Origin: Silvibacterium sp.
Lineage (GTDB): Bacteria > Acidobacteriota > Terriglobia > Terriglobales > Acidobacteriaceae
Assembly (NCBI GenBank): GCA_019232935.1
Contig: JAFAMZ010000318.1
Location: 1 to 38,574 of the forward strand
Length of the DNA stretch: 38,574 nucleotides
Direction of reading: 5' to 3'
Shown: one piece after another, positions 1 through 38,574 of the stretch
Numbering within the stretch: the stretch's first letter is position 1
Layout: each line of letters opens with the position of its first letter
Translations under genes and position numbers: made by a program
Notes under the pieces: generated by a model
Databases searched by the model: none
What the model was told of the DNA's origin: nothing
Seen by the model: the letters and a program-made list of their open reading frames with translations, nothing else

Positions 1-709
1 CCGCGTGCCCCGACGATCCTCTTCTGGACCGCCGCCGCAACGTCCTCCTCACGTGCATCCAGTGCAATCTCGGCCCCAGCTCCCGAGCCAGCTTCATCTT
101 TTCCTCGCCGATATCGACCGCTGCAACATGCAGACCCATCGCCTTGGCGTACTGCACTGCGATATGCCCCAGCCCGCCTACTCCGGAGATCACCACCCAT
201 TCGCCGGGCCGGGCCTCAGTCTGTTTCAGGCCTTTATATGTCGTCACGCCAGCGCACAAAATCGGAGCCGCATCGCGGAACGCCAGCCCATCAGGAATCC
301 GCCCCACGAAGTCGGCTTTGCCCAGCGCGTACTCCGCAAAGCTGCCGTTCACTGAGTAGCCCGAGTTCTTCTGCTCCTTGCACAACGTCTCCCACCCGCT
401 CAGGCAGAATTCGCAATGCCCGCACGCACTGTGCAGCCATGCGATGCCCACGCGATCGCCCTCTTTCAAATGCGTAACGCCCGCGCCGACCGCGGCGACA
501 ATTCCTGCTCCCTCGTGTCCGGGGATGAACGGCAATGCGGGCTTGACCGGCCAGTCTCCCTCCGCCGCATGAAGATCCGTGTGACACACTCCACTCGCGG
601 CAATCTTCACCAGCACCTCGCCACGTCCCGGCTCCGGAATCGGAACCTCTTCCACCTTGAGCGGCTCGCCAAACCGTTCGACTATCGCAGCTCTCATCGT
701 CTTGATCAT
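1..709 (-). CDS. Zinc-dependent alcohol dehydrogenase (AdhP type), 3' end outside window, probable frameshift
   Basis: This is the N-terminal two thirds of a medium-chain, zinc-dependent alcohol dehydrogenase, which interconverts alcohols and aldehydes with NAD. The catalytic zinc motif GVCHTD (Cys42) and GHE are present. So is the structural zinc set CGHCEFC plus a fourth Cys near 110, and the nucleotide loop GVGGLGH. The ATG at 709 has AAGGAG seven bases upstream. The frame reads well to KLAREL and then, near 76-80 in a GGGGCC run, becomes arginine-rich. The neighbouring frame continues as [20 protein letters not shown], exactly what this family has next. One base therefore appears to be missing, either a real frameshift or a sequence error. 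The start overlaps the stop of a possible small upstream ORF by four bases. The family call is secure; whether the gene works is not. Confidence 0.85.
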
Positions 710-912
710 CGCTTCACTCCTTCCACTTTAATTCCATTGAATGCAACGATGTTCTCGGCGTCGGTGATGCGGGTCACATGAACGAGCAGACGACCTCCTT
801 CGCGCAGCATCTCAAATTCGCGCCAAGAATTTACATCATTCGGCAAAAACTGACCAAATCCGTCCTCTCTGCGTTCCTCCAATCGCGTGAACCCAACAAA
901 GGAGGATCGCAA
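706..912 (-). CDS. Possible small protein upstream of and overlapping the alcohol dehydrogenase
   Basis: This open frame of up to 68 codons ends in TGA and shares ATGA with the dehydrogenase start, as translationally coupled genes do. Its second half ([18 protein letters not shown]) has the alternating hydrophobic pattern of a real protein. The only start at the left end of the frame is a TTG that overlaps the divergent monooxygenase start. An internal ATG would leave about 32 residues and has no clear ribosome site. No family was recognised. It could equally be a chance frame inside the divergent promoter region, or the remnant of a longer gene. Confidence 0.35.
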
Positions 913-2196
913 TGAAGCACTTCGAAACCGTCATTATCGGAGCCGGCCAGGCCGGCCTTTCCGTTAGCTGTTACCTCAGCCGGGAGGGCCGGAACCACAT
1001 CATTCTCGAACAGGCTGCCGAGGCAGCTAACGCATGGAGAAACCATCGCTGGGACTCCTTCACGCTGAACACGCCCAACTGGCAGTCACAGCTTCACGGC
1101 GCAGGCATGCCCGGTAAGGATCCTGACTCATTTCTCACCCGCGATGAGCTCGTCCTGTATTTCGACAACTACATTCGCACGAACCGCCTTCCAATCTGGT
1201 ACGGCGCTCGCGCCTGCACCGTGAAACCCCACAAGGACGACTATATCGTCGCAACAACGGCAGGCCTGTTCCGCGCCCAAAATGTCGTCGTTGCAACCGG
1301 CCTCTACCAGAAAGCGCGCATCCCGAGGTTTGAAGGCAGGCTGGCGCCGGAAATCTATCAGATCCACTCCGACTCGTACCGCAATCCCGGCGCTCTGCCA
1401 TCAGGAGCAGTGCTCGTCGTGGGCAGCGCACAGTCAGGCGCGCAGATTGCCGAAGAGCTTTACCAGAGCGGACGAAAAGTCTACCTCAGCGTCAGGGCGG
1501 GTTCCGCGCCGTTATCGCGGAAGAGACATCAACTGGTGGAGCAACGTACTCGGCCTCTACAGCCGCACCGTCGATCAGCTTAAATCTCCGCGTGAAAAAT
1601 TTGGCGGCAAGCCGCACATCAGCGGCACAAAAGGCGGGCACACCCTCAACCTTCACCAGTTTGCTGCGGACGGCGTTACTCTGGTTGGCCGCGTAATCGA
1701 AGTCAGCGGCACATCCGTAAAACTTGCCCGCGATCTGCACACCAACCTGGCTGCCGCGGATCAGTTCGAAGCAAATCTGACAGCCAGAATCGATGCGTAT
1801 ATCAAAGAACACGGCATGAAGATCCCAGTCGAAATGCTGCCGCGCCTCACCGCCGGTTTCGAGCAGCCGGAACTGGATGATCTCAATCTCAAGGAGTCAA
1901 ACGTCACCACCGTGATATGGGCCACCGGCTATTCCTTCGATTTCAGCCTGGTGCGGCTGCCTGTCTTTGATGCCGACGGATATCCCTCGCAGAAGCGGGG
2001 CGTCACCAGCTATCCGGGCCTGTATTTTGTTGCCCTGCCATGGCTGCACAACGCGAAATCAGGCCTGCTCTTCGGCGTCTCCGAAGATGCCGCTCATATC
2101 GTCTCGCATATTGCTCGTCCCGAGCAGCCCCAGACGCATGTTTGGAGAGTGCTCACGCAATCCGAGGTGCCCTATGAAAGCAGGGCGGGGAGATAA
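912..2196 (+). pseudogene. CzcO-like FAD/NAD(P) monooxygenase, frameshifted
   Basis: This is a flavin-containing monooxygenase or oxidoreductase of the CzcO type. The N-terminal FAD site is VIIGAGQAGLS and the second nucleotide site is VLVVGSAQSGAQIAEEL. The C-terminal part has the family signature VIWATGYSFDF and ends in a typical LLFGVSEDAAHIV segment. A strong AAAGGAGG lies seven bases before the ATG. The first frame is good up to VYLSVRAG, near 1500. The conserved continuation RVPRRYRGRDINWW is in the +1 frame from about 1498 and stays open to TAA at 2196. A one-base insertion, or two-base loss, around 1494-1503 therefore splits the gene. The substrate is unknown. The stop faces the AraC gene with only two bases between, and the dehydrogenase next door may act on the same substrate. 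Confidence 0.8.
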
Positions 2197-2198
2197 CC

Positions 2199-3097
2199 TT
2201 ACATGCGGTTGCGATATTCGCTCGGCGCCATGCCGACCATGCGCCGAAACACCTTGCTGAAGTGGCTCTGGTCGACGAATCCGGTGCGTGCGCTGGCTTC
2301 AATCACAGACAGATGAGGCCGGCGCAGTAATTCTTTCGCGTGTTCAATCCGCCTGCGAAGCACGTACTGGTGCGGGCTCTCGCCGGTGCTCTGCTTGAAC
2401 GCGCGCGCGAAATGGTAAAGATTCACGCCGGCGACATCCGCGAGCCTGCTCAATTCAACCTTGGTATCCAGATGCGCATGGATGTACTCCATCACCCGAT
2501 TCAACCGGGCCTGCGGGAGGCCACCGCGATATGTGTCCAGCTTCGCCGTCCGCGCGCCATACTTCTGGGCGACATAAACTGAAAGCGCCAGCGCGATCGA
2601 CTCCCCGAACAGTCTCCACTCGGCGATCCCGCCACCACATCCGCGCGCAGCGATTCCATCAGACGCGCGATCTGCGCGTCCTTCAATACCCTCTGTGGGA
2701 CCAGTTCCACTTTTCCACCCTTTGCAATCTTTCCAACCGCACGTTGAACGAAACCGGGCTGCATCTGCAGAATGGACGCTACACCCGGCAAGGGCCGGAA
2801 TACCCGTGCGGCTTCTCGCAAGCCTGCCGGCAACAGTGAGACGCTTCCCGGCGGGAGCTCCGTCTTGTGATCCCGGCCATTCTGACGCCACTCAATGACC
2901 GACGGAGAACCGCTGCGCAGGATGATCACGTGCGCCGGAGTATCCATCTCCGGCACTTCCACTACGCCAGAGGAAACATACGTTTCAAATAGAAGCCGGT
3001 CTCCGAGCGCAGCATTCGCATAATGCGGTTCGATGCTCGGCAGCTTCCCACCACCACGGAAGCTTTCGCGCTGGAGCAATGATCCGAGGCCGGACAC
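2199..3097 (-). pseudogene. AraC-family transcriptional regulator, frameshifted
   Basis: This is a one-component activator with an N-terminal cupin-like sensing region and two C-terminal helix-turn-helix motifs. The DNA-binding part is clear: LSRLADVAGVNLYHFARAFK, then ASARTGFVDQSHFSKVFRR, ending MVGMAPSEYRNRM. The N-terminal frame reads to ADVVAGSPSG and then turns into nonsense. The continuation LFGESIALALSVYVAQKYG is in the next frame from about 2607, so one base has been lost there. The best start is the GTG at 3097, because GGAGG lies five bases before it. The GTG at 3103 overlaps that site. It probably controlled the adjacent dehydrogenase and monooxygenase, by position only. It may be non-functional, or the break may be a sequencing error. 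Confidence 0.8.
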
Positions 3098-3351
3098 AGA
3101 CACCTCCGAGCTGTCGTGCAGTCAATTCTAGACTTTAGCATCTCTGCTGGATGCACCATCGCGGGCGACCCGAGAAAGCCTTTTCCCTGAGCAACATCGC
3201 CGCATTTCAGATGATTTGAGAAATTTTCAGCCTGCTTTTCAGGACAACTCCCGACCTGGAGTGTAGTGGCAGCGCTGGCCAGGATCCGCCACCCGTTTAC
3301 TTGCCCAATTCAATCCGGCTCTTGGCAAGAGCTTCAACGCTGGAGGAGCAC

Positions 3352-3712
3352 ATGAAAGCAGCAAAAGGCATTCTGGGGATCGCGTCCATCGTGGTCACTG
3401 CCGCCTCGTTTGTGAACGATCTCTCAGCCCAACAAAATACGTCTGTAAACCGGAAACATCAGACATACAAGGTCGTTATTTCTTCCAGCCGACGGAGGGG
3501 CCGACAGCTTCCTCGCTGGATATCTCTTCTATGCTCCATTAACGGATGGCGGCACCCTCGGCGTGTCGGCGGACACCACAACACCGGGTGTCCCCAATTC
3601 CTATACTTGGACCCATGGCGAGCAGACTGCCTTTCAGCCTCTGCCACAGTTAGCGAATCTGACCGGCATCAATACCTCCATCAATTGGGTCGACCAATGG
3701 GGGCTCGCAGTT
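3352..3712 (+). pseudogene. Secreted protein of unknown function, frameshifted and truncated
   Basis: The ATG at 3352 follows GGAGG closely and begins a clear Sec signal peptide (MKAAKGILGIASIVVTAAS, with cleavage expected after LSAQ). The frame then fails near 3478. A neighbouring frame continues as FLPADGGADSFLAGYLFYAP and LGVSADTTTPGVPNSYTW, and reads well to about INWVDQWGLAV. Deleting one base in the GTTATTTCTT stretch would restore one protein. After about 3712 the sequence belongs to a different gene on the other strand, so the 3' end has been lost. I do not recognise the family. It was evidently an exported protein. Confidence 0.55.
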
Positions 3713-3826
3713 CAGAACTTCGAAGGCTTTCGATCCCAGTGGGACCTGCTTTCCTCCCCGCATGAGGACACGGGCCTTTACCTTCAACTCAAAGTCGCCG
3801 AAGTAGTAAGCGTTCGGAGAGCCCAT
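3713..3826 (-). pseudogene. 5' fragment of a CadC/OmpR-type winged-helix regulator
   Basis: Thirty-eight codons from an ATG at 3826 read MGSPNAYYFGDFELKVKARV and continue LMRGGKQVPLGSKAFEVL. This is the characteristic beginning of the Trans_reg_C winged helix found in many acidobacterial CadC-like regulators: the F-G-x-F-x-L strand, the basic turn, and the K-A-F-x-V-L start of helix 1. GGAGG lies 11 bases upstream at 3838-3842. After FEVL the frame changes to sequence that is simply the complement of the truncated secreted-protein gene. The recognition helix and everything beyond are therefore missing. The 140 bases to the right (3827-3966) probably hold its old upstream region. Confidence 0.6.
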
Positions 3827-3966
3827 GGTCGTACGAACCTCCGGATACCAAGTATGCACGACTCTGTTGCCGGATCAATGGTCGGGCTGGGGTCACGCTG
3901 GGCCTCCCTGCATTTTCCCGATTTCAGTTGGCCGCTCCCTTCCACTGGTGGCACAATACTGACGCC

Positions 3967-4431
3967 ATGAAGAAATACACCTTCACCGCAGAAATCATCG
4001 CCGGAGACGGCGGCGGCACCTGTGTGCTCTTCCCCTATGACACTCAGGAAGCCTTCGGAACCAAAGGCAGAGTGCCCGTCCATGCCACCTTCGACGGCGT
4101 TCCCTACACTGGCTCGCTGATGAAATACGGATTCCCGCAGCACATGCTCGGCATCAGCAAAGCCATCCGCGAGCAGCTCGGTAAAGCCTCCGGAGATCCC
4201 GTCCAGGTCGTCGTCTGGAAAGACGAATCCGAGCGCAAGCTGGAAGTGCCGGAGCCCTTTCTGAAGCTGATGAAAAAAGAAGGCCTGCTGCCCTTCTTCG
4301 AATCGCTCAGCTATACCCACCGCAAGGAATACTGCCGCTGGATCACGGAAGCGAAGAAAGAAGAAACCCGGGCTCGCCGTCTCGAAAAAGCTGTCGAGAT
4401 GCTCAAGGCAAAAGTGAAGACCCCCGGCTGA
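3967..4431 (+). CDS. YdeI/DUF1905 family protein
   Basis: A 154-residue protein. The N-terminal half (about residues 1-90) is a DUF1905 barrel: YTFTAEI, then GRVPVHATFDGVPYTGSLM. The C-terminal tail matches the YdeI/OmpD-associated region, with FFESLSYTHRKEYCRWI and a basic, helical end (ARRLEKAVEMLKAK). Family members have been linked to bacteriocin protection or stress in other bacteria, but the biochemical function is not established. The ATG at 3967 was chosen because DUF1905 proteins begin at this strand; an upstream start at 3928 adds only a non-conserved leader. It is the first intact gene after the disrupted block and converges on the TonB receptor. Confidence 0.8.
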   Translation: MKKYTFTAEIIAGDGGGTCVLFPYDTQEAFGTKGRVPVHATFDGVPYTGSLMKYGFPQHMLGISKAIREQLGKASGDPVQVVVWKDESERKLEVPEPFLKLMKKEGLLPFFESLSYTHRKEYCRWITEAKKEETRARRLEKAVEMLKAKVKTPG

Positions 4432-4468
4432 TTCCGGGGGTCCACTGTTGCAGACTGCCTCGTAAGAC

Positions 4469-7393
4469 TTACTGCTCTCCCGCTACCGTCCACCGCAAGC
4501 CGAAGGAATACGTTGGCCTGTAATACTCGCGCTGCACGGGGTAGATACCGCTGCCGTTATAGAATCCAAAGACTTCGTTGCTCATGTTCAGCAGAGAACC
4601 AACTACCTGGAGCTGCTTGTACACGCGATAGGTCCCCTGGGCGTCGAACTGCGTATGCGCGTAGAAGTAGTTATCCCCCGTCGGTCCCTTTAATCCAAGA
4701 ATCGGATCGTTGATCGGCCCGGTCGTGGCATTCCACTGATACGCGGCAATGTTCGCGTCGTTATGGCTGATGGCAAAGCGGCCGGAGAAGCGATTCCTAT
4801 CGTAAGTCAGGTTGAAGTTGTAGTTATTCGGCGCCGTGCGGTCGAGACGCGGATGGTCGGTTCTGCCGCCATCGAATCCCGCCGGAAAGGTCACCTGCGA
4901 AGCTACGTAACTATAGTTAGCGTTGATCCCGAATCCGCTCCAGAAGCCGGGCAGGAAAGAGAACCGCTGCTCCCACTGCATCTCCACTCCGAGAATGTGC
5001 GCGTTGGGGCCATTGATGGACTGCGTCTGCTGATAAGTCCTTCCTGTGTTGTTGAAGTTTGGGATAAGCGTCGCCACCGGATAGATCGGATCGTGCAGTT
5101 CCTTGAAGAAAAAGCCGGCCTGCAAAACTCCCAGAGGCTGGAAATAATGCTCGGCAAGCAAGTCGACGTTGTCCGATACAGTCGGCACCAGGTTAGGATT
5201 ACCCGTTGAAATGCTGGGATACGGAGACGCGTTTGGATCGATGGTCGTTGCGGGCGCCAGGTCTCCGATATTCGGGCGCGCAAGTCCCCGGCTGTAGACA
5301 GCGCGCAAATTGCTGTCCTTCTGGAACTGCCACTGCATCGCAATGCTGGGCAGCGCGTTGAAGTAGCTGGCACTCTTGCGGTTCGGTGTCACGCCCGGAC
5401 AGGTCAGGTTGGTGGGGTCCTTGAAACACGGTCCCGTCGTGTTCCCATCGATCGTGTTGGCCAGAAAGTGAGTGCTGCCCGAATCGAAGCGCACGCCACC
5501 CTCCAGCCGCACGTTCCCGATGAAGATCACGTCCTCCAGATATCCCGCAGAGACCAGTTCATCGGCATTGAAGAACGCACTGTCGTAGGTAGTCGAGTCT
5601 CCCACAACATCTTCTGTGAATCCACCGGAATTCCCCGCCACAGTGTTTTGAATCTTGCTATAGGACGACGTCGGCCCATACGCGTGGCCGTTAATCGCAA
5701 AGCTGTGGTTGTAGTAGCTGGGATTCGTGTAGGTGCCGAGAACATCCGAGAGAAGAAACGGTCCCGGACTGTTGTTCGCATTGAGCGTCGTGTCGTTCTC
5801 GCGTTGCGTTGAGTACGAGTTCCGGAACTTCAGACCGAGCGAGAAGGTGCTGGGATGACCCCCTGCCGTGTAATTGTGGGCCTCATCCACCGCTCCCATG
5901 ATATTGAGTTGCGTCGCGTGATAGCTTCCTACGACAGAGCTGGTCACTGAGTACTGTGTCGGGTCAAACCCGTTCGTGCCGTCCGTTGCATACAGTCGGG
6001 GACGATACGGATTGCTGTTGTCCTGGTTGAATGTCACTGCCGACGCTCCCTGGAATTTCGTCGTCGGAAAGTCCTGCCCGCCAATATTGTGCCCGCGCGA
6101 GACCGCGAATTCGTAGTTGATCAGGTCCTTCGACAAAGACTGGGTCACCCCGGTCTGAAAGCTGAATTCCTGCTGGTCGGGGCGCCGAATATAGTGCCGG
6201 TACTGCCAGTTGCCCGTGTTGTCGAATCCGATGGTGCTACCGCTCGTGGCCGTCAGCGCTCCGGCATTCGGCGTGTACACCCGCGTCTCGCCGAAGTCGT
6301 GAAAGTCTGCATACAGGCCCTTAAGGTACGCCGTTACCGTTGGGCTGAGCTTGTAATCGATGCCGGACACAAAGCCGTATCTCGTCCGGTAGTACTCATA
6401 GGACCGCAGGTCCTCGCTGTTGATGAAAGCGACGTTCTGGCCGTTCGGCAATGTTCCGAACGTCTGGCTCGGTTCCAGATCGTCGATTCCGCGATTGGTC
6501 CGGTCCCAACTCCCCGCCAGCGTGAGCCCAAGCTTCTTGCCTGGGCCGTAACGATGCCCAAAAGATCCGTCAAGGGTTCCTCGCCAGAACCCATTCTGTA
6601 GCGGGTTATAGCCGGCCATGCCATTGAAGGAATAGGTTGGCTTGTCCTGCGCGGTAGGCGTCACCAGGTTCACCGTCCCGCCCACGCCGTCGGCATCCTG
6701 ATCGGCTGCCAGCGTCTTGTACACCTCAATGCGCTCGATTCCATACGACGGAATCGCATCCATCTTCACATTCCGGACCGTCACCTCGACCGACGGCACA
6801 TTCACGCCGTTGATCGTCAGGTTCGACAGACGCGGCTCCGTACCGCGAATCTGCACGTACTTGCCCTCGCCCTCGTCTCTCTCCAGCGACACGCTGGGCA
6901 GCCGCCCGATCGCATCGGCAATATTGGGGTTTGGAAGGCTTTGGATCACGCCCTGCGGCGCGACCTGCACGATCTGCGCCGACATGCGCTCGACATTCAC
7001 GGCTTCCGCTTCACCCTGAAGCCGAGGCGCCGTGACCATCACGGAGTCACCTGCCGACGCCACCTGGAGCGTCGCAGTCACATTCGCGGTCTGTCCCGCC
7101 ACGACCGTAACGTTGGCCTCGAACGGCTTGAATCCCAGATACGTCGCCCTTACTGTGTACTGTCCAGGAGCGAGATTCGTAAACCGGAAAGACCCCTGAT
7201 CGTCGGACGCCACTTGCCGGTCTGAAGGTTCGATCACCACCTTTGCGCTAACGAAAACCGCGCCGGCCGAATCCTGGACCGTCCCTGTGATCGCGCCCGC
7301 ACCTGTTTGAGCCGAGCTACGCATGCCTGCAAACGCCCAGCAGAACATGACGATTAAGGTTAATCGAAACCTATATATTTGATGGGTAAACAT
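4469..7393 (-). CDS. TonB-dependent outer membrane receptor
   Basis: A 974-residue outer membrane transporter that would take up a bulky nutrient using TonB energy. It has a signal peptide (about 1-29, ending SSAQ), a carboxypeptidase-regulatory-like domain (about 33-115, GTVQDSAGAVFVSAKV) and a plug domain with NIADAIGRLPSVSLERDEGE and YVQIRG. The plug wording is that of the Xanthomonas/Caulobacter-type receptor subfamily. A long beta barrel ends in an aromatic-rich segment (YSFGLRWTV). The ATG at 7393 is preferred over the TTG at 7411 because GGGAGG lies ten bases before it. It is divergent from a secreted phosphoesterase, which suggests import of a phosphorylated compound or the product of its cleavage. 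That substrate is an inference. The shared spacer carries repeats that could be operators. Confidence 0.92.
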   Translation of the reverse strand: MFTHQIYRFRLTLIVMFCWAFAGMRSSAQTGAGAITGTVQDSAGAVFVSAKVVIEPSDRQVASDDQGSFRFTNLAPGQYTVRATYLGFKPFEANVTVVAGQTANVTATLQVASAGDSVMVTAPRLQGEAEAVNVERMSAQIVQVAPQGVIQSLPNPNIADAIGRLPSVSLERDEGEGKYVQIRGTEPRLSNLTINGVNVPSVEVTVRNVKMDAIPSYGIERIEVYKTLAADQDADGVGGTVNLVTPTAQDKPTYSFNGMAGYNPLQNGFWRGTLDGSFGHRYGPGKKLGLTLAGSWDRTNRGIDDLEPSQTFGTLPNGQNVAFINSEDLRSYEYYRTRYGFVSGIDYKLSPTVTAYLKGLYADFHDFGETRVYTPNAGALTATSGSTIGFDNTGNWQYRHYIRRPDQQEFSFQTGVTQSLSKDLINYEFAVSRGHNIGGQDFPTTKFQGASAVTFNQDNSNPYRPRLYATDGTNGFDPTQYSVTSSVVGSYHATQLNIMGAVDEAHNYTAGGHPSTFSLGLKFRNSYSTQRENDTTLNANNSPGPFLLSDVLGTYTNPSYYNHSFAINGHAYGPTSSYSKIQNTVAGNSGGFTEDVVGDSTTYDSAFFNADELVSAGYLEDVIFIGNVRLEGGVRFDSGSTHFLANTIDGNTTGPCFKDPTNLTCPGVTPNRKSASYFNALPSIAMQWQFQKDSNLRAVYSRGLARPNIGDLAPATTIDPNASPYPSISTGNPNLVPTVSDNVDLLAEHYFQPLGVLQAGFFFKELHDPIYPVATLIPNFNNTGRTYQQTQSINGPNAHILGVEMQWEQRFSFLPGFWSGFGINANYSYVASQVTFPAGFDGGRTDHPRLDRTAPNNYNFNLTYDRNRFSGRFAISHNDANIAAYQWNATTGPINDPILGLKGPTGDNYFYAHTQFDAQGTYRVYKQLQVVGSLLNMSNEVFGFYNGSGIYPVQREYYRPTYSFGLRWTVAGEQ

Positions 7394-7517
7394 GCTTGGC
7401 GGACCTCCCAAAGAGCTGGCTTCTGAGCTGGCTGTGAGCGCTAATGCGTGGGCCCACGATGGCCTTGTGCGTTTTCGGAATAGGTCTATCCCGAAACTAT
7501 GGATCGGAGTGGGCTTT

Positions 7518-7551
7518 ACATAGGTAGCTTCAGCACATAGGTAGCTTCAGC
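7518..7551. repeat. Perfect 17-bp tandem direct repeat
   Basis: The 17-mer ACATAGGTAGCTTCAGC occurs twice in a row without a mismatch (7518-7534 and 7535-7551). It sits midway between two divergent starts. Tandem sites 17 bases apart could be bound by a dimeric activator. A recent slippage duplication is the alternative. Confidence 0.9.
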
Positions 7552-7563
7552 GTAGAGGCGCGA

Positions 7564-7584
7564 ACCTTAATCCGAACTTAAGGT
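7564..7584. promoter_or_regulatory. Palindrome, possible operator
   Basis: ACCTTAA and TTAAGGT form a perfect inverted repeat of seven bases per arm with a seven-base spacer. It lies 12 bases from the tandem repeat in the divergent spacer. It lacks a T run and so does not look like a terminator. The binding protein is unknown. Confidence 0.5.
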
Positions 7585-7780
7585 CTGACCATATTCATGG
7601 TTAGTTCACGGAATATTGATCAGGCAGTCGCAATTCAGGCCTTGCCACGGTATGAACATGCCTTTTGCGCCATTCATTCTTTTCTCCGCGCTGTAACACT
7701 TTGTTAAAGCATCGCGCGTGTTCGTGAGTTTATTCCTTGGTACTGTCGGTGGAGCACCCGCCGCCCCCGCGAGGACCGTG

Positions 7781-9421
7781 ATGCAAAAACCACTTGCAAC
7801 GTCGCTGGCAACTCTGCTGGTTGCCGGTCAGATGGCAGGACCCGCCACCATCCAGGCGCAGTCCTATGGTTCGACTTCCACCCCGATCAAGCATCTCGTC
7901 GTGATCTTCCAGGAGAACGTTTCCTTCGACCATTACTTCGGCACCTACCCGCGCGCGACGAACCCGCCTAATGAACCAAAGTTCCATGCCAGGTCCGGAA
8001 CTCCCGCCGTCAACGGCTACACCGACGGCCTGCTCTTCACCAATCCCAACTACCTGAATACAGCGGTCAACGGTGCCGGTGCATCTAACCCCTTTCGTCT
8101 CGACCGCTCTGAGGCAGCCACCGCCGACCAGGATCATGACTACACGCCCGAGCAGCAGGCCTTTCACGCCGGCCTGATGGATTCCTTCCCGGCTTTTACC
8201 GGGACCGCCGGGCCGCCGCCGAACGGAAGCACGCAGACGACCACCGGCCTGGTCATGGGCTACTACGACGGCAACACGGTTACGGCGCTCTGGAATTACG
8301 CCCAGCGCTATGCCATGAGTGACAACTCCTTCGGCACCACCTTCGGCCCCTCGACGCCGGGCGCAATCAATCTCATCTCCGGCCAGACCAACAACGTCAC
8401 CGACCAGATCAATGCAGGCGGCGACGTCATCGGCGATGGGTCGGGCGGCTTCACCCTCATCAGCGATGCCGACCCGGTCGGCGACGTCTGCTCTACCACC
8501 ACCGGCGCCCTCGTACAACTCTCCGGCCAGAACGTCGGCGACCTGCTCAACTCCGTCGGCATCACCTGGGGATTCTTTGAAGGCGGCTTCGACCTCACCA
8601 AGACGAACCCCAACGGCACCACCGGCTGCAAGCGCTCCCACAAATCTGCGATCACCGGCAGCACCAAGCTCGACTACATCCCGCACCACCAGCCCTTCCA
8701 GTACTACAAGTCGACCGCCAACCCACAGCACCTCCGTCCCAGCTCACCCGCCATGATCGGAGTCGATGGCGACCAGGCAAATCACCAATACGACCTGACC
8801 GACTTCTATACCGCCGTCAACAACGGCAACATGCCTGCCGTCAGCTTCCTCAAGGCCGCGGGATACCAGGATGGTCACGCCGGATACTCCGATCCGCTCG
8901 ACGAGCAGACCTTCATCGTCAACGTGATCAACTTCCTGCAGAAGAAGTCTGATTTGTGGAAGTCCACCGCCGTGATCATCGCCTACGACGACTCCGATGG
9001 CTGGTACGACCACCAGATGGGCCCCATCGTCAATCAGTCTCAGACCTCGGCCGATGCTCTCACCGCGCCCGGACAGTGCGGGAGCTCCTCCAACTCCCTC
9101 GACGGCCCCAAAGCCCCCCATGTTCAGGGGCGCTGCGGCTATGGCCCGCGCCTTCCGCTGCTCGTCATCTCCCCTTGGGCCAAACAGAACTACGTCGACC
9201 ACACCGTAACCGACCAGTCATCGATCCTCCGCTTCATCGAGGACAACTGGGTCGGCGGACAGCGCATCGAAGGCTCTTTCGACGAACTCGCCGGCACGCT
9301 GGACAGCATGTTCGACTTCAAGAGGCCGTCCAATGAGGGCCAGTACCTCCTCGATCCCTCCACCGGCATCGTCACCTCCGACCAGAGCAACGACGGAAAC
9401 AGCCACGGCTGGAACTTTTAG
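7781..9421 (+). CDS. Secreted phosphoesterase (phospholipase C / acid phosphatase family)
   Basis: A 546-residue member of the phosphoesterase family that includes bacterial phospholipases C and the acid phosphatase AcpA. The N-terminal metal and nucleophile region is HLVVIFQENVSFDHYFGTYP. The downstream metal-binding segment is AYDDSDGWYDHQ, followed by GPRLPLLVISPWAK and a C-terminal RFIEDNW block typical of the family. The ATG at 7781 has GAGG six bases before it and starts a signal peptide (about 1-28, ending IQAQ). The longer GTG start at 7718 has no such support. Its probable role is extracellular release of phosphate or an alcohol from phosphate esters, feeding the divergent TonB receptor. 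A strong hairpin terminator follows. Confidence 0.9.
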   Translation: MQKPLATSLATLLVAGQMAGPATIQAQSYGSTSTPIKHLVVIFQENVSFDHYFGTYPRATNPPNEPKFHARSGTPAVNGYTDGLLFTNPNYLNTAVNGAGASNPFRLDRSEAATADQDHDYTPEQQAFHAGLMDSFPAFTGTAGPPPNGSTQTTTGLVMGYYDGNTVTALWNYAQRYAMSDNSFGTTFGPSTPGAINLISGQTNNVTDQINAGGDVIGDGSGGFTLISDADPVGDVCSTTTGALVQLSGQNVGDLLNSVGITWGFFEGGFDLTKTNPNGTTGCKRSHKSAITGSTKLDYIPHHQPFQYYKSTANPQHLRPSSPAMIGVDGDQANHQYDLTDFYTAVNNGNMPAVSFLKAAGYQDGHAGYSDPLDEQTFIVNVINFLQKKSDLWKSTAVIIAYDDSDGWYDHQMGPIVNQSQTSADALTAPGQCGSSSNSLDGPKAPHVQGRCGYGPRLPLLVISPWAKQNYVDHTVTDQSSILRFIEDNWVGGQRIEGSFDELAGTLDSMFDFKRPSNEGQYLLDPSTGIVTSDQSNDGNSHGWNF

Positions 9422-9442
9422 CTCTGTACTTCCCTCCGCTTG

Positions 9443-9466
9443 GGGTAGCAGCCTGCGCTGCTACCC
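9443..9466 (+). terminator. Hairpin terminator after the phosphoesterase
   Basis: GGGTAGCAGC and GCTGCTACCC form a perfect 10-bp stem with a four-base loop, followed by a T-rich stretch (TTCTCCTTTT). It ends 10 bases before the AGGAG that serves the multicopper oxidase. Expression of that gene would need read-through or its own promoter. Confidence 0.8.
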
Positions 9467-9490
9467 TTCTCCTTTTAGGAGACTCCCGCC

Positions 9491-11158
9491 CTGATCACCC
9501 GCCGCCGTTTCCTGAGCACTACCACCCTCGCCGCTGCCGCCCTGTCCCTGCGCACCCAGAAGGCTGACCGGAAAACAGCGCAATCCCAGGCCCCGGTCCT
9601 TGCTCCATCGACCCTGCCGGCCTTCGTTGACTCCCTACCCATCCCCGCAGTCGCCGGCCCCTCCGGAACCCGCCCCGATCCCGATGACCCGAAGCATCAA
9701 ATCCCCTTCTATCAGCTCGCCATCGCCGAAACGCCCGTCAAACTCCATCGCGACCTGCCGCCCACCCGCATGTGGACCATCGGCGGAACCTTCCCCGGAC
9801 CGACTCTCGAATCTCCCATCGCTCAGGGCATGATCGTCGAATGGCAGAACCGTCTGCCTGCGCGCCACCTTTTCGCCATCGATCACACCCTCCACGGAGC
9901 AGGCCGCAACTTGCCTGACGTCCGCGCCGTCATCCACCTCCACGGCGGACGCACCCGCGCCGCGTCTGACGGATATCCCGAATCGTGGACCGTCCCCGGC
10001 CATTCCCCCGGCAATTCACAGATCTGCCACTACCCCTCGCTCCAGCACGCCGCGCCGCTGTTCTACCACGACCACACCATGGGCATTAACCGCCTAAACA
10101 CCTGGGCCGGAATGATGGGCTTCTGCATCCTCCGCGACGCCCGCGAAGACCCCCTCAATCTGCCCGCCGGATCCCGCGACATCCCCATCCTCATTTGCGA
10201 TCGCACCCTCCGTGCCGACGGCCAGCTCGATTACCCGGTCTCCGAAAAGCCTGGCGAACCCTGGGTGCCCGAGGCCTTCGGAGACGCCATCCTCGCCAAT
10301 GGCAAGCTCCTGCCTTACCTCGATGTCGAGCCCGCCCTCTACCGCTTCCGCCTGCTCAACGGCTCGAACGGACGCTTTTTCCGCTTTTCTCTGACGAATC
10401 GGCCGCACGACGACGCACTGCAGTTCTTCGTCATCGCCTCCGACCAGGGACTCCTCGCCGCACCCGTGCCCCTGCGCCGCATCACCCTCGCCCCCGCCGA
10501 ACGCGCCGAGGTCCTCATCGACTTCACGCCCTTCGCCGGACAACATCTCGAACTCATCAGCGACAGCTTCCAGATCCTGCAATTCCGCGTGGCCACCGGT
10601 GGTTCTCTCGGCACAAATAAAGTTGTCATCCCGAGCGCAGCGCGCAGCGCAGACACCATCCCCTCCACCCTTCACCCCACTCCACGCATCCCCGAATCCG
10701 CCGCCGTGCGCACCCGCCGCCTCACCCTTGACGAAAATATGGACTACATCCGCCGCTCCATGGGCATGCTGCTCAACAACACCCCCTGGCACGCACCGAT
10801 CACCGAGAAGCCCGTCCTCCACTCGACCGAGATATGGGAGTTCGTCAACCTCACCGACGACTCCCATCCTATCCATCTGCATTTAGTCCGGTTCCAGATC
10901 CTCGACCGCCGCCCTTTCGATCAGTTCGCATATCAGTCCAAAGGCACGCTGCATTTCTTCGGACCAGCCAAGCCGCCCGCCCCCGAAGAAATGGGCTGGA
11001 AAGATACCGTCCGCGCCGACCCCGCCATGGTCACCCGCATCATCATCCCCTTCGACGGATACGCGGGACGCTACATCTGGCACTGCCACATCCTCGAGCA
11101 TGAAGACAACGAAATGATGCGGCCGTATGAGGTCCTGCCCGAAGGTTCACACTCCTGA
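9491..11158 (+). CDS. Tat-exported multicopper oxidase (CotA/bilirubin oxidase-like)
   Basis: A 555-residue periplasmic copper oxidase that oxidises a substrate with O2. All copper-site motifs are present: HLHGG, FYHDHTMG, HPIHLHLVRF and WHCHILEHEDNEMM, the last holding the type 1 Cys and axial Met. The frame is open from CTG at 9491. It encodes ITRRRFLSTTTLAAAALSL, a twin-arginine signal, then the family's usual LPIPAVAG and FYQLAIAET. An in-frame TAG at 9476 forbids an earlier start, and no ATG, GTG or TTG occurs before 9770, which lies inside the first copper domain. AGGAG ends ten bases before the CTG. The start is therefore CTG, or an ATG lost by mutation or misreading. The substrate is unknown; copper tolerance or phenolic oxidation is possible. 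Confidence 0.9.
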   Translation: MITRRRFLSTTTLAAAALSLRTQKADRKTAQSQAPVLAPSTLPAFVDSLPIPAVAGPSGTRPDPDDPKHQIPFYQLAIAETPVKLHRDLPPTRMWTIGGTFPGPTLESPIAQGMIVEWQNRLPARHLFAIDHTLHGAGRNLPDVRAVIHLHGGRTRAASDGYPESWTVPGHSPGNSQICHYPSLQHAAPLFYHDHTMGINRLNTWAGMMGFCILRDAREDPLNLPAGSRDIPILICDRTLRADGQLDYPVSEKPGEPWVPEAFGDAILANGKLLPYLDVEPALYRFRLLNGSNGRFFRFSLTNRPHDDALQFFVIASDQGLLAAPVPLRRITLAPAERAEVLIDFTPFAGQHLELISDSFQILQFRVATGGSLGTNKVVIPSAARSADTIPSTLHPTPRIPESAAVRTRRLTLDENMDYIRRSMGMLLNNTPWHAPITEKPVLHSTEIWEFVNLTDDSHPIHLHLVRFQILDRRPFDQFAYQSKGTLHFFGPAKPPAPEEMGWKDTVRADPAMVTRIIIPFDGYAGRYIWHCHILEHEDNEMMRPYEVLPEGSHS

Positions 11159-11177
11159 GCTGGCCGAACCATCAGGC

Positions 11178-11558
11178 TCAAGGCGTTCTCCTGGATCTCC
11201 TCGCTGTGGCTCTCTTCGCCCCCGCCTTACCGGCTGACCGAACGGTGTGCGCAGTAACGATCGCTCGAATCAGACCAGGAAAGCGCTTCTCCAATTCCGC
11301 GCACCGCGAGACATTATGCATTTCCACCCCGTGGCGCTCGCTCCGGATCAGGCCCGCCTCGCGCAGAATCCTGAAGTGCTGCGACAGCGTCGATTTTGGA
11401 ATGCTCTTATTGCTCACCGCCAGAAAATTCGAACAGCTCTGCGGACACTCCTGCGCCATGATGTCCGCATAAATCACCAGCCGCACCGGATCGGACAGGG
11501 CATGCAAGATCCCCTCTACCGTAACGTCTTCGATCGATGGATGAAACAGCGGGCGCAT
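11178..11558 (-). CDS. ArsR-family winged-helix repressor
   Basis: A 126-residue helix-turn-helix regulator. The region ILHALSDPVRLVIYADI begins the ArsR fold, IPKSTLSQHFRILREAGLI is the recognition helix, and RHGVEMHNVSR is the wing. The tail is very basic. There is a CPQSC pair near residue 46, but I cannot show that it binds metal. The ATG at 11558 is preferred because the alternative TTG at 11594 lies inside a palindrome that looks like the operator. Neither start has a good ribosome site. It is divergent from the short-chain dehydrogenase and probably represses it. Confidence 0.85.
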   Translation of the reverse strand: MRPLFHPSIEDVTVEGILHALSDPVRLVIYADIMAQECPQSCSNFLAVSNKSIPKSTLSQHFRILREAGLIRSERHGVEMHNVSRCAELEKRFPGLIRAIVTAHTVRSAGKAGAKRATARRSRRTP

Positions 11559-11584
11559 CCCCCTATTAGAGTCAATCCTGTGGA

Positions 11585-11625
11585 AATAGTTCAACAGTTT
11601 TATTGTTCGTTATTTCTGAACTATT
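11585..11625. promoter_or_regulatory. Inverted repeat between ArsR gene and dehydrogenase
   Basis: AATAGTTCA (11585-11593) and TGAACTATT (11617-11625) are perfect nine-base arms separated by 23 AT-rich bases. The site lies just upstream of the regulator start and about 90 bases before the dehydrogenase. That suits binding by the ArsR protein to control both genes. This is inferred from position and symmetry. Confidence 0.5.
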
Positions 11626-11715
11626 GAATCCTGTCCCCAACCAGGGTCATCTCTTTACCCGAGCAAGGCAAAGCCTTCGGCTCCAGTTCAATGATCTTGA
11701 GGAGAAGCAATCCAA

Positions 11716-12462
11716 ATGAGCAAACTTAAAGGTAAAGTCGCAGTCGTCACGGGCGCTTCCAAAGGCATCGGAGCCGCTATTGCCAAATCCCTCGGCGCCG
11801 AAGGCGCATCCGTTGTCGTGAACTACGCCTCCAGCAAAGCCGGAGCCGACGCCGTTGTCGATTCCATCACCAAAGCCGGCGGCAAGGCCGTCGCGGTTGG
11901 CGGAGACGTCTCCAAGGCCGCCGATGCCGAAAAAATCATTGGCACCGCCGTCAAAAGCTTCGGACGCCTCGACATCCTGGTCAACAACTCCGGCGTCTAC
12001 GAGTTTCAGCCCATTGAAGCCATCACCGAAGAGCATTATCAGAGGCTCTTCAACATCAACGTCCTCGGCCTGCTTCTCACCACGCAATCCGCCGTCAAGC
12101 ATCTCTCTGAGGGCGGCAGCGTCATCAACATCGGTTCAGCCGTAACCGAAGTATTCCCGCCCGCCACCGCCGTATATACCGGAACCAAGGGCGCCGTCGA
12201 CGCTATCACCGGAGTTCTCGCCAAGGAGCTCGGGCCTCGTAAGATCCGGGTCAACGGGCTGAACCCCGGCATGGTCGAAACCGAAGGCACACAGGCCGGA
12301 GGCTTCCTCGGAGGAGACTTCGAGAAGGGCCTTGTCGCCCAGACTCCGCTCGGCCGCGTCGGCCAGGTCGATGACATCTCCTCCGTCGCCGTCTTCCTCG
12401 CCTCTGACGACTCCAAATGGCTCACCGGCGAAACCATCGTCGCCAGCGGCGGCCTCCGCTAA
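11716..12462 (+). CDS. Short-chain dehydrogenase/reductase
   Basis: A 248-residue classical SDR. The cofactor motif TGASKGIG is near residue 14, followed by the NNSGV structural motif. The catalytic Ser is in INIGSAV, and Tyr and Lys are in YTGTK. NPGMVETEG follows, then a C-terminal LTGETIVASGG that is typical of glucose 1-dehydrogenase and 3-oxoacyl-ACP reductase-like members. NADP preference is likely but not proven. GGAG lies 11 bases before the ATG. It is divergent from the ArsR regulator, and such pairs often control an electrophile- or stress-inducible reductase. The substrate cannot be told from sequence. Confidence 0.9.
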   Translation: MSKLKGKVAVVTGASKGIGAAIAKSLGAEGASVVVNYASSKAGADAVVDSITKAGGKAVAVGGDVSKAADAEKIIGTAVKSFGRLDILVNNSGVYEFQPIEAITEEHYQRLFNINVLGLLLTTQSAVKHLSEGGSVINIGSAVTEVFPPATAVYTGTKGAVDAITGVLAKELGPRKIRVNGLNPGMVETEGTQAGGFLGGDFEKGLVAQTPLGRVGQVDDISSVAVFLASDDSKWLTGETIVASGGLR

Positions 12463-12860
12463 GGCCTTATTCATTCCTAACTAACTGTGGCGCGGGTGCC
12501 CCATCCTTTTCGCGCTTTTGCGGAAAGGGTGGGATGCACGATCTATCTTCGCCACCTGCCCTCGACGCGCTGCAACGTTTGGCAGGCCACATCTCGAACA
12601 TGAAGCCGAATGGTGTCCCCGTTTGAAGTGTTCGTGGTAGGCTCGCCATTTAGTTTCCCATAAGCGGACTCACGGACCTACTCGATCCCCAATGTGTGCA
12701 TCGGCGATGAGGCATCAACTGAAAATAAGCGCGTTTCCCAATACCTATCTGCGTTTCGCCGCGCAAAGCAAGCTCGATGAGTTGAGCTGGCTTCCGTGAG
12801 AAGGCCGGTCCCTGTCATAAGAGTCGTTGATGGTCTCCTCGACGACAAAAAAGGCCTGGG
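12463..12860. other. Spacer with one palindromic element, otherwise nothing recognised
   Basis: Apart from the inverted repeat at 12496-12539, I see no gene, RNA or clear terminator in this 398-base gap. The frames that cross it are short and have no ribosome sites. Confidence 0.5.
12496..12539. repeat. Imperfect palindrome after the dehydrogenase
   Basis: GTGCCCCATCCTTTTCGC pairs with GCGGAAAGGGTGGGATGCAC around a short GCTTTT loop, with a two-base bulge and a few mismatches. It begins 33 bases after the dehydrogenase stop. It may act as a terminator or be an interspersed palindromic repeat. No second copy was found in this window. Confidence 0.55.
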
Positions 12861-13529
12861 TCAACTCGATCGGATGGAGGGACGCCCGATGGCTTGCAGG
12901 TAATCAGTTGCCCACCTGCTCCAGCTGTCTGATAAATGGGGATTTCCCAGGAGCCGTGTGGCCTCGCCCCGATCGCGGTAGTAGATGCGCGACACATCGC
13001 GTATGGTGAGTCCGTGATCGGGTCTTGAAAGGATGCGAATCTCGTCGCCGGCGCCGATGGTTCCCTCAACCACAATGCGCAGATAACTGCCCGGACGGAG
13101 CGCGTCGGTGAACCGGCGCGGGAATAGCGGGTCGTTCATTCGAAATCCCAACTTCCAGCAAGGGCCGCGTGGCTCAGACACTTCAAGAACCGTGGTCCCG
13201 ATTTGCCAACGCTCTCCGATGACAGCGCCGTTCACATCGATTCCTTCGGTGGTGAGGTTTTCACCGAACTCACCGAACCCGAGCGGCCGACCGAGTTCGT
13301 GTTGCCACCAGCAGATGTCTTCATTGGCAAAGGCATAGACCGCTTTGTCATATCCGCCGTGTACCTTCCGATCTGCCTGATCGTCTCCATCAAGGTTGAC
13401 TCCCCGAACAGCCACTCTGCCGGTGACGGGCGACTTCCAAATGGCACTTTTGGCAAGTTGACCTTGCAATTCGAACTCTTGTGGCGCACCAACGTTTACA
13501 GAGAGAAGCCTTCCTGAGCTAATTGCCAT
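12861..13529 (-). CDS. MOSC domain protein, YiiM type
   Basis: A 222-residue protein with a MOSC beta-barrel: residues about 25-165 include VRGVNLDGDDQADRKVHGG and FGENLTTEG. The conserved cysteine lies in EPRGPCWKLGFRM. A C-terminal three-helix extension (about 170-215, DVSRIYYRDRGEATRLL) is characteristic of YiiM. YiiM-like proteins use molybdenum cofactor to reduce N-hydroxylated bases or related compounds. The ATG at 13529 follows AAGGAA by eight bases; the frame upstream of it is not conserved in character. It lies downstream of the two DM13 genes on the same strand, but a 211-base gap makes co-transcription uncertain. Confidence 0.88.
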   Translation of the reverse strand: MAISSGRLLSVNVGAPQEFELQGQLAKSAIWKSPVTGRVAVRGVNLDGDDQADRKVHGGYDKAVYAFANEDICWWQHELGRPLGFGEFGENLTTEGIDVNGAVIGERWQIGTTVLEVSEPRGPCWKLGFRMNDPLFPRRFTDALRPGSYLRIVVEGTIGAGDEIRILSRPDHGLTIRDVSRIYYRDRGEATRLLGNPHLSDSWSRWATDYLQAIGRPSIRSS

Positions 13530-13740
13530 AGTCTCATTCCTTTTAGACGAATCGGGACAGGTGCGTTCAGGCATCCAACAACGCCTCCAGCTTGCGGCGC
13601 TCACGAAATGTATAGATTTCATGCGGCCAAGATGGCCCTCAGAAATCTCACCATCTAATTCGATTTTCTGTCGCTCGTTTCGCTTTGGCACCAGGGAATC
13701 CTTGACGGCCTTCGCAATTCATAACGTGAGTTACCTGGAT

Positions 13741-14238
13741 TCAGAACGGCTGCAGCGTTGCTGTTCCGAAAACGGCGTGGAATCGCTCACAGTAAATAGC
13801 TACTGTGCTGTATTGCGCGAAGTCGGTGTTGGCTGGAAGCTTATAATCCTGATCGCCCTGATTGCCCTTCAGTGCGCCGATTTCAACCGAGGCTAAAGCC
13901 TTTCCCGGCACAGTGCTCTGGAGCCCCGGGTCGTCGGCTGTGGCAAGGACAACGTGTACATCCGGACCATTCGACGTATGGAAATCGGTGAGCCGCAGAG
14001 TCAGGGCTCCATCGGGTTGGCGGTAGACCGTCGCTCGACCGCTCGTCTCATGCAACTTTCCGCTCAGCGTGCCAGTATAGATGGGCTGGGCGTCACGATC
14101 TGCGGCAAAAGGAGCGGCCTCGCTTACGCGCTTGTTGATGAACAATTTTTCAGGCCGGAAGAGATACCAGAGTGCACCGACCACGATGAGAGAAGCCACT
14201 GCAGACAGCAGTTTGTGTTTGCGCAAGAAGGAAATCAT
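13741..14238 (-). CDS. DM13-domain protein with N-terminal membrane anchor
   Basis: A 165-residue protein. It has a basic N-terminus and one hydrophobic segment (about 11-27, SAVASLIVVGALWYLF), so it is probably anchored in the inner membrane facing the periplasm. The rest is a DM13 domain: SGRATVYRQPDG, LRLTDFHTSNGPDVHV and the closing VAIYCERFHAVFGTATL with the invariant Cys. DM13 domains are proposed to take part in electron transfer or redox chemistry through that Cys. It is a paralogue of the next gene upstream, with a short gap, and the two are probably co-transcribed. Confidence 0.85.
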   Translation of the reverse strand: MISFLRKHKLLSAVASLIVVGALWYLFRPEKLFINKRVSEAAPFAADRDAQPIYTGTLSGKLHETSGRATVYRQPDGALTLRLTDFHTSNGPDVHVVLATADDPGLQSTVPGKALASVEIGALKGNQGDQDYKLPANTDFAQYSTVAIYCERFHAVFGTATLQPF

Positions 14239-14333
14239 GGGGATCCACCGGAATTTATGGGCCAGCTTCGAAAATTTACAGGCCGAGCATCTCTGTATCG
14301 ATGACCGGCCCTAACGATGGGTCGAGCACTTCC

Positions 14334-14756
14334 TCAGAATTTCTCCAAAGGAGCCGTACCGAAGTTTGCATTGAAGCGCTCGCAGTAGATGGCTACGGTA
14401 TGAAACTTACTTAGATCAGTACCTGCCGGGATATCGTAATTCTGGTCTCCCTCATTGCCCTTGAGCTTGCCGAGTTCGACACGCTCAACGTTGTTCTTGA
14501 GGAAGTTGTCGTTGTCCCGCGCGTCATTTGCGGCAATCAGCAGCACGTGTACGTCAGGACCGTTGGATGTTTTGAAGTTGGTAAGGCGCAGGGTCAATTT
14601 GCCGTCAGATCCGTTGTAGATTGACGCGCGACCGCTGGTGGAATGCACCTGGCCATGGAAGACACCCGTTTGAACAGGCGTGGAGCTTTGAGCAAACGCG
14701 GCGGTCGCAGCGAGTGATAGAACAGCGATGCTGGTGAGTTTCTGAAGGCGATTCAT
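14334..14756 (-). CDS. Secreted DM13-domain protein
   Basis: A 140-residue protein with a cleavable signal peptide (about 1-22, ending AAFAQ), followed by one DM13 domain. The domain has SGRASIYNGSDGKLTLRL, FKTSNGPDVHVLL and VAIYCERFNANFGTAPL. The ATG at 14756 follows AAGGA by seven bases. It shares most of its motifs with the downstream DM13 protein but is secreted rather than anchored, so the pair looks like a tandem duplication that diverged in localisation. The alpha/beta hydrolase upstream ends about 40 bases before it and may share a transcript. Confidence 0.87.
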   Translation of the reverse strand: MNRLQKLTSIAVLSLAATAAFAQSSTPVQTGVFHGQVHSTSGRASIYNGSDGKLTLRLTNFKTSNGPDVHVLLIAANDARDNDNFLKNNVERVELGKLKGNEGDQNYDIPAGTDLSKFHTVAIYCERFNANFGTAPLEKF

Positions 14757-14797
14757 ACTAGTTCCTTTCAAGTTTGCTTCGGTTGACCCAGACGGGT

Positions 14798-15706
14798 TTA
14801 GCGTTTCCGCGCGACTACGTCGTCGTAAAAACGATGGATGTGGTCCGAGATATATGCGAGGCAATCTTCCACCGCAAAGTGCCCAGCCTCGAGCCGATGC
14901 ATCTCGGCCTTCGGAAGATCAGCCAGGTATGCTTCTCCACCCTCGCGAGTGAAGAAGATGTCGTCCTGTCCCCAAAAGATGATTGTCGGAGGCTGACGCT
15001 TCCTGAGAAGCTCCTGCCACTTTGGATACAGCACGACGTTATTGCGATAGTCGTAGAAGAGATCAAGCTGGATCCGCCGCCCATTTGGCTTCTGCAGCGT
15101 GGTGTAGTAATCGGAGTTCCAGTTGTCTGGACTGATCAGCTCAGGCAGTTTCGATCCGTGCAGATAGACCGTCTTCACAGTGTCATATTCGAGCAGACCC
15201 GCGACTCCTGCTTCGCTTTCAGGAGTGCGGTTGTGCCAGAGTGCGTTCCGCAAGCCGCCCCAGGCTTCGGTGAATCCAACCTCGTAGGCGTTGGTGTTCT
15301 GGATGATGAGCCATTCGAGAGATTCGGGTTTTTGGGTGACGATGCGAAAGCCAACCGGCCCTCCGTAGTCCTGTGCATAGAGTCCGAAGCGGTCGAAGCC
15401 CTTCTGCTCAAGCAAGTGCGCGGTGACTTCGGCGAGTTTGTCAAAGGTGTAGGGGAATTTCGCCGGATCGGGGGCGTCGGTATTGCCGAAGCCGGGGTAA
15501 TCCGGCGAGAGGACGTGGAAGCCGTCGGCGAGTATCGGGATCAAGTTGCGGTATTGGTGCGATGAGGAAGGAAAGCCGTGCAGCAGGACGAGCTTCGGAT
15601 TGTCAGGACTGCCGGCCTCGCGATAGGCGATGTTGAGTCCGTCGACGGCTAGAGTCTTATATGTGACCGTTGTGGTTTCGATCGCGGGTGTGTAGTTCTT
15701 CGTCAT
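14798..15706 (-). CDS. Alpha/beta hydrolase (epoxide hydrolase / haloalkane dehalogenase-like)
   Basis: A 302-residue hydrolase. The oxyanion motif is LLHGFPSSSH (about residue 43). The nucleophile elbow is YAQDYGGPVG, with Asp in place of Ser, which groups it with epoxide hydrolases and dehalogenases. The acid is in FWGQDDIFF and the catalytic His is in EAGHFAVED. The cap domain lies between. AAGGA is seven bases before the ATG. No signal peptide is present, so it is cytoplasmic. It is divergent from a LysR gene across a palindrome and is probably the controlled target. The substrate is unknown. Confidence 0.9.
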   Translation of the reverse strand: MTKNYTPAIETTTVTYKTLAVDGLNIAYREAGSPDNPKLVLLHGFPSSSHQYRNLIPILADGFHVLSPDYPGFGNTDAPDPAKFPYTFDKLAEVTAHLLEQKGFDRFGLYAQDYGGPVGFRIVTQKPESLEWLIIQNTNAYEVGFTEAWGGLRNALWHNRTPESEAGVAGLLEYDTVKTVYLHGSKLPELISPDNWNSDYYTTLQKPNGRRIQLDLFYDYRNNVVLYPKWQELLRKRQPPTIIFWGQDDIFFTREGGEAYLADLPKAEMHRLEAGHFAVEDCLAYISDHIHRFYDDVVARKR

Positions 15707-15827
15707 AGGTTTTCCTTCGTTAAGAAGTGGTTAGTCTGGAGCGATTGCTGATCGCTCCGCCTCACGAACTGTTTTCCACACCACATTGGAAGCGCTACAT
15801 CAGTAAGAAGTCACAACGTTTGTTCCG

Positions 15828-15851
15828 ATCACTATTATCAGAAATAGTGAT
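15828..15851. promoter_or_regulatory. Perfect palindrome in the hydrolase-LysR spacer
   Basis: ATCACTATT (15828-15836) and AATAGTGAT (15843-15851) are perfect nine-base arms around six bases. The site contains the T-N11-A arrangement expected of a LysR box. It lies 12 bases before the LysR start, which suits autoregulation together with control of the divergent hydrolase. Confidence 0.7.
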
Positions 15852-15863
15852 AACTTAGCGTTT

Positions 15864-16784
15864 ATGGAACTGCGTCATCTGCGATATTTCTGTGCGGTTG
15901 CCGAGGAGCAGAGCTTTACCTCTGCAGCGCGACGTCTCCATGTGTCTCAGTCGGGTGTGAGCGGTCAGATAAGAGATCTGGAAAAAGAACTGGGTGTGAT
16001 GCTGCTGCGCCGGAACCGGCGCGAAGTGATGATGACGCCTGAGGGTGCGGTATTCCTGCGCGAGGCGCAGGAATTGCTTGCGCATGCGCAACGTGCCATC
16101 GACATGGTGACACGCACCTCGAAGGGTCAATACGGAAAGCTCACCGTCGGTCTGTGCGGGCCTGCAACGGCGCCATTCCTGCCGCGCCTGATCCGGGAGT
16201 TTCGGCGGCGTCAACCTGGTGTGGTGCTGTCCATCCGGGATTTTGAACCTGCGCGCCAGCCGGGGGCGCTCGCGAATCGGGAAATTGACATTGGTTTTAC
16301 CCGTGGCGTTCCGGCAGAGCATCGAGACGCGCTGCGCAGCGAGGTATTTTTCATCGAGCCGATCGTTGCAGCAGTGCCGGGAGGCCACGCGCTGGAAAAC
16401 GAGGAGGCAATTCAGTTAGCGCAGCTCTCCGGCGAGAGATTCGTTCTGTACGCGCGAGAGGGCGCTCCCGAGCTCTTCGACACGATAATTGCTATCTGTC
16501 GAAAGGCGAGGTTTTCTCCACATATCGTGGATACGGCCACCGTCTGGCAATCGATTCTGACGCTGGTGGAAGCTGGCGAGGGCGTGGCATTGGTTCCGGG
16601 ATGCGTGCAGCACCTGCGCTCCAGCGGTGTATGCTTCAAGCCACTGCGCGATCGTAGTTGTGAAGTAGATGTAGTGATGGCGTGGAGGAGGAACGACCCA
16701 GACGCGATCCGCGATGGCTTTGTGAACTTGCTGCGAAGGAGCCGACGAGATATCCAACGAGCTATGAAGGAATCTGCCGCATAG
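15864..16784 (+). CDS. LysR-family transcriptional regulator
   Basis: A 306-residue regulator. The N-terminal winged helix is classic: MELRHLRYFCAVAEEQSFT, then AARRLHVSQSGVSGQIRDLE. The effector-binding domain runs from about residue 90 to 295 and begins YGKLTVGLCGPATAPFLP. Overall length is normal. The ligand cannot be named. The divergent hydrolase and the intervening palindrome make that enzyme the likely target, with expression induced by its substrate or product. Confidence 0.92.
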   Translation: MELRHLRYFCAVAEEQSFTSAARRLHVSQSGVSGQIRDLEKELGVMLLRRNRREVMMTPEGAVFLREAQELLAHAQRAIDMVTRTSKGQYGKLTVGLCGPATAPFLPRLIREFRRRQPGVVLSIRDFEPARQPGALANREIDIGFTRGVPAEHRDALRSEVFFIEPIVAAVPGGHALENEEAIQLAQLSGERFVLYAREGAPELFDTIIAICRKARFSPHIVDTATVWQSILTLVEAGEGVALVPGCVQHLRSSGVCFKPLRDRSCEVDVVMAWRRNDPDAIRDGFVNLLRRSRRDIQRAMKESAA

Positions 16785-17304
16785 TGATCGGAGAACGCGC
16801 TTTGTCTCACCTAAATTCGCTTTCGAAGCGGGAGATCCCCAAATCGCATGTCCAGCCTTAATTTGTATCGAAAAGTCGCCTTGTGTATACCAATTTTTCA
16901 CTTCGATTGGCGAGAACAGGGCTTAGCACTCATTGAACCTGTTGCGGCTCGATCCCAGGATCAGTTGCGGGAAACGGGCAAATCGCCAGTTTGGTATCGT
17001 TGCAACGCGAGGCGGGTAGAAGCACCGGACTTCGGGCCCACGGACAGGCCTTCGTCCGTGGGGTAATCTTCAGCCCGGCAAAATAGGAAAGCGGTCCGAA
17101 GGACCTGCCTTTCTGCCGAAGGCTGGCGCGCAGCAGACACCGTGGCGAACTTCTCCCGATTCCCTCCCTTAGGCATTTTTGGAGGAACGGAATCGGGCCT
17201 CTCCGCCGCGCGGCCAAGCCGCGCCACCTTATTCCCGCGCCCAATCGTCACCCTCGCCGGTCCACCTGTCTCCCTGTGCCCTGATCCCGAGCTCTGGCCG
17301 GTGG
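16785..17304. other. Long spacer with small inverted repeats, no gene recognised
   Basis: This is the left part of an 867-base gap between convergent genes. It holds a hairpin at 17037-17062 (CCCACGGAC and GTCCGTGGG around eight bases) and a small one at about 17093-17105 (GGTCC GAA GGACC). Frames on both strands are proline- and arginine-rich and lack starts with ribosome sites. The hairpins may help terminate the LysR transcript. Confidence 0.5.
17037..17062. repeat. Hairpin-forming inverted repeat
   Basis: Perfect nine-base arms, CCCACGGAC and GTCCGTGGG, flank an eight-base loop. There is no T run on either side, so it is not a standard intrinsic terminator. It could be an interspersed palindrome. 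Confidence 0.6.
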
Positions 17305-17332
17305 CTGAGAATTTCCCCAAACCAGCTATACT
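17305..17332 (+). promoter_or_regulatory. Promoter-like sequence inside repeat copy A
   Basis: CTGAGA (17305-17310) and TATACT (17327-17332) are spaced by 16 bases and resemble a sigma-70 promoter, with four of six matches at -35 and five of six at -10. The second repeat copy keeps the same spacing (CCGACA, 16 bases, TACAAT). A transcript would start near 17339-17341 and meet the hairpin within about ten bases. Confidence 0.45.
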
Positions 17333-17349
17333 AAGAATAGGGACACAAG

Positions 17350-17378
17350 AAGCCCGGCCGCTCCGCGCAGCCGGGCTT
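17350..17378. terminator. GCCCGGC/GCCGGGC hairpin in repeat copy A
   Basis: AAGCCCGGC and GCCGGGCTT form a nine-base stem around an 11-base loop. T-rich sequence follows on both strands. It can act as an intrinsic terminator for the receptor gene on the minus strand, or end a very short forward transcript. Confidence 0.65.
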
Positions 17379-17617
17379 TGTCATCTTTGTCCCCTTTTGG
17401 GAAACGCCCCACAACACGCCATATCCGCAAGTTCAAAGAAGTGAATCGATTACACAATGCTCCTTTGATATGAAAGGCTTACAGGGTTTGCCACAGATGT
17501 GGTGCAATGTTGCGAAATAAGTCGTTTGTTTTCGATGACTCATTTATAAGCGCCTTGTAATGTGTAATATAGCGTATACATCGCCTTTAAATATAGAAAT
17601 ATCTATGAGATAGAGTA

Positions 17618-17643
17618 ATGCCGGGGGGAGGGGTACCCGGCAT
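17618..17643. terminator. G-rich hairpin next to the Oar-like receptor stop
   Basis: ATGCCGGG and CCCGGCAT form a perfect eight-base stem around ten bases that include GGGG and the start of GGTACC. It begins eight bases beyond the receptor stop codon. It lacks a clear T run, so it may stabilise the 3' end rather than terminate. It is the G-rich end of repeat copy A. Confidence 0.5.
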
Positions 17644-17651
17644 CGGTCACC

Positions 17652-20600
17652 TCAAAAGCTCAGGCGAGCGGCGAACTGGAAGGCCCTGGGGCCTCCCGAT
17701 CCGAACACCCCGCCAGCAGTAGAGACAGCCTTGCCGAAGCTCGATGAGAAGCTCGGATTCCCCTGGTCGGGCGAAAGCGTATTCGCAAAACCGGAGTAGT
17801 TCAGGTTGCTCGTGCCGAGGATGTTCGTCACGTTGAAGATGTTGAAGGCCTCTCCGATCAGGTTCAGGTTCCAGCGCTCCCCGAACCGGAAGGCGCGGCT
17901 CAGCCGGAAGTCGAGAGCATTGAAGCTGTCGTCGAAGTGAGCATGCTCGCTCACCTGCGGCAGGATCACATAGCTGTTGGTGCTTGCCTCATACACTCCG
18001 CCGCCGGCGTTTGTCCTGGCAATAAAGGCGTTCAGCTCGCGCGCGTTATGGAACTCGCGTCCGCCCGCATTGCGCTGTATGGTCGGCACCCGCTCGCTGC
18101 CGTCGGGTAGCAGAATGTCCATGGGAACACCCGAAGCAATGGTCCAGACCGGCGAGAACTGGAACTTCCAGGGCAGATTGGCGACGCCGCTCATCACCAG
18201 GCGATGCCGCTGGTCGTTGGGCGGAGGGCCGTATTCGAGTTGCAGATTACTAGGGTCGATCGGAGCGTATTCGAACGGGATCTGGTCGTCGTTGGCATAG
18301 TTGAATGCCTTGGCCAACGTGTAAGCGGCATCGAACTCACCGTACTTTCCGAAGCGGCGGCGGGCGCTGACCCAAAGCGCGTCGTACTTGGTCCCGACAG
18401 CGGACTCGAGGTCCGTAACCGTGGCCGGGCCGCCGGTCTCGGGATTGTAAACGGAACCGACGGGGCGTCCGATGATAAAGCGCGTACCGAAATTGTGAAC
18501 GCCGTCAACTTTCAGAGTAAGGTTGGTGCCGATTTGAGTCTCGAACCCCAGATTGGTCTGCTGAACCATCGGGTTGCGGAGGCGGTTGTTGATAACGTCG
18601 ATGCCCGTTGTTCCCGCTCCCGCGAAGAGGAATCCACTGAACGGGCTGGAGAGGACTTCAGGCGCGCCGGGCTTGAAAGTGCCGTCTGGATTGAGGTAGA
18701 CGGGCGTGCCGTCCGGCGCCGTGACTACGTTGCCGGCAGTAACGTTGAGAGCGAGCGCGCGGCCGTCGAAGCCTTTCTCAAGCGACATGATTTCAAGGGT
18801 GATCCGGTCGTAGTAGATGCCGTATCCGCCGTGAATGCTGAGTCTCGAATACGGCGAGAAGTTGAAGCCAACGCGCGGCCCCCAGTTGTTGTAATAATGG
18901 TGCCGGTTGCCCTGATAAAACGAATCGACTATCGGATTGCGCTGTGAATACCAGCTCAGGTTGTTAAGATTGGTATCCATTTCCCAGCGAAGCCCGAGAT
19001 TAAGCACCAGGTTAGACAGCACTTTCCAGTCATTCTGGGCGAACAGGCCAATGTGGTAGCTGTCGTTGTCCGGCAAATTGAGCGGATGCTGGGGCGTTGA
19101 GCTGCGCAGGCCCACTGCAAATAGCAGGTCGTCGTCGTTGACTACGCCATCCCCGTTGCGATCGAAATCCGGGAAGTCTTCGACGGCCTGAATGTTTCCC
19201 TGAATGAAGACGGGTAGGTAGAAGTCGGCGTCGATGGACTGGACTTCGGCACCGAAGCTCCATGTCTGCTTGCCGCGCGCCCATGTGAGCACGTCGTCTC
19301 CCTGGAGCCGGAACTGGCGGGTCTGCTGCGGAATGCGGTAGGTCGCGCCGTCGTCAAGATCGGGGTAGCTGATCTGCGGCGCCTGCACAATAGGATTGGT
19401 GATGTTGAGGAAATTATTATCCGCAAAACTCATTCGATTAATGAGTGTAGGCGTGAAGGTGTGAACCCAATCTACAATGAGCCCCTGAAGATGATTCTCG
19501 GCTGTCTGACGATAATTGGCCGTGCCGAGCGCGCGATCCAACTGGCTCTGGCCCAGGTCGTCCTCAAGCTGAAGCGAGTACCTGAAATCGATCCGGTCTC
19601 GTTCGCCGAGTTGCCAGTCGAGACGCGTGGTCGCCAGAAAGTCGTGCAGCGGCGCGGTGGCGAATGTCCGGCCGATGGTCCTGGTGGTGGTGTTGCGAAC
19701 GCCAACCAGATCTGCGCCAAGCTGTTGGCGGTCTTCGACCGCTACAAACCACCATGCCTTGTCCTGGCGGAATGGGCCGCCGATGTCGGCGGCGTACTGC
19801 TGGCGATGAAACGGCGGCGTTGTGCCGATTGAAGGATCGTAGGTAGCGGGCAGGCCTTGAAGAACCTTGTCGCGTTCGTAGAAGGCGACATCGCCGTGGA
19901 TCTGGTTGGTCCCCTGTTTTGTAACTACATTGGTTACAGCTGACCCTGAACGGCCCAGTTCCGCCGAGAAGCGGTTTGTGGCAATCTGAAACTCCTGCAC
20001 CGCATCTTCGGGAATATTTACGAGCGAGCCCCCAACCGCATCATCGTTGTTATCTGCGCCATCAATGGTTACGTTACTCCCGCGGCCGAGCTGTCCGGCA
20101 GTGGAGATCAGGACGGTATTCTCCTTGGTCGGATCGAAGTTGGGCGCTGGAGTGTTGCCGGGAACCAGAAGCGACAGCTCAAGATAGTTGCGGCCGTTCA
20201 GCGGCAACGTGGATATCTGCCGCGCGTTCACTAAGCCTCCGAGCGAAGAGGTTGTCGTGTCAACGGCAAGCGGGGTGTCCGCGATCACTTCGACGTTGCT
20301 TCGACTGGTGGCGATTTCTAGCCTAACCGCAATGCTGAGGTCCTGTCCCACATTGAGTGGGACATTCTGCTCATACGTGGCAAAACCGGGAGCGACCGCT
20401 CTTAGCTGGTAGGCAGCGGCGTCGAGCGTGGTGAAGGCGAAGGACCCATCATGACGCGTCAGAAAGGTACGGCTTGTACCTTGAGCCAGATTCGTCAGCG
20501 TTACGGTTACGTTCTGAACGACTTTGCCCGACGGATCGCTGACCACGCCAATGATTCTTGCCGACGCCAACTGCTGAGCGTGCATTCCGTATGCGGTGAG

Positions 20601-20657
20601 CAACAATAAAGCGCACGCAAGCGCGAGAACGCTTCTGCGAAAACTGAAACTGATCAA
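17652..20657 (-). CDS. Oar-like TonB-dependent receptor with carboxypeptidase-regulatory domain
   Basis: A 1001-residue outer membrane protein. A signal peptide (about 1-28, ending YGMHAQ) is followed by a carboxypeptidase-regulatory-like domain (about 35-115, GVVSDPSGKVVQNVTVTL). The plug region is rich in LPLNGRNYLELSLLVPG and TIDGADNNDDAVGG. A long barrel ends in a C-terminal Phe (FAARLSF). The LPLNGRNY signature is typical of the large Oar-like receptor family expanded in Acidobacteriota. The TTG at 20657 is favoured because GGAGG lies five bases before it; the ATG at 20723 would add a 22-residue basic leader ahead of the signal. The substrate is unknown, perhaps plant- or microbe-derived polymers or peptides. 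It lies downstream of a hybrid histidine kinase on the same strand, with about 217 bases between them. Confidence 0.9.
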   Translation of the reverse strand: MISFSFRRSVLALACALLLLTAYGMHAQQLASARIIGVVSDPSGKVVQNVTVTLTNLAQGTSRTFLTRHDGSFAFTTLDAAAYQLRAVAPGFATYEQNVPLNVGQDLSIAVRLEIATSRSNVEVIADTPLAVDTTTSSLGGLVNARQISTLPLNGRNYLELSLLVPGNTPAPNFDPTKENTVLISTAGQLGRGSNVTIDGADNNDDAVGGSLVNIPEDAVQEFQIATNRFSAELGRSGSAVTNVVTKQGTNQIHGDVAFYERDKVLQGLPATYDPSIGTTPPFHRQQYAADIGGPFRQDKAWWFVAVEDRQQLGADLVGVRNTTTRTIGRTFATAPLHDFLATTRLDWQLGERDRIDFRYSLQLEDDLGQSQLDRALGTANYRQTAENHLQGLIVDWVHTFTPTLINRMSFADNNFLNITNPIVQAPQISYPDLDDGATYRIPQQTRQFRLQGDDVLTWARGKQTWSFGAEVQSIDADFYLPVFIQGNIQAVEDFPDFDRNGDGVVNDDDLLFAVGLRSSTPQHPLNLPDNDSYHIGLFAQNDWKVLSNLVLNLGLRWEMDTNLNNLSWYSQRNPIVDSFYQGNRHHYYNNWGPRVGFNFSPYSRLSIHGGYGIYYDRITLEIMSLEKGFDGRALALNVTAGNVVTAPDGTPVYLNPDGTFKPGAPEVLSSPFSGFLFAGAGTTGIDVINNRLRNPMVQQTNLGFETQIGTNLTLKVDGVHNFGTRFIIGRPVGSVYNPETGGPATVTDLESAVGTKYDALWVSARRRFGKYGEFDAAYTLAKAFNYANDDQIPFEYAPIDPSNLQLEYGPPPNDQRHRLVMSGVANLPWKFQFSPVWTIASGVPMDILLPDGSERVPTIQRNAGGREFHNARELNAFIARTNAGGGVYEASTNSYVILPQVSEHAHFDDSFNALDFRLSRAFRFGERWNLNLIGEAFNIFNVTNILGTSNLNYSGFANTLSPDQGNPSFSSSFGKAVSTAGGVFGSGGPRAFQFAARLSF

Positions 20658-20874
20658 GACTTCCTCCGGCCTCAAAGCGGTTTTGCGTGCTCTCTCAGGT
20701 GCAGCGGAGCATCGCTGAGACATTAAGTGCCCAGAGGGGTGAAAGTCTTGGCCCGAAAGGTTGGCGTAACAGTCAATCGAATGGCTGAGCCTGGAGTGCG
20801 ATTTGCACAGATATCCGAAGTATTGGATCGCGCAGCTTGAGCTACTTTGCTGGAGCGCTTTGTGAAACGCCTGC

Positions 20875-23800
20875 TTACACTTGTCTGATTCCAGCCTTGC
20901 TCTCCGCGCTCGCCTCGCCTATGAAACTCAGCGGAAACAGCATCGAGAAGACGGTCCCACATCCGCGCCTGCTCTTCACCCCGAACCTGCCCTCATGTCT
21001 GTTCAGTATCTCCGCGCTGATCCACAATCCCAGGCCGGTCCCGCTGCTGCTCTTGGTGGTAAAAAAGGGCTCGAATAATCGAATGCGCGTCTCGTTGTCC
21101 ATCCCATGTCCGGTATCCGCGATTGTGACTCGCACAGCCTTTCGTCCCGTTTTCCAGTCCGAAGCCTCTCGAACCCGCAGGATAATTTTTCCGCCAGGCC
21201 GTGTTGCGTCGAACGCATTACCAATCAGGTTGGCAAACACCTGACGAATCTCCGGCGACAGGCATTCGGCGTACACCTCACCTCCATAATCCTTGCAAAG
21301 CACAATGCCCGAGTGTTTCAACCGTCCCTCGTAAATGGCGACCGCTGAATCCAGCAATTCACAAATATTGACCCGAGACGGCCCGCCCCGCGGCCGGTTG
21401 AATTGCAGGGTGCGAGTCACGATGTGGGACACACGCGCCAACTCCTCCAGAGCTGTCTTGGTGTAGGCGCGCGACTGCTGGTCCGTCGAGGTACCCTCGA
21501 TGAGATAAAGCAGATTCGTCACCGATTCCAGCGGATTGTTGATCTCGTGCGAGATCGATGAGGCCATTCGTCCGACCAGGGCCAGTTTCTCCGCCCTGCG
21601 CAGAGCCCCTTCGGTCCGCTTCTGAAGTGTTATGTCCTGAGTGATTCCGTCGAATCGGACAGCCCGTCCGTTTTCGTCATATGCCGACCGCCCCACCGCA
21701 CGGATCCACTTCTCCTCACCCTCCGGAGAGATGGTGCGGTACTCCACGTCGTAAATCGCATTGCCTGCAATCGACTGGTCGATGGCCTGCCGCACGCGCT
21801 CTCGGTCCTGCGGATGCAGCCGCGCATAAAACAGATCGATATTGACCTCCGCATCAGGGGGCAGCCAGAAATGCTCCTTCACGCGCGCATCCCATATCAA
21901 TTTGTCAAACGGCAAATTGCAGAACCAATAACCGATTGCCGCCGCTTTAGTGGCAAACAGAAAACGCTCGCGCTCCACTCGCCCGGCTTCTGCCGCTTCG
22001 CGCCTCAGCTTCGTGAGCTTCAGTTGCGACCGCACCCGAGCCAGCAGTTCCTGAGCGGTAAATGGTTTGACGAGATAGTCATCGGCGCCGAGATCCAGGC
22101 CCTCCAAGCGAACCTCTTCGCCAGCTCTTGCGGATAGCAGAATTATCGGAAGCGATTGTGTTCGCGGATCGTTTCTCAGTGCCCGCAGCAATTCGAACCC
22201 GTCCAGTTCCGGCATCATTACATCGCTCAGCACCAGATCGGGCGGATCGGCCAGTGCCACGGATAGCGCCTGGGCCCCATTTGAGACGGTACGCACCTCA
22301 AAATATTGGGCAAGCATCCGCCGGAGGTATTCGCGCATATCCGCGTTGTCATCTGCGAGCAGCACCCGCGATCTCACCCGCCGATCCGCCGCCGGGCTGT
22401 TCTCACGTGCGGCCGGCTCCGCAACAGTGGGCGTGGGGCTGTTCGGAAGCCATCGCAGTGCTTCCTCAACATAGTTCTCTGCGCGAAACCGCGCTGTCGC
22501 CGTGGACCACTCCGGCTGAGGCTCCTTGGAGCTCGCAGGAGTGATTCGCCTAGGTATCGTAACCGTAAAAGTCGTTCCTCCGCCATATTTGCTCTGGACG
22601 CGAATCGTCCCGCCAAGCATCTTGACCAGCTCCTGCACCAGCGCAAGTCCGATTCCAGTTCCCTCAAAGCTGCGGCCACCTGTGCCCTTCACCCGGTGAA
22701 AGCGTTGGAATATCTGCGGCAACTCCGATTCGGGGATGCCGATACCGGTATCTGCAACCTCGAGACGAACTGTCTCTTCCTCTTCGACCACCCGAACGGT
22801 GATGCCGCCCTCGAGCGTAAACTTGAAGGCATTCGAAAGAAGATTCAGCACAATCTTCTCCCACATCTCGCGGTCGACACTCACGGTTTCGGACAGCGGA
22901 GGACATTCGATGTTCAGCGTTAATCCTGCCTTTTCGGTAGCAGATCGGAAAACGCTCGCAAGCTCTGCTGTCAACTGAGCCACGTCCGTTGGCTGAAAAA
23001 CCGCACTGGTGCGGCGCGCCTCAATCCGGGAAAAATCCAAAAGGGTATTCACCAGTTTCAGCAGACGCATCGCGTTCCGCCGCGCCAGGTCCAGTTGTAC
23101 CCGTTCCTCGTTGCCAAAAATCCGCGTAGTTTCGGCCTTCGCAATTACCTGCTCCAGCGGACTCAACATGAGCGTCAGGGGCGTACGAAATTCATGGCTT
23201 ATGTTTGTAAAAAAGACCGTCTTGGCCTGGTCGAGATCGGCAAGCGCTTCCGCGCGCTTCCGCTCTTCTTCATACGCGCGCGCGTTTGCAATTGCGGTTG
23301 CAATCTGTGCAGCTGCAAGCTCCAGGAACCCGCGATAAGAATCATCGAACCTTAAACGTGGGCTGATGCCTGCCACAAGGTAGCCAGCAAGATGGTGCGC
23401 CACACTGGATTTGATCGGGACAACCGCAGCGCTATCGGGCGGATCGCTCCAGGGACCTGCCGGCACAGAGTCGAATCGGTCCTGCAAACGTTCCACCAGC
23501 ACGACGTTCTGCTCGATGCAATCATTCAATGGCCACGGCGTGCCCGATCCGTCTCGCAGGTTGATCGTCGGAGGGCAGAGAGGAGCGCAGTCCCCGTCCA
23601 CGCCCGCTTTGCCTGCCAGATGGGCTTCGGTTGCCGTTGTATTTCTCAGATAGAGCAGCGCGAACGGAATATCCTGGCGATGCGCCTCAAGAACCGCCGC
23701 CACTTCCACGCACGCCTCTTCCGCTGTTCGACCCTCAGTCGGCCGCGCTCCAAGGTCGCGGAGAGCGGTCAACCGCCGCTCGCCCACGATCTTCCCTGTT

Positions 23801-24285
23801 ATCTCGTGGACTGTCGCCAGCACCCCGCCGATGCCGCCTGCCGCAGTGTCATCGGGCACCGGACTGTACGCAACAGTGAAATGCGTCTCTTCGAGAAAAC
23901 CGAAACGGTTCACATCAAGCGGCAGGTCCTCCATCCAGGTCGACGGGCCGCCCTCGAAGGGCGTTCGGACCAGAGGGCCGATAATGTGCCATATTTCCGA
24001 CCAGCATTTGCTGCCCGGCTGTCCAAGGCTCAACCGGGGATGCTTGTCTCCCGGAACCGATATGTAGGCGTCGTTATACAACTGGCAGAATTCGGGGCCC
24101 CACCACAACAGCAGAGGAAACCGGTTTGCCAGCAGAAACCTCGTGATCGTCCGGAGTGTCGGAGACCAGGTTTCGACCGGTCCGATTGAAGTGCTGGACC
24201 AATCGAACTGCCGCATCAGTTCACCCATTTTCCCGCCATGGGCGAAGATTTCATCGGCAATGCTGATCGAGGTATTCGCGGGCAT
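20875..24285 (-). CDS. Soluble hybrid sensor with two histidine kinase cores
   Basis: A protein of about 1136 residues with no membrane segment. In order it has a PAS-like sensor (about 30-170, LLLWWGPEFCQLYNDAY), a GAF-like region (about 190-340), and a first HisKA/HATPase pair (NISHEFRTPL; DTGIGIPESELPQIF; GTGIGLALV). A receiver follows, with DLVLSDVMMPELDG as the phospho-Asp and VKPF as its Lys. Then come a PAS domain (about 790-905, ending VRFDGITQDIT) and a second HisKA/HATPase pair (SSISHEINNPLESV; ADTGHGMDNETRIRLFEPFF; GTGLGLWI). Both phospho-His residues and both ATP lids look intact. The ATG at 24285 has only a weak GGAAAC upstream; the longer frame to 24555 is less protein-like. It may control the downstream receptor, but that is positional only. 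Confidence 0.9.
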   Translation of the reverse strand: MPANTSISIADEIFAHGGKMGELMRQFDWSSTSIGPVETWSPTLRTITRFLLANRFPLLLWWGPEFCQLYNDAYISVPGDKHPRLSLGQPGSKCWSEIWHIIGPLVRTPFEGGPSTWMEDLPLDVNRFGFLEETHFTVAYSPVPDDTAAGGIGGVLATVHEITGKIVGERRLTALRDLGARPTEGRTAEEACVEVAAVLEAHRQDIPFALLYLRNTTATEAHLAGKAGVDGDCAPLCPPTINLRDGSGTPWPLNDCIEQNVVLVERLQDRFDSVPAGPWSDPPDSAAVVPIKSSVAHHLAGYLVAGISPRLRFDDSYRGFLELAAAQIATAIANARAYEEERKRAEALADLDQAKTVFFTNISHEFRTPLTLMLSPLEQVIAKAETTRIFGNEERVQLDLARRNAMRLLKLVNTLLDFSRIEARRTSAVFQPTDVAQLTAELASVFRSATEKAGLTLNIECPPLSETVSVDREMWEKIVLNLLSNAFKFTLEGGITVRVVEEEETVRLEVADTGIGIPESELPQIFQRFHRVKGTGGRSFEGTGIGLALVQELVKMLGGTIRVQSKYGGGTTFTVTIPRRITPASSKEPQPEWSTATARFRAENYVEEALRWLPNSPTPTVAEPAARENSPAADRRVRSRVLLADDNADMREYLRRMLAQYFEVRTVSNGAQALSVALADPPDLVLSDVMMPELDGFELLRALRNDPRTQSLPIILLSARAGEEVRLEGLDLGADDYLVKPFTAQELLARVRSQLKLTKLRREAAEAGRVERERFLFATKAAAIGYWFCNLPFDKLIWDARVKEHFWLPPDAEVNIDLFYARLHPQDRERVRQAIDQSIAGNAIYDVEYRTISPEGEEKWIRAVGRSAYDENGRAVRFDGITQDITLQKRTEGALRRAEKLALVGRMASSISHEINNPLESVTNLLYLIEGTSTDQQSRAYTKTALEELARVSHIVTRTLQFNRPRGGPSRVNICELLDSAVAIYEGRLKHSGIVLCKDYGGEVYAECLSPEIRQVFANLIGNAFDATRPGGKIILRVREASDWKTGRKAVRVTIADTGHGMDNETRIRLFEPFFTTKSSSGTGLGLWISAEILNRHEGRFGVKSRRGCGTVFSMLFPLSFIGEASAESKAGIRQV

Positions 24286-24473
24286 GATCGAACTGTTTCC
24301 CGGGCGACTGTTTCTCCATCCGGCGAGCGGTCCCAAAGGCCATGAGATCACCGGAGCTCGTTGGGTAAGAGTGTAAAAGAATTTCCCAGGTTCACCGAGA
24401 AATGGCCATGCTTCGCTCGAACCCCGTTTCACGGATTCTGTTTGATTTTTCGCGCAGCTTAAGTCCTGTGAAG

Positions 24474-24509
24474 TTTGCCAGCGCATTCTTGGATGCATGT
24501 CCTGGCAAA
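24474..24509. repeat. Inverted repeat upstream of the terminator
   Basis: TTTGCCAG (24474-24481) and CTGGCAAA (24502-24509) are perfect eight-base arms, with further partial pairing (GCAT and ATGC) inside. It could be a regulator site or a stem of a small RNA ending at the hairpin 135 bases downstream. Confidence 0.5.
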
Positions 24510-24643
24510 TTGCGATGTATGCGCTGTTTCCGAAGTTCTTCACCCGCGAAGACATGCCGGAATTTCCGAGAGTGTTGCTGGATAAAGCAACGTGCCGTTA
24601 CTTTCTGTGGTCACTTAACGCGCATCGTGGAAATGAGGGAGAA

Positions 24644-24677
24644 AAAAGGCCCGGGCACCCACGCTGCCGGGCCTTTT
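24644..24677. terminator. Strong hairpin with A and T tails
   Basis: AAAAGGCCCGG and CCGGGCCTTTT form a perfect 11-base stem around 12 bases. It can terminate transcription in both directions. The core and the preceding GAGGGAGA resemble the hairpins of the two composite repeat copies, but the promoter-like block and G-rich end are not evident here. Confidence 0.8.
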
Positions 24678-24893
24678 CTGTCAAGCGGGCCCACGCCCCG
24701 CTTAAACCTCGTTGCCCCGGGGAACATCCGAAAAGCGGATATCCAGAGCACAAGTTCATTTTGATGGCCTCCTGCCATCGGCGCAGACTATCTTTTGGAC
24801 AAAATCCCGGTTCCTCAGGAGAATTCGTCTCGGGTCCGCAGCCTGAAAAGATCGCAATGCCTACATTCGAGCCAAAAGCCGATAGGTGAAAGA

Positions 24894-26549
24894 ATGGAGA
24901 ACGGTATCCAAGTGACTATGAGAGCCTTGCAGATCGATCCGCGCGATAACGTCCTCGTTGCCCTTGAGCCATTAACCGCGGGCGAAGCTATCCCTTTCGC
25001 CGGGATAACTTACACGCCAGTCACAGCGATTCCCGCCAAACACAAGTTCGCGACAGAAGATTTGTCCGTCGGAACGCACATCATTATGTATGGCGGCGTC
25101 GTCGGTCGCGCTCGCGAGCCGATACCCAGGGGCGGCCTCATCACCACACGGAATGTCGCACACGACACCGCCGAATTTAAGAAACGCGAGGTTCGCTTTA
25201 ACTGGACACCTCCCGACGTTTCGCGCTGGCGGAAGCGCACCTTTGATGGCTATCACCGAAGAGACGGCCTCGTCGGCAGCCGAAACTACTGGCTGGTAAT
25301 CCCGCTGGTCTTCTGTGAAAATCGCAACGTCGAAGCGCTGCGAGAAGCCTTCGAAGAAGAACTCGGATACTCGCGACCCAGAAAATACCGCGAGCTTGTG
25401 AAGAATCTGATCGCCCGGCATGTCAGCAAATCTCTAGCACAAAGTTCAGACCAGCAAGACGCGCCATTAAACCATGAGAGAGTCTTTCCCTACGTAGACG
25501 GCATCCGCTTTCTGACCCACGAAGGTGGCTGTGGCGGCACTCGCCAGGATTCGCAAGCCCTCTGCGGGTTGCTCGCCGGATACATACGCCACCCGAATGT
25601 AGCCGGAGCCACCGTTCTGAGCCTTGGATGCCAGCATGCGCAGGCTTCCATCCTCATGAATGAGTTGCGCAAGCGCGACCCTGAAATGGCTAAGCCCGTT
25701 CTGATCTTCGACCAGCAGCAATCGGGCCTCGAATCGAACCTGCTCTCAAAAGCCGTTGAGGCGACCTTTGAATGCCTCGTAAAAGCAAACGAACTGCGGC
25801 GCAGGCCTGCGCCGCTTGCTAAGCTCACTATCGGCCTCAAGTGCGGCGGCTCCGATGGATTTTCTGGCCTTTCAGGAAATCCCGTATTAGGGCGCCTCTC
25901 CGACATGGTGGTCGCGCTGGGTGGCAGTACTATCCTTTCCGAATTTCCTGAGCTCTGCGGAGCCGAACAAAACCTCATCGACCGCTGCCGCAATCCTTCC
26001 GATGCCGACCGCTTCATCCAGTTGATGCGCGACTACAATGCCCGCGCCAAGGCCGTGAACTCCGGGTTTGAGATGAACCCATCGCCGGGAAATATCAAGG
26101 ACGGTCTAATCACCGACGCCATGAAATCGGCCGGAGCGGCCCGCAAGAGCGGGACATCTCCAATCTGCGGTGTTCTCGACTATCCGGAATACGTAACTGC
26201 AACAGGTCTGAATCTGCTCTGCACGCCCGGAAGCGACGTTGAGGCCGTCACAGCACAGGTAGGAGCCGGGGCAAACCTGGTCCTCTTTACCACGGGACTG
26301 GGTACGCCGACCGGGAACCCGGTCGCGCCCGTGGTGAAAGTCTCAACCAATACACCCCTCGCCGAGCGAATGTCCGACATCATCGATTTCGATACAGGAG
26401 CCATCATTCGCGGCCAGGCCACCATCGAGGAGATCGCCGAGTCCCTGCTCGAAACAGCTCTCGACATCGCCAGCGGCAAGACACAGACCAGGGCCGAACA
26501 ACTTGCCCAGTACGATTTCATTCCCTGGAAGCGTGGCGTATCTCTGTAG
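24894..26549 (+). CDS. uxaA: Altronate dehydratase family protein (UxaA/GarD)
   Basis: A 551-residue enzyme of the altronate/galactarate dehydratase family, which removes water from sugar acids such as D-altronate to give 2-keto-3-deoxygluconate. The N-terminal SAF domain (about 1-100) reads VLVALEPLTAGEAIPFAGI and KHKFATEDLSVGTHIIMYG. The catalytic region has THEGGCGGTRQDSQALCGLL and LSLGCQHAQ. A C-terminal half carries LKCGGSDGFSGLSGNPVLG, SEFPELCGAEQ and PICGVLDYPEY. Length is close to the usual for a full two-domain UxaA. The ATG at 24894 was chosen because the family begins about 15 residues before the SAF domain; AGGTGA lies just upstream. The next gene, a secreted lactonase 33 bases on, fits the same hexuronate or aldonate pathway. 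Related galactarate or D-arabinonate dehydratases cannot be excluded. Confidence 0.88.
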   Translation: MENGIQVTMRALQIDPRDNVLVALEPLTAGEAIPFAGITYTPVTAIPAKHKFATEDLSVGTHIIMYGGVVGRAREPIPRGGLITTRNVAHDTAEFKKREVRFNWTPPDVSRWRKRTFDGYHRRDGLVGSRNYWLVIPLVFCENRNVEALREAFEEELGYSRPRKYRELVKNLIARHVSKSLAQSSDQQDAPLNHERVFPYVDGIRFLTHEGGCGGTRQDSQALCGLLAGYIRHPNVAGATVLSLGCQHAQASILMNELRKRDPEMAKPVLIFDQQQSGLESNLLSKAVEATFECLVKANELRRRPAPLAKLTIGLKCGGSDGFSGLSGNPVLGRLSDMVVALGGSTILSEFPELCGAEQNLIDRCRNPSDADRFIQLMRDYNARAKAVNSGFEMNPSPGNIKDGLITDAMKSAGAARKSGTSPICGVLDYPEYVTATGLNLLCTPGSDVEAVTAQVGAGANLVLFTTGLGTPTGNPVAPVVKVSTNTPLAERMSDIIDFDTGAIIRGQATIEEIAESLLETALDIASGKTQTRAEQLAQYDFIPWKRGVSL

Positions 26550-26582
26550 GCCCGATGTAGCTTATACAGCGGAGAAAATTCG

Positions 26583-27665
26583 ATGCGCCGATTCGCTTTA
26601 CTTCCCCTGCTGTTCACTGTTCTTACAGCCGCACTTCACGTCTGTACCACGTCCGCCGCTCGCGTTGCCATCTCGGACCAGGTTACGATCACACCCGAAA
26701 TCGACCGCCTCGATCCTGCACTCGACGCTCTTATTCCGCCCGAGCCGAAGCTGGTCGAACTTGCCAGTGGCTTCAAGTGGACCGAGGGTCCGGTCTGGTT
26801 GTCGAACGGGCACCTGCTCTTCGCCGAGATTCCCAGCAATACCATCCGCGAGTGGACACCCGGCACGGGCGTCAGCATCTTCATGCAGCCGAGCGGCTAT
26901 AAAGGTTCGGCTCCTTATTGCGGGCCCGAGCCCGGTTCCAACGGCATGACTCTTGACTCCCGGGGCAGGCTTACCGTGGGGGGACACGCACAGCGCGATG
27001 TGTGGCGGCTTGAGACTCTCGACCCGAAGGGGCAAGTGACCGTCTTAGCCGACAGCTATCAGGGTAAGCGCCTCAACAGCCCCAACGACCTGGTCTACCG
27101 GTCCGACGGGTCCCTGTACTTTACTGATCCGCCCTACGGACTCTGCACCCAGAACGAACAGGACCCAGCCAAGGAATTGCCCTTCGCCGGAATTTACCGC
27201 ATCCCTGCAGCACTGAACCAGAAACCCGGCTCACCTCCCGATCGTACCGGCTTGCAGCTCCTGGTCAAGGATCTCCCACGTCCCAACGGCATCGCCTTTT
27301 CTCCCGACGAGAAATACCTCTACGTGAATAACTCCGAGCCGGAGATGTTCTGGATGCGCTATACCGTAAACCCCGACGGCTCACTCAAAGACCCGAAGCG
27401 GTTCTTCGACGCGGGCCCGCATGGAAACAATGGAGCGCCCGATGGCATGAAGGTCGATGTGCAGGGCAATATCTACAGCGCGGGTCCGGGTGGCGTTTTC
27501 ATCTTTTCTTCTGAAGGCAAGCACCTGGGAACCATCAAATTCCCGAAGCCAACCGGTAATCTCGCCTTCGGCGGGCCGGACGGCCGGACCCTCTTCATCA
27601 TGGCCAGCGACAAGGTGTACAGCCTTCAAGTCAAAGTTGCCGGCATTTATCCGCACGTACATTGA
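26583..27665 (+). CDS. Secreted SMP-30/gluconolactonase
   Basis: A 360-residue six-bladed propeller lactonase that opens sugar lactones. A signal peptide (about 1-26, ending TTSAA) sends it to the periplasm. Metal-site segments are visible: the Glu in LLFAEIPSN, the Asn in LNSPNDLVYRSDG, RPNGIAFSPDEKYLYVNNS, and the Asp in GAPDGMKVDVQGNIYSAG. The start is the ATG 33 bases after the upstream dehydratase, so the two probably form an operon for sugar-acid catabolism. The lactone cleaved may be gluconolactone, galactonolactone or a uronic acid lactone. Confidence 0.9.
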   Translation: MRRFALLPLLFTVLTAALHVCTTSAARVAISDQVTITPEIDRLDPALDALIPPEPKLVELASGFKWTEGPVWLSNGHLLFAEIPSNTIREWTPGTGVSIFMQPSGYKGSAPYCGPEPGSNGMTLDSRGRLTVGGHAQRDVWRLETLDPKGQVTVLADSYQGKRLNSPNDLVYRSDGSLYFTDPPYGLCTQNEQDPAKELPFAGIYRIPAALNQKPGSPPDRTGLQLLVKDLPRPNGIAFSPDEKYLYVNNSEPEMFWMRYTVNPDGSLKDPKRFFDAGPHGNNGAPDGMKVDVQGNIYSAGPGGVFIFSSEGKHLGTIKFPKPTGNLAFGGPDGRTLFIMASDKVYSLQVKVAGIYPHVH

Positions 27666-27690
27666 ATGAGCGCTGATTTACATTCGAATT

Positions 27691-28167
27691 ATGAATATCC
27701 GCATGGCGGCGGAAGCCGATTTCGAAGCCCTGCTCCAGCTCACCAACACCGCCTTCGAAGTGGAGCGTTTCTTCAAAATTGAGGACCGGCTCGATTCCTC
27801 CTCGCTTCGAAGCTACTTCAGCAAGGGCAACTTCATCGTGGCTGAAGAAGACGGCCGTCTCGTGGCGTCTGTTTATGTCCAGCGCAATGGGGACCGCGCC
27901 TACCTCGGCTTGCTCGCCGTCGAGCCGAGCCTGCAGAAGCGCGGACTGGGCCGCCGTCTCACAGCTGCCGCCGAAGAGTTCGCCCGCGAGATGGGCGCGC
28001 GCTTTATGGACCTGACCGTAGTCAATCTGCGCACCGAACTTCCACCGATCTACGAGAAACTTGGTTACCGCATCGCCGGTGTCGCGCCTTTCCCCGGTGA
28101 CCAGATGCCCGTCACGCAGCCCTGCCATTTCATATGCATGACCAAGGAACTCGGGCACCGCCCTTGA
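27691..28167 (+). CDS. GNAT-family N-acetyltransferase
   Basis: A 158-residue acetyl-CoA-dependent transferase. The acetyl-CoA motif is LLAVEPSLQKRGLGRRLTAAA, followed by LTVVNLRTELPPIYEKLGYR, the usual C-terminal strand and helix. The N-terminus NIRMAAEADFEALLQLTN is normal for the family. No good ribosome site lies before the ATG at 27691. The gene follows the lactonase by 25 bases and converges on the Mrp gene with only six bases between stops. The acceptor substrate is unknown. Confidence 0.87.
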   Translation: MNIRMAAEADFEALLQLTNTAFEVERFFKIEDRLDSSSLRSYFSKGNFIVAEEDGRLVASVYVQRNGDRAYLGLLAVEPSLQKRGLGRRLTAAAEEFAREMGARFMDLTVVNLRTELPPIYEKLGYRIAGVAPFPGDQMPVTQPCHFICMTKELGHRP

Positions 28168-28173
28168 TATGCC

Positions 28174-29016
28174 CTAGCTGATTTCGAAAATATCTTCGGC
28201 CCTCGCCGACTGCGCCTTTGCCCGCTCCGCGACCTGGCGCGCCGTTGCATAGAACTGAGCGGCCTTTGCAGATTCTGGACCGGCCAGGGCAACCGGCAGT
28301 CCCGTATCGCCCCCGCTTCGAATCTCCGGATCAAGCTCAATCGACCCAAGAAAAGGCACTCCAAACTGCTTCGCCGTTCGTTCGGCGCCGCCTTTCGAGA
28401 AGATATCGATTTCCTGATGGCAGTGAGGACACATGAAATAGCTCATATTCTCGACAATCCCGAGCACTTCAACATTCACCTGGTGGAACATCTCCAGAGC
28501 TTTCCGAGCATCCTGTAAAGACACATCCGATGGCGTCGACACAACCACCGCGCCGGTAAGCGGCACTGTCTGCACCAGTGAGATGACAACGTCTCCTGTT
28601 CCCGGCGGTAGATCGACCAGCAGAAAATCCAGCTCGCCCCAAGCCACCTGTTGGAGGAACTGCCGGATAATCTGATGCAGCATCGGCCCTCGCATCACCA
28701 TCGGCTTATCGCCCGGCGATATCAATCCGACCGAAATTATCTTCACGCCATGGCGAAGGTTGGCCTCGATCAGATTACCCTCGAGGACACGAGGCTGCTG
28801 ACTCGTCCCAAACATCAGCGGCACGTTGGGTCCATACACGTCGGCATCCAGCAACCCAACGCGAAAACCCAGCTTTGCGAGCGCGATCGCAAGGTTCACG
28901 GCAACCGTCGTCTTCCCAACGCCGCCCTTGCCGGATCCGATCGCAATTATGCTTTGAATGCCGGGCAGCGATGTTGGACCTTGAGGGGCCTGCGACGGAA
29001 CATGAGAATGGGCCAT
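28174..29016 (-). CDS. mrp: Mrp/NBP35 (ApbC) iron-sulfur cluster carrier ATPase
   Basis: A 280-residue P-loop ATPase that binds and delivers iron-sulfur clusters to apo-proteins in the cytoplasm. The deviant Walker A is SGKGGVGKTTVAVNLA. LLDADVYGPNVPLMFG and LLVDLPPGTGD follow, and CPHC near residue 196 provides the cluster-bridging cysteines. It lacks the N-terminal DUF59 domain seen in longer Mrp proteins. GGAG lies nine bases before the ATG, within the 15-base gap after the thioesterase gene, so the two are probably co-transcribed. Confidence 0.93.
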   Translation of the reverse strand: MAHSHVPSQAPQGPTSLPGIQSIIAIGSGKGGVGKTTVAVNLAIALAKLGFRVGLLDADVYGPNVPLMFGTSQQPRVLEGNLIEANLRHGVKIISVGLISPGDKPMVMRGPMLHQIIRQFLQQVAWGELDFLLVDLPPGTGDVVISLVQTVPLTGAVVVSTPSDVSLQDARKALEMFHQVNVEVLGIVENMSYFMCPHCHQEIDIFSKGGAERTAKQFGVPFLGSIELDPEIRSGGDTGLPVALAGPESAKAAQFYATARQVAERAKAQSARAEDIFEIS

Positions 29017-29031
29017 TTCTTTAACTCCGAT

Positions 29032-29556
29032 TTAAGCTTTGGCCAGCTCGGCTGCTTTCGCAGCGCGCTTCCGCTCGAGCTCAAGCTGCCGCATCTCGCG
29101 GCGCCGTCCGGCATCTTCGTAGCGACGCTTTTCGTCTTCGGTCTCCGGTCTCAGTGCCGGAACCGGCACTCGCCGACCCTGCGAATCGACCGCCACAAAC
29201 GTCAGGTACGCCGAGCCGACATGGCAATGCGTGCCCGCAATTGTGTTTTCGACCCAGACCTTCACACCTACTTCCATCGAAGTATTGAAGGCGCGGTTCA
29301 CCCGCGACTTCAGGATCAGCAGGTCGCCCACATGAACCGGCGCGATGAAATCGATGTGCTCCATCGACGCGGTCACGACATGGGTGCGGCCATGGCGATA
29401 TGCCGCCATCGCGCCAACCAGGTCGATAAAGTGCATCAGTCTACCGCCCAACAGGTTGCCCAGCGTGTTCGTGTCGTTCGGCAGAACGAGCTCGGTCATC
29501 TCCGATTCGGACTCGGCGGCGTTGCGCACCAGGCGCGGATGGCCGGAAAATTCCAT
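29032..29556 (-). CDS. Acyl-CoA thioesterase, hot-dog fold
   Basis: A 174-residue thioesterase that hydrolyses acyl-CoA. The hot-dog core (about 20-135) shows VLPNDTNTLGNLLGGRLMHF, then ASMEHIDFIAPVHVGDLL and MEVGVKVWVEN. These are the signatures of the YciA/BFIT group, including the catalytic Asn-Asp region. A charged, probably coiled C-terminal helix (RREMRQLELERKRAAKAAEL) follows. The ATG at 29556 has AGGAAG ten bases upstream. It forms a short operon with mrp. Confidence 0.9.
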   Translation of the reverse strand: MEFSGHPRLVRNAAESESEMTELVLPNDTNTLGNLLGGRLMHFIDLVGAMAAYRHGRTHVVTASMEHIDFIAPVHVGDLLILKSRVNRAFNTSMEVGVKVWVENTIAGTHCHVGSAYLTFVAVDSQGRRVPVPALRPETEDEKRRYEDAGRRREMRQLELERKRAAKAAELAKA

Positions 29557-29591
29557 GCTTTACTCGCTTCCTATCGGCCTCAATTACGTTC

Positions 29592-30215
29592 ATGGGCCTG
29601 TATTCAGTGTCGGCAATCAGGCGCATTTTCGCAAATGAGACTTCGCCCTGCTGCCTTCCGTATTATCGAGGCAATTCGCAGATAATCAGTCCCACGCCCA
29701 GGATCACACGCATCAATGAGCAAAATGTCCCCGCATTCAAGACCATAAGACTCCAGGCCTTGCGGGATTCCCCAACGGCTTTTGGAAGCACTTACGCCTG
29801 CGAATCACAGTTCGATGAAGCCGAGTGGCAGAAACGGGCTGCCAATCTGAGCGGCGACAGGGGCATCGGGTTTATAGCAGTAGACAATGATAGTCCCTTC
29901 GGAATCATCGGGGCTTTTCCAGACGAATGCGATGCTCGCACAGCACAGATCGTGTCCATGTGGGTCGCGCCCACACACCGCCGAAGTGGCTGGGGCAGTG
30001 TCCTCATCGATGCCGTCCGATCGTGGGCGCAAGCTCGCGAAATTCGCACCTTGCGTCTGACGGTGACCAGCTGCAACTACGGCGCCATGGAGTTTTACAG
30101 GCAAAATGGCTTCGCCATGACCGGCAAAATCTTCCCTTATCCGAACGACCCTTCGATTATCGAATACGAAATGGCTCAGTCCGTCCCGCCAACCTCATTT
30201 GCCGATTCTCCTTGA
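29592..30215 (+). CDS. GNAT-family N-acetyltransferase, start unresolved
   Basis: The GNAT domain starts near PRITRINEQNVPAFKTIRLQ, with the family phrase ALRDSPTAFGSTYACE. It continues through the acetyl-CoA loop VAPTHRRSGWGSVLI and ends with YGAMEFYRQNGFAMTG. The only standard starts in frame, ATG 29592 and GTG 29607, lie about 25-30 codons before the domain. They would add a leader that is not protein-like and overlaps the divergent thioesterase promoter. ATA at 29682 has GAGG ten bases before it and would fit the domain better, as would a lost or misread ATG. The acceptor is unknown. A TPR gene follows after 14 bases. Confidence 0.8.
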   Translation: MGLYSVSAIRRIFANETSPCCLPYYRGNSQIISPTPRITRINEQNVPAFKTIRLQALRDSPTAFGSTYACESQFDEAEWQKRAANLSGDRGIGFIAVDNDSPFGIIGAFPDECDARTAQIVSMWVAPTHRRSGWGSVLIDAVRSWAQAREIRTLRLTVTSCNYGAMEFYRQNGFAMTGKIFPYPNDPSIIEYEMAQSVPPTSFADSP

Positions 30216-30229
30216 GAGACAATGCCTTT

Positions 30230-30547
30230 ATGGACAAAATCGCATTGCTCAACGAAATCCTTGCGCAGAATCCTGCCGACGCTTTCGCGCGCTACGGATT
30301 GGCCATGGAGTACGCCGGCCGCGGCGAAACTGAAACCGCCGTCGCCGAATTCTCCCGCCTGCTTGAGGAGCATCCCGACTACACGGCTGGATATTTCATG
30401 GCTGCCCAGACTCTTGCCAAAGCCGAACGCCTCGACGAAGCCCGGCTCCGACTTACCCAGGGGATCGCCTCGGCCCGACGCACCGGCAACCTGCATGCCC
30501 TGAGTGAAATGCAGGCCATGCTGGACGATCTGGGGCTTCGCGACTGA
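30230..30547 (+). CDS. Small tetratricopeptide repeat protein
   Basis: A 105-residue protein of two to three TPR helices pairs: ADAFARYGLAMEYAGRGETE is followed by AVAEFSRLLEEHPDYTAGYF and AERLDEARLRLTQGI. It has no signal peptide, so it is a cytoplasmic scaffold for protein contacts. The ATG at 30230 is 14 bases after the acetyltransferase stop; the ribosome site is weak. It stands ahead of the LON, AAA+ and VWA genes on the same strand. Confidence 0.85.
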   Translation: MDKIALLNEILAQNPADAFARYGLAMEYAGRGETETAVAEFSRLLEEHPDYTAGYFMAAQTLAKAERLDEARLRLTQGIASARRTGNLHALSEMQAMLDDLGLRD

Positions 30548-30653
30548 CAGATATTGCGTCTGCTCCACGGTCCGGAAAGCCTTTGCTGGCTCATCAAAAC
30601 CAGTAGCACCGACCCGCATTTTCGGTGCACGGAAACGCGCATAATGCACAGCA

Positions 30654-31259
30654 ATGAAGATTCCCCTGTTCCCGCTGGATGTCGTACTCTTTCCCGGCGC
30701 CTCTCTCCCATTGCACATCTTCGAGGAGCGCTACAAGGAGATGATTGGCCTCTGCCTTGCAGATGAATCTTCCTTCGGGATTGTCCGGGCACAGCAGGAC
30801 GGACTCGCTGTTATCGGCTGCACGGCGCGCATTCTCCGTGTGCTCCACGAATACGCTGACGGGCGTCTTGACATTCTATGCCGCGGCGACACCCGCTTCG
30901 AAATCGAATGCCTTGAGGAGTCCCGCTCTTTTCTTGAGGCCGAAGTTGACTTCTTCGAGGACGACGGTATCATTGCCTCGCGCGAACAGCGGGAGCAGTG
31001 CGCGGCGCTGCACTTTGAAGCTCTCGAATTGGCGGGTGTTGAAGTCATCACCATGCACCTCAGTCTCGACGGGCCGATCTCCTTCGCTCTGGCCTCAGCG
31101 CTTCCCGCCGATCTCGGCTTCAAGCAGCAGTTGCTTGCCATCCGCTCCGACGCAGAAAGAACCGCACGCCTGCGCGATTTTTACGAGGCGGTTCTGCCCG
31201 CTCTGCGGGATAACGCACAGAAAACAAGGTACTCGGCCAAAAACGGGAATGTAATGTAG
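30654..31259 (+). CDS. LON N-terminal (substrate-binding) domain protein
   Basis: A 201-residue stand-alone LON substrate-binding domain, without the ATPase or protease parts of Lon. The start MKIPLFPLDVVLFPGASLPL and HIFEERYKEMI are diagnostic. FGIVRAQ and GCTARILRV continue the PUA-like fold, and a helical bundle follows (about 110-195). Such proteins are common in bacteria and are thought to bind unfolded or specific proteins; their partner is unknown. It lies between a TPR gene and a MoxR-like ATPase on one strand, which suggests a role in protein quality control. Confidence 0.9.
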   Translation: MKIPLFPLDVVLFPGASLPLHIFEERYKEMIGLCLADESSFGIVRAQQDGLAVIGCTARILRVLHEYADGRLDILCRGDTRFEIECLEESRSFLEAEVDFFEDDGIIASREQREQCAALHFEALELAGVEVITMHLSLDGPISFALASALPADLGFKQQLLAIRSDAERTARLRDFYEAVLPALRDNAQKTRYSAKNGNVM

Positions 31260-31376
31260 AAGGGCCCGAGCTCCCGAGTCAAATGATTCGCACTCCCGTG
31301 CGCGTCGCAGGAATCACCCGCTTCGTCTACTCTTGTAAAAGGACTGCGGCGTTCTACCGCCGAATCTGGAGGAGAC

Positions 31377-32894
31377 ATGACCAATCGGCGTCTGCCGCAA
31401 ACCCTTGGCGAGCTCCGCGCCAGCCGGGATTTTTCAGAGACCCGCATCTCCCGCCGGTCCGTCAAAGATGAGCTTCGCGAAAACTTGATCGAGCGGCTCC
31501 GCACGCGCGAAACCATCTTTCCCGGGATCATCGGCTACGATGACACCGTAGTCCCCCAGATCGTAAACGCCATTCTTTCGAAGCAGAACTTCATCCTGCT
31601 CGGTCTGCGCGGGCAGGCAAAGAGCCGCATCCTGCGCTCGCTCACCGCACTTCTCGACGAGCACACACCCTATGTTGCCGGCTGCGAGATCCGCGACAAT
31701 CCATACCGTCCGCTCTGCAAACGATGCCACGACCTGATTGCCGTGAAGGAGGAAACAGCGCCGCTCGCCTGGCTGTCGCGGGAGGCGCGCTATGTCGAAA
31801 AGCTGGCGACACCTGACGTAACGATCGCCGATCTGGTCGGCGATCTCGACCCCATCAAGGCTGCACGCGGCGGAGAAGACCTTTCGAGCGAGCTTACCAT
31901 GCACTACGGGTTGCTACCCCGTGCCAATCGCGGCATCTTTGCCATCAACGAGCTGCCTGACCTTGCCGGAAAGATTCAGGTGGCTCTATTCAACATCATG
32001 CAGGAAGGCGACGTACAGATTAAGGGCTATCCTGTGCGGCTGGAGCTCGATATCGCCCTTGTCTTCACGGCCAATCCGGAGGACTACACCGCCCGGGGCA
32101 AGATCGTCACTCCCCTTAAGGACCGCATGGGCTCTGAGATTCGCACCCATTACGCCGAGAATCTCGAAGAGGGCCTTGCCATTACGGCGCAGGAGTCCTG
32201 GACCGACCGACCAACTGCCCAAATCGACATCCCTCATTATCTGCGGGAGATCGTCGAACAGGTGGCCTTCTCCGCGCGAGAAGACAAGCGCGTGGACAAA
32301 CGCAGCGGCGTCAGTCAGCGTCTGCCCATTTCTACGCTGGAACTGGTTGTATCCAACGGCGAACGTCGCGCTCTGCTCCATGACGAAACCCTCGTCCTGC
32401 CCCGGGTCGGTGACCTCTACGCGGCGCTGCCGGGAATCACCGGCAAGCTCGAGCTCGAATACGAAGGTGAGATGCGCGGAGCAGATACCGTCGTCAAAGA
32501 AGTTCTTCGCACGGCCATCGGTCGCGTCTTCGACAAGTATTTCGGGAGCACGAACACCCAGCAGATCGAGCAATGGTTCAACCTGGGCGGAACTGTCAAG
32601 ATCGACGACAGTCAGTCTGCTAAAGCTTCCGTTGATGAACTACGCCAGATCCAGGGGCTCTTTGAAAAGCTTGCTCCGCTGGACGTGAAAGCTTCAGATG
32701 CGCCCGAGCGGCTCGTCGCCGCAGCCGAATTTCTGCTCGAAGGCATGTGCTCGCATCGGCGTCTGAGCCGCAGCGAGGAACGCACCTTCGTGGCCCAGAA
32801 GAAACCACAACCCCCACGCCAGGAGCGAGTCACCGCCGAGTCCGAATACGAAGAGTGGCAGCCGCGCCGCTCACGCCGCAGTGGCCTGAACTGA
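31377..32894 (+). CDS. MoxR/ChlI-like AAA+ ATPase
   Basis: A 505-residue AAA+ protein related to magnesium chelatase subunit I and MoxR. The P-loop reads GLRGQAKS (residues 76-83), with Ala replacing the last Gly. Walker B is GIFAINELPDL, and sensor-like VFTANPEDYTARGK and PLKDRMGSEI follow. Between Walker A and B there is a Cys/His group (C103, C114, C117, H118), a possible metal site. The last 60 residues are charged and probably disordered. GGAGGAG directly precedes the ATG. The VWA gene starts 30 bases downstream, so this is a MoxR-VWA pair, the kind that remodels or metal-loads a client protein. The client is unknown. It is not a chlorophyll gene by context. Confidence 0.9.
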   Translation: MTNRRLPQTLGELRASRDFSETRISRRSVKDELRENLIERLRTRETIFPGIIGYDDTVVPQIVNAILSKQNFILLGLRGQAKSRILRSLTALLDEHTPYVAGCEIRDNPYRPLCKRCHDLIAVKEETAPLAWLSREARYVEKLATPDVTIADLVGDLDPIKAARGGEDLSSELTMHYGLLPRANRGIFAINELPDLAGKIQVALFNIMQEGDVQIKGYPVRLELDIALVFTANPEDYTARGKIVTPLKDRMGSEIRTHYAENLEEGLAITAQESWTDRPTAQIDIPHYLREIVEQVAFSAREDKRVDKRSGVSQRLPISTLELVVSNGERRALLHDETLVLPRVGDLYAALPGITGKLELEYEGEMRGADTVVKEVLRTAIGRVFDKYFGSTNTQQIEQWFNLGGTVKIDDSQSAKASVDELRQIQGLFEKLAPLDVKASDAPERLVAAAEFLLEGMCSHRRLSRSEERTFVAQKKPQPPRQERVTAESEYEEWQPRRSRRSGLN

Positions 32895-32924
32895 GAACCG
32901 GGGACGTGGAACTGGAGACCTTTC

Positions 32925-34160
32925 ATGAAGCGGGTTCGTTACGCCAAATACTCCGGCGACCTGGCCGCGGAGATGAGCATGGAAGACCTGCTCCAGGCTA
33001 TCTCCGACTACCTGCTCGATTCCGGATTTCGCAATCCATTCATGCAATTCCATGAACTCGATCACACCCTCGATGATCTGCGAGAAGCTCTTCGTCAGGC
33101 ACTCGAATCCGGTGACCTCTTCGACGAACGCATGCAGCAGGCCATTGACGCTCTGAACCAGGAGGGCAAGCTCGATGAAGTGATTGAAAAATTAATCGAG
33201 CGGCTCGAACGCGAAGACTTCATCTCCATCGGCTACTCTCAGAACCCCGGCTACCCGTCGCAATCAAAAGGTCAGTCCGGAAACGGGGAGGGACAAGTCC
33301 GCTTCGAAGTCACCGATAAAAGCCTCGACTTCCTCGGTTTCAAGACCCTGCGCGACCTCCTCGGCTCACTTGGTAAATCGAGCTACGGCCGTCACGATAC
33401 GCGTCATTGGGCCACCGGCATTGAGACCAGCGGCGCGTCGCGCCCCTACGAATTCGGAGATACGATCAACCTCGACGTCACCGCCACACTCTCCTCGGCA
33501 ATTTCCCGAGAGGGTCTTAGTCTGCCCCTCAACATCGAATACCGCGACCTTCAGGTACACCAGTGCGAGTATCAGAGCTCATGCGCAACAGTCGTCATGC
33601 TTGACTGCTCGCACTCCATGATCCTTTACGGCGAGGACCGGTTCACACCCGCGAAGAAGGTTGCGATGGCGCTCTCGCACCTCATTCGCACGCAATATCC
33701 CGGCGATTCGCTGTCCCTGGTGCTCTTTCACGACTCCGCCGAGGAGCTTCCCATCTCGCAGCTAGCGCGAGTGAAGGTAGGACCTTACTACACCAATACC
33801 CGCGAAGGCCTGCGCCTGGCGCAGCGCATTCTTAAGGCTCAGCGAAAGGACATGAAACAGATCGTCATGATCACCGATGGCAAGCCCTCGGCACTGACGC
33901 TGGAGGACGGCCGCATTTACCGCAACGCCTTCGGCCTCGATCCGCTGGTAGTGAGCGAGACGCTTGAAGAAGTGGCACGCTGCAAGCGCTCCAATGTGAT
34001 GATCAACACATTCATGCTCGCTTCCGACCCAGGTCTCATAGAGTTTGTACACAAAGTTTCGGAGATGTGCCGCGGCAAAGCCTACTTCACCACACCTCAG
34101 ACCTTAGGCGAGTACCTGCTGATGGATTACATGCAGCGCAAGAGTCGCACCATTCACTAG
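32925..34160 (+). CDS. von Willebrand factor A domain protein, MoxR partner
   Basis: A 411-residue cytoplasmic protein. The N-terminal half (about 1-190) is helical and acidic, with repeated [15 protein letters not shown]-like stretches. The C-terminal half is a VWA domain with a complete metal-ion-dependent adhesion site: [14 protein letters not shown] (DxSxS), the Thr region around [13 protein letters not shown], and [16 protein letters not shown] lies seven bases before the ATG. With the AAA+ protein just upstream it should form a metal-dependent chaperone complex, as in other MoxR-VWA and ChlI-ChlD pairs. It converges on the receiver-like gene with four bases between stops. Confidence 0.9.
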
Positions 34161-34164
34161 TTAC

Positions 34165-34743
34165 TTACGCAGAAAACGCGGCTGCAGGTTGTGTTTTTTG
34201 CTGTGCGATCAAAGGTTTAGGGGCTTTGACCGCCGCTGTGTTGTTTAGGGTTCCTTTCTCCAGTCTCTGACGCAGACTCCAGGCCGATTGCAGAATGAGC
34301 CGAAGCCTCTCGGAAACTTGCGGCGGAATACCCGGCTCAGTTAGTGCGAGTTGCGCATGGAGCAGCAGCCCTGCCACGCGCTCACGCAGTTCGCTTTCGA
34401 GCCATGTGGCAGCAGCCACCCGCGCCAACTCCTGCTCGCGTTCCCGCCGCGAAAGGGCCGCACGCACCTCCCGAACCAGTCTCCCGCAACCGGAAATCGC
34501 AAAATTGATTTCCAGTGGGACCGCCATGCCGGCATGCTTCAGCAGCGATTCTGACCCGCCCTGGCTCGACTCGATGAGCGATTCATCGATCACCATGATC
34601 GAGAACTCCCGCCGGCGCAGCGCGGCCAGCGCAGCCCTTCGATTGGCCGCTGTCTCGACCGCGATCCCAAACTGCTTCGAGAGCACCGCGGCACAATTCT
34701 CCGCGCCCGCAATCGCGGTGACCATAAGAATGTCCTTTTGCAT
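34165..34743 (-). CDS. Receiver-like protein with degenerate active site
   Basis: A 192-residue protein at the end of a two-component operon. Residues about 1-115 have the alternating pattern of a receiver domain (DILMVTAIAG; FSIMVIDESLIES). Asp53 stands where the phosphorylated Asp should be. The acidic pair after the first strand is replaced by Thr-Ala, and no switch Lys is evident. The second half (about 118-165, ATWLESELRERVAGLLLHAQ) is helical and resembles a dimerisation helix pair of a kinase, without the His. GGGAG lies eight bases before the ATG. It may modulate the kinase or activator encoded upstream. The similarity is weak and structural. Confidence 0.6.
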   Translation of the reverse strand: MQKDILMVTAIAGAENCAAVLSKQFGIAVETAANRRAALAALRRREFSIMVIDESLIESSQGGSESLLKHAGMAVPLEINFAISGCGRLVREVRAALSRREREQELARVAAATWLESELRERVAGLLLHAQLALTEPGIPPQVSERLRLILQSAWSLRQRLEKGTLNNTAAVKAPKPLIAQQKTQPAAAFSA

Positions 34744-34779
34744 GTTCGTCTCCCTTGTATCCACCGCGCTAAATTCGAA

Positions 34780-36252
34780 TCACAGCCCCGCTGCCGGTTC
34801 GCCCAGCCCATACTCTTTCAGCTTGCGATACAGCGTTGTCTTGCCGATGCCCAACAGCCTGGCTGCCGTCAGCTTGTCTCCATTGAGACGCCGCAATGTA
34901 TCGAGGATGGCCTGGCGTTCTAGTTCCGCCAACGGCGTCACGGCGCTGCCCACCTCCCGCCGCGGCTCGATCTCGACAGCGGCAGGAACTGTGCGATAGG
35001 AGTGTATGTGAAAATCCTGCAGCTGGGTCGGGAAATCGCCCGAATGGAGAATGGAGCCTGAAGAAAGTGCGCACGCCCTTTCCAGCGAATTCTCAAGCTC
35101 CCGCACATTACCCGGCCACGGATACTCCATCATCGTTCTGAGAGCGGCATCACTCAACATGCGCGGCTGCCCGCCATTCTTCTTCATGCGCTCAAGGAAA
35201 TGGGCAGCCAGCAGCGGAATGTCCTCGCGCCTGTCACGCAGCGGCGGAATGCGCAGGCTCACAACATTTAACCGGTAGTACAGGTCCTTACGGAAACGCC
35301 CCTGCTCAACCATCGTGGCCAAATCGCGGTTGGTCGCCGCAAGAATACGCACATTGATGGGCACGCGATGAGTCGCGCCCACCGGTCGAATCTCCTTCTC
35401 CTGCAACGCGCGAAGCAGTTTCGCCTGCAGGTCGAGCGGAAGCTCCCCGATCTCATCGAGAAACACCGTCCCGCCTTCGGCCGACGCCAGGAGACCATCC
35501 TTCGATCGGTTCGCGCCCGTAAACGCCCCTTTCACATAACCGAACAGCTCACTCTCCACAAGCGTTGGCACCAGAGAGCCGCAGTCGACTGGCAGAAACG
35601 CCTTGGCGGAATTGGGCCCGTGCGCATGAATTGATCGCGCCACCAGTTCCTTGCCTGTTCCGCTCTCTCCGAGAATCAATACCGCATGGCTCGTCTGCGC
35701 CACCTTCGAGAGAATCCGGTACAGCTTCTCCATCTCGCTGCTGCGCCCGATAATGTTGCCCAGTCCCTGTTCGGTTCGCAGTTTGTCGCGAAGCTGGCGG
35801 CTAGCTAGGTCCACATTTTTTCGGTCGGCGGCCCGCTCCAGCACCGCCGCCAGTTCGTCTAGGGCGAATGGTTTGGTCAGGTAATCGGATGCGCCGGTGC
35901 GCATCGCTTCGACCGCCGAGCTGACCGTAGCGAATGCCGTCATCACAATCACCGCCATATCCGGATGCAGCATCTTCACTTCTTCAAGCAACCCCAGACC
36001 CGCGCCCGCAGGGGACTTCAGATCTAGCAGCAGAATGTCCACACTGTTTCCTCGCAGCAGATTGCGTGCCGCTTCTCCGTTATCGACTGCATGCGGAGCG
36101 AATCCGCGGCTGGCGGCAATTTCGCAGCAGGCCGATCTAACGGCGGGGTCTTCATCAACAATCAGGACATGCAGCCGGCCCGGGCGCTCTGTAGGGTGAA
36201 CGTAGTTCGTCATAGCTCGTGGAAGGAGAATGGTTACCGGCATTCTATGCAT
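34780..36252 (-). CDS. NtrC-family sigma-54-dependent response regulator
   Basis: A response regulator of up to 490 residues that activates sigma-54 promoters. The receiver (about 27-140) is intact: VLIVDEDP, phospho-Asp in DILLLDLKS, TAF, and YLTKPF. The AAA+ domain (about 165-400) has GESGTGKE, the sigma-54-contacting GAFTGA loop, and GGTVFLDEIGELPLDLQAKL. A Fis-type helix-turn-helix closes it (LNGDKLTAARLLGIGKTTLY). Two starts are possible. ATG 36252 overlaps the kinase stop by eight bases, which suggests coupling, and ATG 36213 gives a leader of usual length. Neither has a strong ribosome site. The kinase upstream is its partner. Confidence 0.93.
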   Translation of the reverse strand: MHRMPVTILLPRAMTNYVHPTERPGRLHVLIVDEDPAVRSACCEIAASRGFAPHAVDNGEAARNLLRGNSVDILLLDLKSPAGAGLGLLEEVKMLHPDMAVIVMTAFATVSSAVEAMRTGASDYLTKPFALDELAAVLERAADRKNVDLASRQLRDKLRTEQGLGNIIGRSSEMEKLYRILSKVAQTSHAVLILGESGTGKELVARSIHAHGPNSAKAFLPVDCGSLVPTLVESELFGYVKGAFTGANRSKDGLLASAEGGTVFLDEIGELPLDLQAKLLRALQEKEIRPVGATHRVPINVRILAATNRDLATMVEQGRFRKDLYYRLNVVSLRIPPLRDRREDIPLLAAHFLERMKKNGGQPRMLSDAALRTMMEYPWPGNVRELENSLERACALSSGSILHSGDFPTQLQDFHIHSYRTVPAAVEIEPRREVGSAVTPLAELERQAILDTLRRLNGDKLTAARLLGIGKTTLYRKLKEYGLGEPAAGL

Positions 36253-37228
36253 GCCTCGCCGCTGAGTCAGCCATCAATCGACTGGTATTCGCCAACTCAT
36301 ACATTCCGGAAGTAACCGGGAGCTCCAGCTCAAGTCGAGCTCCACGTCCATTTCCCGAACATACACGGGCGGTCCCACCCGCCTCTTCCACAAGACTGCG
36401 CACGATAGCGAGGCCCAGGCCGCGATGTGGCTGCTCCGGCCAGTTTGCCGTTCCCACCCGCGTGGTGAATCCCGGAAGAAAAATCTCCTCTCGGATTTCC
36501 TTCGGTATCCCCGGGCCGCTGTCCTCAACGGTGATTTCCACCGTACGCGGACACCCCTCCGGGACAATCTCCTGGTCGAGAAAACTCATGCCACCGCCGT
36601 ATTGCGCCGTAATTCGCACATGTCCGCCAGCCGGCATGGCTTCAGACGCGTTCCGCACCAGGTTCAACATCACGCGGGTGAGGTCTTCCCTCGACAGTCG
36701 GCTCTGCCCCGCGCACGGCATGGCTGCCATTTCAAGCTCAACGCGTGGGCCTGCAATTCCCGCTAGCAAAGGGCGCATTTCAAGCAGCTCCCGGCCCAGG
36801 TCAACGACGACGCCCGATGGCCAGAGGCCACTCAGATCGGGCGCAACGATTGGACTCGTCTCCCCAGCAGTCACTTCCGGCGGAATCCGCGCGGCCGCAT
36901 CCGTTCTCGATCGCCTGCGCCGGCGCGGAGCGGACAATCGTTCGACCAGTTTGGATGCCGTATCGCTGATCGCCTCAAGCTCTTGCGCATAATGGCGGTT
37001 GCCCGGGGTCAGAATGCCTGGCTCTCCAAGCAGCTCACAGTAGAGTTTCAAGGCAGACAATACATTGCGAGCATCATGCGCCAGCCGATCGAAGCCTTCG
37101 GGCTTGAGGGTGGGGGCAAGACGGCCGCCCTTCACACGCGCCCTCTTCGTGTCGCTGACCGGAGCGGGAACGGAGCTATGGGGGACAAATTTCCCGATGC
37201 GAACCTCAGATTTGATCAAACCCTGCAT
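36245..37228 (-). CDS. Soluble histidine kinase, NtrB-like
   Basis: A 327-residue kinase with no membrane segment and no recognisable PAS or GAF sensor. A short linker leads to the H box FDRLAHDARNVLSALKLYCE (phospho-His near 51). The ATP-binding domain has MLNLVRNASEAMPAGG (N box), VEDSGPGIPKEI (G1), GFTTR (F box) and HRGLGLAIVRSL (G2). AGGAG is just before the ATG. It overlaps the downstream NtrC-type regulator, its evident partner. The signal sensed cannot be told, and may come through protein contacts at the unusual N-terminus. Confidence 0.9.
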   Translation of the reverse strand: MQGLIKSEVRIGKFVPHSSVPAPVSDTKRARVKGGRLAPTLKPEGFDRLAHDARNVLSALKLYCELLGEPGILTPGNRHYAQELEAISDTASKLVERLSAPRRRRRSRTDAAARIPPEVTAGETSPIVAPDLSGLWPSGVVVDLGRELLEMRPLLAGIAGPRVELEMAAMPCAGQSRLSREDLTRVMLNLVRNASEAMPAGGHVRITAQYGGGMSFLDQEIVPEGCPRTVEITVEDSGPGIPKEIREEIFLPGFTTRVGTANWPEQPHRGLGLAIVRSLVEEAGGTARVCSGNGRGARLELELPVTSGMYELANTSRLMADSAARHA

Positions 37229-37268
37229 TCAACTCTCCTAAAGGCCTCGCCTTCTTTTCCCTGTCCAT

Positions 37269-37286
37269 ATACACGCGGCGTGCCAA
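37269..37286 (-). promoter_or_regulatory. Possible sigma-54 promoter of the kinase-regulator operon
   Basis: On the minus strand TTGGCACG-CCGC-GTGTAT matches the -24 element TGGCACG exactly and keeps the correct spacing. The -12 part is GTGT in place of TTGC, so the usual GC is missing. It lies about 40 bases upstream of the kinase start. Control by the operon's own NtrC-type activator would be natural, but the weak -12 leaves this tentative. Confidence 0.4.
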
Positions 37287-37353
37287 ATTGGAAGACCGAC
37301 CGTATTGCCGTCAAATGAGTATCTTGCGGAAATGAACCGGCCTTGTTTCCGGC

Positions 37354-37379
37354 TTCGGGATTTTCCACGGTTTCCCGAA
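37354..37379. promoter_or_regulatory. Inverted repeat upstream of the possible sigma-54 promoter
   Basis: TTCGGGA (37354-37360) and TCCCGAA (37373-37379) are perfect seven-base arms with 12 bases between. An overlapping TTCCC-N5-GGGAA lies at 37372-37386. The distance of about 70-110 bases upstream of the promoter is normal for an NtrC-type enhancer site. Confidence 0.4.
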
Positions 37380-37502
37380 ATGGGAAGCATCGCGTCCAGC
37401 AATCTGATGAAGTCACTGAAAATACACACTGAATCGCTTTGAGTTCCACTTCGGCACCTGCTCTGCGCGAGTCCCGAATCGGAACCCGTACAATGAGCAT
37501 CG

Positions 37503-38237
37503 ATGCCTGCTCAGAATTTCTTCCGCGCGGAGGGGCGGGCCCCCTCCGAACTTAGGGCCGTCCGGCTTACGCCCGGATACGTGGCTACCGCCGAGGGGTC
37601 CGTCCTCATCGAGCTCGGCAATACGCGGGTGCTCTGCAACGCGACCATCGACCAGGCACTCCCGGCGTGGCTGCGGAACAGCGGACGCGGCTGGGTGACG
37701 GCGGAGTACGGGATGCTTCCGCGGGCGACGCTGACCCGTACGCCGCGAGAGTCGGAGCGGGGGAAGGTCGGCGGGCGGACTCACGAGATACAGCGGCTGA
37801 TCGGCCGCTCGCTCCGGGCTGTCGTGGACATGCAGGCGCTGGGCGAGCGGACCGTGATCCTGGACTGCGACGTCCTGCAGGCCGATGGAGGCACGCGCAC
37901 TGCGGCGATTACCGGAGCCTGCGCGGCGCTGGCTATCGCCCTGAACCGGATGGTGGCTACAGGAGCCCTCAAGGCCTCACCGCTGCGGCAGCTGGTGGCT
38001 GCGACGAGTGCCGGCATCCTCGAGGGAACGGCGCTGCTCGACCTGGCCTATGAGGAAGACTCTCAGGCAGAGGTCGACATGAACGTCGTCATGACGGAAG
38101 ACGGCGGATTGGTCGAGGTGCAGGCGACGGCGGAGCAGAGTCCGTTTGCGCGTGCCCGAATGCTGGAGATGATGGATCTGGCGGAGGCGGGAATCCGGCG
38201 GCTGCTTAAGGCGCAGCGCGAGGCAATTGGAGGATAG
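37503..38237 (+). CDS. rph: Ribonuclease PH
   Basis: A 244-residue phosphorolytic 3'-5' exoribonuclease that trims tRNA 3' ends. The family start [20 protein letters not shown] is followed by [18 protein letters not shown], the RNA- and phosphate-binding region [14 protein letters not shown], and [16 protein letters not shown]. The catalytic stretch is [20 protein letters not shown], then [19 protein letters not shown]. Length and order are normal. The gene starts about 270 bases from the divergent kinase operon. A composite repeat begins 36 bases after its stop. Confidence 0.95.
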
Positions 38238-38253
38238 TCAGAAGAGGGCTGCT

Positions 38254-38291
38254 TTCCCGATTCGGGAAGATCGGGGTGGGTACCCCACCCC
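38254..38291. repeat. Two small hairpins after rph
   Basis: TTCCCG-ATT-CGGGAA (38254-38268) and GGGGTGGG-TAC-CCCACCCC (38273-38291) are perfect short palindromes placed back to back after the rph stop. The second is the G-rich end of repeat copy C. Without a T run they would stabilise the 3' end rather than terminate. Confidence 0.6.
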
Positions 38292-38565
38292 CCGGGTATG
38301 GGACGGTAAAGGCGTAGTTATTGATTCTAAAAGGCTCACGAGAGAATTATTTTGTAAATTACAGATTCCAGGGATTTTGAAATCTGTGAAGATGCGCTAA
38401 ATTGCTGAAAACAAGAATCCTACGGGCATGAAGCGCATAATCGTTTTGATTTGGTAGATTTTGCTGGATTCGGCCTCTCCAGAAACCGAAAAAGCCCGGC
38501 TGCGGTTGCGGCCGGGCTTTTCTTGTCCCCTATTTCTATTGTATCTGGTTGGGGGAAATTGTCGG
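38272..38565 (-). repeat. Composite intergenic repeat, copy C
   Basis: Read on the minus strand this has the same order as the copy at 17305-17643. It begins with CCGACA, AATTTCCCCC, AACCAG, TACAAT and AATAGGGG, then the GCCCGGC/GCCGGGC hairpin. An AT-rich middle follows (about 38320-38470), then CCGGGGGG, one variable base, GGGGTACCC. The G-rich end faces rph, so rph transcription would run through it backwards, as for the other copy. The block next to the promoter-like end stays similar to the window edge, so the full left boundary is not seen. No gene was found in this 337-base gap. Confidence 0.7.
38490..38521. terminator. Bidirectional hairpin terminator in repeat copy C
   Basis: AAAAGCCCGGC and GCCGGGCTTTT form a perfect 11-base stem around ten bases, with T-rich tails on both strands. 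It could end the rph transcript about 285 bases after the stop codon, leaving a long structured 3' end, or end a short minus-strand RNA starting near 38530. Confidence 0.75.
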
Positions 38566-38574
38566 CCAAGTTGA

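Follow-up and report, generated by a model that had tools for sequence, protein, structure and literature searches.

The window analyzed here is a stretch of 38,574 nucleotides from Silvibacterium sp. (contig JAFAMZ010000318.1) that contains two copies of a composite element, copy A on the forward (+) strand and copy C on the reverse (-) strand. The initial annotation had described the two copies as sharing both ends, and each end was matched exactly in both places: AATTTCCCCNAACCAG at 17310-17325 (+) and 38545-38560 (-), and CCGGGGGGNGGGGTACCC at 17621-17638 (+) and 38278-38295 (-). At up to 3 mismatches, the window held 3 matches to AATTTCCCCNAACCAG in all (0.83 expected) and just those 2 to CCGGGGGGNGGGGTACCC (0.11 expected). 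The G-rich tract in the right end of copy A is separated by 17 nt from the stop codon of an opposite-strand gene, whose product has carboxypeptidase-regulatory and outer-membrane β-barrel domains. The tract of copy C lies 44 nt past the end of an RNase PH gene.

Copy A begins with a left end module (17297..17393, +; 86.6 bits and E = 5e-21 with the left-end model R1) that consists of a promoter-like stretch, a short leader, and a terminator-type hairpin. The sigma-70-like promoter reads CTGAGA-16-TATACT (17305..17332, +; 9 of 12 consensus letters, shuffle mean 0.4), and the hairpin, GCCCGGC..GCCGGGC and then TTT, is found at 17352..17376 (+). The array of units that follows (17428..17615, +) was scored with a unit matrix to which copy A itself had contributed; it contains two strong units, 29 apart, at 17428-17455 and 17457-17484 (+; scores 22.6 and 21.7), and a weaker one at 17588-17615 (+; score 10.6), with a sub-threshold window 41 before it (score 6.6). 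The G-rich tract (17623..17634, +) is recognized from its sequence and sits within a GCCGGG..CCCGGC dyad.

Copy C has the same parts on the reverse strand. Its left end module (38477..38573, -; R1, 100 bits, E = 1.8e-24) starts 1 base from the contig end and includes the sigma-70-like promoter CCGACA-16-TACAAT (38538..38565, -; 9 of 12 consensus letters, shuffle mean 0.3) and the hairpin GCCCGGC..GCCGGGC, then TTTTT (38494..38517, -). The array is strongly decayed, with a sole unit above threshold (38352..38379, -; score 13.0) and a sub-threshold window 41 further on (score 5.6); the G-rich tract lies at 38282..38293 (-). In both copies the promoter-like hexamers are consensus matches only. 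The middle of the element had been taken for a drifting stretch, but it is in fact a degenerate array of regularly spaced units. R1 was trained on 25 left-end copies, copies A and C (rows A_L002 and C_L003) among them, and it gave five weaker matches in the window, all of 24 bits or less: the antisense of both copies, a partial hairpin on both strands at 24628-24689, and 3203-3238. The forward-strand match at 24628-24689 (23.1 bits, R1 positions 36-97) is a hairpin of this type that lacks the promoter portion.

The initial annotation had called for a search of the whole genome and of relatives with each end, and for a covariance model; when the left end was searched in this way, many copies were found. 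In the genome of the window (G000, 75% complete, 441 contigs), the pattern TTTCCCCNAACCAGNTANNNTA with up to 2 mismatches had 13 matches, 2 of which (L007 and L012) were judged by eye not to be elements, and the reversed control had 0. At E ≤ 0.01, R1 detected 34 left ends in G000, 29 in the congener G003, and 60 in the congener G008. Other congeners contained 21 (G005), 10 (G007), 7 (G006), 2 (G002), 2 (G004), and 1 (G001), and 52 genomes of other genera contained 0-3 each. These data demonstrate that the left end is a multi-copy sequence in several genomes of the genus. Among the listed left ends of G000, 6 of 32 lie less than 300 nt from a contig end (P about 0.02; contigs C153, C150, C231, C370, C308, and C113), as if repeats broke the assembly; contig C143 of G003 begins within a G tract.

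Compensatory changes in the hairpin, which had also been proposed as a check, are present in all 7 stem pairs of 91 copies. The stem is paired in 96.8% of 620 cells, a value obtained with an alignment that had been fitted to the model (slid controls drop to 28-56%), and 51 cells hold compensatory changes compared with 9.5 in shuffles. The T runs 3' of the stem are short (2-5 by eye), and a strict terminator scan listed no terminator at the hairpin of copy A or copy C.

We analyzed the association between the left end and the G-rich tract in 89 left ends, mostly the better-scoring ones (31 of 34 in G000, 18 of 29 in G003, 39 of 60 in G008, and 1 of 10 in G007), 29 of which came from pattern matches and 60 from region fetches. 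This set leaves out L007 and L012, L014 and L015 (which duplicate L002 and L003), and L048, which is an element. A G-rich tract begins 215-364 nt after the left end in 69 of the 89. Since the tract pattern has 19 matches in 80.2 kb of neighboring same-strand sequence, about 3 of 89 would be expected by chance; this expectation was computed with 67 linked left ends, and the 69 include L218 and L240, whose tracts, at 239 and 313, were found by searching from position 120. To the eye, these distances form clusters around 232, 283, and 323. Seven further left ends have a tract at 508-769 nt, and the zinc-finger pattern is found in 5 of these 7.

The remaining 13 left ends had no match to the tract pattern. 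In four of them a contig end truncates the sequence (L001, L211, L213, and L265); in three a tract can be made out by eye but looks slightly degenerate (L207, L210, and L250); three have none (L252, L255, and L266), and three (L013, L217, and L222) have no array and other genes downstream. The last three are what would be expected if the left end, as a promoter-hairpin unit, had nothing to do with a 3'-end G tract that was nearby by chance, but with 69 of 89 left ends linked when about 3 were expected, this explanation is scarcely credible. The annotation had named independent ends as the finding that would speak against a composite element; the ends instead behave as a unit, and the linkage supports a composite element with conserved ends. 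Its right end stands in a looser form, as the G-rich tract recurs among elements and the exact string occurs only twice in the genome of the window at up to 1 mismatch. The left ends that lack an array lie before a 298-aa ORF that is peptidoglycan hydrolase-like by eye (L217, 432-1328, +), a 114-aa ORF (L222, 447-791, +), and a kinase-like start by eye (L013).

An iterative matrix search, seeded with a G003-type word, defined the unit of the array in the genus of the window as TAAcTCcAaTGgAATGAATGGgTTACAGaat, with 277 instances in 86 of 87 bodies and 0 to 7 recognized units per element (87 elements). Each unit comprises a half-site, TAACyCC, and a 16-nt word, and the units are tandem direct repeats. 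The matrix had its 277 matches in 21.6 kb of sense bodies, which are its training set, compared with 0 in 32.9 kb of downstream sequence, 7 in 26.2 kb of upstream sequence, and 36 in 17.1 kb of antisense bodies. Simple-repeat tracts (such as CTGATCCCTGTTCCCTG or GCTAATCGCTAATCCCTAA) were seen 5' of or within L017, L021, L030, L031, L032, and L216.

Neighboring units in the genus fall into three spacing classes, 28-30 bp (68 pairs), 39-42 bp (62 pairs), and 50-52 bp (24 pairs), which together (near 29, 41, and 51 bp) account for 154 of 191 pairs. The distance from the last unit to the G tract is 22-26 or 31-36 nt in 79 of 86 cases. The commonest spacing orders are 41 (14 elements), 29-41 (13), and 29-51-29-41 (9), and longer ones also recur, 51-29-51-29-41 in 3 elements and 29-51-29-51-29-41 in 2. 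A different unit, cTAACTCCTTTgtttTCAAGAATTTA, is found 5' of the gene outside the genus (55 loci). When 50 loci of non-genus type with distinct proteins were analyzed (only identical proteins had been removed, so that close relatives stay in the set, and L073 and L173, which belong to the genus of the window, have no unit), 94 units were found in 43 loci, with at least 2 units in 30 of them. The antisense control for this matrix had 17 matches, and shuffled letters had a mean of 3. The 51 spacings outside the genus were 29-30 (24), 40-42 (11), or 52 (8), together 43 of 51. The word is thus a different one outside the genus, with the spacing plan retained in similar classes. From one class to the next the spacing changes by 10-12 bp, or about one turn of the double helix; the periodicity statistic is flat (R 0.74-0.77 across 10.5-12 bp), so "one helical turn" is a reading of these spacings and no result. 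The spacing classes could in part be inherited from one ancestor.

Within an element, the words resemble each other more than they resemble the words of other elements. When units were shuffled among elements of the same genome, the similarity of the 16-nt word within an element was 0.688 versus 0.598 (S.D. 0.008; z = 11.7), a value reached in 0 of 1000 shuffles. The adjacent TAACyCC half shows no such excess (0.440 versus 0.437, z = 0.3, 396 of 1000), and the 11-12-nt linkers show little, both before the unit (0.285 versus 0.268, z = 2.4, 13 of 1000) and after it (0.278 versus 0.264, z = 2.1, 26 of 1000). The 5-nt stretch that separates the half-site and the word also has an excess (z = 5.6). 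The result is the same in ORF-less elements alone (word z = 10.8, left half z = -0.4) and when loci fetched by the seed word are removed (71 elements; word z = 11.0, left half z = 1.7, 45 of 1000). Outside the genus, 30 loci gave 0.652 versus 0.552 for the word (0 of 2000) and 0.597 versus 0.578 for the left half (218 of 2000), in shuffles that mix genera. A cruder half-body similarity test had a small effect (11.86 versus 11.50 of 16, 1 of 5000) and, for G003 alone, no within-element excess (11.00 versus 11.02).

Copying of whole units fails as an explanation of these data, because it would also carry the half-site and the linkers, and the half-site has no excess and the linkers have little. 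We take this to point to one factor that recognizes all of the words of an element. Short-patch copying within an element, by gene conversion or templated repair, could homogenize words with no recognition factor, and the clear homogenization of the word alone is what it would leave; even so, a 16-nt tract that ends short of the adjacent half-site would need a special mechanism, the pattern recurs outside the genus, and we regard this alternative as very improbable. That the architecture, the spacing, and the presence of one word per element all hold together is, in our judgment, highly probable. We also considered the word as a guide to the leader RNA of its own element and rejected this idea, as the complementarity was 5.79 versus 5.79 of 8, no greater than to other leaders.

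Some elements also contain a gene. In L041/L055, L045/L054, L047/L078, L028, L103, and others, an ORF lies between the hairpin and the array, and it encodes a protein with a finger, C-x9-C-x10-C-x2-H, plus a helical part. C7, C17, C28, and H31 are invariant in all 23 rows of alignment A3, from which the L045/L054 protein, with Trp for the third Cys, was excluded. The zinc-finger pattern is found downstream of 6 of the 89 left ends, and the ORF counts in G000, G003, and G008 (5, 2, and 7 matches) are far below the numbers of left ends (34, 29, and 60). Neither this linked Cys3His gene nor the word array was foreseen in the initial annotation. Matches to alignment A2 were found in 24 of 81 relatives and matches to alignment A4 in 19 of 247 genomes sampled from the phylum, all in the family of the window. 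A scan of named records returned 33 loci, with titles that are all acidobacterial (Granulicella, Edaphobacter, Korobacter, Sulfotelmatobacter, Terriglobia, and Acidobacteriaceae). They usually begin with a promoter-like stretch, which is sometimes followed by a hairpin; the units come next, then often a G-rich stretch, and finally the start codon. The finger pattern was found in 27 of the 33, and the strict G-tract pattern lies upstream of the ORF in 6 of these 27. The gene is linked to the array outside the genus as well, where it is usually 3' of the array; 43 of 50 loci have at least one unit upstream of it. In the congener G004 (L058), the ORF and its leader look identical by eye to those of JASHUR010000049.1 (L173), from Acidobacteriaceae bacterium isolate JOPF184.

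The predicted finger resembles CCCH zinc fingers, with its three Cys and one His and with weak profile matches. The zf-primase profile matched 7 of 23 proteins (best E = 7.6e-4) and the DUF5763 profile 4 of 23 (best E = 1.1e-4), both of which we take to be CCCH-type fingers; zf-TRM13_CCCH (Pfam) was another weak match, and zf-C3Hc3H scored 14.3, below its curated cut-off of 27 bits. The Pfam and NCBIfam matches of the linked proteins include no transposase family. Two structures were predicted, from 11 and 6 input sequences; in the model of the genus-type protein (6 sequences), the finger and helices mostly have pLDDT above 90. Neither model had a Foldseek match at E ≤ 0.001, VIA-align rows had Z below 8, mainly over residues 40-110, and the best match in a PDB sequence search had E of only 0.16.

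Word classes and proteins do not map cleanly one-to-one. In each of three genomes there is some case in which ORF-bearing and ORF-less elements have the same consensus word; these groups are L225 and L216; L041 with L023 and L032; L047 with L232 and L235; and L028 and L022.

The order of these parts bears on whether the array might act at the level of RNA. The element could make a short terminated RNA and, on read-through, a leader in which the words serve as binding sites for the zinc-finger protein, or for some other RNA-binding protein, so that translation is controlled at a Shine-Dalgarno-like G tract. This would fit the promoter-like stretch and covarying hairpin that lie before the array, the position of the array and often of the G-rich tract just 5' of the start codon outside the genus (the G tract is likewise before the ORF in L073 of the congener G002), and the RNA folds of whole copies A and C, which are better than those of shuffles (z = -2.4 and -4.05, respectively), as is the fold of 1 of 4 single units (z = -3.0). 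Against it, the other 3 single units fold no better than shuffles, the strongest pairings among 276 distinct units fall within the word, where they lack the nesting of a stem, single-stranded sites need no strict spacing, the ORF precedes the array in the examined ORF-bearing elements of G000, G003, and G008, and the word is no more complementary to its own leader than to others. Taken together, these results make an RNA-level element unlikely. On the same covariation results, RNA hairpins inside the units were not supported, the single-unit folds being mixed. The suggestion in the initial annotation of a structured RNA family thus fits the terminator-type hairpin with its strong covariation and does not extend to the array units; Rfam 15 had 0 matches at the gathering score in the window and 8 loci, with five chance-level matches in 17200-17700 (E 1.1-4.9).

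The genomic sites of the elements were also compared. Several are common to species (L008/L019 and L011/L042 and, on the G-rich side, L209/L027 and L216/L236). At one such site, G000 has an ORF with one internal stop (L056) and G003 has none listed (L039). L009 and L032 share a flank but have opposite orientation to it. In other species, 20 homologous flank regions were fetched, in which no convincing left end was found; there were 2 weak left-end matches (best 13.7 bits), and the G-tract pattern occurred in 6 of the 20, in 1 of them at the expected place as judged by coordinates (L269, contig start). The joined flanks of 7 elements from the genome of the window had no junction-spanning match in 8 other genomes of the genus. 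From the joined-flank search and the 20 flank regions, no clean empty site that would reveal a target-site duplication was obtained, and the element-less flanks do not count as clean empty sites because no case has both flanks joined. The outer-membrane protein gene beside copy A has homologs in G003, G004, and G007; no element was seen in the 700-900 nt beside these homologs, and their neighbors differ too. A second interspersed hairpin repeat, of the CCCACACAAGCCCGGTTTTGGCTTGTGTGGG type, lies near several elements; it is present in the flanks of L004, L009, L022, and L029 and in the joined-flank query (209-256 and 1313-1388), and in 7 of 9 genus genomes among the rows listed (not G004 or G006).

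By a rough longest-ORF rule, applied to G+C-rich DNA, the right-hand neighbor is directed at the element for 46 of 69 elements, and for 24 of 52 the genes on the two sides are convergent. The location therefore loosely fits the idea of a 3' end module, one of the possibilities named at the outset for this element. A phage or plasmid origin was considered and rejected: L068 had no match among 50,697 phage and 72,556 plasmid records, the protein patterns had 78 matches in viral contigs, none of which was confirmed, and the left-end pattern had 2, both within open frames and with no further part of the element after them.

These observations also bear on the proposal that the element is a non-autonomous mobile unit, which remains plausible given the many ORF-less copies, the few ORF-bearing ones, and the element-less homologous flanks in other species. 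In its simplest form, a MITE- or BOX-type miniature element would be spread in trans by an unrelated transposase, with the words as leftovers of internal repeats and the Cys3His gene as cargo; the convergent flanking genes and the left ends close to contig ends would be in keeping with this. However, such elements should have terminal inverted repeats, and in 69 elements the left end matched its own right end in 7.09 of 10 letters compared with 7.06 for the right ends of other copies. Several sites are common to species, clean empty sites were not found in the searches above, and neutral remnants would not be expected to show constraints on word and spacing. We therefore consider a miniature element of this type distinctly unlikely.

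In its architecture, the cassette resembles the BOX element of Streptococcus pneumoniae, a composite interspersed repeat with two conserved ends and a variable number of internal repeats that is over-represented between convergent genes (PMC3049150). In the portion of that report drawn on here, the terminal inverted repeats of BOX are compared with those of ISSpn2, an RNA fold is predicted for it, and no gene of its own is mentioned. The cassettes, in contrast, lack terminal inverted repeats; their left end carries a promoter-like stretch and a hairpin, their units are spaced in fixed classes, each element has its own word, and some elements include a gene. In the REPIN/RAYT system, as far as it is outlined in the source cited, numerous small non-autonomous copies likewise form groups, and a few protein genes are associated with individual groups. 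RAYTs, however, are tyrosine transposases and REPs are palindromes (PMC3116915), whereas some cassettes encode a small, partly helical Cys3His protein and their sites are direct repeats at set spacings. The many short non-coding copies per genome (34 left ends in the genome of the window) are MITE-like, whereas the lack of terminal inverted repeats in 69 elements is not. Iteron arrays and multi-site operators are direct repeats with set spacing and a specificity matched to a nearby protein; in contrast, the cassettes are dispersed in dozens of copies per genome, each with its own word, and mostly lack a gene. A literature search of titles and abstract openings did not find such an element.

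Based on the above results, the best reading of copies A and C is that they are ORF-less members of a cassette family found within the acidobacterial family of the window. The cassette consists, in order, of a sigma-70-like promoter, a short leader, a terminator-type hairpin, sometimes a Cys3His gene, the array, and a G-rich tract. We propose that the Cys3His protein from the same cassette may bind the array on duplex DNA, that each such protein would prefer its own word, and that the array of an ORF-less copy would be bound by a relative encoded elsewhere in the genome. A bound array might then govern whether the cassette is read through or translated, and perhaps also how it spreads. The whole reading, in which the arrays are DNA sites for Cys3His proteins and many ORF-less copies are satellites, seems to us about evenly balanced between being right and being wrong. 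It is possible, though somewhat doubtful, that the family forms a new class of dispersed self-recognizing cassettes, each with a private word, in which Cys3His proteins encoded by a minority read particular words, protein-word pairs diverge within one genome, and ORF-less copies depend on the proteins of others, as a selfish family or a regulatory network.

The acidobacterial phylum is abundant in soil. If the reading is right, the cassette family would be an undescribed kind of repeated element, judged by the literature search and the family libraries, with dozens of dispersed arrays per genome that each have a private word, share a spacing plan, and are matched by a small protein family. It would account for a multi-copy, unannotated acidobacterial gene family and its long leaders, and it would provide a natural set of protein-word pairs in which the divergence of DNA recognition could be studied.
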